Below the pieces are notes generated by a model. The model saw only the letters and a list, made by a program, of their open reading frames with translations. It searched no databases and was not told the DNA's origin. Shown here piece by piece: positions 1 to 64,000 of a stretch of DNA of 64,000 bases. The DNA comes from Fimbriimonadaceae bacterium. Lineage in GTDB: Bacteria; Armatimonadota; Fimbriimonadia; Fimbriimonadales; Fimbriimonadaceae. The stretch is from the NCBI GenBank assembly GCA_019638795.1, contig JAHBTB010000004.1, positions 124,001 through 188,000 of the forward strand, given 5' to 3'. The position numbers and the translations under genes are program-made. Numbering within the stretch: the stretch's first letter is position 1; every line of letters begins with the position of its first letter.

Positions 1-87
1 GCGGCGACGGCGGATGGCCGTCCCGTCTCGGGCGGGTCGACTGTCCAGTACCTTGTGTTCCTCGTGGCCGCAAAACGGGCAGGTCAT
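1..87 (-). CDS. nrdR: NrdR transcriptional regulator, N-terminal fragment (cut by window edge)
   Basis: The first 29 codons read [18 protein letters not shown] followed by [11 protein letters not shown], which is the conserved NrdR N-terminus: a zinc ribbon starting CPFC, then the DSRP...DGTAIRRRR segment. NrdR is the zinc-ribbon/ATP-cone repressor of ribonucleotide reductase genes. The gene runs off the left end, so the second CxxC pair and the ATP-cone are not visible. The start codon lies one base after the aspS stop, so the two are probably cotranscribed. The identification is from motif recognition on a short fragment, but the match is very characteristic. Confidence 0.9.
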
Positions 88-88
88 C

Positions 89-1915
89 TCATGGTTTCGG
101 GGCCGGTGTGATTTGCAGGCCCATGTCCTTCCACTGGGCTTCGTCCACGGTGCTGGGGGCGTCCATCATGGGGTCGTAACCATTGCCGATCTTCGGAAAG
201 GCCATGACCTCACGGATGTTCTCTTCGTCCATCAGGGCCATGACGAGACGGTCGATGCCCGGGGCCATGCCGCCGTGCGGAGGGGCTCCGTACGAAAACG
301 CCTCAAGGATGTGGCCAAACCGTTCTTGCTGGGCCTGCTTGTCGACGCCGATCAGGTCGAACACCCGCGCTTGCATCTCGGGCTGGTGGATCCGGATCGA
401 GCCTGACGCCATCTCGACGCCGTTGCAGACAAGGTCATAACAGTCCGCCCTCATCCGCCCTGGGTCGGTGTCGATGTACTGCATGTCGGCCGATTTCGGG
501 CTCGTGAACGGGTGATGGCTGGGGTCCCACCGCTGCTCGTCCTCGTTCCATTCGACGAGGGGGAAGTCCAGCACGTAGGCGAAGGCCAGCTTGCGCGGGT
601 CGCGGAGACCTCGGGCCGTGCCAATGTGAAGGCGGAGCTTGTTGAGGGCCTCGTTGGTGACCGCCCACGTGTCGGCGACGACGCAGACCAGGTCCCCGGG
701 CTCGGCTTGGGCCGCTTCGATCAGGCGGTCGGCCTCGTCCGGAACGAGGAACTTCGCCGCCGCACCCCGGACACGGCGTCCCTTGCCGGTACGGAGCGAA
801 CCCTCAATCTCGTTAGCGGGGTCCTCGACGTAGAGGCTGGCCATGCCTTTGGCCCCGGCCGACTTGCACAGCTCTTCTAGCTCGCCGACCTCCTTACGGC
901 TGAGCTTGGCACCCCCTTCATACCGGAGACCCCGGACGAAGTTCCCCGCCTCGACGGTGTTGGCGAAGACGCCAAATGCGGAGCCTTTGGACGCGGCGGT
1001 GTGGTCAAAGATCTCGACGCCGAACCGGAGGTCAGGCTTGTCACTGCCGTACTTGGCCAGGGCCTCGTCGTAGGTCATCCGGGCGAACGGCTGGACACGC
1101 TCCTTGTCGAGGTCGAACTCTTCGATGAGCCCGTTGACCACGTCCAGGGTCATCTCCTCGATCACGTTGAGGACGTCCTCCTGGTTCACATACGACATTT
1201 CAAGGTCAAGCTGGGTGAACTCCGGCTGACGGTCGGATCGCTGTGACTCGTCGCGGAAGCACTTGGCGATCTGGTAGTACCGCTCGATGCCCGCGACCAT
1301 AAGGAGCTGCTTGTACTGCTGGGGGCTCTGGGGAAGGGCGTAAAACTTGCCTGGCTCCAAGCGATAGGGCACGAGGTAGTCGCGCGCCCCTTCGGGGGTG
1401 GACTTCGTGATGATGGGCGTCTCGACTTCCAGAAACCCCTTGCTGTCTAGGTGGCGGCGGATGCGCGAGATCAGGCTCGACCGGACCGCGAGCTTGCGGT
1501 ACATGCTGGGCCGGCGCAGGTCGAGGTAGCGGTGCTTGATCCGCAGTTCCTCGTTGACCTTGCCCATCTGGGATTCATCGCTGACGGGAAAAGGGAGGAC
1601 GGCGGCCTGGTTCAGGACTTCCCAAGTCTCCGCGACGATCTCCACGTCGCCGGTGCCGATGTTGGCGTTCTTGTTGGCCCCGTCCCGCTCACGCACGGTG
1701 CCAGTGACGCTAAGGCAGGTCTCGGAACGGACTTCAGGCGTGCCCTTCTCCGGGTCGAAGATGATCTGGACCAAGCCAGACCGGTCACGGAGGTCGACAA
1801 ACAGCAAACCGCCTAGGTCGCGCACCTTGTGCGCCCAACCGTTGACCGTGACCTGGCGACCCGCGTCGGAGACGCGCGGCTCGCCGCAAAACATCGTCCG
1901 TTGCGTGAAGCCCAT
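89..1915 (-). CDS. aspS: Aspartyl-tRNA synthetase
   Basis: A 608-residue class IIb synthetase that charges tRNA-Asp in the cytoplasm. The N-terminal OB-fold anticodon domain (about 1-110, with [15 protein letters not shown]) is followed by the YLDLRRP segment, motif 2 ([20 protein letters not shown], about 217-236), a bacterial insertion domain, and motif 3 (GIDRLVMAL). The C-terminal [16 protein letters not shown] block corresponds to the family's FPK...D.m..APS signature. Length is typical of bacterial AspRS (about 590). The start at 1915 gives [12 protein letters not shown]; an internal Met at codon 8 is possible. nrdR follows after one base. Whether the enzyme is discriminating or also charges tRNA-Asn cannot be told from sequence alone. 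Confidence 0.97.
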
Positions 1916-1956
1916 GCAGGTCGGAGAATACCTTTTTGAACCTGCGAGCCCGGGGT

Positions 1957-3255
1957 CTAGAGGTTGACGTACACACCGGCAGACGGGTCCACCGAGACAT
2001 GCCGGGCGGTGTCGTAGTCGGTGGGCGTCTTGGGATAACTGTGCACCGCCGGACGGCCGCCGTGGTTCTCGTAGGTGAGGTTGTAAACGTGGCCGTCCAC
2101 CTCGACAGAAAGCGACCTTGCCGGAATGGTGTCGGGGTAGGTGTGGGCTCGCTGACGGTACTGGACGGCGACAGCCAAGGCTTCGAGGCAGGCCACCATC
2201 TCATTGGCCCGAGTGATCGTCTGCCCCAGTTGGAAGGTGACCGGGGTGATCGTCCGGAGCATGTAGTGGTCGGTGCGGTCCTCCCGCTGAAGAGGCAGGA
2301 TCATCCGGTCTATCTCCAGGCCACGCTGCAGAGGGGTCGCCGTACGGTTCTTGGCCACTTCGATGCCTTTGGTGAAGTACCCCAGAAGGCCCGACTCCAT
2401 CGCCAGTTTAGACTTGGCGTCGGTGTGGGGCGGATGGGTGTTCAGGCCGTTCATGTTCAGGCTGCCAAGTTCTTCATGAGTCAGCTTGTCCGCTTCGCGG
2501 GTCGTGGCGACGAGCTCGTTCATCATCCGCACGCAGATCTTGTCGAGGCCCGGGCACGCCTCGGCATGCTGGACACAGCTCAAGGCGGATGTCAGTTGGC
2601 GCTCGGTGAGTCGAGGCGAGGCGAGGACGGCGGTCATGGCCGTGGCGAACGACCGGACACCCGCGTACCAGGTCACGACGGCATTGTCGTCGGTGTGGTC
2701 GGAAAGAAACCTCAGGAACGTCGCCAACCGCCGGAGTTGGTTGATCGCCGTGTCAAGGTCTCCCGTCTGGACGGTGTGGTGGACATCGATCATGACGACC
2801 CTGAACAGGGCCCTTTCCGCGGTCCGGTCGGTGGCCCGCAGAATCTTCCGATAATCGAGTTCGCCGGTGGGGAGGTAGCTGTGGCAGGACAGCACTTCTT
2901 CGACCAAGCCCCGCAGCTTGCCCGCGTTCGGTTGCCTGTCTAGCGTCGTGCTGTCGGCGAGCCCGTTCGCCACCGAGGCGAGGCGCCGGTCCCCGGCCAA
3001 GAGGCGTCGAATCTTGTCAAGGGCGGGCCGGGCGTCGCCTGCCGGAGTCGGCGCGGCGGGGACCGGGGCTGCCAACAAGCCAAGCTCCGTGGCCCGTTCT
3101 CGCAGGGCCGGTAACCGGGCGACGGGGTCGTGCACCTCGCGCTTGTCCTTGGCGAAGGCGACCAAGGACTCGCTCCCCCGCACACCAGCGTAGGTGAGTG
3201 CGACCAGCCCGACTCCGACCAGGACGATCCGCTTGGTCGACGACTCCATCGACAC
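1957..3255 (-). CDS. Unknown membrane-anchored protein
   Basis: A 432-residue protein with a short N-terminal hydrophobic stretch (about 8-24, IVLVGVGLVALTYAGV) that may be a signal anchor, then a mostly helical soluble region. The C-terminal 80 residues contain CLEALAVAVQYRQRAHTYPDTIP and a closing YPKTPTDYDTARHVSVDPSAG stretch; this 'column of Ala/Leu, then YP..., then DP' layout resembles poorly described secreted proteins of planctomycete-type bacteria. I do not recognise a named domain. It follows the PilB-like gene by 46 bases on the same strand, so it may be cotranscribed with it; a role in pili is only a guess from position. Confidence 0.8.
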   Translation of the reverse strand: MSMESSTKRIVLVGVGLVALTYAGVRGSESLVAFAKDKREVHDPVARLPALRERATELGLLAAPVPAAPTPAGDARPALDKIRRLLAGDRRLASVANGLADSTTLDRQPNAGKLRGLVEEVLSCHSYLPTGELDYRKILRATDRTAERALFRVVMIDVHHTVQTGDLDTAINQLRRLATFLRFLSDHTDDNAVVTWYAGVRSFATAMTAVLASPRLTERQLTSALSCVQHAEACPGLDKICVRMMNELVATTREADKLTHEELGSLNMNGLNTHPPHTDAKSKLAMESGLLGYFTKGIEVAKNRTATPLQRGLEIDRMILPLQREDRTDHYMLRTITPVTFQLGQTITRANEMVACLEALAVAVQYRQRAHTYPDTIPARSLSVEVDGHVYNLTYENHGGRPAVHSYPKTPTDYDTARHVSVDPSAGVYVNL

Positions 3256-3301
3256 CTACTCTACACGGCAACTGGCGTGGGGCGGCGTCTTTTTCGGTTT
3301 A

Positions 3302-4573
3302 CTAGTCCACCGCTTGGGTAAGGACGGCCTTCATCACCTCTTCCGGGGTGGTGATCCCGGCAAGAACCTTGGCCTTGCCGTCCTCGAGCATCGTGCGAAA
3401 GCCTTGCTTTCTGGCCACGCCCAATAATTCGGTGTATCCCGCGTTCTGCCAAATTGCTTGCTTGAGCTCGCGGTTACCCATGATGAGTTCGTAGACGCCG
3501 ATCCTGCCCTTGTATCCGGTACCACGGCACTCTGGGCACCCCTTGCCTTTCAGAAGCTTGGCGTTGGGCATGTCTGCCGCGGTGATGCCGAGCTGCTCCA
3601 AGTCCTCCCGCGGGTAGGGGAACGGCTCGGCGCACTTCGTGCAGTTCCGGCGCACCAGGCGCTGGGCCATGACGGCGACAAGGACGCCGCTGATCAGATA
3701 GGGCTCTCCGCCCATGTCCACCATTCGTCCGATGGACTCGATCGCGTTGTTGGTGTGAAGGGTGCTCAGGACCAAGTGGCCGGTCAGACCGGCTTGGATG
3801 GCGATGGCGAGCGATTCCGGGTCGCGGATTTCGCCGACCATCATCACGTCGGGGTCTTGCCGGAGGAAGGCGCGCATGACGCGCGGGAACCCGACCTTTT
3901 CGGAGACCTGCACCTGCGCCACGTTGTTATCGAACTCGTATTCGACCGGGTCCTCGACGGTGACGATGTTCCGCCGCTTGGCGTCCAGTTGGTGAAGGCT
4001 GGCGTAGAGGGTGGACGTCTTACCGGAACCGGTCGGGCCGGTGACAAGGATCAGGCCATAGGGGACCTGGACGGCCTTGATCCATTGGTCCCTCACGTCG
4101 GCGGGCATGCCGAGCGAGTCCAAGTCGACCTTCATCGCCGACGGGTCGAGAAGGCGCATGACGAACTTCTCGCCGTTGAGAGTGGGCACACAGGAGGCGC
4201 GGGCTGCCAGTCGGCGCCCGTCGTATTCCATGTCGATGCGACCGTCTTGAGGCTCCCGCTGTTCGTCGATCCTCATGCCGGCCGAGAGTTTGAGCCTCGC
4301 AAGGACGTTGGCCGCTTGCTCAGGCGGAAGTTGGCCGTTGTCATGGAGGACGCCGTCCTGGCGGAACCGGATACGGAGTTGGTCGCGCTCGGGTTGGAGG
4401 TGGATGTCGCTGGCCTTCGTGTCGAGGGCCTGCATCATGATGTTGTCGACGATGCCCACTGCCAGCGACATCTCGTTGCCGCCCATTTCGCGCGCTTGGC
4501 CTTGTTCACGGATGATGAGCCGGAACCGCTTTGCCGCGCCCCAGTTGTAGTTGTCCCCTCCGACGGTGCCCAT
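3302..4573 (-). CDS. PilB/GspE-family secretion or pilus assembly ATPase, short form
   Basis: A 423-residue hexameric ATPase of the type II secretion / type IV pilus extension family. It shows Walker A GPTGSGKTS (179-187), the Asp box VEDPVEYEF (206-214), Walker B DPDVMMVGEIRDPE (240-253), the His box LSTLHTNNA (269-277), and the zinc-binding pair CTKC (311-314) ... CPECRGTGYKGRIGVYE (346-362) that separates PilB/GspE from PilT. The start was placed at ATG 4573 because the region upstream in frame is Arg/Pro-rich and unlike the family. The protein lacks the N-terminal MshEN/T2SSE_N domain of full-length PilB (about 560 residues). No other pilus gene is adjacent, so pilus versus secretion function is open. 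Confidence 0.92.
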   Translation of the reverse strand: MGTVGGDNYNWGAAKRFRLIIREQGQAREMGGNEMSLAVGIVDNIMMQALDTKASDIHLQPERDQLRIRFRQDGVLHDNGQLPPEQAANVLARLKLSAGMRIDEQREPQDGRIDMEYDGRRLAARASCVPTLNGEKFVMRLLDPSAMKVDLDSLGMPADVRDQWIKAVQVPYGLILVTGPTGSGKTSTLYASLHQLDAKRRNIVTVEDPVEYEFDNNVAQVQVSEKVGFPRVMRAFLRQDPDVMMVGEIRDPESLAIAIQAGLTGHLVLSTLHTNNAIESIGRMVDMGGEPYLISGVLVAVMAQRLVRRNCTKCAEPFPYPREDLEQLGITAADMPNAKLLKGKGCPECRGTGYKGRIGVYELIMGNRELKQAIWQNAGYTELLGVARKQGFRTMLEDGKAKVLAGITTPEEVMKAVLTQAVD

Positions 4574-4642
4574 GGTCTTGTCTTGTCGCTCCCCTGGCGA
4601 AGCTCTGGCTATGTTACAGGAAAGCGTCCCCGAGCGTCGAGT

Positions 4643-4671
4643 GGCCCCCCAGACACCCGGTCCAGGGGGCC
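4643..4671 (-). terminator. Candidate hairpin downstream of the GH172-type gene
   Basis: GGCCCCC at 4643-4649 pairs with GGGGGCC at 4665-4671 around a 15-base loop, about ten bases beyond the stop of the 4681-6624 gene. No U-tract follows, so it could be a Rho-assisted or weak terminator, or simply GC-rich sequence. Confidence 0.35.
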
Positions 4672-4680
4672 GGCCCGGAC

Positions 4681-6624
4681 TCAGGACTTCAGCTTCAGGT
4701 AGTCGATGCCCAGCATGTGGCGCTTGGGCTCCGCCTTGGGGTTGTCGCGGACAAACACGGCTCTGAACCGGTGGTTGCCGGCGGAGAGGCGGTGGCTCCC
4801 CAGGGAGACGACGCGCCACCCGAACGCACCATAGAAATCGTGCTCACCCAGGTCGGTGTCGTCCAGATACAGATGGTGAACCCCGTAGTCGTTGGCATGA
4901 CAGAAGCTGCCCACCAGTTCGTAGACGCCGTCTTTCGCGACCGGAAGCTCCAACGTGATGTGGTCTCCCGGCTTCGGGTCTTGCCACCAGAGTTGGCTAC
5001 CGTTGGAAATGGAAGGGAACCCGCCTTGGATCGTCAGGTCACCGCCAACGTGCTCCAAGACCTTCATCTTCTCTCCTTCGATGGCACCAGGCACCGGCTT
5101 GGGGGCAACGTACTCGACCGGTTGGAGCATGGCGGTGTCCACCGGTCGGGCGGGAGACGAACCGGCCGACCCATACCAGAAACTGGTCCCTGCCCAGCTG
5201 CATGCTGAGTCGGCGCGCCAGTGCCAGGCCTCGATGACGAACTTCAGGCTCTTTGTGAAGGGGATCGAGTCGATGATGTGCCAGCGCAGGTTGCTGATCT
5301 GTCCGCCACATCCGGGGCCGTCGGCCCGCGGCTGGGCGTGGTACGGCTTTTGGAACACCTTGGGAGTGCTCCAGGCGTAGCCGAAGTAGTCCTCGGTCCC
5401 CGTCCCAAACGTGCTGGGGAACGACTCGCCGTCCACCCAGACTTTCTCGTCTCCCTCACCCCACCAGTCTGGGTTGGAATTGCCCACTTGGAGGCCGGTG
5501 CCGACATAACGGCCTTGGCCCTTCGCGTCAAGAAACAGGAGGTCACGGAAGGGTCGCGTCCCCGCGTCGTCGGCGAACCACTGGGCATGGAACCGGTAAA
5601 AAGGCTCGCGGACCCTTTCGGGTGAGATCCGTGCGGTCAGATCGACGGTCACGGCAGACTTGGCATGGTTCACCAAGCGGAAGACGGCCCTCTTCGCATA
5701 CGGCATCTTCCAGCGCGAGGTCAGCCGGCCGGCATTCTCGACGTGGGTCACCATCGTGTCGTACTTGGAGAGCCCGGGGGCGCAACCAAAGAAATCGGAC
5801 ACCGGCACACGGACACATGCCTCGCCGTCGAAGTCGATCTGCAGTTCAAGGTCGCGGAGTTGGGCGTTAGCCGGGCCCGCCTCGGCGGTAGCCCACTTGG
5901 GTGGCACCATCAAGGTGAGGTCTTCGACGACGCCATGGCCGATGGCCGTCAAGGTTGACGACCCTCCCGGGGCAAGCCGCATCTGCTTGCCCATTTCCTT
6001 CGTGCCACCACGCACCGGGTCCAACTTGGTGAACACCGCCGCGGCGGCACCGTGCTGGGCCTTGGCCATGGCATCAGTCGTGAACGTCGTGACGTTCACC
6101 GGCGACGTGTAGCTGCGGTAGTTGACGTGGTAGTAGAGACTCTTCGACCGTTCGTCGGAGTTGTCGACGGTGATCTTCAGGCTCTTGGCGTACGGAACGG
6201 GGAAGTAGAGGTCCCAACCGTTTGCCGCGCCATAGCCAAAGGGCGCGTGTTTCTCGCTGAGTAAGTCCGCCAACTTCTCGGTCAGGCGAGGCGTGGATTC
6301 GCCGTCGAAGTAGAACCGGACGACGCCGGCGGGGTTTGCCGACCAGACCCGCACTACGGCGCCGGGCCCCTTGAGGTCGGCCATGACGTGCTCGACCCGA
6401 CCGTCGACATGTTCATCGCGGAGGAAATGGCCGGCGTCCCCGTTGGCGAACCAGTCGGCATTTCCCGGGGTCTTGCTGCGCCGGTCGTAGCTGCTCGCTT
6501 GGCTGCAGGTGTAGGCCGGGCTTGGCGGCAGATACAACCGATGAAGGTCGGTCATCTCTGGCAACAGAGACTCGACGGAGACTTGGGGAGCAATCGCGGC
6601 GATCAGCAACGGCAACAACGTCAT
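4681..6624 (-). CDS. Secreted DUF2961 (GH172-type) glycoside hydrolase-like protein
   Basis: A 647-residue protein with an N-terminal hydrophobic segment (MTLLPLLIAAIAPQVSVES) consistent with a signal peptide. The body matches the DUF2961 family: RFYFDGE (about 104-110), YYHVNYR (about 164-170), GTGTEDYFGYAWS (about 409-421) and RWHIIDSIPF (about 448-457). The family founded GH172, which includes difructose-dianhydride and arabinofuranose-acting enzymes (established knowledge). After about residue 500 there is an additional beta-rich domain (VGGDLTIQGG..., ELPVAKDGVYELVGSF...) that looks like a carbohydrate-binding or lectin-like module. The substrate cannot be read from the sequence. It is probably exported to act on polysaccharide. 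The neighbouring genes on both sides are unrelated to sugar metabolism. Confidence 0.88.
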   Translation of the reverse strand: MTLLPLLIAAIAPQVSVESLLPEMTDLHRLYLPPSPAYTCSQASSYDRRSKTPGNADWFANGDAGHFLRDEHVDGRVEHVMADLKGPGAVVRVWSANPAGVVRFYFDGESTPRLTEKLADLLSEKHAPFGYGAANGWDLYFPVPYAKSLKITVDNSDERSKSLYYHVNYRSYTSPVNVTTFTTDAMAKAQHGAAAAVFTKLDPVRGGTKEMGKQMRLAPGGSSTLTAIGHGVVEDLTLMVPPKWATAEAGPANAQLRDLELQIDFDGEACVRVPVSDFFGCAPGLSKYDTMVTHVENAGRLTSRWKMPYAKRAVFRLVNHAKSAVTVDLTARISPERVREPFYRFHAQWFADDAGTRPFRDLLFLDAKGQGRYVGTGLQVGNSNPDWWGEGDEKVWVDGESFPSTFGTGTEDYFGYAWSTPKVFQKPYHAQPRADGPGCGGQISNLRWHIIDSIPFTKSLKFVIEAWHWRADSACSWAGTSFWYGSAGSSPARPVDTAMLQPVEYVAPKPVPGAIEGEKMKVLEHVGGDLTIQGGFPSISNGSQLWWQDPKPGDHITLELPVAKDGVYELVGSFCHANDYGVHHLYLDDTDLGEHDFYGAFGWRVVSLGSHRLSAGNHRFRAVFVRDNPKAEPKRHMLGIDYLKLKS

Positions 6625-6691
6625 GGACCGATTATGCGCGCATCGGGCCGGACAATGGTTGAGCGAAATGGCCGTCGTAAATGAACAGTGG

Positions 6692-7537
6692 CTAGCCTGT
6701 CAAAGGCATGTAGAGGCTGGGTTGGCGCGTCGCAAAGGGGTCGATCTCGTATTCTCCGGCGACAATGACGTTCCGTTTGTCGCGTGCCACCGTGAGGTCA
6801 ATGTCAGCGACCAAGAACTCCTCAGCTTCGCCCGCCTGGGCGACCGCGTTGCCGTAGGGGTCAAAAATGCCGCTTTGGCCAATGAATGTGAAGCCTCCCT
6901 CGCTGCCGACGCGGTCACATGCGGCCAGCCAAACTTTGTTTTCCCCGGCTCGGGTCGGGGCGATATGGCAGGGGGTGATGGAGGCACCGTTCGGCCAGTT
7001 GGTGGGCAGGACGATCAGTTCGGCCCCCAGCAAGGCGAGAGTCCGGGCGGCTTCAGGGACGCGTAGATCAAAGCATATGAGGGGCCCGATCTTGCCAATC
7101 TCGGTGTCCCACACGACGAGCCGGTCACCCGGACGCACAAACCGGTCGACTCCCAGGTGGGGGAGGTGCGTTTTGCGATAGACCCGGGACGGCGAGCCTG
7201 GCGTCAGCAGGAGGGCACCATTATAGAGTCCCAAGATGTCCCGTCCGACAAAGCCGACGACGACATGGACCGCGCCCGCGTCGACCGCTGACTGGAGCCT
7301 GTCCAGCACCGGATCCCACGAAGTCACCACCAAGTCCTCATTGGCATTGACCTCGACGGCGATCTTGGCCGCCTTATCTGCGTCGGCCACGGCATATCCC
7401 GTCAAGAACGCCTCGGGCAAGAGAAGGAGGTCGACTCCCTCCGCCTGGGCACGTTCGAGCCATTCGACGGACCGGCGGACGTTCGCGGCCGCGTCGCCAT
7501 ACACCACGTCGGACTGGGCGACCGCGACCCTGGTCAC
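6692..7537 (-). CDS. Carbon-nitrogen hydrolase (nitrilase superfamily)
   Basis: A 281-residue cytoplasmic amidase-like enzyme with the Glu-Lys-Cys triad of the nitrilase superfamily: E42 in LLPEAFLTGY, K121 in YRKTHLP, and nucleophile C154 in GPLICFDLRVPE. Length and motif spacing fit the omega-amidase/carbamoylputrescine amidase-like branches (usually 260-300 residues). Its ATG overlaps the stop of hom by four bases (ATGA), so the two are translated as a unit. The substrate is unknown; a metabolite-repair or amide-salvage role linked to amino-acid synthesis is inference only. Confidence 0.9.
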   Translation of the reverse strand: MTRVAVAQSDVVYGDAAANVRRSVEWLERAQAEGVDLLLLPEAFLTGYAVADADKAAKIAVEVNANEDLVVTSWDPVLDRLQSAVDAGAVHVVVGFVGRDILGLYNGALLLTPGSPSRVYRKTHLPHLGVDRFVRPGDRLVVWDTEIGKIGPLICFDLRVPEAARTLALLGAELIVLPTNWPNGASITPCHIAPTRAGENKVWLAACDRVGSEGGFTFIGQSGIFDPYGNAVAQAGEAEEFLVADIDLTVARDKRNVIVAGEYEIDPFATRQPSLYMPLTG

Positions 7538-8862
7538 TCTTCCACCCGGATCCAGTTCTCAATGCGTCGGACGCAGGGAAGGCCTTCGACCAAGCGGAGG
7601 GCGGCGACGAAATCTCCTTCGCGGCCGGTGTGAGTGAAGAAGACGATCTCCCCGAGGCCCGGTTGGTCTTTGGTGCGCATCTCCATCGCCGCCAAGCCGA
7701 CCCCGCCTTCTCCGAAGGCGGTGGCGATCTCTCCCAACGTCCCGGGCCGGTCGACGACCTCCATCCTCAGGTAGTAGCGGGTCTGGAGGTCGGCGATCGG
7801 CGAGAGGGCCTGTCCGGTGCCGTACGGGATGGCGCTCCCCGAACCGCCGACACAGATGTTGCGGACGACGTCGACGAGGTCGCCGACCACGGCGCTGGCG
7901 GTCGGGTCGGCCCCGGCCCCACGCCCGCTGAACATCAGGTCACCGGCAAAGTCGGCCCTGATCCAGACTGCGTTGTAGACGTCTTCGACGTGGGCGAGTT
8001 GATGGCTCTTGGGCAACAGCGCGGGGTGGACACGGACCTGCACCGTGCCGGGCCCGGACTCCTCGCAGACGCCAAGGAGCTTGATCCGGTAGCCCAACAT
8101 ATCGGCGTACTTGATGTCCGCCGCGGTGATCTTCCTGATCCCCTCGCGGTACACCCCGTCAAGGGGCACCTGCTTACCGAAGGAGATCGCCGCCAAGATG
8201 GAGACCTTGTACATCGTGTCGAAGCCGTCGACGTCGTTTGTCGGGTCGGCCTCGGCATATCCCTTTGCCTGGGCTTCGGCCAAGGCGACTTCAAAGTCCT
8301 TGCCCGTTTGGGTCATCTGGCTGAGGATGTAGTTCGTCGTCCCATTGAGGATGCCCATCAACTTGAGCACGTCGTTGCCGGCCAGCTGGTGTTTCAGCGG
8401 CTGGACGACGGGGATGCCCCCGCCGACGGCCGCCTCAAAGTGGAGGTCGAGTCCTAAGTCACGGGCCAGGGTGATCAAGCGGGAGCCGTGTTTGGCGATG
8501 AGCTCCTTGTTGGCGGTGACGACGTGCTTTCCGGCACGCAGGGCTGTCTCGATCAGGTCCGCGGCAGGCTGTTCGCCCCCCATCACCTCGATCACGACGT
8601 CGACGTCGGCCCTCGTCACGAGGTGCTTGAGGTCGGTCGTGAACTGGTCGCCGGGAAGGCTCCGGGGCTTCGACTCGTCGCGGATACCGATCCCGACGAC
8701 TTTGATGCGGGCGCCCGTCTTGTTCCGCACGGCCCCCACGTTGTCGTGGATCATCCGGTAGGTGCCTTCGCCGACTGTTCCAAAGCCGAGCAACGCGACG
8801 CGCACGGTGCGCGGTTCAGTTGATGTGGACGAGGGGGTCTCCAGGTTGGACAAGTTGGCCAT
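7534..8862 (-). CDS. hom: Homoserine dehydrogenase with C-terminal ACT domain
   Basis: A 442-residue enzyme that reduces aspartate semialdehyde to homoserine on the way to Thr and Met. It has an N-terminal Rossmann motif (VALLGFGTVGEGTYRM, about 22-37), the conserved middle region (GGGIPVVQPL; LNGTTNYILSQM; AQAKGYAEADPTNDVDGFD), and a C-terminal ACT domain (YYLRMEVVDRPGTLGEIATAF, about 365-385) of the kind that mediates Thr feedback. The ATG at 8862 makes a 47-base overlap with accB; a GTG at 8805 just before the Rossmann motif is an alternative without a visible ribosome-binding site. Next gene downstream is the nitrilase-family enzyme with a four-base overlap. Confidence 0.96.
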   Translation of the reverse strand: MANLSNLETPSSTSTEPRTVRVALLGFGTVGEGTYRMIHDNVGAVRNKTGARIKVVGIGIRDESKPRSLPGDQFTTDLKHLVTRADVDVVIEVMGGEQPAADLIETALRAGKHVVTANKELIAKHGSRLITLARDLGLDLHFEAAVGGGIPVVQPLKHQLAGNDVLKLMGILNGTTNYILSQMTQTGKDFEVALAEAQAKGYAEADPTNDVDGFDTMYKVSILAAISFGKQVPLDGVYREGIRKITAADIKYADMLGYRIKLLGVCEESGPGTVQVRVHPALLPKSHQLAHVEDVYNAVWIRADFAGDLMFSGRGAGADPTASAVVGDLVDVVRNICVGGSGSAIPYGTGQALSPIADLQTRYYLRMEVVDRPGTLGEIATAFGEGGVGLAAMEMRTKDQPGLGEIVFFTHTGREGDFVAALRLVEGLPCVRRIENWIRVEE

Positions 8863-9313
8863 TGCTTGCGTTGATCTCCGTGACGACCCCGGCGACAGTG
8901 GCGGTGATCTCGTTAAAGACTTTCATTGCCTCGATCAATCCGACGACCTGGCCGGGCTCCACGCGGTCGCCGACTTTGACAAAGGCAGGGCTGCCCGGAT
9001 TGGGCGAGATGTAGAAAACCCCCGTCATCGGACTGTAGACCGGGGTCCCTTTCGCTGCCGCCGGGGCGACGGGCGCAGGGCGCGGGGCACGTTTGACGGG
9101 TGCGGCTGCGGGGGCAGGCCCGCCGGAGACCACGGTCGCGGCGGGTGCGCCGACATACGACAGGTGCAACACCGTGTCACCGTCTTTGTACTTCACCGTG
9201 TCGAGCCCAAACTCGTCCATGAGGTCGACGAGCTCCTCGATTTTTCCCGGGATGTCGGACACGTGACTATTATGGTGTGGACCGGGGCCCGGAGTCGGCC
9301 AATCGTGGGACAT
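8816..9313 (-). CDS. accB: Biotin carboxyl carrier protein of acetyl-CoA carboxylase
   Basis: A 165-residue BCCP. The N-terminal helical part (IPGKIEELVDLMDEFGLDTVKYKDGD) is the family's typical dimerisation segment, followed by an Ala/Pro-rich linker (about 58-90) and the biotinyl domain with EAMKVFNEI; K131 is the biotin attachment residue. It carries CO2 on biotin for malonyl-CoA synthesis. The ATG at 9313 has a GGAAGG about 12 bases upstream; a GTG at 9262 (VSDIPGK) would give the more usual N-terminus and cannot be excluded. Unlike in many genomes, accC is not adjacent. Confidence 0.95.
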   Translation of the reverse strand: MSHDWPTPGPGPHHNSHVSDIPGKIEELVDLMDEFGLDTVKYKDGDTVLHLSYVGAPAATVVSGGPAPAAAPVKRAPRPAPVAPAAAKGTPVYSPMTGVFYISPNPGSPAFVKVGDRVEPGQVVGLIEAMKVFNEITATVAGVVTEINASNGQLVQPGDPLVHIN

Positions 9314-9331
9314 TCCCAGTGGCCCTTCCGA

Positions 9332-9826
9332 TCAACGCATGTTGACGAAATCGACCGAATAGGGAAGGTCTAGGCCCTTGACGAACTGGATCGTCTTCTG
9401 CAGATCGTCCTTCGACTTGCCGCTGACGCGGACGTCGGCGCCTTGGACTTGGGCATTGACCTTCAGACCCTTTTCCTTGATCTGCTTCACGAGGGCCTTG
9501 GCCTGGTCTTGGGGGATACCGTTTTTGAACGTCAGCTTCTGCTTGACACTGATCCCCGAGCCGGGTTCGATCTTGCCCATCTCGATCATCTTGAACTCGA
9601 CACCGCGCTTCATCAGCTTGGAGACGACGATCTCGCGCAGTTGCTCCATGCGGAACTCGTCGTCGGCGACCAGGTGGACTTCGTCCTTTTCCAGTTCGAT
9701 CGAGGCCATGCTGCCGCGGAAGTCATAGCGGTTGTCAAGCTCCTTGCCCGCCTGGCTGACCGCGTTCTTGACCTCCATCATGTCTGCCTTGGAGACAATG
9801 TCGAACGAGAACTCTTGAGTTGCCAT
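9332..9826 (-). CDS. YajQ-family nucleotide-binding protein
   Basis: A 164-residue protein of the YajQ/DUF520 family, beginning with the typical SFDIVSKADMMEVKNAV and NRYDFRGS segments and ending DLPYSVDFVNMR (family usual ending: LP.QF.NfR). The family has two ferredoxin-like folds and members bind nucleotides, including cyclic di-GMP in some proteobacteria (established for Xanthomonas homologues). The role here is unknown. It sits 18 bases upstream of accB and 10 bases downstream of a YjbR-like gene, all on one strand. Confidence 0.95.
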   Translation of the reverse strand: MATQEFSFDIVSKADMMEVKNAVSQAGKELDNRYDFRGSMASIELEKDEVHLVADDEFRMEQLREIVVSKLMKRGVEFKMIEMGKIEPGSGISVKQKLTFKNGIPQDQAKALVKQIKEKGLKVNAQVQGADVRVSGKSKDDLQKTIQFVKGLDLPYSVDFVNMR

Positions 9827-9836
9827 ACCGCCGAGG

Positions 9837-10196
9837 TTACCGGCGTCGCCGGGTCGGCTTGGTCAGGGCATGGGCCTGGGCGACCAGATCGGCGGCTTCC
9901 TTCCAATCAACCGGTACGCCAGGCTCCAAGACGATCCCGACCCATCCCCTGGGGCCGAAGTACGGAGGCCGAAAGAAGCGGACGGGGTCTTGGGCGACGA
10001 GGGCCTCCTGGAGGCCAGGAGGTGCGGCACAAAGAAAGGCCAAAGGGCCGTCGTGGTGCCGGTCCCAGAACATCACGAACTGCTTGCCCTTGATGTGGAA
10101 CCAAGCAGCCTCACCGTGCGAGAGCCGTTCCTCGACATCGGGGAGGACCATGCAGACGGCACGGACCCTTTCCCGGGCTGCTTCAGATCCAGACAT
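9837..10196 (-). CDS. MmcQ/YjbR-family protein
   Basis: A 119-residue protein with the YjbR/MmcQ layout: short helical N-terminus, the LPDVEERLSHGEAAWFHIKG region, FVMFWDRHHDGPLAFLCA, and RGWVGIVLEPGVPVDWKEAADLV. The family adopts a CyaY-like fold; DNA binding has been suggested for some members but the function is not settled. Cytoplasmic, no signal peptide. It lies between rho (26 bases upstream) and yajQ. Confidence 0.85.
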   Translation of the reverse strand: MSGSEAARERVRAVCMVLPDVEERLSHGEAAWFHIKGKQFVMFWDRHHDGPLAFLCAAPPGLQEALVAQDPVRFFRPPYFGPRGWVGIVLEPGVPVDWKEAADLVAQAHALTKPTRRRR

Positions 10197-10222
10197 AGCC
10201 TGTTTGGTCGGGCCTGCGGATT

Positions 10223-11605
10223 CTAGACGGTGACCCGAGTGCGGGCGATGACACTCTCGATGAAGAGGGCGTTCGTCGGTGTCCGCTTGAGCAGCTTGAT
10301 AAGTTGGTCAGTCGCCTCGACGGCGTCCTTGGTGTTGGCCAAGATGCGGTGAAGGTTGTAAACCCCTTCCAAGGAATCTTTGGTGAAGAGGGCCTCCTCG
10401 TGTCGCGTCGAGGAGCGACGGACGTCGATGGCGGGCCAGATGCGGCGTTCGGCCAGTTCGCGGTCAAGGACAAGCTCCATGTTGCCCGTACCCTTGAACT
10501 CCTCAAAGATCGCGTCGTCCATCTTCGACCCGGTGTCGATCAGGGCGGTGGCGATGATCGTCAGGGAGCCACCTTCCTCAATGTTCCGCGCGGCACCAAA
10601 GAAGCGGCGCGGTCGGTAAAGCGCGGCCGGGTCGAGACCGCCGGAAAGGGTCCGGCCCGACGGGTTGATCGTGAGGTTGGACGCTCGGGAAAGTCGGGTG
10701 ATCGAGTCCAGGAGAATGACCACGTCGCGACCGGCCTCGACCAGCCGCTTGGCCTGTTCCAAGCAAAGTTCGGCGACACGCATGTGGTTCTCCGCCGGCT
10801 CGTCGAAGGTCGAGCTGATCACTTGGCCCTTGACAAAGCGCCGCATGTCGGTGACCTCTTCTGGACGCTCGTCCACAAGGAGGACCATGAGGTAAGCGTC
10901 GGGGTGGTTGGTGGCGATGGACTCGGCGATCGACTTGACGATGGTCGTCTTACCGGCCTTGGGCGGGGCGACGATCAGGCCGCGTTGGCCCTTGCCGATC
11001 GGGGCGATCAAGTCGATGATCCGGCCGACGATCTTGTCGGGGACGGTCTCTTGGTTAAACCGTTCGGTGGGGAAGAGAGGGGTCAGTTCGTCGAACGAGC
11101 GCCGCATCGCCATCTCGGGCGAACCTGTCGCGAAACCGTTGACCGTCTCGACCCGGAGCATGCCGTGGTACTTCTCGCCCTCCTTGGGTGCGCGGACCAA
11201 GCCGAACACGGTGTCGCCGGGACGCAGGCTGAACCGCTTGATCTGGGATTGGCTGACGTAAACGTCGTCGTTGGAGGGGCTGTAGTTGGGCTTGCGCAGG
11301 AACCCCCATCCGTCAGGAAGGATCTCCAATATGCCGCGCTTATAGATGGCCCCATGCTCCTCGTTGACCTTGTGGAGGAGGCCCTCGATGACCGAGTTTC
11401 GGTCGAGGTCTGGTGAAATCTTTGCCTTCTTGGCTTCCTTCAGCAACTCGGCCGCCGTCATGCGGTCGTAGTGGTTGTAATCGGTCTGCGGAAGGTTTTC
11501 GAGGTCCGACGGGTTGTCGTCGCGTTGCGGCTGGTGGTTGGGCCGGCGGCCTCTGCGCTTGCCGGAGTTGTTCTCAGATTTGCGGGGACGGAATACGTGC
11601 GTCAT
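10223..11605 (-). CDS. rho: Transcription termination factor Rho
   Basis: A 460-residue RNA helicase. After a basic, disordered N-terminus ([20 protein letters not shown]) come the Rho N-terminal helix domain ([15 protein letters not shown], about 49-63), the RNA-binding cold-shock-like domain ([14 protein letters not shown]), and the ATPase core with Walker [10 protein letters not shown] (213-221), [13 protein letters not shown], the Q-loop/R-loop region ([20 protein letters not shown]) and the long conserved [20 protein letters not shown] segment. Rho terminates transcription of untranslated RNA, which may explain why hairpins in this window mostly lack U-tracts. Usual length is 420-480. 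Confidence 0.98.
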
Positions 11606-11658
11606 GGGTTGCCTGGACGGCTGTCGGATTTGAAAGGAAAGGGGTTGCGAGATTTCGA

Positions 11659-12183
11659 CTAGCCGTCGCTCTCGCGCAGAACGCCCACGTACGGAAGGTT
11701 CCGGTGGCTTTCTGCGTGGTCTAGCCCATATCCTACCACAAAGACGTTCGGAATCTCAAAGCCGACGTGCTCGACCTGTGATTCATGGGACCTTGCGTCC
11801 GGTTTGCTGAGCATAGCGACAGCCTCAAGGGTCGCGGGGCGGCGCGTCAGGAGGAGCTCCCGCAACCGGGCCAAAGTCAGTCCCGAGTCGACGATGTCCT
11901 CGACGACCAAGACATGGCGGCCTTCGATATTGATGTCGTGGTCCTTCTTGAGCTTGAAGACGCCCGTGGACTCGGTGCCGTCGCCATAGCTGCTTACCTG
12001 GACGTAATCAATGGACAACTGGCCGCCAAGTTCCCGGGCCAAGTCACCGATGAAGGGCACACACCCCTTGAGGACGCCGATGAGGACCAGGTGGGCGTCG
12101 GGACGCGCGGCACGGATCTCGCGGGCCAACTCCCGGACGCGTTCGCGGACCTGGTCTTCGGTAAGAAGGACGTCGATCGGCAT
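11659..12183 (-). CDS. hpt: Hypoxanthine phosphoribosyltransferase
   Basis: A 174-residue purine salvage enzyme converting hypoxanthine (and usually guanine) plus PRPP to the nucleotide. The PRPP-binding motif VLVVEDIVDSGLTL is at about 95-108, with GVLKGCVPFIGDLAREL near the N-terminus and VGYGLDHAESHRNLPYVGVL at the end, all hallmarks of bacterial Hpt. The start at ATG 12183 was chosen because it overlaps the stop of the upstream gene by one base (TGATG) and gives the family N-terminus MPIDVLLTEDQ. With guaA two genes upstream, this looks like a purine-related operon. Confidence 0.96.
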   Translation of the reverse strand: MPIDVLLTEDQVRERVRELAREIRAARPDAHLVLIGVLKGCVPFIGDLARELGGQLSIDYVQVSSYGDGTESTGVFKLKKDHDINIEGRHVLVVEDIVDSGLTLARLRELLLTRRPATLEAVAMLSKPDARSHESQVEHVGFEIPNVFVVGYGLDHAESHRNLPYVGVLRESDG

Positions 12184-12956
12184 CAGCGTCCCCGTTGGGC
12201 CTCGAACCATTCGTGGGTGAATGCCTTCTCGATCTTGCCGTAGAAGTCCATCACCGCGACGGCCTTAGCCTTCATCAGGGGCTCACACCCCATCGCCTCC
12301 CAGAGGTCTTTGTTGCCGGTCATCAAGGCCTCGGCAGTGACATTGAAGTCTTCCTCTTGGCTGCTGGTCGCGTATTGGTTCAAAAAACCCTTCTTCATCA
12401 ATTCTCGGTCATATTCCAACGACGCCGTGTTCGTCTTTACCGAAGTGAGGCCGTCGCCCCGATAGGTGAATTCGGGGGGAAGGGCTTTCTTCCAGGCTGC
12501 TTCGTCCAACGACGATTTATGGTTGCGCAGGAGCACACTGGAGAACTCGTGGTGGACGGCGCCTTCGATAAAGAGGTCCGTGTAGCCCAGTCCAACCCCG
12601 TCGTCGCATACGTAGACGGTGTCCCGAGAGTTGGTTCCGCCGTATGGATAGCCGAAGAACGACATTGACTTCAAGATCACGACCCGTTTCAGGTTGCGCC
12701 TGAGGAAGTCGTTGGGATATTTGGCCAAGGCCTTCCGCACGTTCTTGACCGCACGCTCCACCTCGCGGCCGTCCAACGCCTTACCGCTGGCGAGGATCGG
12801 GCTCGCCTTCCACGACTCAGGAAACGTCGTGTCGTCGAGGTCGGTGTCGATCCTGACCTGCGAGTCAGGTTCCTGGTAGGAGCGGCGGGTCTCCAACTGG
12901 GCGGCGAGGAGAGACGCCGCCGCGACCACGGCCAAAAGCGAGGTTACGCGTCTCAT
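12183..12956 (-). CDS. Secreted peptidase-like protein with degenerate HExxH
   Basis: A 257-residue protein with a signal peptide (MRRVTSLLAVVAAASLLAAQ). The region FIEGAVHHEFSSVLLRNH (130-147) resembles the zinc-binding helix of Mx1-type putative metallopeptidases, but the motif reads H136-E137-F-S-S140 with serine where the second zinc histidine belongs. The later ATSSQEEDFNVTAEALM segment (about 207-223) resembles the third-ligand region of such families. It may be a pseudoenzyme or use different ligands. The start at 12956 overlaps the guaA stop in ATGA; an ATG six bases further upstream (12962) is also possible. It lies between guaA and hpt with overlaps on both sides. Confidence 0.75.
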   Translation of the reverse strand: MRRVTSLLAVVAAASLLAAQLETRRSYQEPDSQVRIDTDLDDTTFPESWKASPILASGKALDGREVERAVKNVRKALAKYPNDFLRRNLKRVVILKSMSFFGYPYGGTNSRDTVYVCDDGVGLGYTDLFIEGAVHHEFSSVLLRNHKSSLDEAAWKKALPPEFTYRGDGLTSVKTNTASLEYDRELMKKGFLNQYATSSQEEDFNVTAEALMTGNKDLWEAMGCEPLMKAKAVAVMDFYGKIEKAFTHEWFEAQRGR

Positions 12957-14479
12957 TCCCATTCAATAGTGGCGGGAGGTTTGCTTGTCAGGTCGTAAAG
13001 CACCCGGTTCACGCCCTTCACCTCGTTGACAATCAGGTGGGCGACATGCTCGAGGAACTCAAACTCAAGGGGTGCGGCACGTGCCGTCATCGCGTCTTCA
13101 CTCTGGACGGCCCGAAGCACGATAGGTTGTTCGTAGGTCCGTTCGTCGCCCATCACGCCGACGCTCCGCACGTCGAGCAGTGCGGCGTAGCTCTGCCAAA
13201 TGCCCTTGTCCAGGCCCTTGGCCTTCAGCTCGTGGCGGAAGATCCAGTCGGCCTCCTGGACAATGGCCACGCGTTCGGGCGTCACCTCGCCCAATATGCG
13301 GACACCGAGCCCGGGGCCGGGGAACGGCTGTCGGTCGATGACGTCGTCGGGCAAGCCCAATTGGCGACCGACTTCGCGGACCTCGTCCTTGAAAAGCCAT
13401 TTGAGCGGTTCGATGACGTTGAGCCGCATCCAGTCAGGCAGACCACCGACGTTATGGTGGGTCTTGATCTTGGCGGCGTTGGGCGTCCCGCTCTCGATGA
13501 CGTCAGGGTAGAGCGTCCCTTGGGCCAGGAACTTGCAGTCGCTCAGGTCGTCGCGGTGCCGCTCAAAGCACACGACGAACTGCTCACCGATCGCCTTGCG
13601 CTTGGCCTCTGGTTCGGTGACCCCCTTGAGAGCGCCAAAAAACTGTTCGTGGGCCTCGATCACGATGAGGTTTGGGTGGAAGACCCGGGTGAACATGTCG
13701 ATGACCTGTTCGGCCTCACCTTTCCGGAGCAAACCGTGGTCGACAAACACGCACTTGACCTGCTGGCCCAGGGCCTTGGTCATCAGGGCGGCGACGACCG
13801 AACTGTCCACGCCTCCACTCACGGCGCAGAGCACCTGGTCGTCCCCGACTTCCTGCTTGATGCGGCTGACCGACTCCTCGATGAAGTTCGCCGTCGTCCA
13901 ATCACCGGTAAGTCCGGCGATCTCGTAGAGAAACGTCTGGAGGACGACCCGGCCTGACGGGGTGTGGCTGACTTCAGGGTGGAACTGGACGCCGTAATGG
14001 CGCGCGGAAGGGTTCTCGAACGCGGCCACGGGGCATGTCGGCGTGGAGGCGGTGACCCGAGAGCCGTCGGGCACCTTGGTGACCCGGTCTCCGTGGCTCA
14101 TCCACACCGCGTGGTCGGCCATCCGGCTGACCAGGCTCCCTGGGGCGACCGTGGTCAAGTGCCGGTGCCCGTACTCGCGCTCGTCGGAAGACTCGACGCA
14201 ACCACCGCCACGGTGCGCCAAGACTTGGAGGCCGTAGCAAATGCCCAGGGTGGGCACCCCGTCGAGCACAGAGACGTCGATCGTCGGTGCGCCGGGTTCA
14301 AGCACTGACTTGGGCCCGCCGCTCAGGATGACCGCGGCCGGCCTCCGCGACTTGACCACCTCCTCAGCTTTCTGCCACGGGACCATTTCACTGTACACCC
14401 CGAGCTCGCGGACGCGGCGCACGATGAGCTGGGTGTATTGCCCGCCGAAATCGACGACGAGGACAAGTTGATGGTCCAT
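12953..14479 (-). CDS. guaA: GMP synthase (glutamine-hydrolysing)
   Basis: A 508-residue two-domain enzyme making GMP from XMP. The N-terminal class I glutamine amidotransferase has the nucleophile in GICYGLQVLA (C81) and the His/Glu pair in VQFHPE (about 165-170). The ATP pyrophosphatase domain has the SGGVDSSVVAAL P-loop (about 219-230), and the C-terminal dimerisation domain ends in the universal SKPPATIEWE. Start at ATG 14479 gives the normal N-terminus MDHQLVLVVDFGGQYTQLIV. The stop overlaps the peptidase-like gene downstream. Confidence 0.98.
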   Translation of the reverse strand: MDHQLVLVVDFGGQYTQLIVRRVRELGVYSEMVPWQKAEEVVKSRRPAAVILSGGPKSVLEPGAPTIDVSVLDGVPTLGICYGLQVLAHRGGGCVESSDEREYGHRHLTTVAPGSLVSRMADHAVWMSHGDRVTKVPDGSRVTASTPTCPVAAFENPSARHYGVQFHPEVSHTPSGRVVLQTFLYEIAGLTGDWTTANFIEESVSRIKQEVGDDQVLCAVSGGVDSSVVAALMTKALGQQVKCVFVDHGLLRKGEAEQVIDMFTRVFHPNLIVIEAHEQFFGALKGVTEPEAKRKAIGEQFVVCFERHRDDLSDCKFLAQGTLYPDVIESGTPNAAKIKTHHNVGGLPDWMRLNVIEPLKWLFKDEVREVGRQLGLPDDVIDRQPFPGPGLGVRILGEVTPERVAIVQEADWIFRHELKAKGLDKGIWQSYAALLDVRSVGVMGDERTYEQPIVLRAVQSEDAMTARAAPLEFEFLEHVAHLIVNEVKGVNRVLYDLTSKPPATIEWE

Positions 14480-14552
14480 CGTGAAGAGTGCAGTTTGGCC
14501 ACATCGGGGCGTGCCAGGTAGGGACCCTAGTTTCAGCGGAAGGGAAGCTATC

Positions 14553-14576
14553 GGCACAGGTCATGCGACTGGTGTC
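14553..14576 (+). other. Hairpin immediately upstream of the microprotein start
   Basis: GGCACAGGTC (14553-14562) can pair with GACTGGTGTC (14567-14576) at nine of ten positions, counting two G-U pairs, around an ATGC loop. It ends five bases before the ATG at 14582 and could affect translation of the 53-residue gene. The rest of 14480-14581 shows no known riboswitch or recognisable RNA; a GGAAGGG lies about 35 bases before the ATG. Confidence 0.35.
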
Positions 14577-14581
14577 AGGCA

Positions 14582-14743
14582 ATGCTGTCCGGAACAAAGG
14601 TCGCCTTTGCGGTCGTCGGTCTCTCCCTTCTCGCTGTCGCAGCCCAAGCCTCCCAGGCCGCCGTGCAGGCCCCGGCCCCAGGGCAGGTCTTGCCCCTCGT
14701 CGCCGCGTTAGGCTTCGCGGCTTTCCGCCGACGCGGGACGTAA
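14582..14743 (+). CDS. 53-residue secreted microprotein with PEP-CTERM-like tail
   Basis: A small reading frame that encodes a signal-peptide-like start (MLSGTKVAFAVVGLSLLAVAA, 1-21), a very short Ala/Gln/Pro-rich middle (QASQAAVQAPAPGQ, 22-35), and a hydrophobic segment followed by a basic end (VLPLVAALGFAAFRRRGT, 36-53). This hydrophobic-helix-plus-RRR tail has the form of a PEP-CTERM-like sorting signal, though the PEP tripeptide is replaced by APAPG. Practically nothing remains between the two signals. No ideal ribosome-binding site is seen. It is the only coding candidate in 14480-14827 and reads toward dnaB. Function unknown; reality of the gene is moderately supported by its composition. 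Confidence 0.5.
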   Translation: MLSGTKVAFAVVGLSLLAVAAQASQAAVQAPAPGQVLPLVAALGFAAFRRRGT

Positions 14744-14752
14744 CCCGCACCT

Positions 14753-14769
14753 ATCCCCAATGTGGGGAT
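14753..14769 (+). terminator. Small hairpin after the microprotein gene
   Basis: ATCCCCA (14753-14759) and TGGGGAT (14763-14769) form a perfect 7-bp stem with an ATG loop, starting nine bases after the microprotein stop. There is no U-tract, so it may be a weak terminator or an RNA-stability element between this gene and dnaB. Confidence 0.3.
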
Positions 14770-14827
14770 TGTCCTGGGGGCAACGGTACGACGGGGCACC
14801 GTCACGGCGTCCATACTTTGATCCCCG

Positions 14828-16240
14828 ATGGCCCAACGCCGAATAGACATCGTCTCCGAGCACGTGCCGCCCCAGAACAACGAGGCCGAGATGTGCACCC
14901 TTGGGTGCATGGTCATGAGCGAGCGGGCCGCTGAAGAAATCAGGTCAATGCTCACCGAGGACGATTTCTACGTCCCCGCCCACCGGGAGATATTCATGGG
15001 CCTGCGGTCGCTCATGTTGAGTTCGAAGGCGATCGACCTGGTCACGCTGAGGGACGAACTCCAGGCCCGGGGCAAGCTCGCTGAGGTCGGCGGCACGGAC
15101 TACCTCGTCCAAGTGGTCGAAAGCGTGCCCAGTGCCCAGAACGCCCTGCACTATGCCGGCATCGTGCTCGACAAGGCGACTCTCCGGCGGCTAGAGAACG
15201 CGGGCAGGGAGATCATCAGTACGGTCCATGAACCGGAAGGAACGGCCGACGAAAAGGTGAACGACGCCGAAGCGATCGTCTTTGAGGTCGGTCGGAAACG
15301 TCTCGGCAAGTACTTCCGCCCCGTCTCTGCCATTGCCAAGGACTTCTTCAAAGACGTCGACCAACTCATGGAGACGGGCGAGCCCGTCCTGGGCGTTCCT
15401 AGTGGGTTTAGCGACCTCGACGCCGTGACGACGGGCTTCTACGGCGGTGACTTCGTCATCATCGCCGCGCGGCCCGCGATGGGCAAGACGTCGCTGGCGA
15501 TGAACTTCGCCTTGCACGTGGCCCGGCAAGGAGTCGGCAACGTCGCCGTGTTCAACTTGGAAATGACCGGGCAACAGTTGGTCCGACGCCTTATCTCCAC
15601 CATCGCGCAAGTGCCCATGGGCGTCCTGAAACGCTCAAACCTGCACATGAGCGACTACCAAAAGCTCACCGATGCCTGCGAGGAACTGTACAGCCTGCCG
15701 GTGTACATCGACGACTCTTCCGACGTTTCTCCGCTGGAAATGAGAGGGAAGTGTCGTCGTCTCAAGGCCTCCGGCGGGCTCGCGCTCGTCGTGGTCGATT
15801 ACCTGCAGTTGATGCGCGGCAACCGAAAGACGGAGAACCGGGTCCAAGAGATCTCCGAGATCGCCCGTGGGCTGAAGTCACTGGCCAAGGAACTGGACGT
15901 GCCGGTCATCGCCCTCTCCCAGCTCAACCGCGGAGTCGAAGGGCGCGACAACAAGCGTCCGATGCTCAGTGACATCCGTGAATCCGGTTCGATCGAGGCT
16001 GAGGCCGACATGGTCATGTTCATCTACCGGGACGAGTACTACAAGCGGAAGGAGCACGGCGTGATGGAGCGCTTCAACCCAGACGCGGCGGAAGTTGCCG
16101 AACTCTTGATCGCCAAACACCGAAACGGCCCGACCGGGACAGTCCTCCTGGGCTTCCAGCCCGCCTACACGAAGTTCACGTTGTTGGACGAAGGCAGCAA
16201 GGAAGAATATTCCCGCCGGTCGAAGAGCGTGGACGACTAG
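14828..16240 (+). CDS. dnaB: Replicative DNA helicase DnaB
   Basis: A 470-residue hexameric helicase that unwinds DNA at the replication fork. The N-terminal helical domain (VPPQNNEAEMCTLGCMVM, 13-30; to about 130) is followed by a linker and the RecA-like domain with Walker A ARPAMGKTS (214-222), VFNLEMTGQQLVRRLIS, Walker B LALVVVDYLQLM, the SQLNRGVEGRDNKRPMLSDI region with the Q/arginine-finger elements, and the terminal HRNGPTGTVLLGF. Length is standard; no intein is present. It converges with holA, with only one base between the two stop codons. Confidence 0.98.
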   Translation: MAQRRIDIVSEHVPPQNNEAEMCTLGCMVMSERAAEEIRSMLTEDDFYVPAHREIFMGLRSLMLSSKAIDLVTLRDELQARGKLAEVGGTDYLVQVVESVPSAQNALHYAGIVLDKATLRRLENAGREIISTVHEPEGTADEKVNDAEAIVFEVGRKRLGKYFRPVSAIAKDFFKDVDQLMETGEPVLGVPSGFSDLDAVTTGFYGGDFVIIAARPAMGKTSLAMNFALHVARQGVGNVAVFNLEMTGQQLVRRLISTIAQVPMGVLKRSNLHMSDYQKLTDACEELYSLPVYIDDSSDVSPLEMRGKCRRLKASGGLALVVVDYLQLMRGNRKTENRVQEISEIARGLKSLAKELDVPVIALSQLNRGVEGRDNKRPMLSDIRESGSIEAEADMVMFIYRDEYYKRKEHGVMERFNPDAAEVAELLIAKHRNGPTGTVLLGFQPAYTKFTLLDEGSKEEYSRRSKSVDD

Positions 16241-16241
16241 G

Positions 16242-17306
16242 CTAGCGGAACGTCTGCGCCAGCTTGAGGACGGTCTGCTCAAGAGTGTCGGTCGCCGAGA
16301 CCGACGCACGCCGCCCCTTGATCCTTGCGTCGCAGTCCACAACAAGTTCCATCGCCCGCGTCAGTTGCTCGTAATTGGTCCGCCGGGCCGCCTGGACGAT
16401 CTTGCGGCGGAGCCAGTCCCGCTCATCGGCAAGGTTGGGTTTCTTCGGAAGCAGGGCGAGGACGTCCACCGGCGGGTTGTCGGGGTGCACGTTGCGCTCG
16501 ACAAAGAGCCGCGCCTGCCACATGAGCCTGAACTGGCGGGAAAGGGTGGGAAAGACCCGGCCGAACGTCTCCCCCTCGATCTTGTCCCCCTTGCCCGTCA
16601 ACGTGCGCAGCTGGACCAAGGCGGCTCCGGGGTGTCCGGCAACGACGGCGTCGAGGAGCTTGTAGACGTTGTAGTCCTGGTCTGGCACGACGCACGCCTC
16701 GACGTCGCGGTCGGTGATCTTCGCTTCGTCACCGACGTAGAGCACGAGCTTGTCCAGTTCGCCGTAAGCGATGTTGACTTTGCCGCCCAGCATCTCCAGG
16801 AGGAGGGACGCCGTGTCTCGGCCCAGGGCCTTTCCGGCCAGCTTGGCCCGCTCTCGAAGTGCGTCCACAGCCTTGTCGCCGGTAAGCGGCTCAAAGGTGT
16901 GGACGCCACCCTTGACTTCCTTCACCACCTTAGCCCAACGGGCCACGATACGCCCCAACCGGTCGGTGTCACCGGTCTCGTCGTCGGCGACTAAGACTAG
17001 GCGGCCTGATTCCGGGACTTCCTTCAAGACTTGGGCCAGGTTTGGATGGTCGTCCGGGTCGACCCGGGCGACATTGCGCACGACCACCACCCTGAGTTCG
17101 GCCAAGAAGGGCACGGAACAGGCGGCGGCGACCCAATCGCCCGGCGGTCGGGCGTCAGCGGCGAGCGACTCGTTGTCGAAACCCTCGTCCGTGGCCCCCA
17201 TCGCCGCCTCAAGGGCGTCAAGGGCCTTGCGACGGGCGTCGCTGTCGGTGCCCGACAACAGAACGACCCGGTCCTTCGCCGCCTTCACGGGGTCGAATTC
17301 AGCCAT
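16242..17306 (-). CDS. holA: DNA polymerase III delta subunit
   Basis: A 354-residue clamp-loader wrench subunit. It fits the HolA family by overall pattern: VVLLSGTDSDARRKALDAL near the N-terminus (where E. coli has the LxGxExxL segment), VVVRNV (about 83-88), the LVLVADDE region, NIAYGELDKLVLYVGD (about 192-207) and the C-terminal helical domain with YNVYKLLDAVVAGHPGAALVQLRTL and FPTLSRQFRLMWQARLF. Start at ATG 17306 was chosen over an upstream start that would overlap tgpA by about 100 bases; it overlaps the upstream stop by eight bases. Confidence 0.92.
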   Translation of the reverse strand: MAEFDPVKAAKDRVVLLSGTDSDARRKALDALEAAMGATDEGFDNESLAADARPPGDWVAAACSVPFLAELRVVVVRNVARVDPDDHPNLAQVLKEVPESGRLVLVADDETGDTDRLGRIVARWAKVVKEVKGGVHTFEPLTGDKAVDALRERAKLAGKALGRDTASLLLEMLGGKVNIAYGELDKLVLYVGDEAKITDRDVEACVVPDQDYNVYKLLDAVVAGHPGAALVQLRTLTGKGDKIEGETFGRVFPTLSRQFRLMWQARLFVERNVHPDNPPVDVLALLPKKPNLADERDWLRRKIVQAARRTNYEQLTRAMELVVDCDARIKGRRASVSATDTLEQTVLKLAQTFR

Positions 17307-19377
17307 TCGACCTGCCCTTGCGCGGGAGAGAAGCACGGAACCCTCTGACCTGGCTTTGCATGTCTTTGACGGCCGCAGCGTCCACGCTGACACCACTGAA
17401 CATCAGGCGCTCGAAGCGGTCGGCCAAGTCGGCTGCTGCCGTCGAGGACTGGCCAAGTTCTGTCATATGCGAGGCGACGTACGCTCGGATGGTCTGGGAA
17501 AACCGCCTGGGCCGGCCGACGACGCGTTCCATGGATTTCTGAAACTCATTTTGGGCCCAAACCAGCCGGACCATGTTGGGGTCGCCACGGAGCGACGCTT
17601 GCCGGGCGGCGGCAAGGAACCAGGCCCACATGAAGACGGGCACCGCCAAGCACGCCGTCGCCAGCGCGATCAAGACAGCCTTGCCGACCGGCTTCTCGTA
17701 CCAGGGGGTCTGGTCGCTTTCGTTCTGACCTGCCTCACCGACGGTGGGGGCCCCCTCGGTCGGGTCGAACACCACCCATCCGTGACCTTCGAAGTAGATC
17801 TCGCACCACGCGTGGGCGTCCTTGGCCCTCACGTCGTAATAGCCCTCGGCGTCCGTCTTGGCGTCGGGCGCATAACCAATCGTGTACCGGGAGGGAAGTC
17901 CGACGGCCCTGGCGCAGAGAGCCATCGCGCTGGCAAAACTGTCGCAATAGCCTTCCTTCTTTTCAAAGAGGAACCACTCGACGGGGTCTCGGTCGGCCGG
18001 ACAGGGAGGGACCTGCGTGTTGTACTTTGTGGTGCTCTCGATGGCCCGCTTGATCGCCATGGCCTTCTGGTAGGGGTCGGACAGGCCTTCGGTGGCCTGG
18101 GCGGCGAAGGCACGGACTTTGGCCGGCGCGCTGTTCGCCGAAGCGAGCACGCTGCCTAGGCTTCGGATCACCTCTGGAAGTTGGTTGGACTTGCCCGGGC
18201 CGGGTGCACCGTCAACCTGCACGACATAGGAGACCGAGTCCCCGCTGCCCATCGGCACCTTGTACGCGGCACCGTCGTAGCGGACCCTGACGAAGGCGTT
18301 GCCGTCTCCCGCGACGCCGACGATCGGCCCGGGAGCAGGCAGGTATGAGTCGAGGGGACCGGCAGGCCGCAAGGTCACCAAGACCTCCTTTGGCGCGGCG
18401 AACTTTTCAAACGGTGACACCCGCCCTGGGATCAGGGTGTACGTCCCGTCGTCAGCACGGTCGACCGGCCCAGAGTTGATGGACAGGTCAAAGTCGGGGT
18501 TGAGCGTGTCAAACGGCTCGACCCAGCCGGGCGACCGATAGGTGGCGTACGAACGCGTGCGCAAGTACCTCGCCTCGTCCATCTTGATCTTGAACTCCAA
18601 GGCGTCGCTCAAGTTGACCGGGCCGTTACTGATGCGGACGTCCACTGGGGCCACCGTCGGGGCGGCGGGCACGAAGCTGGCCCGATGCTGGGGCAGGTTC
18701 ACCCTCACCTGGCCAGACACGCTTTGCAGCGAGACCTGGAGCAATGGGCCCGCGACCAGCGAGAACATGACGATCACACCGGCCGAGGCAAAGGCCCATT
18801 CCGGCCCGGCGACCCACTTCCAGGCGTCGCGTCTCAGGAGGTCGGTGTCCGCTCCCAGCTTCTCGGCCCGTTCGGACATGGAGCGCAGGAAGATCCGCGA
18901 GTAGAGGACCGCCGTGCAGACCAGGAACGCAAAGAAGAGGGCGGTGGCCGGCTTATAGACGTCGAACGTCCCCACCAGGCCAAACATGGCGATGCACGGC
19001 AGGCTGAGAAAGAGGAGCGTCCCATCGCGCCACGCGGCGAACCCCGAAAAGATGACAAGCAACGACAGGCCACAACCGGCGATCAACTCGATGGGGAAGC
19101 CGTCCTCGGGCAACATCCGGTTGATGGGAAGGACAAAGAAGACCGCCGTCAAGCCGAACAACGCGGCGAACCACCCGTCGTACTCAATGATCTTGCTCTT
19201 GGCAAAGGCCCGGCTGAGCAGACTGCCGACCATGACGCTGAAGACCGACATGCCCGCCAAGGTCATCCCCAAGACCGGCTTGGCGACGCTGATGCCCAAG
19301 GAATAGGTGGCGAAGACGCAACCCACGAGGGCGAGGACATGGTCCAGAAGCCCGCGTTGCAATCCGGCCTTCGTCAT
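17299..19377 (-). CDS. TgpA-type membrane transglutaminase-like protein
   Basis: A 692-residue membrane protein. Hydrophobic segments in residues 10-165 and 195-215 form an N-terminal membrane domain, then a periplasmic region with the transglutaminase-like triad: C478 in EGYCDSFASAMAL, H522 in AKDAHAWCEIYFEGHGW, and D538 in VVFDPTEGAP. A further membrane helix (about 564-588) precedes a cytoplasmic C-terminal DUF4129-like tail (RFSQTIRAYVASHMTELG). This is the domain order of TgpA-type proteins, which are coupled with MoxR and DUF58 genes. It overlaps the DUF58 gene by four bases. Substrate unknown. Confidence 0.92.
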   Translation of the reverse strand: MTKAGLQRGLLDHVLALVGCVFATYSLGISVAKPVLGMTLAGMSVFSVMVGSLLSRAFAKSKIIEYDGWFAALFGLTAVFFVLPINRMLPEDGFPIELIAGCGLSLLVIFSGFAAWRDGTLLFLSLPCIAMFGLVGTFDVYKPATALFFAFLVCTAVLYSRIFLRSMSERAEKLGADTDLLRRDAWKWVAGPEWAFASAGVIVMFSLVAGPLLQVSLQSVSGQVRVNLPQHRASFVPAAPTVAPVDVRISNGPVNLSDALEFKIKMDEARYLRTRSYATYRSPGWVEPFDTLNPDFDLSINSGPVDRADDGTYTLIPGRVSPFEKFAAPKEVLVTLRPAGPLDSYLPAPGPIVGVAGDGNAFVRVRYDGAAYKVPMGSGDSVSYVVQVDGAPGPGKSNQLPEVIRSLGSVLASANSAPAKVRAFAAQATEGLSDPYQKAMAIKRAIESTTKYNTQVPPCPADRDPVEWFLFEKKEGYCDSFASAMALCARAVGLPSRYTIGYAPDAKTDAEGYYDVRAKDAHAWCEIYFEGHGWVVFDPTEGAPTVGEAGQNESDQTPWYEKPVGKAVLIALATACLAVPVFMWAWFLAAARQASLRGDPNMVRLVWAQNEFQKSMERVVGRPRRFSQTIRAYVASHMTELGQSSTAAADLADRFERLMFSGVSVDAAAVKDMQSQVRGFRASLPRKGRSNG

Positions 19378-20570
19378 CCGATCCTCTCCACACGAGGCAC
19401 GGTGACGACGACGGCTCCAGCCGTCTCAAGTGCGTCCACATAACGTGGGTCGGTCGCCGGTTTCTGGCCAGGAGGGAGCCGGCCATACTCAGACGGGTCG
19501 TAAACCAGGACGCTGACCTGGATGTCGGACCAACCGGAGACGACTTCCGGAAGAAGCGGGTCTTGGACACCGACAAAGGCGACGACCGTCTCGCCCGGAC
19601 GGGCCACCCGGTGCGCCGCCGCGACGTCCTCGGCCAGTGACTCGCGAGCGGTCGGCTGGATGTCGGTCAACACCTCGCGAATAGCCCGCTCCCGTGCCTC
19701 GGCATGTCCGGACGCGGCGTCAGGCGTCTCTTGGAGCGGGAAGAGGACGGTGGCACCCTTCTTGGCGTAGTCGACGGCCAAGAACAGGGCGTGCCCGCAC
19801 ATCGCCTCAAAGGTCGAGGTCTGTTCGTCGCCGATGTCGGTGCCTTCTTGCCGCTGCAGTACGAAGTGGATCGTCAAGCCCGACCCAGTCTCGAACTCCT
19901 TGACCATGAGCCGCCCGCGCTTGGCACTGCTGCGCCAGTGGATATAGCGCAAGGGGTCTCCCGACGCAAACTCACGAACCCCCCGAGGGTCAAGGCCCGC
20001 GCCTCGCGTCCGGCCGCTCTCGATGTCGCTGGCCCCCCATCCAAGGCGTGGCTTGATGTCTTCATTGAAGGGGAGTGGGGTCGGATACACCGTCAACTCG
20101 ACAGCTTCGGTCTGGTACATCTTCTCGGTCGCGACCAAGCCCAACGCGTCGGTACCGGCGACGACCAACTTGTCCCAGCGATACCGGCCACGGCGCATCG
20201 GGCGGAACTGGTAGCGGGTCTTGATCGGCTGGTCAAAGCTGGGGGCCACGGGCAGGCTCGGCGTCATGTCGGCCGTCACCAGACGCTTAGGCAGCTGGTC
20301 GATGACATGGACCAGGGGCCGTTTGAGTTGGCGCTCGCTCCACACCACGATTTCGACCGTCACCATCTCGCCGACCTTGACGGCCGGGGCGGTATACCGC
20401 TCAAAGCGCAGATACCGGACGGCGAGCATCGCCTGGATCCGCGACGCGGCAAGGGTGGCGATGACCGCCGCCGCCATGTAGAAGAGGGCCGTGGAATTGA
20501 CCAAGACGGCCATGACGATCAGGAAGATCGACGACCACGAGAGAGCGATGGCCGCGTAGCGGTTGATCAT
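19374..20570 (-). CDS. DUF58 (VWA-like) membrane protein
   Basis: A 398-residue protein with two N-terminal membrane helices (about 7-43) and a soluble domain carrying the DUF58 signature: RTRGAGLDPRGVREFASGDP and RYIHWRSSAKRGRLMVKEFE (about 185-226). In this family the region adopts a von Willebrand A-like fold and works with MoxR AAA+ proteins. The gene starts five bases after moxR and overlaps the transglutaminase gene by four (ATGA), giving a moxR-DUF58-tgpA operon. The exact process served (envelope assembly, stress) is unknown. Confidence 0.93.
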   Translation of the reverse strand: MINRYAAIALSWSSIFLIVMAVLVNSTALFYMAAAVIATLAASRIQAMLAVRYLRFERYTAPAVKVGEMVTVEIVVWSERQLKRPLVHVIDQLPKRLVTADMTPSLPVAPSFDQPIKTRYQFRPMRRGRYRWDKLVVAGTDALGLVATEKMYQTEAVELTVYPTPLPFNEDIKPRLGWGASDIESGRTRGAGLDPRGVREFASGDPLRYIHWRSSAKRGRLMVKEFETGSGLTIHFVLQRQEGTDIGDEQTSTFEAMCGHALFLAVDYAKKGATVLFPLQETPDAASGHAEARERAIREVLTDIQPTARESLAEDVAAAHRVARPGETVVAFVGVQDPLLPEVVSGWSDIQVSVLVYDPSEYGRLPPGQKPATDPRYVDALETAGAVVVTVPRVERIG

Positions 20571-20575
20571 CTCGG

Positions 20576-21538
20576 TCAGCCAACGGGCACAGGAGCGGGA
20601 ACTGTCTCGAGAAGTTGGTTGATGATGTCGTCGCCGTTCAAACCCTTGGCGCGGATCTCGCCTCGGACGATGATCCGGTGCCCCAAGACAAGGCTGGCGA
20701 CCGCCTTCACGTCGTCGGGTCGCACGTACTTCTCACCCTTAGTCGCCGCGCGGGCCTGGGCCGCGTGCATCAGGTAAAGGGAACCCCGTGGTGAGGCGCC
20801 GAGAAGTAGTTGGCTGGTCTCGCGCGTCGCCCGGACGATGTCGACGATGTAGTCTCGGACGGAGTCGTGGACGAACACCTCGCGGCAAGCTTCCTGGGCT
20901 TCCTTGAGGGTCTCCAGGCTCGCGATCTGTCCCAGGCTGTCGACCGGGTGGGCCGTCTGCTGTTGGCGGAGGATGTCCGACTCGTTTTCCCTGCTCGGAT
21001 AGCCAATGGCGACGCGGGCGAAGAACCGGTCGAGTTGAGCCTCGGGCAAGGGGTATGTCCCGGTCATCTCGACGTTGTTCTGGGTCGCGAGGACAAAGAA
21101 CGGGTCAGGCAACTTGTGGGTCACGCCGTCACTGGAGACCTGGTGCTCCTCCATCGCCTCCAGCAACGCCGCCTGGGTCTTGGGGGTGGCCCGGTTGACC
21201 TCGTCCACGAGGACGACGTTCGCGAACAGAGGGCCGTTGCGGAACTCAAACTCCTGGGTGCTTTGGTTAAAGATTGAGGAGCCCGTGATGTCACTGGGTA
21301 GGAGGTCAGGCGTGAATTGAATGCGCCGGAAATCGCCACCGATCGTCCTGGCGACCGCCTTGGCCAATGTCGTCTTCCCGACACCGGGGACGTCCTCGAT
21401 CAGGACGTGGCCACCGCAGAGCAAAGCGAGGACGGTGTCCTCGACGGTCTCTCGCTTTCCAACGATCGCCCTGCCGATCTCCTCGGTCATGCGTCCAGAC
21501 AATTGGGCAACATCAGCTTGGTTCAAAACATCCCTCAC
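20576..21538 (-). CDS. MoxR-family AAA+ ATPase
   Basis: A 320-residue AAA+ chaperone-like ATPase. Walker A is EDVPGVGKTTLAKAVA (48-63), followed by the family's RRIQFTPDLLPSDITGSSIFN, Walker B VVLVDEVNRATPKTQAALLEAMEE, sensor 1 PFFVLATQNNVEMTGTYPLPEAQLDRF, and a C-terminal lid domain with GASPRGSLYLMHAAQARA. MoxR proteins assist assembly or metal loading of partner complexes, generally with the adjacent VWA-like protein. First gene of the operon leading to holA. A divergent intergenic stretch (21539-21624) separates it from the ROK kinase. Confidence 0.96.
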   Translation of the reverse strand: MRDVLNQADVAQLSGRMTEEIGRAIVGKRETVEDTVLALLCGGHVLIEDVPGVGKTTLAKAVARTIGGDFRRIQFTPDLLPSDITGSSIFNQSTQEFEFRNGPLFANVVLVDEVNRATPKTQAALLEAMEEHQVSSDGVTHKLPDPFFVLATQNNVEMTGTYPLPEAQLDRFFARVAIGYPSRENESDILRQQQTAHPVDSLGQIASLETLKEAQEACREVFVHDSVRDYIVDIVRATRETSQLLLGASPRGSLYLMHAAQARAATKGEKYVRPDDVKAVASLVLGHRIIVRGEIRAKGLNGDDIINQLLETVPAPVPVG

Positions 21539-21624
21539 AGACGAAATTACCAGTCGTTACCGCAAGTTCCCCCTTTGGCGCGGCACAAAAGAAAGACGAC
21601 GGGTACATTCCCCTACGTCACAGC

Positions 21625-22638
21625 ATGCGATGCGTCGTCGGAGTCGATTTGGGCGGGACCAACGTCCGGGCCCAAGCCCTATATGAGGACGGGAGCCCGG
21701 CGGGAGCCCGCTTTGAGAACGAGTCCTTGGCGCAACAGGGGACAGAACGGATCCTCGACCAGGTTTCGTTGACGATCAAGCAGGCCGTGGCGGCCTCGGC
21801 CACCGCCCCGTTGGGAGTCGGCATGGCGATTCCCGGCCACATCGACGACGCCGCCGGCGTCGTCCGCTGGGCCCCCAACTTCGGCGAGACGGTGGACGGC
21901 GTCTTCCACTATTGGCAAAACGTGCCGATGAAAGCCGATCTCCAGGCCCGCACCGGTTCGCGGATCACCATGGCTAACGACGCCAACTCGGCGGCCATGG
22001 GCGAGTACATGTTCGGCACCGGGGAAGGGAAGGCCAATTGCTTGGTCATGCTCACCCTGGGGACGGGCATCGGCGGTGGGGTCGTCCTCGGGCCGAGAAG
22101 CGTGCAGGGGCCCGCCTCCGGGCCGCTCTTGCTCGTCGGCGGCAACATGGGCGGCGCAGAATTGGGGCACACGATCGTCATGCGGGGCGGGCTCGACTGC
22201 AATGCCGGGTCTTACGGGGCCGTCGAGGCCTATTGTCAGCGTGACGGCATCATCCGGAGGGCGACGCACAAGCTCCGACGCGGCCGCAAGTCATTGCTCA
22301 CTGACCTTGTCGAAGGAGACCTGGCCAGGGTGACGCCAAAGCTGCTCAGTCAAGCCGCCGCCGAAGGGGACGCCCTGGCCCTCGAGGTCTGGCGGGAATA
22401 TGGCGAATGGTTGGGTGTCGCCGTCGCCAACTTCATCAACATCTTCGCCCCGGACGTCCTGGCCGTCGGCGGTCAGGTGGCCAAGGCACATCCCTATTTC
22501 CTTGACGCCCTCAAAGGCGAGGCCCGCAACAGCGCGATCCCGTCACTCTTCGACGACTGCTCCGTCGTCGTCGCCCGGCACATGGAAGACGCCGGGCTTC
22601 TCGGCGGGGCGGCCCTGGCCCTCCAGTCCCTGCGCTAG
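21625..22638 (+). CDS. ROK-family sugar kinase (probable glucokinase), zinc motif degenerate
   Basis: A 337-residue ROK kinase. The ATP phosphate loop is VGVDLGGTNVRAQAL (5-19), the catalytic aspartate is D119 in MANDANSAAMGE, and LGTGIGGGVVL (145-155) is the second phosphate loop. The ROK zinc site is altered: H182 in ELGHTIV and C192 remain, but the usual CxCGxxGC reads C192-N-A194-G-S-Y-G-A199, so two of three cysteines are alanine. The start ATG 21625 gives the natural N-terminus MRCVVGVDLGG; a longer in-frame reading upstream is unlike the family. Glucose is the default substrate by similarity, but it could be another hexose. Confidence 0.9.
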   Translation: MRCVVGVDLGGTNVRAQALYEDGSPAGARFENESLAQQGTERILDQVSLTIKQAVAASATAPLGVGMAIPGHIDDAAGVVRWAPNFGETVDGVFHYWQNVPMKADLQARTGSRITMANDANSAAMGEYMFGTGEGKANCLVMLTLGTGIGGGVVLGPRSVQGPASGPLLLVGGNMGGAELGHTIVMRGGLDCNAGSYGAVEAYCQRDGIIRRATHKLRRGRKSLLTDLVEGDLARVTPKLLSQAAAEGDALALEVWREYGEWLGVAVANFINIFAPDVLAVGGQVAKAHPYFLDALKGEARNSAIPSLFDDCSVVVARHMEDAGLLGGAALALQSLR

Positions 22639-22676
22639 CACTCCAGGTATCCTCTCCCCCGCGAGCAGGCTGGCAA

Positions 22677-23891
22677 ATGACCGAAGTGATCATGCCCAAG
22701 ATGGGCGACGGAATGGAGGAGGGCACCCTCCTGGAATGGCTGAAGAAGGACGGCGACACCGTCAAGTCCGGTGAGGTCATCGGCACGATCCAGACGGACA
22801 AGGCCACATTAGAACTGGAGAGCCCGGGCGCAGGCACGTTGACCGGCATCCTGATCGCACCGGGGGAGACCGTCCCGGTAGGCCGCCCGATCGCGGCGAT
22901 CGTCAAGGCGGGAGAGTCCGTTCCGGCCGGATGGGGAAGCGGCTCCGCCGCGACACCTGCGCCGCAGGCCGCTGCCGCGGCCGCGACACCGGCGCCGTCC
23001 GTCGCGAGCGCGCCTGCTGCCCCGAGCGGTGTGACCGACCGGGTCAAGGCAAGCCCCTTGGCCAAGCGGATCGCTTCTGAGGCCGGTGTGCCTCTGGCAG
23101 GCATCACGGGCACCGGTCCGGGAGGTCGGATCGTGGAAAAGGACGTCCGTGCGGCGATCGCCGGCGGGGTCAAGTTGCCGTCCGCACCGGCTGCGGTCGC
23201 CGCCACGGCCGAGGACCAGGTCGTCAAGCTCAACCGTCTGCGTCAGATCACCGCCCAGCGCACCCAGGCGTCAAAGCAGCAAGTCCCTCACTTTTATGTC
23301 CGAGTGGAGGTCGACCTTGAAAAGATCAACGCTGTCCGAGAAGCCTTCAAGGAAGAAGAGGCGGGCAAGATCAGCGTCAACGACTTTGTCATCCGGGCGT
23401 GTGCCCTGGCCCTCCGTGACATGCCGGTCGTCAACAGCACTTACCAGGGCGACCACCTCTTGCAGTACGGGGCGGTGAACATTGGTATGGCGGTGGCTCT
23501 GGACGACGGGTTGACCGTCCCGGTCATGAAAAACGCCGACCAAATGACCCTGCGGCAAATTTCTGCGGCCAGCCGCACGCTGGCAGGCAAAGCCAGGGAG
23601 AACAAGCTCGGCCCGGACGAACTGAGCGGATCGACGTTCAGCGTCAGCAACATGGGCATGCTGGACGTCGACGACTTTCTCGCGATCATCAACACGCCGA
23701 ACGCGGCCATCGTCGCCATCGGGACGGCCAAGCGCGTCGTCGTGGTGACCGAGGACGACGAGTTTGAGGCTCGCTGGAAGATGAACATCAGCGGCTCATT
23801 CGACCACCGCGTCGTGGACGGGGCAGTCGGGGCCAAGTTTATGAACGTCGTCCGCGAGTACCTTGAGAACCCGACGCGCTTGCTGAGCTGA
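22677..23891 (+). CDS. Dihydrolipoamide acyltransferase (E2) of a pyruvate/2-oxoacid dehydrogenase complex
   Basis: A 404-residue E2 subunit. A single lipoyl domain (about 2-78) has the lipoylation site DKATLE with K42, then an Ala/Pro linker (about 95-125), a peripheral-subunit-binding domain (KASPLAKRIASEAGVPLAGI...GRIVEKDV, about 124-158), and the catalytic domain with active-site FDHRVVDGAVGAKFM near the C-terminus. Together with the E1 genes at 54946-56953 it probably makes the pyruvate dehydrogenase complex, although it could serve a branched-chain complex. The E1 genes lie 30 kb away and no E3 is in the window. Confidence 0.94.
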   Translation: MTEVIMPKMGDGMEEGTLLEWLKKDGDTVKSGEVIGTIQTDKATLELESPGAGTLTGILIAPGETVPVGRPIAAIVKAGESVPAGWGSGSAATPAPQAAAAAATPAPSVASAPAAPSGVTDRVKASPLAKRIASEAGVPLAGITGTGPGGRIVEKDVRAAIAGGVKLPSAPAAVAATAEDQVVKLNRLRQITAQRTQASKQQVPHFYVRVEVDLEKINAVREAFKEEEAGKISVNDFVIRACALALRDMPVVNSTYQGDHLLQYGAVNIGMAVALDDGLTVPVMKNADQMTLRQISAASRTLAGKARENKLGPDELSGSTFSVSNMGMLDVDDFLAIINTPNAAIVAIGTAKRVVVVTEDDEFEARWKMNISGSFDHRVVDGAVGAKFMNVVREYLENPTRLLS

Positions 23892-23896
23892 TCAGG

Positions 23897-23916
23897 GGGC
23901 GCTCCTCGGGGCGCCC
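23897..23916. terminator. Hairpin between convergent E2 and TrkA-like genes
   Basis: GGGCGC (23897-23902) pairs with GCGCCC (23911-23916) over an eight-base loop in the 26-base gap between two convergent stop codons. It could serve both directions. No U-tract is present. Confidence 0.45.
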
Positions 23917-23917
23917 G

Positions 23918-24583
23918 TCAGTCCTTATCAAGCAACGCGGCCCGGAGTTCGTCTGCCCGGGCGACGGGGACCAGCGCGACCAGCATGTCACCGGCCGTCA
24001 AGACGGTGTCACCGCTGACGTTCATACCGTTACCGTCTCGGACCAGGTAGACCAAAAACGTCCCCGAGGGCAGGGAGATGTCACGGACCGCCTTGTTCGC
24101 CCACGGCGACCGATGGCTGAGGATGCTCTCCACGACCTCGACGTGGCCACGGTGGAGATGGCCGACGGCGATCAGTTCGTCAGACGAAATCTGCTGGTCG
24201 ATGAGGCTAAAAATGATGCCTGTGGCGCTGACGGTGTCGTCAATGCCGATGTCGCGGAAGATCTGCTCGTGATTGGGGTCGTTGACCCGGGCGACGACAC
24301 GTTTGACCTTCCAGACCTCTTTGGCTAACTGGCAGACGACGAGGTTGTCTTCGTCTTCGCCGGTGACGGCCACGACCACGTCCGCACGGCTAAACCCCGC
24401 CGCCTTTTGCGAAAGGAGTTCGCAACCGTCACCGTGCATGACTGATTCTTCGCCCAAGTGGTTGCCCAGCTTTTGGGCCATCCGGGCGTCTTTCTCCATG
24501 AGCAGGACTTCGTGGCCCCGCGCTGTCAACCGCTTCGCCAACTGAAGCCCGACGTTGCCGCCTCCGACAAGGATGAGATACAT
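23918..24583 (-). CDS. TrkA-type potassium channel/transport regulator (RCK N + C domains)
   Basis: A 221-residue cytoplasmic regulator with an N-terminal RCK/TrkA_N Rossmann domain (MYLILVGGGNVGLQLAKRL; acidic end of beta-2 in LLMEKD; VVVAVTGEDEDNLVVCQLAK) and a C-terminal TrkA_C domain (from about 135, ending in DTVLTAGDMLVALVP). This is the size of KtrA or a half-TrkA. Such proteins bind NAD(H)/nucleotides and gate Trk/Ktr K+ uptake. The membrane pore gene is not in the window. It starts four bases after a second TrkA_N-only gene. Confidence 0.92.
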   Translation of the reverse strand: MYLILVGGGNVGLQLAKRLTARGHEVLLMEKDARMAQKLGNHLGEESVMHGDGCELLSQKAAGFSRADVVVAVTGEDEDNLVVCQLAKEVWKVKRVVARVNDPNHEQIFRDIGIDDTVSATGIIFSLIDQQISSDELIAVGHLHRGHVEVVESILSHRSPWANKAVRDISLPSGTFLVYLVRDGNGMNVSGDTVLTAGDMLVALVPVARADELRAALLDKD

Positions 24584-24587
24584 CTGC

Positions 24588-25040
24588 TTAGATCCCCATC
24601 TCCTCGACGAGGACGTTGTAGGAGTCGATCGGCTTGTACTCGTCGCCCATCAACCAGTCGCGGCACATGCCGGCGAGAAGCGCCGCCGCGTTGATACAAA
24701 AGAGGCCAAGCTTGCGGTACGCCTCCGCCCTCTGGGGGTCGGCGACCTTGACGGCGACGCGCTGCACTCCGAAATTGCGTTGGACGATCTGGGCCGCCAT
24801 GATGTTGGTGTTGTCACCCCGGGTGACGGCAAAGAAAGCGTCGCAGGAACGGACGTTGGCCTTTTCGAGAATGTCAATGTCCAGGCCACTGCCCAGAACG
24901 ATACGGCACGGGTAAGTCTTGCCAAGCCGCCGCAGGGCTTCGGGGTTGCGCTCGATCAGGGTGACCGAGTGGCCGCGAGTACTGAGCTGGAGGGCCAAAG
25001 TGGCCCCGGTGCGGCCGCAACCAAGGATCACGACGTTCAT
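24588..25040 (-). CDS. TrkA_N-only NAD-binding protein
   Basis: A 150-residue single RCK N-domain: NVVILGCGRTGATLALQL (2-19), TLIERN (beta-2 end with acidic residue), then FAVTRGDNTNIMAAQIVQ and VAVKVADPQRAEAYRKLG. A short C-terminal tail (MCRDWLMGDEYKPIDSYNVL) replaces the TrkA_C domain. It pairs with the full TrkA-like gene downstream and the two probably assemble together, as in two-gene Ktr/Trk regulators found in Gram-positives and Thermotoga (inference). Start at ATG 25040 was chosen because it gives the canonical Rossmann start. Confidence 0.88.
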   Translation of the reverse strand: MNVVILGCGRTGATLALQLSTRGHSVTLIERNPEALRRLGKTYPCRIVLGSGLDIDILEKANVRSCDAFFAVTRGDNTNIMAAQIVQRNFGVQRVAVKVADPQRAEAYRKLGLFCINAAALLAGMCRDWLMGDEYKPIDSYNVLVEEMGI

Positions 25041-25053
25041 TGCGCAACCGGCT

Positions 25054-27414
25054 TTATACCCCTTGGGGCGTGAAGGCCCGGGCAACCGCTTCGGCGTCCG
25101 CGCCTTCCACGTAAAACGCGGCGGTGCCGCTTCCGGCCCATTGGCCGACCCGGGCGGCGAGGACGTTCCAGCCCTGCCGGGAGATCGTGCGGCAGACGCG
25201 GTAGGGCATACCGCGGCCGCGAGGAGCGCGCACCTCGATGATGCCCGGTGAGGAGTCCACGTAAGAGACAGTCAAGAATTCTTGGCGACGCTCGGGGTCC
25301 TTTCCCCGGCCGCGCAAGACTTCTTCCGGAGACTTGGCCCCCGACAACACTGCGTTCAAGGCGGCCTGCACAGAGGCGGCGACATGGCGCCCGACCGCCC
25401 GGCCGCCCGAACTGACGGTGAACATATCGACCGCCGTCGGTGGGACGACGGAAGTTGTGGAAGCTCGCAATCCCACCAGGCTCAGGTCGAAGGCATAAAG
25501 GACGGCAAGGATGGCCTGGAGGAGCCCGGGCCGGTCGGCACAGACCACCGAGACGTCGGTGACGCCAAGGTCGACCAGATCGTCCCACAAGACCTGAGGT
25601 TCGCCGCCCGCACTGGCCTCGGCGGCCCAGAAGTGTTGGTTCACCATCGCGGGGGCCGTGCTCAAGACATAGTGCGGCGGCAGGCTGTCGAGAAACGCGG
25701 CCAATCGTTCACGGGGGACTTCTTCTGCTTGGAGGTGCCGAAGGATCCGGCGCCGGGCGGCGGTCTCGTCGGGCCGGACTCCCGACTCGGCGGCCAGGGC
25801 TTGGGCCGTCCGGGCATGGAGTTCGAGCAGGAACGTTTCCTGCACCGGCGACCAAAGGCTCTCGTTGACCGACGCCATATCGACGAAGGTCAAGAGGGTC
25901 AGGCAGTCGAGCCGTTCGCGGTCGCCTACGACCTTGGCGAACTCCAATGCGGTGTCCGGATGCATGACGTCGCGCAAGCGGATGAACCGGCTCATCGTCA
26001 GGTGCTCTTGGACAAGCCAGGCGACCAAGTCAGTGATGCGCGGCTCCAACGACCACCGCGCGCCGACGGCCCGGGCCACTTCGGCCCCGACCAGGCTGTG
26101 CGGACGGCTGGGGTCGGCCTTGCCCACGTCATGAAGGAGGATGGCGAGGTGAAGCGGCCCGTCCTCGTCGATCCCCGCCTTGATGATGCCAAGAGGGGAG
26201 TCGGGCGGAGTGGCTTCCAGGCGGCGGAGAGCACGCAAAGTGTGCTCGAAGACGGTGTACTGGTGGCTCGGGTCGTCCGGCGCCATGGTCCGGCATGCCG
26301 TCAACTCGGGCAACAGTATCTGGAGGAGGCCGGCCCGGTCCAAGTTCCGGACCGTCGCCTCACCACCGGAGACGGCGGCGAGCGCCTCGGGCCCGGCGCC
26401 GGGCTCGGCCGCCGTCGTGAGTTCAGAGACCGTCAAGCCGAGTTTGGTCGCCAAGTGCAGTCCAAACGCCGCTTTGCCCGCCGAGGAACCGGGGACGACT
26501 TTGGCCTCGCCCCTCACCGCGACGACCGCGTCGTTAAGGCGGTACCGCTCCTCAAGCAACCGGTCGAGGGTGGTCAAGTAGGTCTGGTGGTTGGCCACCA
26601 TCGCCTCGGCCAATGACGAAGCGAACTCGCGGGGAGGCACACCCGTCCTTTCCGCGACGTCGCCCGCCCGGACGCGGGTGAACGCGTCGAAGAGTCGGCC
26701 CGTGGCCAAGTGGAGGAGGATGCGGGCACGGAGGACGGCGGCGTAGCTTTCGGTCGGCGGAGCCTGACGTTCGCCGAGCGCGACGGCGATCCAGTTGGCG
26801 GTCAAGAAGCTCCGTAGCCCGCCGGCCCCGAACTTGAGGTCTGGCTCGACGACCAAGGGGGTCTCGTGGGTCTTGGCCATGTCGCGGCGCCGCTCACGGA
26901 TCTTGCTCAAGATGAAGTCGGCCGTGGGTAGACCTCGGTAGACGGCGGCAAGCAGGGATTCCAGGGCCTCCGGGCTCCCCGCGACGAGCCGCCCGTCGAA
27001 AATGCCGCTCAGGATCGTCGCGTCATATCCGGGCACGTCGGAGACAAGCCGGTACGAGTAGCCGACTTTGAGGCCAAGACCCTGGTGGATGGCGTCCGAA
27101 GTCGTCCGGAAGAGCCACCGGACCGCCTCGGACAACTCCGGGCTGCCTTCTTCCAGAGGTACCAAAGCGAGGTCGATGTCGCTGAAGGGACACAACTCGG
27201 TCCGGCCGTACCCTCCCGTCGCGACCAAGGCGAGGGGTGGCAGGTCGGGGTGGGACTCTTGCATGAAGCCGAAGAGCTTCGCCAGGAGGTTGTCGGCCAC
27301 CGACGTGTGGCGACGGCACCAAGCGAGGGAATCAGGGACGTCCCCCGCCGATTCAAAGAGCCGTGTCCGCGCTTCGCGGGCGATGGCGACGGCTTCTTCG
27401 ATGCGGCGCTCCAT
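25054..27414 (-). CDS. glnD: [Protein-PII] uridylyltransferase / uridylyl-removing enzyme
   Basis: A 786-residue nitrogen sensor. The nucleotidyltransferase domain has ATGGYGRTELCPFSDIDLAL (about 63-82); a GlnD-type helical region follows; the HD hydrolase domain has LHLAILLHDVGKADPSRPHS; and two C-terminal ACT domains are seen (VSVVCADRPGLLQAILAVL and GIIEVRAPRGRGMPYRVCRT). It uridylylates and deuridylylates PII according to glutamine. The start is taken at ATG 27414; a TTG at 27429 is in frame. Its place downstream of an ECF sigma operon and upstream of TrkA-type genes is unusual. No PII gene is in the window. Confidence 0.94.
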   Translation of the reverse strand: MERRIEEAVAIAREARTRLFESAGDVPDSLAWCRRHTSVADNLLAKLFGFMQESHPDLPPLALVATGGYGRTELCPFSDIDLALVPLEEGSPELSEAVRWLFRTTSDAIHQGLGLKVGYSYRLVSDVPGYDATILSGIFDGRLVAGSPEALESLLAAVYRGLPTADFILSKIRERRRDMAKTHETPLVVEPDLKFGAGGLRSFLTANWIAVALGERQAPPTESYAAVLRARILLHLATGRLFDAFTRVRAGDVAERTGVPPREFASSLAEAMVANHQTYLTTLDRLLEERYRLNDAVVAVRGEAKVVPGSSAGKAAFGLHLATKLGLTVSELTTAAEPGAGPEALAAVSGGEATVRNLDRAGLLQILLPELTACRTMAPDDPSHQYTVFEHTLRALRRLEATPPDSPLGIIKAGIDEDGPLHLAILLHDVGKADPSRPHSLVGAEVARAVGARWSLEPRITDLVAWLVQEHLTMSRFIRLRDVMHPDTALEFAKVVGDRERLDCLTLLTFVDMASVNESLWSPVQETFLLELHARTAQALAAESGVRPDETAARRRILRHLQAEEVPRERLAAFLDSLPPHYVLSTAPAMVNQHFWAAEASAGGEPQVLWDDLVDLGVTDVSVVCADRPGLLQAILAVLYAFDLSLVGLRASTTSVVPPTAVDMFTVSSGGRAVGRHVAASVQAALNAVLSGAKSPEEVLRGRGKDPERRQEFLTVSYVDSSPGIIEVRAPRGRGMPYRVCRTISRQGWNVLAARVGQWAGSGTAAFYVEGADAEAVARAFTPQGV

Positions 27415-27468
27415 GGGTACCAGGCCCAAGGGTGGACCAACCGGCCCACGTTTGTCCAGTCGGCCAAC

Positions 27469-28848
27469 CTAGTCGAGGACCGTCCCTGACTGGATGACAT
27501 GCCGTAACCGGGTGTCCCACGCCAATCCGACGGGAGTCAGGACCACGGCGAAGACCAACCCGGCGACAAGGGAAGTGAGCCCAAACCGGCCAAGCGCCCG
27601 GGCCCCGACCAGGGCCGGAGCCCGTCGCCGGACAAACGCGAAGACCTGGGCTGCCACGAGGACGAGTGAGAGCCAGAAGAGGGCGGTCCCCCGGGCGACA
27701 CCCATGATGACCTCTGCGTCGTTGACAAGTGCTGTCTGGTCGTGCAGAGACGGGAGGCCGGGGTCGGCAAGCCCGACGAGGAGGCTGACCGAGGCGACGA
27801 AGAGGACGGCCAAGACCGTCACGACGCCGGGGAACAGGCGTCCCAGTTCGGCAGGTTCGCCACGCCATATCCGGTCTCGGACGACTCCGAAGCCACCCCA
27901 AACGACCGCTGCCCACAGGGAAGGGAACACCAACCTGGTCGCCGCGAAGACTGCCACCGCCAGGCATCCCCCGATCACCGCACACCAAGGCAGGGCAAAG
28001 ACGGCCCGGGCACGTCCCGAGGCAGCCAGGAGACTTCCCACGCCGAAGAGTAGGGCTCCGGCCACGCCCGCGACCAACGCTCCGCCCGCCAGCCGTCCGG
28101 CCAAGAGCGCCTCCAGAGCAAACCTCTCCTGCCTGCGGCTGCTCAAGTCGGAGTCGGCCAAAGCTTCGGACAGCACCCGGTACTGACCTGCGGAGAGTTG
28201 CGTCCGGGCCGTGTCGAGAACCTGCGGCGCTTTGCCGTGCCGCAGGGCCGCCTCCATACCCTCTCTGAAGGCCGCTTTGGCGGCGTAACGCTCACTGGCC
28301 CGCCAGCCGGTCACCCCGATCTGGACGGTCTCCCATCTCGCCCCGTCCTCGCCCGGTTTGTCCAGTGACAGCCGGTTGACGTAGCCCAAGAATGCCTGGG
28401 CGAACCCAGGACCAAGGGCAGCGTCACGGCGGTAGAGGTCCCAGGCCGAGTCGTCTCCGGAGGCGGGGGGCGGGGCCACGTCGTCCCATTTGGACCGTGT
28501 GGAGGCTTCGTGCCATGCCCTTTCGGCGGCCTCCTGGTTGTCTAGCCGGTCTTGCGACCAGGCCTCCAGCACCGGCCAAACCGCGTTTTGGCGTTCGACA
28601 TCTCCCATCCTTTGAGCGGCCTCGGCGATCGTCAGCAGGTCGTCGGTGGACCGCTGACCCGGTGCAAACGCCTTCTCGTAGATGAAGAGGCGCTGTTGTG
28701 CCTCACCACTCGGCAGAGCTCCTGCCAGGACACTTGAGGGCCGGGGCATCAAGGGCCGCAAGAGAAAGGGCCTTGTCGCCGGATGCAGGTTCAGCACGGC
28801 CAGCGCACCCGCCAAGGCGCCGACCAACGCCTGCTGGGGACGGTTCAT
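27469..28848 (-). CDS. Unknown polytopic membrane protein
   Basis: A 459-residue protein. It begins with a hydrophobic stretch (ALVGALAGALAVLNL), has a soluble helical region to about 265 with TPR-like character (LLTIAEAAQRMGDVERQNAVWPVLEAWSQ), then about six hydrophobic helices (GGALVAGVAGALLFGVGSLL onward). No known domain recognised. It overlaps the anti-sigma candidate by four bases (ATGA) and therefore belongs to the sigma operon. It could be a sensor or a target of that system, but no motif supports either. Confidence 0.8.
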   Translation of the reverse strand: MNRPQQALVGALAGALAVLNLHPATRPFLLRPLMPRPSSVLAGALPSGEAQQRLFIYEKAFAPGQRSTDDLLTIAEAAQRMGDVERQNAVWPVLEAWSQDRLDNQEAAERAWHEASTRSKWDDVAPPPASGDDSAWDLYRRDAALGPGFAQAFLGYVNRLSLDKPGEDGARWETVQIGVTGWRASERYAAKAAFREGMEAALRHGKAPQVLDTARTQLSAGQYRVLSEALADSDLSSRRQERFALEALLAGRLAGGALVAGVAGALLFGVGSLLAASGRARAVFALPWCAVIGGCLAVAVFAATRLVFPSLWAAVVWGGFGVVRDRIWRGEPAELGRLFPGVVTVLAVLFVASVSLLVGLADPGLPSLHDQTALVNDAEVIMGVARGTALFWLSLVLVAAQVFAFVRRRAPALVGARALGRFGLTSLVAGLVFAVVLTPVGLAWDTRLRHVIQSGTVLD

Positions 28849-29180
28849 CGACCGGCGGCGAAGGTCTGGGATTCCGAAGGCGAGGCGGTGGACGGAACGG
28901 CGACGAGTTGCAGGAACGTCATCAGGGCCAAGGCAGCCAAGGTCGCCGCCAAGATGCCTGGGACCCAGTGGGAAAACTTTCGGTGGCTTGCCGCCAAGCG
29001 GTGCCGCCGGAGGACGGCGGCGTCAAAATCGGCCGACACCTCGACCTCATCGACGGCGGCCATGCGTAAGGCCCCCATCGCCTGGTCCATCGTCACCTCC
29101 GGGCTGTCCGCCGAGTCGGCCCTTGCCGACGCAAAGGTCTGTTCGAAGTTCAACGCCCCCCCCTGGTCGCCTGGCACCAC
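28845..29180 (-). CDS. Small single-pass membrane protein, candidate anti-sigma factor
   Basis: A 111-residue protein with an acidic cytoplasmic N-terminus (about 1-70) and one membrane helix (WVPGILAATLAALALMTFLQLV, 72-93), followed by a short outside tail. It lies directly downstream of the ECF sigma gene with an overlap, the standard position for anti-sigma factors, but no ZAS zinc motif (HxxxCxxC) is visible. The ATG at 29180 overlaps the sigma gene by 31 bases; a TTG at 29153 forms a TTGA overlap with the sigma stop and has a G-rich run just upstream, so it is a good alternative (102 residues). Function is inferred from position and topology only. Confidence 0.7.
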   Translation of the reverse strand: MVPGDQGGALNFEQTFASARADSADSPEVTMDQAMGALRMAAVDEVEVSADFDAAVLRRHRLAASHRKFSHWVPGILAATLAALALMTFLQLVAVPSTASPSESQTFAAGR

Positions 29181-29710
29181 AAGACCCGGAACCGTTCTCG
29201 GGCGGTGTGGAGGCGAGACCGCACTGTGCCGACCGGAACCCCCATGGCCTCGGCGACCTCGTCGTAACTCAGCTGCTCCATCTCGCGCAAGACAAGGGTC
29301 GTGCGGAGGTCGGCCGGGAGCCGGTCGAGGAGACGCTCGACAAGGACCCGGGTCTCGATGTTCTCGGCGGGTCCCTCAGCGGCACATTCAAACTCGACCG
29401 TGTCCGCCCTCCGGCTGCGGAGCTTGTCCATGCACATCCGTACGCAAATCCGGTACAGATAGCCACTGAAGGCGCTGTCGTCGCGCAGCCGGTGGAGTTC
29501 GCGAAAGGCCTTGAGGAAGGCTTCTTGGGCGACGTCCTCGGCCTCGTGCGAGTCGCGCAACACGTTGGCAGCGACACGGATGATGCGCTTCCGATGGCGG
29601 GCGACGATCGAGTCCATGGCCCGCTCATCGCCCTGACGGCACCGGGCCAACCACGCGGCCTCGTCGGACCGAAGGTCTGCTCGGCTTTCCAGCGTCTGCG
29701 TCTCGGGCAT
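29150..29710 (-). CDS. ECF RNA polymerase sigma factor (RpoE-like)
   Basis: A 186-residue sigma-70 family factor with regions 2 and 4 only. Region 2: MDSIVARHRKRIIRVAANVL, then SHEAEDVAQEAFLKAFRELH and SAFSGYLYRICVRMCMDKLRS. Region 4: RLLDRLPADLRTTLVLREME, LSYDEVAEAMGVPVGTVRSRLHTARERFR. The start at ATG 29710 is preferred over ATG 29728 because a putative ECF promoter at 29739-29767 would start transcription only a few bases upstream of the latter. It heads the operon with the small membrane protein, a membrane protein and glnD. Confidence 0.93.
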   Translation of the reverse strand: MPETQTLESRADLRSDEAAWLARCRQGDERAMDSIVARHRKRIIRVAANVLRDSHEAEDVAQEAFLKAFRELHRLRDDSAFSGYLYRICVRMCMDKLRSRRADTVEFECAAEGPAENIETRVLVERLLDRLPADLRTTLVLREMEQLSYDEVAEAMGVPVGTVRSRLHTARERFRVLWCQATRGGR

Positions 29711-29738
29711 GGTCACGCTCGACAGCATGATACACCCG

Positions 29739-29767
29739 TAAGACTGTTTTGGGACGCGAGAAAGTTC
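29739..29767 (-). promoter_or_regulatory. Putative ECF-type promoter of the sigma operon
   Basis: On the minus strand GAACTT (29762-29767) and GTCTTA (29739-29744) are separated by 17 bases. This resembles the ECF/sigma-E class consensus (GGAACTT, then a GTC/TCTGA-like -10 element). It is about 30 bases upstream of the ATG at 29710 and suggests autoregulation. The match is imperfect at the -10. Confidence 0.45.
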
Positions 29768-29796
29768 GGGCCGGTAGACTCGTCTCTTCGATACGG

Positions 29797-31368
29797 ATGC
29801 TCTTTCCAACAACTCTGCCGGCTGAGGTGTGGACCGCCGTCGCCGCGCGGGCGTCCGTGGCCAGACAGGATCCCGTGCGCCAGAGCGTGGCCCTGCCTGG
29901 AGAAATGACCGTCGAGTTCGACAGTTCCAGTCGGGACGAAAAGGACGGGACGGTCCGGATGAAGGGAAACGTCGTCGCCCGCTACGACCTGACGACAGTC
30001 CGGTGCGATGAAATGGTCCTTACGCCAGGCGAGCACAAGGGCAGGGTCGTCGGCGAAGCAAAGCTCGACGACCCCGAGGGCAACGTCGCTTGCCGTGACC
30101 TAGAGTTCAACTGGAAGGACAAGACCGGTTCAGCGCAAGCGGTCACCTTAATAGCCGGGGGAGTCCGGATCGCCGCAGACTCGTTGACGATCACTCCCAA
30201 GAAGTGGGTCATCAGGAAAGCAGTCGGCACGGTCAGCCGGCTCAAGCACCCGCCCTATCGGTTTTGGGCCGAAACCGTGGATCTGGTGCCAGGCGACCAG
30301 GGGACGGCCCACCGGGTCTTCCTTGAGTTCTTCGGCAAGAAGTTCGGGCCCCTCGCCAACGTCGACTTCAACCTCGACCGTCGTGTCACCGGGTTCAAAA
30401 TGCCCAACCTCACCAACAAACGGGGAGCAGGGTTTGGTGTCGCTTGGGACAGTTCGGTGCTCCTGACCGACAAGTCATCGCTGGGCGCGACGATCAACAT
30501 GTTCCCCCGGTTGAGCCCGGAGTATCTCTTTCAGTACAGCTACAGCCCCCTTGACCCCAACTCCTCACCGTTCAGCATTGCGCCCCGAAGCGAGCTGACC
30601 GAGTACTTCGGTGACGGCTGGTTCGACTCGATCGTCATCAAGACGCCCGAAGAAGAGACCGAGACCATCGGCCAGCAAAGGAAGGCGGTGGGCGTGTCAG
30701 TCCGGGTCAACCAAGACACCTTCGCCCGCAATCCCGACGCGCTGAACGTCACGCAACCGCTGGACCTCGCGGTGGAGGCAGGAGGCACGCACCGAGGTTG
30801 GGGCTATCTGGGAACGGGCCACCTGCAAAGGGTCAGGGAAGACCGGGAAGACCCGTGGGTGGACCGGCTTGTCTTCCAGGGGACACTGAAACCACCGAGC
30901 CTGCAACTGGGCCGCCTCAGCTTCAGCTCGCGGCTCGATGCCGTCACGACGACGAGCAACCGAGGTCTGTTCGCCTTTGGTCGCGTCGAAACCGGCCTCG
31001 TCTACTCGCCCCTAGAGGGCGTCAACATCGGCGCAGGCGTCGGCTTTGGGGCGTCGGCGGGCGAGCCCGACTTTGCCTTTGACCGCGTGCCCTACGATAA
31101 ATCATTGTTGGGCCGCGTCGATTACCGACGCGGCCCGTTCACCGTCCGCTTCCTGTGGAAGTGGGACCTGGAGACCAGGCGGCTTTATGACCGAGAGTAC
31201 GAGTTGGCCCTAGTGGCCGACGGGTTCGAGCCGTTCATCACGTCCCGGAGTTTCCCGTCGGACTTCCGGGTCGGTGTCCGGTTCCGCCTCGACGCCTTGA
31301 CCGACCACCTGAGCAAGCGGCAAGTGAAGCGTCGGGACTCGGACACGCCCGAGACACAAGTCCGCTAA
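29797..31368 (+). CDS. LptD/OstA-like outer-membrane protein
   Basis: A 523-residue protein. Residues about 35-140 have the OstA/LptA jellyroll repeat pattern (GTVRMKGNVVARYDLTTVRCDEMVLTP..., AKLDDPEGNVACRDLEFNW...), with later parts rich in alternating amphipathic strands typical of an outer-membrane barrel (FLYQYSY-like, TINMFPRLSPEYLF, YRRGPFTVRFLWKWDLE). This fits the LPS-transport protein LptD, though it is shorter than E. coli LptD (784). The start ATG 29797 gives only a poor signal peptide, so the true start may differ. It is divergent from the sigma operon. The gene implies an outer membrane; actual LPS transport is inferred. Confidence 0.75.
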   Translation: MLFPTTLPAEVWTAVAARASVARQDPVRQSVALPGEMTVEFDSSSRDEKDGTVRMKGNVVARYDLTTVRCDEMVLTPGEHKGRVVGEAKLDDPEGNVACRDLEFNWKDKTGSAQAVTLIAGGVRIAADSLTITPKKWVIRKAVGTVSRLKHPPYRFWAETVDLVPGDQGTAHRVFLEFFGKKFGPLANVDFNLDRRVTGFKMPNLTNKRGAGFGVAWDSSVLLTDKSSLGATINMFPRLSPEYLFQYSYSPLDPNSSPFSIAPRSELTEYFGDGWFDSIVIKTPEEETETIGQQRKAVGVSVRVNQDTFARNPDALNVTQPLDLAVEAGGTHRGWGYLGTGHLQRVREDREDPWVDRLVFQGTLKPPSLQLGRLSFSSRLDAVTTTSNRGLFAFGRVETGLVYSPLEGVNIGAGVGFGASAGEPDFAFDRVPYDKSLLGRVDYRRGPFTVRFLWKWDLETRRLYDREYELALVADGFEPFITSRSFPSDFRVGVRFRLDALTDHLSKRQVKRRDSDTPETQVR

Positions 31369-31580
31369 GCAGCCCGTTCGTCGAGTTCGTCTCGGAAGCT
31401 GAAGCCAAAGACCCGGTCGAGCCGCACCTCACCGACATCGGTGATCATGCATGGCCCGTACAGCGGCACAAAGCCGACGTCGAATACCTCGGCGGTCTTG
31501 GTGTATTCCTTGCCGCTGCGGTCGGTGAACGTGATGTCGACGATGTGGCCGATGAGGGTCTTGGCTTCCGAAATCAACAT
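31365..31580 (-). CDS. Small conserved-looking protein of unknown function
   Basis: A 71-residue protein, MLISEAKTLIGHIVDITFTD then RSGKEYTKTAEVFDVGFVPL and YGPCMITDVGEVRLDRV. The alternating strand pattern suggests a small beta-barrel (SH3/Sm-like) fold, but I do not recognise the family. It converges with the LptD-like gene and overlaps its stop by four bases. Codon and residue composition look coding, and its ATG is followed by a long frame with no internal stop. Confidence 0.7.
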   Translation of the reverse strand: MLISEAKTLIGHIVDITFTDRSGKEYTKTAEVFDVGFVPLYGPCMITDVGEVRLDRVFGFSFRDELDERAA

Positions 31581-31732
31581 GGATTTGTCTTCCTATCCGA
31601 AGTACAGCCCGGGCCCCGTCGCCCCAGCCGCAAGGGGGTTGTTCCGCGCCCATTGGCCCGCCGCCACAGTAAGGATGACGGAACGTCCTGATCCTCGTCG
31701 GAACACGAGTGGTGGGTGTATGATCCGGGGGT

Positions 31733-33625
31733 ATGGCGTACCGTGTCTCGTTCGAGGTGTGCCGCGATTTTCCGCGGTCCTCGAGCCTTGAGTGGATGCT
31801 CGCCAACGGCCGCGGCGGCTTCTCCATGGGGACGGTCTCCGGGGCGAACACGCGCCGCTACCACGGCCACCTTGTCGCCGCGGTCAGCCCCCCGGCCCAG
31901 CGGATGGTCTTGCTGGACAACATCGAGGCCTATGTCACCCACCGGGGCGAGTCCGTGGGCATCTCGACCAACCAATATGTGGGGGCGGTCCACCCCTTGG
32001 GCTACCAAAAGCTCGCGTCATTCGAAGCCGGCGCGTCTGTACGCTGGGAATGGGACTTGGACGGCCAACGCTTCCGCAAGACATTGGTCAGCCACCCCGG
32101 CGTGGACGCCTGCACCGTCGTCTACGAGAACCTCGGCCCCGAGACCGTCCAGCTGACCCTTCGCCCGCTTGTCTGCCACAAGTTCTATCACGACAACTTC
32201 CGTGTCGCAGACTTCTACCCCGAGTTCATGGTCTTTCCTGACGAGCGGACGGTCCTCTCCCACCAGGGAGTCGTCCTCAGCCTGGAACACCCGGGCGCAG
32301 AACGCACCCCGACCACGGGCTGGTACTACCGCTTTGAGCACATCCGGGAGCACGAGCGGGGACTCGACGGTATCGACGACTTGTTCTGCCCCTGCGAGCT
32401 CCGCTATGTCCTGCCCGTCGGAGAAAAGGCGGTCCTTGTCGCCGCGACCGAAGAAGGAGTCGCGCCACTTGAGCCCCTATGCGTCCCAGATAGCCCACGT
32501 ACCGTCAGGGAGCAGTTGGAAGACTCAGCACACCTCTTCACGGTCCGGACGGCAGACCGGTCGAGCGTGATCGCGGGTTACCCATGGTTCACCGACTGGG
32601 GCCGTGACACGATGATCGCCCTCCCCGGACTCTGCTTGACCACAGGCCGATTTGAAGAGGCGCGCAACATCCTTGCCAGCTATGCCAGCCAGATGCGCCA
32701 AGGGCTCGTCCCGAACCGGTTCGTCGAGATGGGTGAGACGCCGGAATACAACACCGTCGACGCGACTTTGTGGTTCGCAAACGCGATCTATTTGACTTTG
32801 TCGGCGGAGTGGGACGACGGGTTCGCCGCCCAGGCTTCGGCATGGCTCCGAGAGATCCTTGCCTGGCACCAGAAGGGCACGAGGTACGGAATCGCCGTCG
32901 ACCCCGCCGACGGGTTGGTCACCCAGGGTGAACCGGGAGTGCAACTGACCTGGATGGACGCGAAGGTCAAAGACTGGGTGGTGACGCCACGCCACGGTAA
33001 GCCCGTCGAGATCAACGGCCTGTGGATCAACTTTCTCCGCGGGTCTGCTTGGGTCATGTCACGCTTGGGCCAAGACGCGGCTCCCTTCGAGGACGCGGCA
33101 AGCCTTGCCGAAGCTAACTTCGAAGCCAAGTTTTGGCACGAGGGCCGCGGTCACTACCTCGACACCGTCGACCCGGCCGACGCTAGCTTGAGGCCCAACC
33201 AGGTGATAGCGATGGCGTTGCCGTTCTCACCGTGCTCGCGCGAGAAAGCGGCGGCCGCGCTCAAAATCTGCCGGGAGCAACTCCTGGTGCCCATGGGTCT
33301 GCGCACCCTTGGACCCGGTGAACCGGGATACGTGGCCCGCTATGAAGGGCCAATGGCCCAGCGTGACGCCGCTTACCACCAGGGCACGGCTTGGCCGTGG
33401 TTGCTGGGAAGCTACGCCACCGCGACGATCAAGTGGACCGGCGACCGGGAGCACGCTCAAGCCGCATTGGCCCAGGTCGCGGGCATGCTGGAGGAATACG
33501 GCCTAGGCGGCGTCGCCGAGGTCTACGACGGGGACGCCCCGCACCGCCCTGGTGGATGCCCTTGGCAGGCCTGGAGCACGGCGGAAATCCTGCGGGCGGC
33601 GGCCCAAGACGACCTTTGGCCATGA
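31733..33625 (+). CDS. Glycogen debranching enzyme (amylo-alpha-1,6-glucosidase type)
   Basis: A 630-residue protein with the N-terminal GDE_N domain (SLEWMLANGRGGFSMGTVSGANTRRYHGHL, about 18-47, read here in two parts) and a C-terminal (alpha/alpha)6 catalytic domain: YPWFTDWGRDTMIALPGL (about 284-301), NTVDATLWFANAIYL, and KFWHEGRGHYLDTVD. The final segment AYHQGTAWPWLLGSYA and PGGCPWQAWSTAEILRA is typical of GH133-type debranching enzymes of archaea and bacteria. It probably hydrolyses 1,6-branches of glycogen in the cytoplasm. No signal peptide. Length is standard (about 620-700). Confidence 0.94.
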   Translation: MAYRVSFEVCRDFPRSSSLEWMLANGRGGFSMGTVSGANTRRYHGHLVAAVSPPAQRMVLLDNIEAYVTHRGESVGISTNQYVGAVHPLGYQKLASFEAGASVRWEWDLDGQRFRKTLVSHPGVDACTVVYENLGPETVQLTLRPLVCHKFYHDNFRVADFYPEFMVFPDERTVLSHQGVVLSLEHPGAERTPTTGWYYRFEHIREHERGLDGIDDLFCPCELRYVLPVGEKAVLVAATEEGVAPLEPLCVPDSPRTVREQLEDSAHLFTVRTADRSSVIAGYPWFTDWGRDTMIALPGLCLTTGRFEEARNILASYASQMRQGLVPNRFVEMGETPEYNTVDATLWFANAIYLTLSAEWDDGFAAQASAWLREILAWHQKGTRYGIAVDPADGLVTQGEPGVQLTWMDAKVKDWVVTPRHGKPVEINGLWINFLRGSAWVMSRLGQDAAPFEDAASLAEANFEAKFWHEGRGHYLDTVDPADASLRPNQVIAMALPFSPCSREKAAAALKICREQLLVPMGLRTLGPGEPGYVARYEGPMAQRDAAYHQGTAWPWLLGSYATATIKWTGDREHAQAALAQVAGMLEEYGLGGVAEVYDGDAPHRPGGCPWQAWSTAEILRAAAQDDLWP

Positions 33626-33747
33626 GATTGGTTTTCTTGGAACTCTCGGCGGGGGTGTCCGCGTAGTGGTAGGTGGCTGTACCGTGAAGCGGCTCCGATT
33701 GACGAGGGCTGATGGCGGTAACGACAAGCACAGTTCAACACTCCACA
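33626..33747 (+). other. Non-coding stretch before a strong terminator (possible 3'UTR or small RNA)
   Basis: About 120 bases between the debranching-enzyme stop and a canonical terminator. It has no convincing gene and does not fold as a tRNA in my reading. It could be the 3' untranslated region of the debranching enzyme or an independent small RNA; there is no recognised RNA family. The following 33780-33852 contains an AAAGGAG (33826-33832) about 20 bases before dnaE. Confidence 0.3.
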
Positions 33748-33779
33748 CCGGCGGGGTCTCTCGCCGGGTTTTTTCTTTT
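33748..33779 (+). terminator. Rho-independent terminator upstream of dnaE
   Basis: CCGGCG (33748-33753) and CGCCGG (33762-33767) form a stem over an eight-base loop, directly followed by a T-rich run (33769-33779). It is the clearest intrinsic terminator in the window, and separates the debranching enzyme from dnaE. Confidence 0.8.
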
Positions 33780-33852
33780 CTGACCGCCCTTTTTGCGGCA
33801 CGGCCGGGCCGCCCAGTCCGTCTGGAAAGGAGCCCCTCGCGACTCTGAGCCC

Positions 33853-36800
33853 ATGTCCCGACCGTTCGTCCACCTGCACAACCACACCGAGTACAGCTTG
33901 CTCGACGGTGCCAACCGGATCCCCGACATGGTCGCCCGGGCCAAAGAGCTGGACATGCCGGCCCTGGCCATCTCCGACCACGGCGTCATGTTCGGGTGCA
34001 TGGAGTTCTTCTTCGAGTGCCAGAAGAAGGGGGTCAAGCCGATCATCGGCATGGAGGCGTACGTCGCCCCCAACGGGCTCCACAACAAGCAGGGACGGGA
34101 GGAAAACCAGACGTACCACCTGCTCCTCCTCGCCAAAAACATGGAGGGCTACAAGAACCTCTGCAAGTTGCACTCCATCGCGGCCCTGCAGGGCTTCTAC
34201 TACAAGCCACGGATCGACCACGAGGTCCTCGCCGCCCATGCCAAAGGTCTAGTCAGCTCGACCACCTGCCTGGGCAGCGAAGTGAACCGCTACCTGATGG
34301 CGGGCGACTACGACAAGGCTCTTCGCACCGCGGCGATGTACAAGGAGATGTTCGACCCGGACTCCTACTTTGTCGAACTGCAGAACCACGGCATCCCCGA
34401 ACAACTCTTGTGCAACGAGCATCTTGTGAAGATCGCGAAAGAGCTACACCTGCCGCTCATCGCGACCAATGACGCCCACTACCTGTGCAAAGGCGACGCG
34501 GAGCCTCACGACGTGCTCTTGTGCATCGGCACGGGAGACCTGAAAGACGACCCCAAAAGGTTGCGCTTCAGCGGCCCGGACTACTACCTGAAGGCCGTCG
34601 ATGAAATGGCGGCCCTCTTTCCCGATCACCCGGAAGCGATCGAGAACACCTTGATGGTCGCCGAAATGTGCGACGTGCAACTCGGTTCGGCCCGCGCCCT
34701 GATGCCCGAGCCGGAGATGGAGCCGGGACACGACCCGTCGAGCTATCTGACCAAGCTGGCCGAGAAGGGGCTGCTCGAGCGGTGTCCCGGTGCTACCGAC
34801 GAAAGCTGGCAAAGGCTGAACTACGAACTCGGCGTCATTCAAAAAACAGGCTACGAGTCGTACTTCCTGCTTGTCCGCGAGTTTGCCCAGTTCACCCGGG
34901 GCCAGGGCATCATGTTCGGCGTCCGAGGGTCGGCGGCCGGGTCGTTGGTGAGCTACGCCCTCGGCATCACCGACGTCAACCCGGTCGAATACGACCTGAC
35001 TTTCGAGCGGTTCCTCAACCCTGAGCGCGTGTCGATGCCCGATATCGACATGGATTTTGAGGACGCCCGGCGAGACGAGGTGATCCGATGGGTCAGCGAC
35101 CGGTACGGGCAGGACAGGGTCGCCCAGATCGTCACCTTTGGGACACTTGGCGCCAAGGCCAGCCTGCGCGACGCCGCGCGGGTCATGGGGTTTACCCCCG
35201 CCGAGGCGGACAAGGTGGCCAAGACAATCCCCACGGGCCCGGGCTGGAGCATCGCCAAGGCTGAGAAAGAGGTGCCGGAGTTCCGGACCGTCGTCGAGTC
35301 GGACGCCCGGTTCCAGCCCTTGGTCGAGACGGCCAAACGCATCGAAGGCCTCGCCCGCCACGCGGGGGTGCACGCGGCCGGGGTCGTCATCAGTCAGGAG
35401 CCGCTGGACAACTACATCCCGCTGTACAGGTCGAACGACGGACAGGCAGTCACAGCCTACGAAATGGGGATCCTGGAAAAGATCGGGCTCCTCAAGATGG
35501 ACTTCTTGGGGCTGTCCAACCTGACCGTCCTTGCCAAGACGGTCGAGAACATCCGGGCGACCCATCCCGACGCTGACGAATCTGCGCACCCGGTCGTCGG
35601 GGGCCATCAGGCCATCCCGCTCGACGACGCCGAGACGTTTGAAATGCTGAGCCGGGGCGAGACCGTCGGTGTCTTCCAGCTTGAGTCGGGGGGTATGCGC
35701 CGGAACATCATCGAACTGCGGCCCCAAAGCGTCCGGGAACTCGCCGCCATGGTCGCGCTCTACCGGCCCGGCCCGATGGCCCTGATCCCCGAGTTCGTCA
35801 ACAACAAGCACGGCCGGGCGACGCCCGAATACCTCGACGAGCGGATGAAGCCGATCCTGGAGGAGACCTACGGGATCATCGTCTACCAAGACCAGGTCCT
35901 CAAACTTGTCCAGGCCCTCGCCGGTTTCAGCCTCGGCAAAGCGGACATATTGCGCCGCGCCATGGGCAAGAAAGACCTGAAGACGATGGAGTCGATGCAG
36001 GGCGAGTTCCGCGATGGCTGCCGGGCGAACGGCGTGGCCGACGAGGTCGCCGACAAGGTCTGGGAACTGCTGCTCCCCTTCGCCGGCTACGCGTTCAACA
36101 AGGCCCACGCCGTCTGCTACGCGATCTTGGCTTACCAGACCGCCTACCTCAAGGCGAAATATCCGGTGGAGTACATGGCCGCGCTCCTTGCCGCCTACCG
36201 GACGAAGGAAGACCGGGTGACGACATTCGTCGAAGAGTGCCGGCGCCAAAGCATCGGGGTGCTCCCGCCCGACGTCAACAAGTCGCACAAGGACTTTGTG
36301 ATCGAGCAGGTGGGCAAGCGGCCCGCCATCCGGTTCGGGCTCGGCGCGATCAAGGGCGTCGGCGACGGCTTGGTCGAGATGATCATCGCGGAGCGGAACG
36401 AAGAGCCGTTCAGCCACCTGTACGAGTTCTGCGAGCGGATGAGGCCTCATGGCTTGAACAAGGCCGGGCTAGAAGCGTTGATCCGTTCAGGGGCCCTCGA
36501 CAGCCTCCACAAGAACCGCAACGCCACCCTCCACGTTTTGGAAGGTGCCCTGATGTTCGCCGACGAGGCCGTCAAACGGAAGAACTCGCCGACGGCCAGC
36601 CTGTTCGAGGGGTCCGAGGACATGGCCCCGGTCACGTACCCCAATCTGCCGTCTGAGGTGAACGCCCCCAGTCGGAGCGAGCTCCTCAAAATGGAGAAGG
36701 AGACGATGGGCATCTACGTCTCCGACCACCCGCTGCGTGGCTATGAGCGGACCCTGGCGACCGAAGCGACCCACACCACAGCCCAGGTCCAAGAGACAGA

Positions 36801-37392
36801 AGAGCCGATAGCCGTGACGCTAGCCGGCGTGCTGGCCCAGTGCACCAAGACGACAAGTCAAAGGACAGGGACAAGGATCTGCCGGATCACCCTAGAAGAC
36901 TTCACCGGACAAATGGCCTGCTTTGCCATCGGTGAGACGGTCACCAAGTTCGACAGCCTTCTCACCAAGGACAACGTCGTCGCGATCCGGGGCCGACTGA
37001 AGTTCGACGAGCGCCCGGGGATGAGTGAAAAGCGGGCCGAAGTCCAGGTCTTTGAAGTCAAAGAAATCACTGCGCCGGTAAACCTCGACAATATCGACGA
37101 GTCGGTCGCGGGCACCGTCTTACTCCGGATTTTCCGTGCGACCAACCGCCAGTTGGCCGAGGTCCGCAAAATTGTCGAGGATAATCCGGGGGACTATGAG
37201 GTCGTCGTCCAGGTCGTGGACGTCAAAGGCGGTGAGCCCATCGTCATGCTGCACCGCGTCGCGATGACCGACAATGTCTATAAGGCCCTGCGCCACGCCG
37301 TGGATCGTTGCGAGATCGACGTGATCCACCGAAGGCCAAGCGTCCTAGACGAGGCGGGCCAGGCGGAGCAGGGTGTGACTGCTCCGCGTTAA
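33853..37392 (+). CDS. dnaE: DNA polymerase III alpha subunit
   Basis: A 1179-residue replicative polymerase. The N-terminal PHP domain starts VHLHNHTEYSLLDGA (6-20). The palm domain has the catalytic acidic residues D397, D399 and D401 in MPDIDMDFEDARR. The polymerase core (YALGITDVNPVEYDLTFERF, GQDRVAQIVTFGTLGAKASL, EETYGIIVYQDQVL, LPFAGYAFNKAHAVCYA) is followed by a helix-hairpin-helix/tau-binding region and an OB fold (VTLAGVLAQCTKTTSQRTGTR...). It is a DnaE1-type enzyme by length. The ATG at 33853 gives the family N-terminus; the AAAGGAG upstream is somewhat distant (20 bases). Confidence 0.98.
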   Translation: MSRPFVHLHNHTEYSLLDGANRIPDMVARAKELDMPALAISDHGVMFGCMEFFFECQKKGVKPIIGMEAYVAPNGLHNKQGREENQTYHLLLLAKNMEGYKNLCKLHSIAALQGFYYKPRIDHEVLAAHAKGLVSSTTCLGSEVNRYLMAGDYDKALRTAAMYKEMFDPDSYFVELQNHGIPEQLLCNEHLVKIAKELHLPLIATNDAHYLCKGDAEPHDVLLCIGTGDLKDDPKRLRFSGPDYYLKAVDEMAALFPDHPEAIENTLMVAEMCDVQLGSARALMPEPEMEPGHDPSSYLTKLAEKGLLERCPGATDESWQRLNYELGVIQKTGYESYFLLVREFAQFTRGQGIMFGVRGSAAGSLVSYALGITDVNPVEYDLTFERFLNPERVSMPDIDMDFEDARRDEVIRWVSDRYGQDRVAQIVTFGTLGAKASLRDAARVMGFTPAEADKVAKTIPTGPGWSIAKAEKEVPEFRTVVESDARFQPLVETAKRIEGLARHAGVHAAGVVISQEPLDNYIPLYRSNDGQAVTAYEMGILEKIGLLKMDFLGLSNLTVLAKTVENIRATHPDADESAHPVVGGHQAIPLDDAETFEMLSRGETVGVFQLESGGMRRNIIELRPQSVRELAAMVALYRPGPMALIPEFVNNKHGRATPEYLDERMKPILEETYGIIVYQDQVLKLVQALAGFSLGKADILRRAMGKKDLKTMESMQGEFRDGCRANGVADEVADKVWELLLPFAGYAFNKAHAVCYAILAYQTAYLKAKYPVEYMAALLAAYRTKEDRVTTFVEECRRQSIGVLPPDVNKSHKDFVIEQVGKRPAIRFGLGAIKGVGDGLVEMIIAERNEEPFSHLYEFCERMRPHGLNKAGLEALIRSGALDSLHKNRNATLHVLEGALMFADEAVKRKNSPTASLFEGSEDMAPVTYPNLPSEVNAPSRSELLKMEKETMGIYVSDHPLRGYERTLATEATHTTAQVQETEEPIAVTLAGVLAQCTKTTSQRTGTRICRITLEDFTGQMACFAIGETVTKFDSLLTKDNVVAIRGRLKFDERPGMSEKRAEVQVFEVKEITAPVNLDNIDESVAGTVLLRIFRATNRQLAEVRKIVEDNPGDYEVVVQVVDVKGGEPIVMLHRVAMTDNVYKALRHAVDRCEIDVIHRRPSVLDEAGQAEQGVTAPR

Positions 37393-37416
37393 GATGTCGG
37401 AAGAACAGGAAAAACT

Positions 37417-38274
37417 ATGTTCAGCGCTGTCACAGTCGCCCTTTGCATGACTCAGATCGCCGCGGGGGTGAAACTCGCCGGCGTGGCCCCGCCGGCACCG
37501 ACTCCGGCGACGGCGCCCGTGGCCACGGCCACCACCGCAACGTCCACGACCCCGGCGGCCAAGCCCGCCGAGGGGAGTTTCGACTACGACATCGCGAACT
37601 TCACCATCCTTCAAGACAAACAAGTCCAGAAGGACCTCGGGATCACCGAGGAGGTGCGGGCCAAGCTGAACAAGCATGCCGAATGGTTCAACGGTGAACT
37701 CAAGGTACTCGACGCCGCGTTCAAGAAGGTGCGCGAAAGCAACCCCAAGGCGCAACCGCCGAACGACAAGGTCGTCCCCCTCCAGAAGGAACTCAAGAAG
37801 CGGGTCTTCGCCGACCTTACCGCCGCCCAGATTGTCCGCCTGCGAGAGATCACCGTCCAAAGCGCTGGTGACGCCGCCGTGCTCGACCCACGTGTCGGCA
37901 AGGCGATCGGACTGTCCGACGCGACGACCAAGGCGTTGCGGGACCGGTTCCAAGCCAACGCCAAGAAGGCCCAGACCTACCAACAGGAGATCAACAAGGA
38001 AGGCGGGGAACTGCAGCAGAAGTATTTGAAGCCGTTGATCGAAAAATACGGCAACACGCAACCCAAAGACCAGGCCGAGTCAACGAAGCGTCAAAACGAG
38101 GCCAAGGCCGCGCTCGAACCGCACAAGGCAGAGTTCGAGGCCCTGCAACGCAAGCTCCAATCCCGGATGGGCGACCTCGAAAAGGACTTCCATACCTTCG
38201 TCGAAGGGAAGTTGGACGCCAAACAGAAGGCCAGCCTAGCCAAACTCAAGGGCAAAGAGTTCAAAGCGGGCTGA
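37417..38274 (+). CDS. Secreted coiled-coil protein of unknown function
   Basis: A 285-residue protein with a short N-terminal hydrophobic segment (MFSAVTVALCMTQIAAGVKLAGVA), an Ala/Pro/Thr-rich linker (24-50), then a highly charged helical body (about 55-285) rich in Lys, Glu and Gln. The repeated layout 'QVQKDLGITEEVRAKL', 'LTAAQIVRLREITVQ...AVLDPRVGKAIGLSD' recalls Spy/CpxP-like and planctomycete LTxxQ-type periplasmic proteins. A chaperone-like or structural periplasmic role is possible. It follows dnaE by 24 bases. Confidence 0.8.
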   Translation: MFSAVTVALCMTQIAAGVKLAGVAPPAPTPATAPVATATTATSTTPAAKPAEGSFDYDIANFTILQDKQVQKDLGITEEVRAKLNKHAEWFNGELKVLDAAFKKVRESNPKAQPPNDKVVPLQKELKKRVFADLTAAQIVRLREITVQSAGDAAVLDPRVGKAIGLSDATTKALRDRFQANAKKAQTYQQEINKEGGELQQKYLKPLIEKYGNTQPKDQAESTKRQNEAKAALEPHKAEFEALQRKLQSRMGDLEKDFHTFVEGKLDAKQKASLAKLKGKEFKAG

Positions 38275-38277
38275 CCG

Positions 38278-39381
38278 TCACGCCTTGACTTGGCGGACTT
38301 CGCAGTCCTTGAGGAACGCAGGGTCGACCGTCGCTCCCAGCCCCGGACTGTCGGGTAGGACGGCGTCACCTTGGTCGTGGACCATGCCTCCCAGCACTGG
38401 GTCCGCACACTGGCTGTGGAACGAGTCGAGGTCGAACCAGCGGAAAACTGTCGAACTGCTGGCCAAGTGGGCCGCCGCCGTCGCACCAAGGCGCGTCTCG
38501 ACCATGCCCCCGTGCATGCAGCGGCCACCGCTGTTGGCGGCGACCGTGGCGATGCGCCGACCCTCGGCCAACCCACCTGCCTTGCTCAGCTTGATGTTGA
38601 TGAGCTCACAACGGTCGGCCTTGAGCAGTTCAGCTGCATCCAGCGAGGTAAAGACGGACTCGTCCGCCATGACCGGCACGGGCGAGGTCGCGTGCAACCG
38701 ACCCAAACCAAGGTGGTCGTGCCGTCGTACCGGCTGCTCGCAGAACTCGACGTCATACCGGCTGACCACTTGCAGAAGCGGGAGCGCGGTCGCAGCGTCA
38801 TAGGCTTGGTTGGCGTCCACTCGGATGGCAGCGTCCGGCACCGCGTCCCTCACGGCGGCGACGCGCGCGGCGTCGTTCTCCGGCCCGTCCCCGAGCTTCA
38901 CCTTGACGGCACGATATCCACTCGAGACGATCTCCCGTGCCTGCTCGGCGGCTTCCTCCGGCGGCACGATGGCAATGGTCAAGTCGGTCGGCATGCGCCT
39001 CGGCTGCCCGCCCAAGTGGACGACCAGCGGCAGGCCCAGGGCCTGTGCCTCGATGTCAAAGAGCGCCATGTCCAGGGCGCTACGGGCCGTGGCCTGCCCG
39101 GCCAGTACCGACTCCATCAGGGCCACGGCCTCGGTCGCGGAATCGAACTGTCGGCCCACCAAGAATCCGGCAAGGTCGTGACATGCCGCCAAGCAGGTCG
39201 CCTGCGTCTCGCCATTGATCGACCGGAGTGGCGCCGCTTCACCCCATCCGACCAGTCCGTCGGTCGTCGTCACCCTGACGAACACGATCTCGGCGTCCTT
39301 GGTCACCATCGTGGCGATGCGGAACGGCTTGCGGAGAGGGATGTCGGCCTTGAAGACATCGACCGAAGTGACCTGGAGCAT
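38278..39381 (-). CDS. Dipeptide epimerase (enolase superfamily)
   Basis: A 367-residue enzyme with a capping domain and TIM barrel. Catalytic and metal residues are seen in order: VKVKLG (the KxK acid/base), IRVDANQAY (first metal Asp), VEFCEQPV (metal Glu), VMADESVF (metal Asp) and INIKLSKAGG (second Lys). The C-terminal FDLDSF carries the DxD typical of L-Ala-D/L-Glu epimerases that bind the dipeptide amino group. This points to murein peptide recycling or dipeptide racemisation; exact specificity is not predictable. It lies two bases after an SGNH-like gene. Confidence 0.9.
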   Translation of the reverse strand: MLQVTSVDVFKADIPLRKPFRIATMVTKDAEIVFVRVTTTDGLVGWGEAAPLRSINGETQATCLAACHDLAGFLVGRQFDSATEAVALMESVLAGQATARSALDMALFDIEAQALGLPLVVHLGGQPRRMPTDLTIAIVPPEEAAEQAREIVSSGYRAVKVKLGDGPENDAARVAAVRDAVPDAAIRVDANQAYDAATALPLLQVVSRYDVEFCEQPVRRHDHLGLGRLHATSPVPVMADESVFTSLDAAELLKADRCELINIKLSKAGGLAEGRRIATVAANSGGRCMHGGMVETRLGATAAAHLASSSTVFRWFDLDSFHSQCADPVLGGMVHDQGDAVLPDSPGLGATVDPAFLKDCEVRQVKA

Positions 39382-39383
39382 CG

Positions 39384-40049
39384 CTATGGATTCTTGCGCG
39401 TCGGCAAGACTTTGTCCACGGCTCCCAGGACCGACCCGCGCAAGTCGGCGGGGACTCCCTCGGCAACGTTCTTACCGAGGGGTGCCCCCAGCAAACATCT
39501 CGCGATCACCGTCGCGGCCAATGCCGACCCCGCCACTGTCGCATGGTTGCCGACGGCGGAGAACAACGCTGCCTTCGGGTCCGTCTGGAGCACCCGGTCC
39601 CAAACACGTCCGACGGGGACCACACTCGACTTGGTCTTCGTGGCGATCGCGCGGTAGATGTCTTCGATATAGGCCGTCTCGTCGACGCCCCGGCGGGGCC
39701 ATTCGGCAAAGAAGAACACACGCGAACCCTTCGACCGGGACATGGTGGCGAGCGTCTCGGCGGCCTCGTGGGAGTAGTCCACCCGGTGGGACATGCTGAT
39801 CTTCTGGGCCTGGAGAACGACGGCGTAGGCTCCCCCGCCCACCGCGGCTGTCGTCTGCTTGTCCTTGGCCGCGTCGTCCAGGTGCCCGCAGGCGAAGTAC
39901 TTGGCCTCCCAGCGTACACCGTCCGTGCATTTGGACAGGAGCCGGGCCGTCCGCCCGGCGACGTCGTTTTGGCCGGTCAGGCTATTGCCGACGAAGACGA
40001 CCGTCCTGACGGGGACGAGCAGGCTCACGGCGACAATGGTGGGCGTCAT
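39384..40049 (-). CDS. SGNH/GDSL-like hydrolase domain protein
   Basis: A 221-residue protein with a signal-peptide-like start (MTPTIVAVSLLVPVRTVV) leading into VFVGNSLTGQNDVAGR, which resembles block I (GDSL/GNSLT) of SGNH hydrolases with the nucleophile Ser. The segment AVGNHATVAGSALAA (about 170-184) may carry the catalytic His of block V, but the canonical DxxH is not present. It is therefore a plausible but divergent hydrolase, possibly secreted. The start at 40049 forms an ATGA overlap with the acyl-CoA dehydrogenase stop. Confidence 0.7.
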   Translation of the reverse strand: MTPTIVAVSLLVPVRTVVFVGNSLTGQNDVAGRTARLLSKCTDGVRWEAKYFACGHLDDAAKDKQTTAAVGGGAYAVVLQAQKISMSHRVDYSHEAAETLATMSRSKGSRVFFFAEWPRRGVDETAYIEDIYRAIATKTKSSVVPVGRVWDRVLQTDPKAALFSAVGNHATVAGSALAATVIARCLLGAPLGKNVAEGVPADLRGSVLGAVDKVLPTRKNP

Positions 40050-41239
40050 GGCTCGAACGGCCAAGTCGGCAGAGTCCGGGCCAGAGGTTTGTCCGTCCGG
40101 TAGCCCAACTCATATTCCGCCTGGACGAGGGTGTGGATCTCGTGGGTCCCTTCGTAGATCATCGCCCCTCGGGCGTTGCGGAAGTACCGTTCCACAGGAA
40201 ACTCGTCGCAGTAGCCGTATGCCCCGTGGACCTCGACCGCCTTGTGCGCCGCGTCGAAGGCCGCCGCGCAGTTCACCCACTTGGCCATCGACACCTCGCG
40301 GGTATGGCGCTGGCCCGTGTTCTTCATCCAGCCGACCTTCTGGTACAGAAGCCGGCCGACCTCCCGCCCTTGGACCATGCTGGCGATCATTTGCTGGACG
40401 AGTTGCTTCTTGCTGATCGCCTCACCTTGGACCGTCCTCTCCTGGCTGTATTTGACACACGCGTCCAGACACGCCTGGATGAGGCCGACCGCGCCGCTCG
40501 CCACGGTGTACCGGCCATGGTCAAGGGCAGACATCGCGATCTTGAACCCGTCGCCGTCTTCACCCACCCGGTCCGCGACGGGGACCTTGAGGTTGTCAAA
40601 GAAGATCTCACCGGTGTTGCCAGCGCGCACGCCCAGCTTGCCCTTGATCGGACGGCTGCTGAACCCCGGTGTGTCGCGGCTGACGACGAAGGCGGCATGT
40701 CGGGGTTTCGGGGCGTCACCCGCCAACTTGGCGACGACCAAAAACCGGTCGGCATAGTCGGCCAGGCTGATCCACGTCTTCTGGCCGTTAAGGATGTAGT
40801 TGTCACCGACACGTTCGGCGGTGGTCACCATGCCCATCACGTCACTGCCGGCGTTTGGCTCCGTCAGACCGAAGCCGCCGACGGCCGCACCTGTCGCCAG
40901 CGACGGGAGCCAGCGTCCCAATTGCTCGGGGCTGGCCCACTGCATCAGGGTCATGCTGTGCAGTCCGGTGTGGACGCTCATGACGACCCGCGCGGTGCTG
41001 TCGGCCCGCTCCAATTCTTCGCAGACGATCCCCAAGGAAATGTAATCGGCGCCCATGCCCCCGTATTTCTGCGGGAGACACACGCCGAGGAGTCCTGCCT
41101 CCCCGAGCTTCTTGAGCGTCTCGGGGTCGGACGTGTGGGCACGGTCGAGTTCCTTGACGGTGGGGACGACGACGTTTTGGCCAAACTTGTGGGCGGCCTC
41201 TCGAATCAATTCGTGCTCGGCGCTGAGGGCGAAATCCAT
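40046..41239 (-). CDS. Acyl-CoA dehydrogenase
   Basis: A 397-residue FAD enzyme oxidising acyl-CoA to enoyl-CoA. It has the N-terminal helical domain (MDFALSAEHELIREAAHKFGQ), the FAD/substrate motifs AVGGFGLTEPNAGSDV and YILNGQKTWISLADYADRFLVV, and the C-terminal GAMIYEGTHEIHTLV, in which the Glu of YEGT is the catalytic base in butyryl-CoA-type enzymes. Start at ATG 41239 was chosen as it gives the family N-terminus. Short-chain substrate is likely but unproven. Confidence 0.95.
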   Translation of the reverse strand: MDFALSAEHELIREAAHKFGQNVVVPTVKELDRAHTSDPETLKKLGEAGLLGVCLPQKYGGMGADYISLGIVCEELERADSTARVVMSVHTGLHSMTLMQWASPEQLGRWLPSLATGAAVGGFGLTEPNAGSDVMGMVTTAERVGDNYILNGQKTWISLADYADRFLVVAKLAGDAPKPRHAAFVVSRDTPGFSSRPIKGKLGVRAGNTGEIFFDNLKVPVADRVGEDGDGFKIAMSALDHGRYTVASGAVGLIQACLDACVKYSQERTVQGEAISKKQLVQQMIASMVQGREVGRLLYQKVGWMKNTGQRHTREVSMAKWVNCAAAFDAAHKAVEVHGAYGYCDEFPVERYFRNARGAMIYEGTHEIHTLVQAEYELGYRTDKPLARTLPTWPFEP

Positions 41240-41353
41240 GGACGATCCAGATTCTACGCGGGCCCGGGGGTTGTTCGCTCGCCAAGGCAGGTCGGCAATC
41301 TTCACTTTACTATAAGGGAAACTAACCTCCCTCATTGTGATAAGCTTGGCGAG
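41240..41353. promoter_or_regulatory. Divergent intergenic region between acyl-CoA dehydrogenase and ArsR-type regulator
   Basis: A 114-base region that is AT-rich near the regulator (TTTACTATAAGGGAAACTA around 41307-41325). TATAAG could be a -10 element and GGGA...TCCC a small inverted repeat suitable as a regulator site, but neither is strong enough to assign to a specific promoter or operator. Confidence 0.35.
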
Positions 41354-41695
41354 ATGGTTGAGGATCGGTTGGACGTCGTGTTCCTCGCCTTGAGCGACCC
41401 GACACGCCGGGCCATGCTCACCCGCCTCTCGACGGGCGAGTCGTCAGTCGGCGACTTGGCCAGGCCGCTCAACCTGTCCCTTCCTGGCACCCTCAAGCAC
41501 CTTAGGACCCTGGAACGGGCCGGGTTGGTCACGACCCAAAAGCGGGGAAGGACCCGTTACGTCCGGGGGAGGGAAGAGGCCATGGCCGACGCCCGGGCCT
41601 GGATGGAAGCGACCGCCGCTCACTGGAAGGGTGCCCTCGACCGCCTTGAATTGGCCCTCCTCGAAGAAGGGAACCATGCCTCACCTCGCGACTGA
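41354..41695 (+). CDS. ArsR-family transcriptional regulator
   Basis: A 113-residue winged-helix regulator: VVFLALSDPTRRAMLTRLST, SSVGDLARPLNLSLPGTLKH, LRTLERAGLVTTQKRGRTRYV. This is the ArsR fold (about 10-85) without a clear metal-binding Cys pair. It is followed with a 20-base overlap by an AHSA1/SRPBCC gene, a well-known ArsR-AHSA1 pairing. It may regulate itself and possibly the divergent acyl-CoA dehydrogenase. Confidence 0.9.
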   Translation: MVEDRLDVVFLALSDPTRRAMLTRLSTGESSVGDLARPLNLSLPGTLKHLRTLERAGLVTTQKRGRTRYVRGREEAMADARAWMEATAAHWKGALDRLELALLEEGNHASPRD

Positions 41696-42140
41696 AGTCC
41701 TGAACGACTCGACCCTGCGCCTGACATACCGGTTGGCCGCACCCGTGTCCCGAGTCTTCGGCATGTGGAGCGACCCTGCCGTCTTCCCCACGTGGTTTTG
41801 CCCGGCCCCGCCTTGGGAATGCACCGTCGTAGCGTACGACTTCCGGCCTGGTGGCGCCTATCGCGTCCGCATGGTCGCCCCCGACAAGGACGTCTACGAA
41901 CTCTTCGGTGAGTTTGAGACGATCGAACCCGAAACAACCATCTCCCTGAGTTGGAACTGGGAGGACAGCCCGTCACATCCCGCTCCGTCACACGTCCAGA
42001 TCGCCTTCGGAGCCGATGCGGACGGCACCAAGCTGGTCATCACGCACAGCAGGTTCCTCAGCCCGGACTCACGCGGGCGGCACGAGGAGGGTTGGGGTGC
42101 GGTCATCGGCCGGCTGGAAACCGCCTTGGCCACACCCTGA
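41676..42140 (+). CDS. AHSA1/SRPBCC-family protein
   Basis: A 154-residue START/Bet v1-like domain: RLAAPVSRVFGMWSDPAVFPTWF, YDFRPGGAYRVRM, YELFGEFETIEPETTISLSW, and TKLVITHSRFLSPDSRGRHEEGWGAVIGRLETAL. The family binds hydrophobic ligands and is commonly encoded next to ArsR regulators. Ligand unknown. The ATG is preceded by AGAAGG at a good distance. Confidence 0.92.
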   Translation: MPHLATEVLNDSTLRLTYRLAAPVSRVFGMWSDPAVFPTWFCPAPPWECTVVAYDFRPGGAYRVRMVAPDKDVYELFGEFETIEPETTISLSWNWEDSPSHPAPSHVQIAFGADADGTKLVITHSRFLSPDSRGRHEEGWGAVIGRLETALATP

Positions 42141-42151
42141 CCTTGCCGCGA

Positions 42152-43831
42152 TCAGCCGAGGAACCGCCAATCCGTCGAGACCGACTTCGGCATCTCGTCG
42201 GGGCGCATGTAAGCCCGCAGAAACGCGACGGGCATGTTCCCGGTCTGCAGCACCGTGTCGTGGAACTGCTTCTCCGTCATCCGACCCGGCACCAGTTCGT
42301 TGTGAAGCGCCCTGATCTGGAGGCCGCCGACCAGGTACGCCAGTTGATACAGCGGCGGGTAATCGCCGGCAAACGACCGGCGCACCTCCGCCTCTGCGTT
42401 CCGACGCTCGTGCCCGACTTGGTCGACCAACATGTCGACGCACTGTTCAGGGGTCATCTGGCCAAGGTGGTACTTCAGGGAGAACACGATGCGTGCGCAC
42501 CGGTGGGCCCGCCAAAAGAGCATGCCCATCTTCTCCATGGGAGTCTTGGCAAAACCCAAGTCCCAGAGGCGGAGCTCCCAGTACAGCGCCCAACCCTCGG
42601 TCCAGAACGGCGTGGCGAACCTTTGCCGATACGGGTGGTACCGGTCGTTCATGAACCCCTGGAGGTGGTGCCCCGGGATCAACTCATGGTGGACCGTCGC
42701 CCGGGCGAAGTAGCGGTTGTTTCCTCGCAGGCTCATCAGCTTCGCTTCGTGGGACATCGTGTCGGTGGGGAAGGCGACAATGATCGACTCTCCGCCTAAG
42801 AAGAAGGGGTTCTTCAGTTGCGCGTCAGGGGACATCATCTCCATCCGCCACGACTCTTTGGCCAGTTCCGGGACGGTCACCAAGTTCCGCGACTCGACGA
42901 ACTCGATCGCCTCTTGGGCCAGTTCGCGCACCATCGCCGGCTGTTGCCCCGGGTCGACGTGCTGGTGTTTCACCTGCTCCAGCGCGTCACGCCAGCCCTT
43001 GGCGCCCATCTCCTTGGCCGCCTTTTCCATCTCGGCATGGCACCAAGCGAGTTCCCGTTCACCGACGGCGATGAGCTCTTCCGGCGTATAGGGGATCTTT
43101 TCGGCCTGAAGGTCGCTCACAAGGGAGTCGCGCCCGGCCGGGTCGCCGACCAAAGACTCCTTTTCATTGGCAGGCAGGTGGAGGATTTTTTCACGTATAG
43201 CCTGCTGGTGACGGCCCAGGGCCTCCCGGGCCGCCCTGTACGGGGCCGAGCACCACCACGAGAAATTGGGGTCATAACCCTCGTAGAAACGAAACCAATG
43301 GTCTATGGCGCGCTCGGCCCGGTCGACGGCGCGGACCACCCTGCTGGCCAGGCCGTTGCTCGGCTTGGCCTTCTCCATCTTGGCGAACCAAGCCGCACAC
43401 TGGTCGGGCACGCTGGCCAGCAGGTCCGCCGCCGCACTCGGGTCGACCTTGACCGCCCGGCGCAAGTCGTCGTCCAGCTGGACCAACTTATGGAGCACCG
43501 GCAACAGCGCCACCGCTTCGTCCCATCGCTTACGGTCGGCGTCAATGTCGCGCAGACTCTTCTCCAACTCGTTGCTCATGAGCAGATAGTCGAGTTGGCC
43601 GTCACGGTCGAGCTTGGAGCGGTCCATCTTGGCCAGGGCCTTCTGCCGGTCGAGATAGAACGCCCTGAGGCGGTCGGTGTTGGAGGCGAGCAGGTCGTTA
43701 GGCCAGCTCCGTTGCAGGCTGCCGAGGTCGGCACCGTACCGTTCGATGAAGTCCACCATGGTCGTGTGTTGGGCAAGGGCTTGACAGTTGGCGAAGACTG
43801 CCAGGGCGGCAACAGCGAGCACGCGTCCCAT
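42152..43831 (-). CDS. DUF885-family secreted metallopeptidase-like protein
   Basis: A 559-residue protein with signal peptide (MGRVLAVAALAVFANCQALA). The DUF885 signature is present: TVHHELIPGHHLQGF and PFWTEGWALYWELRLWDLG, which supply the zinc-binding HExxxxH-like and EGWA..YxE residues. Such proteins are thought to be zinc peptidases acting in the envelope. It converges with the SRPBCC gene (11-base gap) and is divergent from mutM with 32 bases between starts. Substrate unknown. Confidence 0.9.
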   Translation of the reverse strand: MGRVLAVAALAVFANCQALAQHTTMVDFIERYGADLGSLQRSWPNDLLASNTDRLRAFYLDRQKALAKMDRSKLDRDGQLDYLLMSNELEKSLRDIDADRKRWDEAVALLPVLHKLVQLDDDLRRAVKVDPSAAADLLASVPDQCAAWFAKMEKAKPSNGLASRVVRAVDRAERAIDHWFRFYEGYDPNFSWWCSAPYRAAREALGRHQQAIREKILHLPANEKESLVGDPAGRDSLVSDLQAEKIPYTPEELIAVGERELAWCHAEMEKAAKEMGAKGWRDALEQVKHQHVDPGQQPAMVRELAQEAIEFVESRNLVTVPELAKESWRMEMMSPDAQLKNPFFLGGESIIVAFPTDTMSHEAKLMSLRGNNRYFARATVHHELIPGHHLQGFMNDRYHPYRQRFATPFWTEGWALYWELRLWDLGFAKTPMEKMGMLFWRAHRCARIVFSLKYHLGQMTPEQCVDMLVDQVGHERRNAEAEVRRSFAGDYPPLYQLAYLVGGLQIRALHNELVPGRMTEKQFHDTVLQTGNMPVAFLRAYMRPDEMPKSVSTDWRFLG

Positions 43832-43863
43832 GGCGCGGGAGACTACCAGTTAGACTTGGGGTC

Positions 43864-44691
43864 ATGCCCGAACTCCCCGAGGTCGAAACCGTCCGCCGCC
43901 TGGCCGAGCGTGTCTTGGTGGGACGGCGTCTCGTCCACGTGGAGACGGTCGATGACGACATTGTTTACGAAACGCCTCCGGACGCCGTGCGAGACGCTCT
44001 CTCGGGCGCGACGGTCACCGGCACAGGCCGGAAAGGCAAGGTTTTCTGGTGGCACCTTGACCACGGGGCGACGCTTTTCGGCCACCTTGGCATGGCCGGT
44101 TGGCTCCGCGAAGTCGGAGACGACGGCAAGCGCCTTGTCTCCCACGGGTCCGCCCCGCTCCAGGACGGGCAGGGAAGACCCCGGTTTCTCAAGCTCTTGG
44201 TCGCCCCCGAAAGCGGAAGCGCCCTGGCGCTGACCGATGGTCGGCGTCTGGCCCGGGTCTGGCTAGGCGGAGACCCGTCCGACGACCGTCGTGTCCAGAG
44301 CCTCGGGCCGGACGCATGGCTTGAAGAGGTGGACGTCAAGGCGCTCCAATCCAGCAAGGCCGCGGTCAAGACGCTCCTCCTCGACCAGAGTCGGTTCGCC
44401 GGGATCGGCAACTGGGTGGCGGACGAAGTCCTCCTTGCCGCCGGAGTCAGCCCCCACCGGACCGGGGACACCTTGACCGACGACGAGTGCCAGCGCATCG
44501 CCCATGCGATCAAGGCGGTACTCGACGTCGCCGTCCGGGCTGAGGCAGACCATGACCGATACCCGGCTGACTGGCTGTTCCACGTCCGTTGGGGCGGAGG
44601 GCGAGGCCCCACTCATCTCCACGGAGAGGAAGTGCGCCGGGACTCGATCAACGGGAGGACGGCGGCGTGGTTGCCCGCGCGGCAGCACTGA
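43864..44691 (+). CDS. mutM: Formamidopyrimidine-DNA glycosylase, zincless form
   Basis: A 275-residue base-excision glycosylase/AP lyase. It starts MPELPEVETVRRL with the catalytic P2 and E3; RKGKVFWW supplies the conserved Lys; the H2TH segment GIGNWVADEVLLAAGVSP starts at 180. The C-terminal element keeps the finger shape and the key Arg (INGRTAAWL) but all four zinc cysteine positions differ: PTHLHG (249-254, with T250, H253) instead of PC..CG, and WLPARQ (269-274, with L270, R273) instead of yCP.CQ. This matches the idea of a zincless finger, as in plant Fpg and animal NEIL1. Excision of oxidised purines is the expected role. Confidence 0.9.
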   Translation: MPELPEVETVRRLAERVLVGRRLVHVETVDDDIVYETPPDAVRDALSGATVTGTGRKGKVFWWHLDHGATLFGHLGMAGWLREVGDDGKRLVSHGSAPLQDGQGRPRFLKLLVAPESGSALALTDGRRLARVWLGGDPSDDRRVQSLGPDAWLEEVDVKALQSSKAAVKTLLLDQSRFAGIGNWVADEVLLAAGVSPHRTGDTLTDDECQRIAHAIKAVLDVAVRAEADHDRYPADWLFHVRWGGGRGPTHLHGEEVRRDSINGRTAAWLPARQH

Positions 44692-45488
44692 CCTTGGTCG
44701 TCCTGCTGACCGGCTGCACCGCCCCCGACGCCGGCCAGACCCGACCGGCCCGCCCGACGCTGACCAAGGCCGAGCCCACCAAGGCGGTCAAGCGGGAGTT
44801 TGTCCGACCCCGGGTGCGAAAGACGGTCATCCTCGTCTACCACGACATGGTCGCCAAGCGGGACAAGGACTCCCTGTGGTTCGACTGCAGCGTCGCGGAG
44901 TTCGAACACCAGTTGGACACGATGGCGAAGAAGGGGGTCACCTTCGTGAGCCTTCAAGAAGTCGAAGACGAGCTCTTCGGTGGCAAGCAGCCCGACGGCC
45001 CGCAAGTCGCGATCACCTTTGCCGACAACTACGCCGGGTTCGGCCGGTACGCCTGGATCCCGGTGCGCAAGAGGGGTGTACCGGTGACCTTGTTCGTCCA
45101 CACGGACTACGTCGGCAACCAAGACGGTCGGCCCAAAATGACTTGGAAGCAGTTGGCCGCCTTTACCCGCGTCCCCACGGTCAAAATCGAGAGCCAGACG
45201 TGCAGCCACCCGGAGGACGTCACGAAACTCGACGACACGCGGCTGAAGCACGAGATGACGGACTCGGCCAAGGCGGTCTTCGACCACCTTGGCGTCAAGC
45301 CGGCCTACATCGCCTATCCCAACGGCAAATACGACAAGCGGGTCATGGACGCGGCCCGGTCAGCGGGATACCGGCTCGGATTCACCGAGGCCCAAAGGCC
45401 GGCCGAGGCGGCCACGGACCCGATGGGCGTCCCCCGCTACGTCCACACGAAATGGCGTGAGGCGCTACGCGACATCGGCGTGGAATGA
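44667..45488 (+). CDS. NodB-like polysaccharide deacetylase lipoprotein, active site altered
   Basis: A 273-residue protein. The GTG start at 44667 is chosen because GGGAGG lies eight bases upstream and it gives a clean lipoprotein signal with lipobox LLTGC (C17); it overlaps mutM by 25 bases. The fold pattern fits NodB: TVILVYHDM, QVAITFADNYAGFGRYAWI, VPVTLFVHTDYVG, QTCSHPED, AYPNGKYDKRVMDAAR. The catalytic TFDDG reads T-F-A119-D120-N, so the base Asp is missing, and the HxxxH motif reads Q177...H181, so one metal His is missing. It is either an inactive binding protein or a divergent enzyme. Confidence 0.85.
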   Translation: MVARAAALTLVVLLTGCTAPDAGQTRPARPTLTKAEPTKAVKREFVRPRVRKTVILVYHDMVAKRDKDSLWFDCSVAEFEHQLDTMAKKGVTFVSLQEVEDELFGGKQPDGPQVAITFADNYAGFGRYAWIPVRKRGVPVTLFVHTDYVGNQDGRPKMTWKQLAAFTRVPTVKIESQTCSHPEDVTKLDDTRLKHEMTDSAKAVFDHLGVKPAYIAYPNGKYDKRVMDAARSAGYRLGFTEAQRPAEAATDPMGVPRYVHTKWREALRDIGVE

Positions 45489-45531
45489 ACGTAGGCAAAA
45501 GCCCGGCCCATAGTGTAATGTCCGCAATGCT

Positions 45532-48096
45532 ATGAGGGCCCTTTTCGCCGCCGTGCTTGTCGGTGTCGCCCACGTCGCCATGGCGCAGGACACCGCTCCC
45601 GCCACGGACGCCAAGGTCGATGTCGGACAGATCCTGAAGACGCTCACCCCCCGTGAGCTTGGACCGACGACCATGGGAGGTCGGATCAGCGACATTGGCG
45701 TGTACGAAAGGGAACCGAGGATCTTCTACGTCGCCACGGCCAGCGGAGGCCTGTGGAAGACGACGAACAGCGGACTCACCTTCGATCCTCTCTTCACCAA
45801 CGAGGCGGTGGCCGCGATGGGTTGCGTCACCGTGAACCAAGACGACCCGGACGACGTCTGGGTCGGGACGGGGGAGCAAAACAGCCGCAACAGTTCGAGT
45901 TGGGGCGGCGGCGTCTACCGTTCTCGGGACGGAGGGAAGACCTGGACTTACCTGGGGCTGAAGGAATCCAAGCACATCAGCCGCATCATCATCGACCCCA
46001 AACACCCCGACACCGCCTACGTCGGGGCACTCGGCCATTTGTGGGGCGAGAACGAGGAACGCGGGCTTTACAAGACGACTGACGGGGGCAAGACGTGGAC
46101 GAAGCTGTTGAACGTCGACAAGCGCACCGGCGTGGTCGACTTGCAGATGGACCCCAAGAACCCCAACAATCTTGTGTGCGCGATGTACGAGCGCATGCGA
46201 TGGGCATACCGGTTCGCCAGCGGCGGGCCGGGGTCGGCCGTCTACCGTTCGACTGACGCAGGGAAGTCGTGGCACAAAGTCACCAAGGGCTTGCCGACCA
46301 CGACCATGGGCCGGGTCGGTCTGAGCTATTACCGTAAGAACCCACGCGTCGTCATGGCGGTCGTCGAGGCGGCGGAGAAGGGCGGCGTCTACCGCAGCGA
46401 GGACGGCGGCGAGTCTTGGGCGTATATGTCCAACACAAACCCGAGGCCGTTCTACTTCAGCCAGATCCGCATCGACCCCAACAACGACAAGCGGGTCTAC
46501 ATCTGCGGGACGAACTTCCATGTGAGCGACGACATGGGCAAGACGTTCCGCACCGTGCCGATCAGCATCCATGTCGATTTCCACGCTTGCTGGATCGACC
46601 CCACTGACAGTAACCACTTCATGGTCGGCGAAGACGGCGGCCTTGGCATCACCCGCGACAAGGGCAAGACCTGGCAACATGCGAACACCATGCGCATCGG
46701 CCAGTACTACGGCGTCGCCGTCGACATGCGCAAGCCGTACTACGTGTACGGTGGCCTGCAGGACAATGGTAGTTGGGGCGGGCCGACCCAGACCAGGCGG
46801 GGCGTCGTCGGCTTCTACGACTACTTCAACATCGGCGGAGGGGACGGCTTCCACGTGCAGGCCGACCCCGAGGACTGGCGTTGGGTCTATTCCGAAAGCC
46901 AAGGTGGCGCAGTCGTGCGCACCAACCTGGAGACAGGCGAGACGCGGTTCATCCGGGCCCGCGTTCCCGGCCTCACCGCCCGGTTCAACTGGAGCACTCC
47001 CATCGTCCTTTCTCCCCACAACTCCGCGACGCTATTCGTGGGCGGAAACTATCTGTTCCGGAGCGTCGACCGGGGCGACCACTGGGAGGCGATCAGCCCG
47101 GACCTGACCACCAAGGACCCGGAGAAGTTGAAGTCCCGCGCCGGGGTGACGCCGGAGGACACCGGTGCCGAGCGGCACTGCACGATCATCACCGTCAGCG
47201 AATCACCCATCAAGCGGGGGTTGATCTGGGTCGGCACCGACGACGGCCTCGTGCAGCTGACCGAAGACGACGGCAAGACGTGGACGGAGGTCAGCAAGTT
47301 CATCACCGACTTGCCCAAGTTCACGTGGTGCAGCCGGGTCGTCGCCTCGAAGTACGTGCTCGGCCGAGCCTATGCGACCTTTGACGGGCACCGCAACGAC
47401 GACTACGCGACGTATGTCTATGTGACCGAGGACTTTGGCAAGACGTGGAAACGGCTGGCAGAAAACCTTGGCCCCGACAACTGCGCCTACGTCATCAAGG
47501 AAGGCACGTCAAACCCCTCGCTCCTTGTCCTCGGCACCGAGGTCGGCATGTATGTCTCACTCGACCGCGGGGAGTCTTGGACGAAGTACGGCAAGGACTC
47601 CGGTTTCCCGACCGTCCGGGTGGACGACGTGGTCATCCATCCTCGCGAAAAGGACCTCATTGTCGGCACCCACGGGCGGTCCCTCTGGACCGTGCCGTTC
47701 GCGCCGCTCGAAGCGTTGAGCCAAGAGAACCTGAAGAAGGACGTTTTCTTGGTCCCGCCGACGACCGCATACATCCTTGGGTTTGTCTCGCCCCCCGAGA
47801 CCGAGGGGAACAACGTCTGGTACTCGACGAACACCCAACCTTCGACGACCATCTACTATTGGCTGAAGGCGGACACCAAGGACAAGAAGGCAAAAGTCGT
47901 CGTCACCGACGCCGCCGGAGAGGTGGTCACGACCCTGAACGGAACAGGCGTGGCCGGATTGAACGCGGTCACGTGGAGGCCGGGCGGCCGGCGAGGAGGC
48001 AAGGCCGGTGATTACACCGCCACTTTGACCGCCGACGACAAGACGGCAAAGGTTGCCGTCCACGTCGAAGACGTCAGCCAAACCCTAGGTAAGTAA
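45532..48096 (+). CDS. Secreted BNR/Asp-box beta-propeller protein
   Basis: An 854-residue protein with signal peptide (MRALFAAVLVGVAHVAMA). It contains numerous Asp-box type repeats (SxDxGxTW): TTNSGLTF, RSRDGGKTWTYL, KTTDGGKTWTKLL, RSTDAGKSWHKV, RSEDGGESWAYM, ITRDKGKTWQHA and others, spread across the first 700 residues, which would form sortilin/sialidase-like beta-propellers. The C-terminal 90 residues have a beta-sandwich-like tail (KVVVTDAAGEVVTTLNGTGVAGLNAVTWRPGG). Function not assigned: may bind or cleave glycans or proteins outside the cell. Confidence 0.88.
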   Translation: MRALFAAVLVGVAHVAMAQDTAPATDAKVDVGQILKTLTPRELGPTTMGGRISDIGVYEREPRIFYVATASGGLWKTTNSGLTFDPLFTNEAVAAMGCVTVNQDDPDDVWVGTGEQNSRNSSSWGGGVYRSRDGGKTWTYLGLKESKHISRIIIDPKHPDTAYVGALGHLWGENEERGLYKTTDGGKTWTKLLNVDKRTGVVDLQMDPKNPNNLVCAMYERMRWAYRFASGGPGSAVYRSTDAGKSWHKVTKGLPTTTMGRVGLSYYRKNPRVVMAVVEAAEKGGVYRSEDGGESWAYMSNTNPRPFYFSQIRIDPNNDKRVYICGTNFHVSDDMGKTFRTVPISIHVDFHACWIDPTDSNHFMVGEDGGLGITRDKGKTWQHANTMRIGQYYGVAVDMRKPYYVYGGLQDNGSWGGPTQTRRGVVGFYDYFNIGGGDGFHVQADPEDWRWVYSESQGGAVVRTNLETGETRFIRARVPGLTARFNWSTPIVLSPHNSATLFVGGNYLFRSVDRGDHWEAISPDLTTKDPEKLKSRAGVTPEDTGAERHCTIITVSESPIKRGLIWVGTDDGLVQLTEDDGKTWTEVSKFITDLPKFTWCSRVVASKYVLGRAYATFDGHRNDDYATYVYVTEDFGKTWKRLAENLGPDNCAYVIKEGTSNPSLLVLGTEVGMYVSLDRGESWTKYGKDSGFPTVRVDDVVIHPREKDLIVGTHGRSLWTVPFAPLEALSQENLKKDVFLVPPTTAYILGFVSPPETEGNNVWYSTNTQPSTTIYYWLKADTKDKKAKVVVTDAAGEVVTTLNGTGVAGLNAVTWRPGGRRGGKAGDYTATLTADDKTAKVAVHVEDVSQTLGK

Positions 48097-48221
48097 ACTG
48101 GGTGCACTCAGGGGAGACTTAGAAGAATTGGGCACAACCCAGCACTTTCGCTAAGTCTCTCCTGGTGAAGATGGTCATACACTGGCCATGACCGGCTGTA
48201 ACGTGCCGGCAGGACTTTGCG

Positions 48222-48911
48222 ATGAGATATCTTCCCTTGACCAATCGAGCTGCGCTTGTGGCCTCCGCACTTTTTGTGCCCGTCCTCGCGTGTGCGTCGA
48301 CTACCTTTGACACCACCTATGCCTGGGACAATTCCAGCTCGATCTCTCCATGGGGAGCCCCAAACACGACGGTCTATGGTCAGTCGTTCGTCGCTCCCAC
48401 CGACAACAAACTCGTGGACTTCACCTTCTATGTGAAGGCCGACCAGGGCGTCTCGATCCAGTACCAGGCCAAGTTGTACTCGTGGGCAGGCAGCCTGCTT
48501 GGCGGAGGCGGAGGCGCGGCCACCGCCGAGGTGGCGACCTCGTCATCGGCCACGTACACCGGCGACGGCACCTTCCAAGCCATCACCTTCTATGGGAACA
48601 ACCTCTTCCTGACGCCAGGCTCCCAATACGTCCTCGCCCTGAGTTGCGCCGATCCGACTGACTACGCCGCCACAACCGGCACGTCTGTATGGGGCCTTGT
48701 GTCGGGGCACGTCTCGGGGAACGGGGGCGGCGGCTTCGTCTTCGATAACGCGGGCAACGACCCTAGCTTGATCATCGGCACGTGGGACAACTTCTTTGAT
48801 GCCGGCGACTTAGCGTGGACGGCCCACTTTGAAAGCGTGCCGGAAGTGAATCCGACGTTCGTCATCGCCGCGCTCGCCGTGGTGCCGCTGGCGTTGCGCC
48901 GCTTCAAGTGA
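48222..48911 (+). CDS. PEP-CTERM-like surface protein
   Basis: A 229-residue exported protein: signal peptide (about 1-26), a Ser/Thr/Gly-rich beta-sandwich-like body (YGQSFVAPTDNKLVDFTFYV, LTPGSQYVLALS), and a C-terminal sorting region VPEVNPTFVIAALAVVPLAL-RRFK with a VPE tripeptide, hydrophobic helix and basic end. This is the PEP-CTERM form recognised by exosortase-type systems; no exosortase gene lies in the window. The ATG is preceded by GCAGGAC. The body resembles poorly characterised surface proteins with choice-of-anchor domains. Confidence 0.8.
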   Translation: MRYLPLTNRAALVASALFVPVLACASTTFDTTYAWDNSSSISPWGAPNTTVYGQSFVAPTDNKLVDFTFYVKADQGVSIQYQAKLYSWAGSLLGGGGGAATAEVATSSSATYTGDGTFQAITFYGNNLFLTPGSQYVLALSCADPTDYAATTGTSVWGLVSGHVSGNGGGGFVFDNAGNDPSLIIGTWDNFFDAGDLAWTAHFESVPEVNPTFVIAALAVVPLALRRFK

Positions 48912-48934
48912 CCTTACGCTAGAACGGAAGCTGA

Positions 48935-48963
48935 TTCGGCCCGGTCCTCATGACCGGGCCGAA
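48935..48963 (+). terminator. Strong hairpin downstream of the PEP-CTERM gene
   Basis: TTCGGCCCGGTC (48935-48946) and GACCGGGCCGAA (48952-48963) form a perfect 12-bp stem with a five-base loop, 24 bases after the stop codon. Only a short T-run follows. Confidence 0.6.
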
Positions 48964-49010
48964 CTGACTTTCGGAGATGAAGCAGGGCAGTGCCTCGTTC
49001 ACCCCGCATT

Positions 49011-49029
49011 GTCATAATAATGATTATCA
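49011..49029. promoter_or_regulatory. Fur-box-like palindrome in an AT-rich island
   Basis: Read on the minus strand, 49015-49029 is TGATAATCATTATTA, matching 14 of 15 positions of the 7-1-7 Fur box (TGATAAT-N-ATTATCA). It is conspicuous in this GC-rich region. No start codon of an obvious target gene is near: the PEP-CTERM gene ends upstream and the small membrane gene at 49085 ends toward it. Hence its role is uncertain. Confidence 0.4.
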
Positions 49030-49084
49030 GAACTGTTGTGCACACCCGAGAGAACTACTTATTGGTGGCACGACATGCCTGCCG

Positions 49085-49333
49085 TCAACCTGGCTGTTGG
49101 ACGCAGGTCTCCTGACTCAGCAGGCCTTCAAGTTTTGCGGCGGCCTTGTCGCAAGCACCCAAGACGCTGTCGACGTCCCAGACCTGCGGGCCCTTCTTCA
49201 TGCGCCGCCAAACGAGCATGGTCGCGGCCACGCCGCACAACGCCCCGACGACCAACCAGCCGGCCGGCAAACCCTTTGCTTGTTCGGTCTCTTCCATCAT
49301 TGGATCCCGTTCCGTCCTTGAGGGTGAGGACAT
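49085..49333 (-). CDS. Small YtxH-like membrane protein
   Basis: An 82-residue protein with a single membrane helix (GLPAGWLVVGALCGVAATMLVW, about 20-41) followed by a basic RRMKK and a soluble helix (VDSVLGACDKAAAKLEGLL). The composition resembles YtxH-type stress-related membrane proteins, but the family is not certain. The start at ATG 49333 has AAAGGG about five bases upstream; ATG 49300 or 49297 are alternatives. It is divergent from ffh. Confidence 0.6.
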   Translation of the reverse strand: MSSPSRTERDPMMEETEQAKGLPAGWLVVGALCGVAATMLVWRRMKKGPQVWDVDSVLGACDKAAAKLEGLLSQETCVQQPG

Positions 49334-49429
49334 TTCACCCTTTCTTGTGACGACATTCTTTGCTTCGGGGTTTCGCCGCTGGAACCTAAGGCCAAGGAGC
49401 GCAAATGTCACAACGGTACACTCCCTCCC

Positions 49430-50770
49430 TTGCTTGACAACCTCACCAAACGCATGGCAGGCATCTTTGCGGCCCTCCGCAAGAAGGGCCGCCTGACCGA
49501 AGAGGACGTGACCGCGATGCTCCGTGAGGTGCGTGTCGCCCTCCTTGAGGCCGACGTCAACTTCCAGGTCGCCAAGGACTTTATCAAGTCCGTCAAGGAG
49601 AAGGCGGTCGGCGAAGAGGTCTACGGCAGCCTAACCGCCGACCAGACGATCGTCAAGATCGTCCGCGACGAGATCGTCTCCTTGCTTGGTGGCGGTGAGA
49701 CCCCCATGAACTGGGGCTCGGCCCCTCCCACCGTCATCCTGATGGCCGGCCTGCAGGGCTCGGGCAAGACGACCACCTGCGCCAAGCTGGCCAAGTGGCT
49801 GGTCAAGCAAGGCAAGAAGCCCATGATGGCGGCTTGCGACCTGCAACGTCCCGCCGCGGTCAAGCAACTCCAAGTGCTGGGCGAGCAAGTGGAGGTGCCC
49901 GTGTTCGGCCCCGCCGACGCTGGCGGCACGACCGACCCCGTCGAAGTGGCGCGAAAGGCGCTTGAGAGGGCGAAGTACCTCTTCCATGATGTCTTGATCC
50001 TCGACACCGCGGGCCGGCTCAGCATTGACGAGCCGCTGATGGCCGAACTCGGTCGCGTGTCCCAGGCGACAAGGCCCCACGAGACATTCCTTGTCCTTGA
50101 CTCCACGACCGGCCAAGAAGCCGTCAACGTCGCTGAGGCTTTCCACAGCAAACTGGCCCTGACCGGGACAGTGTTCACCAAGCTTGACGGCGACGCAAGG
50201 GGTGGGGCCGTGCTCAGCGTGCGGGCCACCACGGGTGTTCCCGTGCGGTTTGTGGGCACGGGCGAGCAGACCGACGCACTGGAGGCGTTCTTCCCCGACC
50301 GCATGGCGGGCCGCATCATCGGCATGGGTGACGTACTGGGCATTATCGAGCGCGTCGAGACCGCCATGGAAGGCGAGGACGTCCAGAGTTTCGAGGACAA
50401 GATGAAGTCGGGCAAGTTCGACTTCAACGACTTCCTGCAGCAAATGAAAATGGTCCGTAAGATGGGCCCACTCAAGAACGTCCTCAAAATGGTGCCCGGA
50501 CTCGCGGGAGCCGTGCCTGACGACGCTTTGGAGCAGGTCGACGACCGTCAAATGGACTTTCTCGAGGCCATCGTCCTGAGCATGACCCCCCAGGAACGCA
50601 CAAACCCGGATATACTGAACGGCTCACGGCGCAGACGGATCGCGCGCGGCTCCGGAAGGAGCCCCGAGGAAGTCAACCGCCTGATCGACCAACTCTACAT
50701 GATGCGTCGCAGCATGAAGCAGTTCAACCAGATGGGGAAACGCTTCAAAAAGCTCGCTAAGCGCCGGTAG
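49430..50770 (+). CDS. ffh: Signal recognition particle protein Ffh
   Basis: A 446-residue SRP GTPase that targets membrane proteins co-translationally. N domain (LDNLTKRMAGIFAALRKKG), G domain with G1 GLQGSGKTTT (about 106-115), LDTAGRLSIDEPLMAEL and TKLDGDARGG, and the methionine-rich M domain (FNDFLQQMKMVRKMGPLKNV; RRRIARGSGRSPEEVNRL; MKQFNQMGKRFKKL) that binds SRP RNA and signal sequences. The start codon appears to be TTG at 49430, as no ATG or GTG gives the conserved LLDNL start. First gene of the operon running to 54902. Confidence 0.97.
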   Translation: MLDNLTKRMAGIFAALRKKGRLTEEDVTAMLREVRVALLEADVNFQVAKDFIKSVKEKAVGEEVYGSLTADQTIVKIVRDEIVSLLGGGETPMNWGSAPPTVILMAGLQGSGKTTTCAKLAKWLVKQGKKPMMAACDLQRPAAVKQLQVLGEQVEVPVFGPADAGGTTDPVEVARKALERAKYLFHDVLILDTAGRLSIDEPLMAELGRVSQATRPHETFLVLDSTTGQEAVNVAEAFHSKLALTGTVFTKLDGDARGGAVLSVRATTGVPVRFVGTGEQTDALEAFFPDRMAGRIIGMGDVLGIIERVETAMEGEDVQSFEDKMKSGKFDFNDFLQQMKMVRKMGPLKNVLKMVPGLAGAVPDDALEQVDDRQMDFLEAIVLSMTPQERTNPDILNGSRRRRIARGSGRSPEEVNRLIDQLYMMRRSMKQFNQMGKRFKKLAKRR

Positions 50771-50801
50771 AGAAAGCAAGCAGGAGACCGAATTACTCAC
50801 C

Positions 50802-51236
50802 GTGGTTAAAATCCGCCTCAAACGACAGGGCAACAAACACCGGCCGTTCTATCGCGTCGTGGTCGGCAAGGCCGACAGCGGACGCGACAGCGCCGCCATC
50901 GAGATTTTGGGCACTTACAACCCTCTCACACGACCCTCGACGGTCACCCTCAAGAACGACCGCGCCCTTCATTGGCTCATGAACGGCGCCCAACCCACCG
51001 AGACCGTCGCGATCATTCTCAGCCGCGCCGGCGTGTTGGACGAGTTCTTTGCCCAGCGCCCGTCCGCCAAGGCCAACTATAAGTTTCTGGACAAGCGGAC
51101 TGCCGCGATGAGCCAGCAGTCGGTCGTCTCAGCGACGACGGCTGTCGCTGAACCGGCCCCGGTCGCTGAGGCTGCTCCTGCGGCTGAAGAAGCTCCCGCC
51201 ACCACCGACGAGGCCCCTGCCGAGGCTGAAGCGTGA
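50802..51236 (+). CDS. rpsP: Ribosomal protein bS16
   Basis: A 144-residue small-subunit protein with the universal start (M)VKIRLKRQGNKHRPFYRVVV (GTG start at 50802) and GTYNPL. The S16 core spans about 1-85; a long Ala/Glu/Pro-rich C-terminal extension (AVAEPAPVAEAAPAAEEAPA..., about 107-144) is not part of the usual 80-90-residue protein. It is 31 bases downstream of ffh and overlaps khpA by four bases. Confidence 0.97.
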   Translation: MVKIRLKRQGNKHRPFYRVVVGKADSGRDSAAIEILGTYNPLTRPSTVTLKNDRALHWLMNGAQPTETVAIILSRAGVLDEFFAQRPSAKANYKFLDKRTAAMSQQSVVSATTAVAEPAPVAEAAPAAEEAPATTDEAPAEAEA

Positions 51237-51481
51237 GCACCGAACTTGCCCCGCTTGTCGAGCACGTCATTCGGCTCGTCGTGAGCGACCCTGACGCGGT
51301 CAGCGTGCGCGAGGCCCGCGACCGGGCCGCGACCATCTTCACCGTCAACGTCGCCCCGAACGACGTCGGCCGCGTCATCGGCAAGGACGGCCGAGTCATC
51401 AGCAGCATCCGCCACCTCGTCAGCGCCGCTGGCGCCAAAGCGCGGGTCAAGACGGTCGTCAAAGTGCCGACCGAAAACTGA
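51233..51481 (+). CDS. khpA: KH-domain RNA-binding protein KhpA
   Basis: An 82-residue KH protein (YlqC/KhpA family) with the GxxG loop in GRVIGKDGRVISSIRHLV (46-63). KhpA binds RNA and in several Gram-positives partners KhpB in cell-envelope control. GTG start at 51233 overlaps rpsP by four bases (GTGA). Its place between rpsP and rimM is the standard gene order. Confidence 0.95.
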   Translation: MSTELAPLVEHVIRLVVSDPDAVSVREARDRAATIFTVNVAPNDVGRVIGKDGRVISSIRHLVSAAGAKARVKTVVKVPTEN

Positions 51482-51486
51482 CCGCC

Positions 51487-52014
51487 ATGCGGAACTGTGG
51501 GCCAGCCGCCCCGCCCGTCGGCCACGTCACGGTCGGCCAGGTCGTCGGCCCACAGGGACTGCGAGGCGGCTTTCGCGTCGAATGCCTCACGGATTTCCCC
51601 GAGCGGTTTGACCGAGGACGCCTTGTCTACATTGACGGGGTGCCGCACAAGGTCAGGTCAGTGGCCTGGCACAAAGGCCAAGCCCGGATCGAGGTCGAGG
51701 GTGTCGAATCTGTCGAAGACGCCGAAGCGCTCCGCTGGCACTATCTGACCGTACCCGCCGCCGACCGGCCAGACCTCGATGACGACGAGTATCTCGCCAC
51801 TGACTTGGTCGGCTTGACTGCAGTCGACCAGAACGGCCGCAGCCTCGGCACCGTCGACGAAGTGGTCCCTTCCCCCGCCCATTCCCTGCTCCTCATCAAC
51901 GGCACCTTGGTGCCTTCCGTGGCCGCCTTCGTCAAGGAGGTCGATCTGGAAGAACGCCGGATCACGATCAACGTTATCCCTGGACTCTTTGACGACGATG
52001 GAGCGGAGGCATGA
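51487..52014 (+). CDS. rimM: 16S rRNA processing protein RimM
   Basis: A 175-residue ribosome maturation factor: N-terminal RimM domain (VTVGQVVGPQGLRGGFRVEC) and C-terminal PRC-like domain (DEYLATDLVGLTAVDQNGRSLGTV..., VPSVAAFVKEVDLEERRITINV). It binds uS19 during 30S assembly. The usual downstream neighbours trmD and rplS are absent; obgE follows with a four-base ATGA overlap. Confidence 0.95.
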   Translation: MRNCGPAAPPVGHVTVGQVVGPQGLRGGFRVECLTDFPERFDRGRLVYIDGVPHKVRSVAWHKGQARIEVEGVESVEDAEALRWHYLTVPAADRPDLDDDEYLATDLVGLTAVDQNGRSLGTVDEVVPSPAHSLLLINGTLVPSVAAFVKEVDLEERRITINVIPGLFDDDGAEA

Positions 52015-53288
52015 GCGGTCCGGGTGGGTTCCTCGACGAGATCAAGGTCTCGTTCCAATCCGGCAAGGGCGGAGACGGCTCGGCCAGTTTCCACCGGGAG
52101 AAACACGTTCCCCGTGGTGGACCGAACGGCGCCGACGGCGGTCGGGGCGGCGACATCGTCCTCATCGCCGACCGGGGCAAGCGCACCCTGTACGATTTCA
52201 AACTGCTCGACCACTACAAGGCCGAAGACGGGGGCGACGCCTATCTCAACAAACACGGCAAGGACGGCCGGTCCATCGAGCTCCGCGTGCCGGTCGGAAC
52301 CCTGGTTTACGACGAACTGACAGAAGACTTGGTGGTGGACCTGGCCCAAGACGGCCTCCGCTTCGTCCTGTGCAAGGGCGGCAAAGGTGGATTGGGCAAC
52401 GTCCACTTCACCAACAGCGTGCGCCAGGCGCCCACGTTTGCGCAGAAGGGCGGGCCCAGTGAGATCCTTGAGGCGCGGCTTGAACTCAAGCTCCTCGCCG
52501 ACGTCGGGCTCGTCGGCCTCCCCAACGCGGGCAAAAGCACCTTGCTCAGTGTCCTCAGCGCCGCCCGGCCGAAGATCGCCGACTACCCCTTCACAACCCT
52601 CGTCCCCAATCTGGGTGTCGTCACCGTCGCCGACCACACCTTCGTCATGGCCGACCTCCCCGGACTGATCGAAGGAGCGAGCGAGGGCGTCGGCTTAGGC
52701 CACCTGTTCCTCCGCCACGCAGAGCGGAACCGGGTGCTTCTTCACGTCGTCGACGTCTTCCCTGTCGATGGTTCCGACCCCACGAACAACTTCCGGCTCA
52801 TCGAGGACGAACTCCTGAAGTACAGCCCGGACCTTGCCGCCCTGCCCCGCATCGTCGCACTCAACAAGACGGACCTGATCCCGGCCGAGGACACGGTCGC
52901 CCTACAGGCCGACTTCGAGCGAAGAGGCCACGAAGTCTTCCCTGTCTCCGCTGCGACGGGCAAGGGCCTTGAGCCGCTCAAGCATGCGTTGTGGCGGGTG
53001 GTCGAGCAGTCGCTCAACGATCTAAGCGGGACAGTGGTCTCGCCTGTCCTGGTCCCCAAGCAGGACGAGGGCTCATGGGAAGCGACGCTCGTCGACGGCA
53101 CGTACGTTCTCTCCGGCAAGAGGCTCGAACGCATGGTTGCGATGACCGACCTCGACAACAACGAGGCGGTCATGTACTTGCACCGCAGACTCCAGCGGAT
53201 GGGGGTCATCGAACGCCTGCGCGAACTGGGTGCGGACGACGGGGACAACGTCCGCGTCGGCGACTTCGAATTCACCTACAAGGACTAA
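52011..53288 (+). CDS. obgE: Obg-family GTPase (ObgE/CgtA)
   Basis: A 425-residue ribosome-associated GTPase. The glycine-rich Obg domain (SGKGGDGSASFHREKHVPRG, GGRGGDIVLIAD; 1-158) precedes the G domain with G1 GLPNAGKST (about 168-176), the DLPGLIEGASEGVGLGHLFL segment, and NKTDL. A C-terminal OCT domain (VLVPKQDEGSWEATLVDGTYVLSGKRLERMVAMTD...) closes the protein. Implicated in 50S assembly and growth control. nadD follows after three bases. Confidence 0.97.
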   Translation: MSGPGGFLDEIKVSFQSGKGGDGSASFHREKHVPRGGPNGADGGRGGDIVLIADRGKRTLYDFKLLDHYKAEDGGDAYLNKHGKDGRSIELRVPVGTLVYDELTEDLVVDLAQDGLRFVLCKGGKGGLGNVHFTNSVRQAPTFAQKGGPSEILEARLELKLLADVGLVGLPNAGKSTLLSVLSAARPKIADYPFTTLVPNLGVVTVADHTFVMADLPGLIEGASEGVGLGHLFLRHAERNRVLLHVVDVFPVDGSDPTNNFRLIEDELLKYSPDLAALPRIVALNKTDLIPAEDTVALQADFERRGHEVFPVSAATGKGLEPLKHALWRVVEQSLNDLSGTVVSPVLVPKQDEGSWEATLVDGTYVLSGKRLERMVAMTDLDNNEAVMYLHRRLQRMGVIERLRELGADDGDNVRVGDFEFTYKD

Positions 53289-53291
53289 ACC

Positions 53292-53891
53292 ATGAGATTC
53301 GGTGTTTTTGGCGGTTCGTTTGACCCTCCCCACCTCGGGCACCTGGCGGTGGCCCAAGCCGCAATCGAAGCACTGCACCTCGATGAGGTGATCTTTGTCC
53401 CCGCCAGCCGGAACCCGTTCAAGCCTCGTGGCGAGGCAAGCCCTGAGCAGCGGTTGGAAATGACCAGGCTTATGGTCGAAGGGATAGACATGATGAGCGT
53501 CAGCGACGTCGAGACCAGCCGTGGCGGGCCAAGCTACATGGTCGACACGATCACCGAACTGACGACCGTCTTGCCCGGACATGCCTGGCTCCTCCTCGGA
53601 GCCGACGCCGTGGCCCACTTCCCCGAGTGGAAGCGACCCGAACGCATCGTCAAGATGGTCCGGCTCGGCGTTGTGGGGCGGCCGCCCGACGAGGCGGCCC
53701 GGGCGATCTTCCGGTTACCCGGACAGTTCCAAGAATGTTGCGACGCGATCCCGATGAAGCCGAACACGATCAGTTCTTCCCGAGTCAGAGAATCGATCGC
53801 GCGCGGTCACAGCGCGGAAATGTGGCTCGACCCCAAAGTGTGGGAATATGTCTGTGAACGTGGAATCTACAAAACCCAAGAAGGTCAGTAA
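53292..53891 (+). CDS. nadD: Nicotinate-nucleotide adenylyltransferase
   Basis: A 199-residue NAD biosynthesis enzyme that adenylylates nicotinate mononucleotide. The nucleotidyltransferase motif GGSFDPPHLGHL holds H14 and H17 (HxGH), and NTISSSRVRE is the C-terminal ISSSxxR motif. It overlaps rsfS by 44 bases, an operon arrangement (obgE-nadD-rsfS) common in bacteria. Confidence 0.96.
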   Translation: MRFGVFGGSFDPPHLGHLAVAQAAIEALHLDEVIFVPASRNPFKPRGEASPEQRLEMTRLMVEGIDMMSVSDVETSRGGPSYMVDTITELTTVLPGHAWLLLGADAVAHFPEWKRPERIVKMVRLGVVGRPPDEAARAIFRLPGQFQECCDAIPMKPNTISSSRVRESIARGHSAEMWLDPKVWEYVCERGIYKTQEGQ

Positions 53892-54246
53892 GAAAGGCCT
53901 GGACAGCGCGGCCCGTGCGGCGCTGATCGCCGAGTTCGCCGACGACATGAAGGCGCAGAACATCCAGACCCTGGACGTGAAGGCAAAGACGTCGGTGGCT
54001 GACTACTTCGTCGTCTGCACAGGCACGAGCGACACCCACGTGAACGCCATTGCGGACAAGGTGGCCGAGAAACTCCGTGACGTGGGGATCAAACCGATGC
54101 GCGCCAACATCGGCCGTCAAGCGGACGGTTGGGTGCTCTACGACTTCGGCGACGTCGTGTTCCACGTCATGCTCGAAGAAAAGAGGCAGTTCTACGATCT
54201 GGAGGCCTATTGGAACGAGATGAAGCCCAACCCGGACCTGATGTGA
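53848..54246 (+). CDS. rsfS: Ribosomal silencing factor RsfS
   Basis: A 132-residue Iojap/RsfS protein that binds uL14 and blocks subunit joining in starvation. The core is present: DDMKAQNIQTLDVKAKTSVADYFVVCTGTS (about 32-61, two blocks), DGWVLYDFGDVVFHVM and RQFYDLEAYW. The N-terminal 20 residues are basic and non-conserved. It overlaps nadD by 44 bases and the next gene by four (GTGA). Confidence 0.95.
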   Translation: MSVNVESTKPKKVSKKGLDSAARAALIAEFADDMKAQNIQTLDVKAKTSVADYFVVCTGTSDTHVNAIADKVAEKLRDVGIKPMRANIGRQADGWVLYDFGDVVFHVMLEEKRQFYDLEAYWNEMKPNPDLM

Positions 54247-54902
54247 CGCCGACGTCTCCCCAGGCAACCGAGGAAGCGGAACGACTCCTCCGCCAAGCCA
54301 ACCTGGCACGGCTCAGGGGTGACAACCCGACCGCCGACAAGTTGCTCCAAGAGGCCATGACGGTCGCGCCAGGTTCGGCAGTGGTACTGGAGGCCGTCGG
54401 AGACGATTACGTCCACCGGAAGCAGTGGCGAAAGGCGTATGAGGCCTTTGAGGCGGCACACCGCGCCGACCCGACAAGCGTCTCTGCCGAGCGCAAGTTT
54501 GGCGAGATGGTCCTCAAGGTGAAACTGGCTGTCGACCCCTTCGCCGCCTCGCCAACCGATGTCGGGACAATGGCCAGCGGAAAGGCCGCCATGCTCCTGT
54601 CCGTGTTCTTGCCCGGCGTCGGCCAAATGGTCTTGGGTAAGTACACCAAGGGCGGGGTCATGTTGGGTGGCTGGGTCCTGGGATGGTTGGGTTTTCTCGC
54701 GGACCCGTCCGGTTTCAAGGGCCTGATGACTCTTCTTGGAATGGCCAAGGGGACGACTCCTGGCCCTCTGGCATTGCCGGCCCTAGCCCTGGCCGCCGGA
54801 TTCCACCTGTGGTCGATGTTCGACGCGGTGGCCACGAGCAAAGGTCTCACGCCACGGGAGAAGATCGAACACCCGACTCCCCCGGTCGACAAGCCGTTCT
54901 GA
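54243..54902 (+). CDS. TPR-like membrane protein of unknown function
   Basis: A 219-residue protein, GTG start at 54243, overlapping rsfS by four bases. The N-terminal half looks like two or three TPR repeats (AERLLRQANLARLRGDNPTADKLLQEAMTVAPGS, read in two parts; KQWRKAYEAFEAAHRADPTS). The C-terminal half has three or four hydrophobic segments (AMLLSVFLPGVGQMVLGKYTKG; VMLGGWVLGWLGFL; LALPALALAAGFHLWSMF) of TM2/DUF5683-like pattern. Role unknown; last gene of the ffh operon. Confidence 0.8.
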   Translation: MTPTSPQATEEAERLLRQANLARLRGDNPTADKLLQEAMTVAPGSAVVLEAVGDDYVHRKQWRKAYEAFEAAHRADPTSVSAERKFGEMVLKVKLAVDPFAASPTDVGTMASGKAAMLLSVFLPGVGQMVLGKYTKGGVMLGGWVLGWLGFLADPSGFKGLMTLLGMAKGTTPGPLALPALALAAGFHLWSMFDAVATSKGLTPREKIEHPTPPVDKPF

Positions 54903-54906
54903 GAGG

Positions 54907-54938
54907 AGGCGGGTGCCCAGTCACCAGGGCACCCGCCT
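54907..54938. terminator. Bidirectional hairpin between the ffh operon and pdhB
   Basis: AGGCGGGTGCCC (54907-54918) and GGGCACCCGCCT (54927-54938) form a perfect 12-bp stem with an eight-base loop in the 43-base gap between two convergent stop codons. No U-tract is seen on either side. Confidence 0.65.
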
Positions 54939-54945
54939 ATGAATG

Positions 54946-55935
54946 TCAAAGGATCCGCCGGACCTTTTCGAGGACGTCCTTCACGTCGGGGATGCACTCA
55001 AGTTCGAGGACCCGGGCGTACGGCATGGGGACGTTCAGGCCGCCGACGCGCAGGACCGGGGCGTCGAGGTCGTCAAAGCAGTCTTCGCTGATCCGCTGGG
55101 CGATCTCGGCCCCAAACCCGCCGCTGCGCCAATCCTCATAGACGACCACGGCGCGGTGGGTCTTGACGACGGAGTGGTTGATCGTCTCCATGTCGAGAGG
55201 GAGCAGCGACCTGACGTCGACGACTTCGGCAGAGACTCCCTCTTGAGCCAGTGCGTCGGCCACCGCCAAGTTGACCTGCGTCATCCGGGAGTACCCGACC
55301 AGTGAAATGTCCGAACCCTCGCGCAGGATGTTGGCCTTACCGAACGGCACGGAGAAGTCTTTGTCGTCCGGGATCGAACCCTTCAGAGTGTACAGGCCCG
55401 GGTTCTCGGTGAAGATGACCGGGTTGTCGTCCCAGATCGCCGCTTTCAGCATGCCGTAGGCGTCTTCGACCGTCGCGGGCGCGACGACCTTAAGGCCGGG
55501 GCAGTGGGCGTACCAACCCTCCATGGAGTGGCTGTGTTGGGCAGACAACTGCTTGGCCGCGCCTCCTGGCCCGCGGACGACCATCGGCACCTTGGCCTGG
55601 CCCCCCGTCATGTAGTGGATCTTGGCCGCGTGGTTGATGATCTGGTCGAGGGCGAGGATCGAAAACGACATCGTCATCATCTCGACGATCGGCCGGAGCC
55701 CGGTCATCGCCGCACCGATCGCGATGCCCGTGAAGCCAGGCTCGACGATGGGTGTGTCGATGACGCGCTTCTCACCATACTTCGGCCACAAGCCCTTGGT
55801 CACCTTGAACGTGCCTTCATAGCGGCCGATGTCCTCGCCGATGACAAAGACGTCCGGGTTCCGGGTCATCTCTTCGTCGATGCACGAGTGGATCGCGTCG
55901 CGGAACGTTGTCTCAAGCAAAGTCGCCGTCGCCAT
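54946..55935 (-). CDS. pdhB: Pyruvate dehydrogenase E1 beta subunit
   Basis: A 329-residue E1 beta chain of an alpha2beta2 2-oxoacid dehydrogenase: FRDAIHSCIDEEMTRNPDVFVIGEDIGRYEG, GFTGIAIGAAMTGLRPIVEMM, AAKIHYMTGGQAKVPMVVRGPGG, PGLKVVAPATVEDAYGMLKAAI (each shown in part) and a transketolase C-domain (RSLLPLDMETINHSVVKTHRAVVV). It forms the ThDP site with E1 alpha. One base separates it from pdhA. Pyruvate is the likely substrate. Confidence 0.94.
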   Translation of the reverse strand: MATATLLETTFRDAIHSCIDEEMTRNPDVFVIGEDIGRYEGTFKVTKGLWPKYGEKRVIDTPIVEPGFTGIAIGAAMTGLRPIVEMMTMSFSILALDQIINHAAKIHYMTGGQAKVPMVVRGPGGAAKQLSAQHSHSMEGWYAHCPGLKVVAPATVEDAYGMLKAAIWDDNPVIFTENPGLYTLKGSIPDDKDFSVPFGKANILREGSDISLVGYSRMTQVNLAVADALAQEGVSAEVVDVRSLLPLDMETINHSVVKTHRAVVVYEDWRSGGFGAEIAQRISEDCFDDLDAPVLRVGGLNVPMPYARVLELECIPDVKDVLEKVRRIL

Positions 55936-55936
55936 C

Positions 55937-56953
55937 TTAGTGCCCCTTCTCCGGTTCCATGTCAGTGTAAACGTGGCTGTAGACTTCCTCCGGTTCTGGG
56001 AACGGCGAAGCGTCGGCCTCCTCGTAAATCTTCTCTACCTTCTCGCGCAGTTCCTCTTCGATCGCCTCCAACTTCTCGTCGGTGGCGATCTTCTTGTCGA
56101 TGAGGTACTTGCGGAGCCGCGCGATCGGGTCGCGCTTCATATTCTCCTCTTCCTCGTCCTTCGTCCGGTAGAGCTGGCGGTCGTTGTCGGCGGCGCCGTG
56201 CCCCGCAAACCGGTAGTTCATGACTTCGACCAGGTACGGCCTCTGGTTCTTGCGCACCCACTCCACGATCCGCTTGGCGTCGTCGAGCACGGTAAAAATG
56301 TCCATGCCGTCGACCCGCTCGCTCTGGATACCGAACGGTTCACCACGCTTGTAGAGGTGGGTGTCGCTGGCGTGGTACTCCAAGCGGGTGCCCATCGCGA
56401 ACTCGTTGTTCTCGATGACAAAGATGACGGGGAGGTCCCACAGCGAGGCCATGTTCAGGGCCTCGAAGAAGACACCGGCGTTCGAGGCTCCGTCGCCCAG
56501 GTAGCAGACGGCGACCCGGTCTTCCCCACGGTACTTGGCGGCAAAGGCGAGTCCGGCGCCCATCGCGACGTGACCGCCGACGATGCCCCACCCACCATAG
56601 AAACCGCGCTCGATGTCGTAGATGTGCATCGAGCCGCCCTTGCCATGGCTGTAACCGCCTGAACGGCCCATGACCTCCGCCATGACCTTGACCGGGTCGC
56701 TGCCCATGATCAGGGGCTGGGCGTGGTCGCGGTACGCGGTGATCACGTAGTCGTAGCCAGGTCGCAGGGCTGCGTTCCAGCCGACGGCGGTCGCCTCCAT
56801 GCCGATGTAGACGTGCATGTAGCCCCCGACCTTGCCCTGCCGGTAGGCGAAGTTGCATTTGTCTTCAAACCGGCGGATGAAGACCATCTGCCGATAGAAC
56901 TCTTCGAGTTGCGCAGGAGTCTGCGACTGCTCAAGTTTCGCGCTTTTTGCCAC
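55937..56953 (-). CDS. pdhA: Pyruvate dehydrogenase E1 alpha subunit
   Basis: A 338-residue ThDP-dependent E1 alpha chain. Conserved segments are FYRQMVFIRRFEDKCNFAYR, RDHAQPLIMGSDP, GGSMHIYDIERGFYGG, the ThDP/Mg motif GDGASNAGVFFEALN (about 161-175) with IENNEFAMGT, and the phosphorylation-loop region. It decarboxylates pyruvate and hands acetyl to lipoyl-E2 (gene at 22677). The pdhA-pdhB pair is separated from E2 by more than 30 kb. 56954-57066 upstream shows no strong promoter. Confidence 0.95.
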   Translation of the reverse strand: MAKSAKLEQSQTPAQLEEFYRQMVFIRRFEDKCNFAYRQGKVGGYMHVYIGMEATAVGWNAALRPGYDYVITAYRDHAQPLIMGSDPVKVMAEVMGRSGGYSHGKGGSMHIYDIERGFYGGWGIVGGHVAMGAGLAFAAKYRGEDRVAVCYLGDGASNAGVFFEALNMASLWDLPVIFVIENNEFAMGTRLEYHASDTHLYKRGEPFGIQSERVDGMDIFTVLDDAKRIVEWVRKNQRPYLVEVMNYRFAGHGAADNDRQLYRTKDEEEENMKRDPIARLRKYLIDKKIATDEKLEAIEEELREKVEKIYEEADASPFPEPEEVYSHVYTDMEPEKGH

Positions 56954-57066
56954 GATGGAACATTCCTCAATGCCGGCCTCAGCGACCGAAGCATGCCGAC
57001 TCCTCGACGATGAGGGAGCGGCGGCAATGATTCTACCTGGGCTTCCCGTCCAGGCCTACAACAAAC

Positions 57067-57909
57067 TCAGTCGGTCTTGGCGATCTTTGCCAGGTCGTCC
57101 AGGGTCACAAAGGTCCAGCCGTCCGCCTTCAAGTTTGCCAACACCCGGGGCAAGCAGTCGAGGGTCTGTTGCGACCCCGTGTGGAGCCAGATGATCCCGC
57201 CCGGCTTCACCTTCATGACCGCGGCCTCCACCTTCTCGGCGTTCTTCTTGGGGTTGGTGTCGTCGCCGTTCGGCCCGCCGAAAACCGACATCATGCCGTT
57301 GGCCGCCGCGGTGTTGATGACAAGGCTGTTCACGTGGCCGCCAGCGGGCCGGAAGTACTTGGGCCGGACGCCGGTCGCGTCTTGGACGGCCCGACAGGTG
57401 GCTTTCATCTCGGCGGCGACTTCGTCCTCGTCCATCGTGGCCATGTTTTGGGTGACCTGCGGGTGGGTGAACGTGTGGTTTCCGACAATGTGGCCGGCGT
57501 CGTGGATCTGTTTGGCCAGTTCCGGATACTTGACGACCATCTTGCCCACTAAGAAGAACGTCGCCTTGGCGTCGGCAGCCTTGAGCACGGCCAACAGCTT
57601 TTCGGTCCAGCCCGGCTTGGGGCCGTCGTCGAAAGTCAGTGCGCAAATCTTCTCTGTGGTCTTGCCCCCATAGAGTTTGGGGAACCTCGGTGGGCGGACG
57701 CCGGTGTCGTCGTCCTTGGCGGCCAGCTCGTCGCGTAACTTGACCGGGTCCGTCACGGACTGGGTGTCGGGCTTGGCGGCTTCCGTCGACGGCTTTTGCG
57801 TCGGCTTGGCTCCGTCGGCCACGTTCGCCGGCGGCGGGTTGCATCCGGCCAGGCTGAGCCCGAGGGCCAGTACTACGGTCAGATTCCACTGCACGGCCCC
57901 ATTTTGCAT
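57067..57909 (-). CDS. NodB-type polysaccharide deacetylase lipoprotein
   Basis: A 280-residue protein with a lipoprotein signal (lipobox LAGC, about 20-23), a linker, and an intact NodB domain: catalytic base and metal Asp in ALTFDDGPKPGWTEKLL, metal histidines in GNHTFTHPQ, YFRPAGGHVN, and a final WLHTGSQQTLDCLPRVL. Unlike the homologue at 44667 it has canonical residues and is expected to be active, probably on peptidoglycan or another envelope glycan. Start at ATG 57909 gives the signal. Confidence 0.93.
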   Translation of the reverse strand: MQNGAVQWNLTVVLALGLSLAGCNPPPANVADGAKPTQKPSTEAAKPDTQSVTDPVKLRDELAAKDDDTGVRPPRFPKLYGGKTTEKICALTFDDGPKPGWTEKLLAVLKAADAKATFFLVGKMVVKYPELAKQIHDAGHIVGNHTFTHPQVTQNMATMDEDEVAAEMKATCRAVQDATGVRPKYFRPAGGHVNSLVINTAAANGMMSVFGGPNGDDTNPKKNAEKVEAAVMKVKPGGIIWLHTGSQQTLDCLPRVLANLKADGWTFVTLDDLAKIAKTD

Positions 57910-57986
57910 CGCGGCCAAGGCGATCTGAGGCTTTTTTTGGACCCGCACCGGCCTTTTCGTCCTTCGCTGGCGTCGGTAAGGATACG

Positions 57987-58730
57987 GTGATGTCCCGACC
58001 CTTCCTTTTCGCATGCTGTTTGGGCCTCCTTGTGACGGGTTTTGTGTTCGGGTGCGGGGGGAACGGTAGCTCCGGCTCGGGGACAGTGACATGCGGCCCC
58101 AGCTTTGCCGTGCCGAACTACGCCAGCTTGACTGACCCTTCAAACAGCCGGGCCAACGTCCTCGTCCACTGGTCGGGCTTCCCCGTGAAAGTCTTCGTCA
58201 AGTCCGACGTGACCAAAACGTTCGACGGGACCGGTCACCGCGCCAGCGACACGGTCGCGACGGCGTTCCAAAGGTGGTCGGACAGCACGACCGGCGGGAT
58301 TCGGTACACGGCGTCCCCGACCCAAGCGGGGGCCGACATTGTGGTCACGTTCACCAACCTTGCCACCGCACCGACGAGCGGTCAAGCTCTCGGGGTCACC
58401 ACCATCACCTACGCCACTGCGACACAGCAGGTCACCCACGCCGAAGTCACGGTGAACTTGTGGAACGGCATGACCAGGGACGAGTTCTTTCTCGGCCTCC
58501 CCAAGACCCTGACCCACGAGCTGGGCCACGCCCTGTTCCTCCGGGGCCACAGCCCCTTCTCGTCCGACCTCATGTACTGGCAAGCTGACCCGGCCGTCGA
58601 CACCCTCCCCACGAACCGTGACCAAAACACGGTGGTCACCGCTTATTGCGGCGTCTACCCAGATGCCAACCCGCTCGCCGCCTCGCGCGAACCCCAGGAA
58701 ACCCTCACCATCGTCTGCCCGGCCAAGTGA
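57987..58730 (+). CDS. Matrixin-like metalloprotease lipoprotein
   Basis: A 247-residue lipoprotein (lipobox in GFVFGCGGN, Cys at about 23) followed by a Gly/Ser spacer and a metzincin-type domain. The zinc motif THELGHALFLRGHS has H177, E178, H181 and H187 (HExxHxxxxxH), and SDLMYW follows as a Met-turn candidate. The DTVATAFQRWSDSTTGGIRY segment is typical of matrixin prefixes. It is expected to act outside the cytoplasmic membrane. Substrate unknown. It is divergent from the deacetylase and converges with pafA. Confidence 0.85.
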   Translation: MMSRPFLFACCLGLLVTGFVFGCGGNGSSGSGTVTCGPSFAVPNYASLTDPSNSRANVLVHWSGFPVKVFVKSDVTKTFDGTGHRASDTVATAFQRWSDSTTGGIRYTASPTQAGADIVVTFTNLATAPTSGQALGVTTITYATATQQVTHAEVTVNLWNGMTRDEFFLGLPKTLTHELGHALFLRGHSPFSSDLMYWQADPAVDTLPTNRDQNTVVTAYCGVYPDANPLAASREPQETLTIVCPAK

Positions 58731-58731
58731 C

Positions 58732-60195
58732 TCAGCCGTTGACGAGCGAATCGTAGGTCTCGAAGGGGTCGGGCATCTCGTAGTACGAGTCCCGGCCCAT
58801 CGCGACGCCGCTCCAGTCGAAGTGGTACCCGCCCTTCATCTTGTGGTCCAGGACCCGCTTGACCAAGGCCGACCGGCCGTGGGCCCGGGTGTCGGCAGGA
58901 GCGTCGGTCATCGCGTCCACGATGTCCAAGGGACCGACAAACGGCTTGCGCTCCGGGCCTTCGGAAAGAGCGTAGAAGAGTGACTTCTCCGGGTCAATGT
59001 TGTGGTATTCGAGGTCGACCGAATGCAAGGCGTCGGCCGTCCATGGGAGCCCCTCCTCGTCCCGGTACATGTCGACGACGCGCCGCTTGGCGACCCAGTC
59101 CAGACGGTCAAAAAGTGAGAGGGGGTCGCTAGCCAGCGTGTCAAGTGTCTCCTCCCAGGCGTCCAGCGTCCAGTCCGTGTCGGCGGTGTCGCCACGGTAC
59201 CTCTGGGCCTGGGCAAGGATTTCCCGCTGCAAGTCCACCGAGGCGATGACGGTGCCGTCGGCCAAAGTCACCGGCCACTTGTATGTCTGGTCACGAGAGA
59301 CCTCGCGAAGCGCCACTAAGGGCTCGGCCAACTGCCATCGGTCCGGGATCAGCCCGTCCTCCAAGAGCCGGAGGACAAGGGCCGTCGTGCCGACCTTCAG
59401 GGCGTACGCAAACTCCATCTGGTTCGACTCCCCAAAGAGGATATGGAGCCGGTGCTGACCTTCGTGGGCGTAGAAGTGCTCCCACTTGGGGTTGATCATC
59501 GCCCGGTTGAACCGGACGCGGCTGGCCACGGTGCGGATAATGTGGTCGGCCCGCTGGCTCAGTTGGAACGGTACCGAGTCGTCGGCGTAGACGTTGTAAA
59601 CCTGCGACACCCATATGTAGTCCACCGGGTTCGCCATCATCTCGTCGTAGTCGGGCCTGCCGCCTGCCGCGAGGATATGGCCGCCGACCCGGCCCACTCC
59701 GGCGAAAATCTGCCTTGTCGCCAGGAATGCGTACAGTTTGGGGACTTCGTAGGTGAAGAAGTCCTCTCCCATTTGGACGAGGTAGTTCTCGTGGCAACCA
59801 AACGTGTGCCCGCCGAAGTGGTCGACCGAGTTGTTATAGACGCTGACCGCGTCCGTCAGATCAAGCTCGCGGACGGCGCGGACGATGATCCGCTGACCGG
59901 CACGGTCGTTGGCGACGATGTTCCGGAGAGTCCGGCATTCGGCCGTCGCGTACTCCAGATGGCTTCCGACCGCGTCGATGTAGAGGCGGCCGCCGTTCAG
60001 GAGGAAACCGCCGCTCTCGGCCGGCTCAAAGACCTCGTCCCGGGCGTGGCGGTCGATCGCCCCAAGGCCCAGTTCGTAGAACACGTGGTCCTTGACCAAC
60101 TCGACGACTTGCTCAGGTCGGGCCAAGTCCTCGTCGACCAGACAACCAAACTCGGTCTCGACACCGTAGATGCGTTCCCCTGGTCGGTCCGGCAT
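58732..60195 (-). CDS. pafA: Pup ligase family protein (PafA/Dop superfamily, PafA-like)
   Basis: A 487-residue member of the glutamine-synthetase-like Pup ligase/deamidase family. RIYGVETEFGC (9-18) holds the Mg-binding Glu pair; LYIDAVGSHLEYATAEC (71-87) contains the catalytic Asp position D74; YNNSVDHFGGHTFGCHENYL and NQMEFAYALKVGTTALVLRL follow. The EYATAEC block and DWxx C-terminal region are closer to PafA (ligase) than to Dop. PafA attaches Pup to lysines to mark proteins for the proteasome. The pup, dop, mpa and proteasome genes are not in the window. Assignment of ligase versus deamidase is likely but not certain. Confidence 0.85.
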   Translation of the reverse strand: MPDRPGERIYGVETEFGCLVDEDLARPEQVVELVKDHVFYELGLGAIDRHARDEVFEPAESGGFLLNGGRLYIDAVGSHLEYATAECRTLRNIVANDRAGQRIIVRAVRELDLTDAVSVYNNSVDHFGGHTFGCHENYLVQMGEDFFTYEVPKLYAFLATRQIFAGVGRVGGHILAAGGRPDYDEMMANPVDYIWVSQVYNVYADDSVPFQLSQRADHIIRTVASRVRFNRAMINPKWEHFYAHEGQHRLHILFGESNQMEFAYALKVGTTALVLRLLEDGLIPDRWQLAEPLVALREVSRDQTYKWPVTLADGTVIASVDLQREILAQAQRYRGDTADTDWTLDAWEETLDTLASDPLSLFDRLDWVAKRRVVDMYRDEEGLPWTADALHSVDLEYHNIDPEKSLFYALSEGPERKPFVGPLDIVDAMTDAPADTRAHGRSALVKRVLDHKMKGGYHFDWSGVAMGRDSYYEMPDPFETYDSLVNG

Positions 60196-60254
60196 GTCTG
60201 CCTCATTCTACGCCCAGCCACGAGACCATGCCCGCCGCGGGCCACAATAGAGAC

Positions 60255-61283
60255 GTGAGCGAGCTGAGCGACCGAAAGAAGCAGATTCTGCGTGCGGTGG
60301 TGGTCGAATACGTCACCGGCACGGAACCGGTTCCTTCCGAACTCATCGCCAGCAAATATGAACTGGGAGTCCGCAGCGCCACCGTGCGCAATGAAATGGC
60401 GGAGATCACCGACCTCGGCCTCCTCGAACAGCCCCATACCAGCGCGGGCAGGGTGCCGAGCGACGTCGGCTATCGCTACTATGTCGACCGCCTCGTCGTC
60501 CAACGGACGGTCAACCAAGAAGAAGGCGCCCGCATTCGCGGTGCGGCCACCGACGAGGAGCCCCTCCGAGACCTGGTCCAGGAGACGGCCAAGGCGCTGA
60601 GCCGGCTCACCCACCTTCTCTCCGCCGCCCTGACCGTCCGGAACGCTGACGTGCAGACCCGGAGCGCCGTCCTGACCGCGATCGGCCCGGAAAAGGGCCT
60701 CGTGATCCTCGTCTTGCAAAACGGCCACGTCGAGAACCGGCTGGTCGACGTCCCTCCCGGTGTCACCCTGGAGCATATCGGCGGGGTGAACGACGCCTTG
60801 CAAGTCGTCGCGTCGGGAGTGACCCTGAAACAATTGGACCGGTCAAAGACGCCTTCCGTCGGCAACCCGGTCGTCGACCGCCTCCTCCGCGTCTGTCACA
60901 CCGCGTTGCGCGCCATGGCGAAGGACTTGACCCGTGGCCACTTGGTCACCGAAGGCGAGGAGTACATCTTTGCCCAACCCGAGTTTGTCCGGAGCCCGGA
61001 AGCGATGGCCAGCCTGGTCCGCAGTATGGAGGACGAAGGGGCCCTGATCTCCGCCTTAGGCGCACCGATCGGGGGGCCGAGCGAAGTCACCATTGGCCGT
61101 GAGCATATGGTCGAGGCCATGCGACCCCTCTCCATGGTCCGGCAGACGTTCTATGTCGGCGAGACCGAGGCCGGCACTCTGGCGATCATCGGCCCCACCC
61201 GCATGGACTACGACCGCAACATCGCCCTCCTTGACTTCACCGCCCAAGCGGTCAGCCAGACACTGACACGGCTGATGTCCTGA
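60255..61283 (+). CDS. hrcA: Heat-inducible transcription repressor HrcA
   Basis: A 342-residue repressor of chaperone genes. N-terminal winged helix: [61 protein letters not shown] (each part). The GAF-like inserted dimerisation domain and the C-terminal [18 protein letters not shown] are typical. The GTG at 60255 gives the usual VSELSDRK start; ATG 60228 is in frame. No CIRCE element (TTAGCACTC-N9-GAGTGCTAA) or grpE/dnaK/dnaJ genes were seen nearby. Confidence 0.95.
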
Positions 61284-61305
61284 CTCCCGGGCTACAATCG
61301 GGCGC

Positions 61306-62589
61306 ATGCATTCCGGGGCCCCCAAGCGGTGGTACCAACACCTCTATGTCCAAGTCTTGGTCGCTGTGGCCCTCGGTATCCTCGTCGGCGCCCTGTGGCC
61401 CACGTTCGGCAAGGGCCTGAAGCCTCTGGGAGACGGCTTTGTCCGGCTCATCAAGATGCTCATCGCTCCCGTGGTCTTTTGTACCGTCGTCCACGGGGTG
61501 GCCAGCGTCGGCGACCTGCGCAAGATGGGCCGTGTCGGGCTCAAGGCCCTTCTCTACTTTGAGGTGTTCTCCACTCTTGCTTTGGTGATCGGTCTGGTCG
61601 TCGTCAATGTCACCAAGCCCGGCGTTGGCTTCGACGCGACCCACCTCGCCCCTCTGGACGCCGCCACGAAGGCCTATGCGGCAAAGGGCCACGACTTCAG
61701 TTTCTCCACCCTGCTCCTCAACATGGTCCCCGACACCCTGGTCGGGGCCTTTGTCCACGGCGACCTCCTCCAGGTGCTTGTCGTCTCGGCATTCTCCGCC
61801 CTTGGCCTCGTCGCAATGGGTGAACGCGGCAAGCCGGTGTTGCATGCCGTCGACGTCGCGAGCGGCTTCCTCATGGCCGTTCTGGGCGTCGTCGTGAAGT
61901 TGGCGCCCGTGGGAGCGTTCGGAGCGATGGCCTTCACCATCGGCGCGTTCGGGTTCGACGCCCTCGCCAAGCTGGGTGCCCTCATGGGAGGGTTCTATCT
62001 CACCGCGATCCTCTTCGTCCTCGTCGTCTTGGGGACGGTCACCCGGCTGTGCGGCTTCTCGATCTTGCGATTTATCAACTACATCAAGGAAGAATTGATG
62101 CTGGTGCTGGGCACCAGTTCCAGCGAGACGGCTCTACCTGGCCTGATGCACAAGATGGAGGCATTGGGTTGCTCGCGCTCCACCGTCGGTCTCGTCGTGC
62201 CCGCCGGATACAGCTTCAATTTGGACGGCACCAACATCTACCTCTCCATGGCCGCGGTCTTCCTCGCCCAAGCGACCAACACCCCACTCGACCTGCCTCA
62301 CCAAATCACCCTGCTCGTCGTGGCCATGGTCACCAGCAAGGGGGCGAGCGGGGTCACCGGTGCCGGGTTCATCACCTTGGCGGCGACCCTCGCGGTCGTC
62401 CCCGGCATCCCCATCGAGTCCTTGGCGTTGATCGTCGGGATCGACCGGTTCATGAGCGAGTGCCGCTCCCTGACCAACCTGGTCGGCAACGGGGTCGCCA
62501 CCGTCGTCGTCTCCCGATGGGAGGGCGAGGTCACGGGGCGGCAGGTTTCCGCCGCCCTCGAAGCCATGCCTACACCGACGAGTCCCTGA
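61306..62589 (+). CDS. dctA: C4-dicarboxylate/cation symporter (DctA family)
   Basis: A 427-residue inner-membrane transporter of the DAACS family with about eight hydrophobic helices and the re-entrant loop motifs [11 protein letters not shown] (about 271-281), [20 protein letters not shown] and [14 protein letters not shown]. The set fits DctA-like succinate/malate/fumarate symporters; glutamate transporters of the same family are an alternative. It starts 22 bases after hrcA. Its end overlaps the convergent DUF4097 gene by 20 bases. Confidence 0.93.
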
Positions 62590-63793
62590 GGCGCAGGTTC
62601 ACGTCGCCGGAGACGGCGCTCATGTCGATGGTGCCCGTCCCTTCGCCGAGGCGACCGGTGACGACGAGCTTGTCCCGGTTCTCGTCCTTGAGGTCGAGGC
62701 CATGGACAGCCACCGCGCCCTTGAGGGTCGAGAGGTGCACTCGGCAGTCGCTTCCGTCACTGATCTCCAAGTTCACGTCCCCCCGCACCGAGCGGAGGTT
62801 GGCCGCTCCTTCGACAGGGGCGACCAGGTCGACGTTGATATCTCCGGTGCTCGCCTCGACGCTGACAGTCCGGCCCGAGCACTCCCTGAGGTTGACGTCC
62901 CCACTCGCCGAACGGACACTCAGCAACCCCGTCACACCGGTCAGCGCGACACTGCCGCTCTTCGACTCGACCGTGACCACCGAGCACGAGGAGTTGGACA
63001 GCTCCACTTCGCCTGATTGAGCGGAGACTTCCACCGAGCCGCCCACGCCGTCCAATTTGACGTCACCGCTCGTCGAGGTCACCCGTGCTCCGGCCTTGGT
63101 GCCCTTGACCTCGACGTCTCCGCTCGTCGCCTTGATCTCCACCACGGTCCCTTCGGCCACCTTGGCGATGACGTCGGCGGACATCCGGTCGGACACGTTG
63201 TGGCGCAAGGCGATGAAATCGTACCCTTCTTCGAGGACGGGCATGTACTGGTCGGCCAGTTGCTTGGCTTCGGCCTCGCTATAGCCCTTGAACCGGGCCG
63301 CGACGCGGACGCTGCCCACCGGCTCGCCCCCTTCGATCTTGACATTGCCGTTCGCACTCTCGATCTTGAGGACCTTTCCTGCCGGGACTTTAAGAGGCAA
63401 CTCGACCACACGGTCGGCCTGCTCGCCAAAGAGGTTGGCCCAGCCGCCTCGCCCCTTGGTCGCGTCGTCGGCGACTTGCTTGATCGCGTCAACGCCCTTA
63501 TCGACGCCCTTGCGGACCTTGTCGGCGATGTCCGACCAATTGACGTTCTTGCTGACGTCCTTGGTGAGTTGGTCGATCGCACCGAAGAATGTGCCGAAGA
63601 CGTCGCTGTGTTCCTTGGCCGACGCCTTAGGCTCCTCGGCCTCGCCTTCCGGCGCGTCGCCCTTGGGCGTCTCACCAGTCCGCGACTCGGTGTCAGGAGA
63701 GTCGTTGAACGCCTCGAGAAGCTCGGCGGCGTCTTCAGCAGAGATCTTCCCCTCCTGGACCATCTTCATGATGCGGATCGTTTCTTCCTTCAT
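62570..63793 (-). CDS. DUF4097-family beta-repeat protein with SHOCT-like N-terminus
   Basis: A 407-residue protein. Residues 1-28 ([20 protein letters not shown]) form a short helical SHOCT/YvlB-like motif. After an acidic linker come DUF4097-type beta repeats of about 20 residues marked by [85 protein letters not shown]. The pattern forms a beta-helix-like fold. In Bacillus, YvlB of this family is linked to envelope stress. It overlaps the upstream DUF2089 gene by four bases. Confidence 0.9.
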
Positions 63794-64000
63794 TTCGTAC
63801 CCAGTTCTTTCAACTTCGCCTTGGCGTCTGCAGCGGTGAGTTTGCCGTCCTCCAGCATCTTCAGCACCTTGCGGCGGGCCTCCGCGGCCCGGCTGTCGTC
63901 TTTGGCCCCCGATGTCTTCAGCGGCTCGTAGCCCAGGGCGTCCAAGAGCCCGTCGAGCCTTGCCCGGACCGTGGGATAGCTCAGGCCCAACTCCTTCTCC
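63790..64000 (-). CDS. DUF2089-family regulator, C-terminal fragment (cut by window edge)
   Basis: The visible C-terminal 70 residues read EKELGLSYPTVRARLDGLLD then ALGYEPLKT..., the hallmark of DUF2089 zinc-ribbon/HTH proteins, followed by a second SHOCT-like helix (RRKVLKMLEDGKLTAADAKAKLKELG). The apparent start inside the window is a TTG within the conserved domain, so the gene clearly continues beyond 64000. Its stop overlaps the DUF4097 start (ATGA). DUF2089-DUF4097 pairs occur in Firmicutes (yvlA/B region). It probably regulates the pair. Confidence 0.85.
   Translation of the reverse strand, partial: EKELGLSYPTVRARLDGLLDALGYEPLKTSGAKDDSRAAEARRKVLKMLEDGKLTAADAKAKLKELGTK

Follow-up and report, generated by a model that had tools for sequence, protein, structure and literature searches.

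A conserved 53-residue microprotein with a predicted sigma-54 promoter in Fimbriimonadaceae-like Armatimonadota

What a cell might do with a protein made up almost entirely of a secretion signal and a sorting-type tail is the question raised by a short frame in a 64,000-nucleotide stretch of DNA from a Fimbriimonadaceae bacterium (contig JAHBTB010000004.1, positions 124,001 to 188,000), the whole of which is referred to here as the window. The host genome (G000) is 2.7 Mb in size. Named relatives of its GuaA, at 67-74% identity, carry the labels Armatimonadota, Fimbriimonadaceae or Chthonomonas, which marks the host as Fimbriimonadaceae-like within the Armatimonadota. A first-pass annotation had described the frame as encoding 53 residues, with a signal-peptide-like N terminus, an Ala/Gln/Pro linker, a hydrophobic segment and an RRRGT end; this description was borne out with exact coordinates, and an ORF check left the ATG as the sole usable start. 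The gene and its neighbours are:

12953-14479, minus strand: guaA (GMP synthase), the divergent neighbour, assigned by NCBIfam and kept in 14 of 16 members of the family
14582-14743, plus strand: microprotein gene, 53 aa, MLSGTKVAFAVVGLSLLAVAAQASQAAVQAPAPGQVLPLVAALGFAAFRRRGT, called from the frame, its homologues and selection
14828-16240, plus strand: dnaB (replicative helicase), the downstream neighbour, assigned by NCBIfam; it adjoins the gene in this genome and in G107; most members have another neighbour there

Neither Pfam nor NCBIfam has a family for the microprotein, an Rfam search of 14400-14900 gave no match, and a scan around the gene for sigma-70 promoters and terminators found none. 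Homologues were sought first with a two-member profile, which brought in more tiny proteins of the same family, and then with profiles built from 7 and 14 members. They are present in 16 species from five genera, all in one family of Fimbriimonadaceae-like Armatimonadota, and are 52-65 aa in length. In the profile searches 15 genomes match at E 3.7e-14 or better, down to 4e-21, while the next same-family matches stand at E 7e-4 or worse, which leaves a clean gap below the members. The sixteenth member (G107, 65 aa) came from inspection of the guaA upstream region and is followed by dnaB, as in the window. A genome of the same genus (G001) has a 53-aa homologue with 47% identity in the same place beside guaA. 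Profile searching of 291 genomes of the phylum gave no convincing homologue outside the five genera; weak single matches (E 1e-3 to 7e-5) were obtained from G226, G142 and G264, which belong to other families of the phylum, and the one in G226 sits where a long transporter-like frame runs. The gene occurs in all genomes of genera g1, g2, g11 and g30 and in three of the four of g16, the fourth of which (G081, 88% complete) yielded neither the gene nor guaA (searched for at E 1e-60). A search of the 450 bp next to guaA for short divergent frames containing two hydrophobic parts recovered the known members, together with few other frames in genomes without the gene. A possible second microprotein at G000:C13:53435 was rejected, the frame being without a signal peptide.

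Purifying selection on the frame is evident between close relatives. The sequences of G105 and G106 show 20 differences, 15 of them at third positions (dN 0.040, dS 0.377; dN/dS about 0.1), and none of the eight differences between G102 and G103 is non-synonymous; for either pair, when the same changes were placed at random, none of 5000 trials was as conservative. In all eight pairs tested, as few amino-acid changes were seen in 0.3% or fewer of random placements. The first-pass annotation had named a lack of conservation or of selection as the finding that would count against the frame; both are present and it was not refuted. Its idea of a genuine cargo-less protein of signal peptide plus tail is likewise upheld by homologues and purifying selection far beyond chance. 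Judged by these sequence comparisons, the microprotein is a real, conserved gene outside the curated families searched.

Synteny with guaA and dnaB, which the first-pass annotation had proposed as a check, was found for guaA in most members and for dnaB in one further genome. The gene and guaA diverge, about 100 bp apart, in 14 of the 16 members; the FGGQ codon of guaA is 104-155 nt from the microprotein start in 13 measured members and 132 nt from it in G107. The neighbour on the other side is variable, being dnaB, a glycosyltransferase-like gene (identified by eye) or hypothetical genes, and the order guaA-microprotein-dnaB recurs in a second genus in G107 only. The possibility of a leader peptide of dnaB was rejected, as dnaB is not adjacent in most members. 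On a tree of guaA the 15 placeable members share a single supported clade (30 rows; 98/93), and presence of the gene requires 4 changes as against 13.2 with shuffled labels, a strong clustering. Inside this clade G003 has dnaB directly adjoining guaA and no copy of the gene. A single gain followed by losses is plausible. The divergent guaA is a stable arrangement and probably not the functional partner, since in two members (G011 and G016) the gene and its promoter both lie away from guaA. The 28 nt at 14478-14505, at the start of guaA and just upstream, are identical in G000 and G001, compared with 47% identity of the microproteins; this block is probably a guaA control region.

A conserved element before the gene first became visible on aligning the upstream regions, and was then scored with fixed weights of our own, a simplification of the published sigma-54 consensus. 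The non-coding features are:

14519-14529, no strand: palindrome TAGGGACCCTA, lying between the promoter and guaA and almost unchanged in G001
14552-14567, plus strand: predicted sigma-54 (RpoN) -24/-12 element CGGCACAGGTCATGCG, with GG at 14553-14554 and GC at 14565-14566
14753-14769, plus strand: 7-bp perfect inverted repeat ATCCCCA/TGGGGAT after the stop, with no T-run, a possible weak terminator

The summed score over the 16 members was 430, against 317.6 +/- 7.3 (maximum 340) in 500 dinucleotide shuffles, a z of about 15 for sequences that share kinship and are not independent samples. The GG, the TG and two flanking C are invariant in 16/16, the spacing taking the form GG-N10-GC in 14 and GG-N10-GA in two. 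Upstream regions of guaA in genomes without the gene score 18-24, as against 23-30 for the members. The element in the window ranks among the lower-scoring ones (24 of 30; p 0.05 against shuffles when taken alone), and the case for it rests on the family. From the end of the element to the start codon there are 11-17 nt in most members (14566-14582 in the window) and 28-37 nt in part of g30; the shorter spacing implies very short leaders and nearly leaderless transcripts. In the window the usual -12 spacing predicts a transcription start at about 14578 and a leader of about 4 nt. The presence of the site in G011 and G016, away from guaA, indicates that the element travels with the gene, and RpoN (TIGR02395) was found in 16/16 member genomes.

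The first-pass annotation had pointed instead to stems on either side of the gene. Shuffled sequences fold as well as the near-perfect stem at 14553-14576 (z -0.64). The repeat after the stop is exact, but it departs only slightly from shuffles (z -1.62), lacks a T-run and does not occur in the 3' flanks of relatives. By its sequence pattern the conserved 5' feature is a sigma-54 promoter element, lying inside the reported stem, and not the stems themselves. The palindrome TAGGGACCCTA is a possible candidate for an activator site or for part of the guaA promoter. A similar element, GGTAAGGAC(T/C)C..GG, is found before the gene in several members from g30, and before the sigma-54-preceded PEP-CTERM gene in L282.

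Within the protein three parts may be distinguished:

14582-14650, plus strand: predicted Sec signal peptide, 23 aa, with cleavage placed by rule between AVAAQA and S
14651-14686, plus strand: periplasmic linker SQAAVQAPAPGQ, 12 aa here and 12-19 aa across the family, the least conserved part
14687-14740, plus strand: tail VLPLVAALGFAAFRRRGT, with an invariant Pro, a hydrophobic stretch and a basic C terminus

By rule-based prediction every member (16/16) can be given an A-x-A-type site that satisfies the -3/-1 small-residue rule. The tail has 13 hydrophobic residues followed by basic ones, and the distance from the Pro to the first R/K is exactly 10 residues in every member. In the member alignment column entropy is highest in the linker and lowest in the tail and the cleavage site. 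AlphaFold gave two helices, 3-26 and 36-52 (mean pLDDT 74, pTM 0.32), and says little more.

The reading we favour, and consider rather likely, is that of a single-pass inner-membrane microprotein, made on demand and processed by signal peptidase, whose conserved helix would bind a membrane partner, a function read from sequence features. An enhancer-binding protein, responding to some signal, would activate transcription by RNA polymerase-sigma54. Sec would export the short product, signal peptidase I would cleave it after A-x-A, and the remaining peptide of about 30 aa would be held in the inner membrane, N-out/C-in, by a single short helix with the invariant Pro near its periplasmic face and the basic end in the cytoplasm. 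There, in the manner of other small membrane proteins, it may modulate or stabilise a membrane protein by docking on it; this seems the most likely role because the conserved surface is the helix. Against this reading, the helix is short, at 13 hydrophobic residues, and the sequence is also compatible with an uncleaved two-helix hairpin.

One candidate partner is exosortase. The first-pass annotation had called the tail PEP-CTERM-like, which is true of the window copy to the extent that it borders on the cut-off of TIGR02595 (15.9 or 16.4 bits, curated cut-off 16.0) through a PAP. The relatives are without this PAP, and the model matches just two of 14 members, even at E 10. Pro-Glu-Pro occurs in 0/16 members, as against 30/30 inspected PEP-CTERM tails of the own genome, and membership of the PEP-CTERM group was rejected on the ground that the motif is missing throughout. 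The own genome has about 60 PEP-CTERM matches above the cut-off, in frames of at least 146 aa except for the microprotein, and one copy of exosortase (PF09721), a protein found in 37/37 genomes searched. Tail-only matches of the two-member profile to long proteins were nearly all ordinary PEP-CTERM tails, and none of the long proteins among the inspected profile matches had a tail of the microprotein type. The microprotein has the helix and basic end of an exosortase tail but no Pro-Glu-Pro, which argues against a normal exosortase substrate; it may work with the PEP-CTERM/exosortase system though not a PEP-CTERM protein by the defining motif.

Sigma-54 sites were also sought before other genes. 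An initial scan of 30 PEP-CTERM genes of the own genome for sites within 280 bp gave two matches, near background; enrichment appears only with the full set and with the site required close to the start, in which case four of 66 own PEP-CTERM ORFs have a site scoring at least 26 no more than 45 nt before the start (shuffling gives an expectation of 0.185). One of the own-genome PEP-CTERM sites is a perfect match, and a G001 gene related to a tandem pair of sigma-54-preceded PEP-CTERM ORFs shares this feature. Sigma-54-like sites were observed 17-45 nt before the start at G000:C15:7001-7015 (L282), L291 and L312, with a related gene at G001 L269. Exact matches to TGGCAC-N5-TTGC numbered seven against seven for a reversed control in G000 and 15 against four in G001; being no commoner than the control in G000, single sites are weak evidence. 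In G001 the exact consensus stands 17 nt before a gene judged by eye to be a PilB-like type IV pilus ATPase (L279) and 19 nt before a gene for a 120-aa membrane protein (L271), and both genes are candidate regulon members. In Proteobacteria 99 of 167 PEP-CTERM genes were reported with a sigma-54 motif (PMC1569441), and one PEP-CTERM gene has been proven RpoN-dependent (PMC9850573). Taken with this precedent, the PEP-CTERM sites found here make a link to exosortase physiology possible.

Such a link, in line with the regulator of exosortase that the first-pass annotation had suggested, would be given if the microprotein were an exosortase ligand that escapes cleavage, its PEP-less tail imitating a substrate and occupying or checking the enzyme, and if sigma-54 promoters drove its production alongside that of some PEP-CTERM proteins. 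The geometry of the tail, the nature of the tail-only profile matches, the single exosortase of the own genome, the similarly placed sites before four of 66 own PEP-CTERM ORFs and the classical association of proteobacterial PEP-CTERM genes with sigma-54 (PMC1569441, PMC9850573) all favour this. Yet exosortase is found in every genome searched and the microprotein in five genera only, the two genes are unlinked, and the promoter type precedes a small part of the PEP-CTERM genes as well as the unrelated PilB-like ATPase of G001; we regard this reading as unlikely, if the least so of the alternatives.

Doubtful, and ranked below it, is the stricter proposal of a dedicated, non-cleavable mimic of an exosortase tail under RpoN control, which would plug or tune exosortase or another C-terminal sorting protease. 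We know of no built-in regulator of such a protein-sorting system.

Just as doubtful is a cargo-less substrate of exosortase, or of some other C-terminal protease that recognises an x-P tail signature, giving a tiny surface or released peptide that might act as a signal. The order of signal peptide, short motif, helix and basic end, the invariant Pro at its fixed distance from that end and the borderline TIGR02595 score of the window member would suit such a substrate, but the absence of PEP from the family, when all inspected own-genome tails have it, and of the tail type from inspected long proteins would not. The linker, which would be the product, is moreover the least conserved part, and this also weakens the small surface peptide suggested by the first-pass annotation.

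Less probable again is the uncleaved hairpin with both ends in the cytoplasm, serving as a small membrane subunit or a PspG-like effector of membrane stress. Two hydrophobic segments, basic residues at both ends and the two AlphaFold helices agree with it, but A-x-A-like sites, which a hairpin would not need, can be positioned in every member where the first helix ends, in columns that are among the conserved ones, and the resemblance to PspG is limited to size and promoter class. A decayed PEP-CTERM remnant, as the first-pass annotation had considered, or a chance frame might be argued from the small size and residual tail likeness, but is refuted by the size, architecture, promoter and purifying selection kept in 16 species and can be dismissed.

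The family represents a conserved gene new to Pfam and NCBIfam; its promoter class and its minimal architecture are defined, which makes it directly testable. Should the favoured single-pass microprotein bind exosortase through its helix, it would offer the first handle known to us on direct exosortase regulation; should it not, it would be a clean new family of small membrane proteins in Armatimonadota. The results also suggest that this phylum has a sigma-54 regulon to which a few PEP-CTERM genes belong.

Among known systems, small membrane proteins such as PspG, a short membrane protein under sigma-54 control (PMC2763126 and general knowledge), are alike in size and regulation, but no sequence relation was found and a cleavable signal peptide is predicted here. 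The LPXTG/sortase anchors (TIGR01167) share a tripartite tail and one member matched at E 0.045, although the microprotein has no LPXTG motif and the genome carries an exosortase system instead. MYXO-CTERM proteins, the substrates of myxosortase (TIGR03901), resemble it in a helix followed by an Arg-rich end, with a weak match of 9.0 bits against a cut-off of 20; their signature has an invariant Cys (PMC11980579), whereas no Cys precedes the tail helix in the aligned members. Similar in plan is the PEP-CTERM/exosortase system (EpsH; TIGR02595, PF07589), with a signal peptide, a C-terminal hydrophobic helix and a basic end, defined by a near-invariant PEP, a hydrophobic stretch of 14 residues and a basic terminus (PMC1569441). 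The microprotein differs in having no Pro-Glu-Pro and practically no cargo, and in being one orthologous gene where PEP-CTERM is a tail shuffled among many proteins; a sigma-54 promoter is common to the microprotein and the PEP-CTERM genes of Proteobacteria (PMC1569441).
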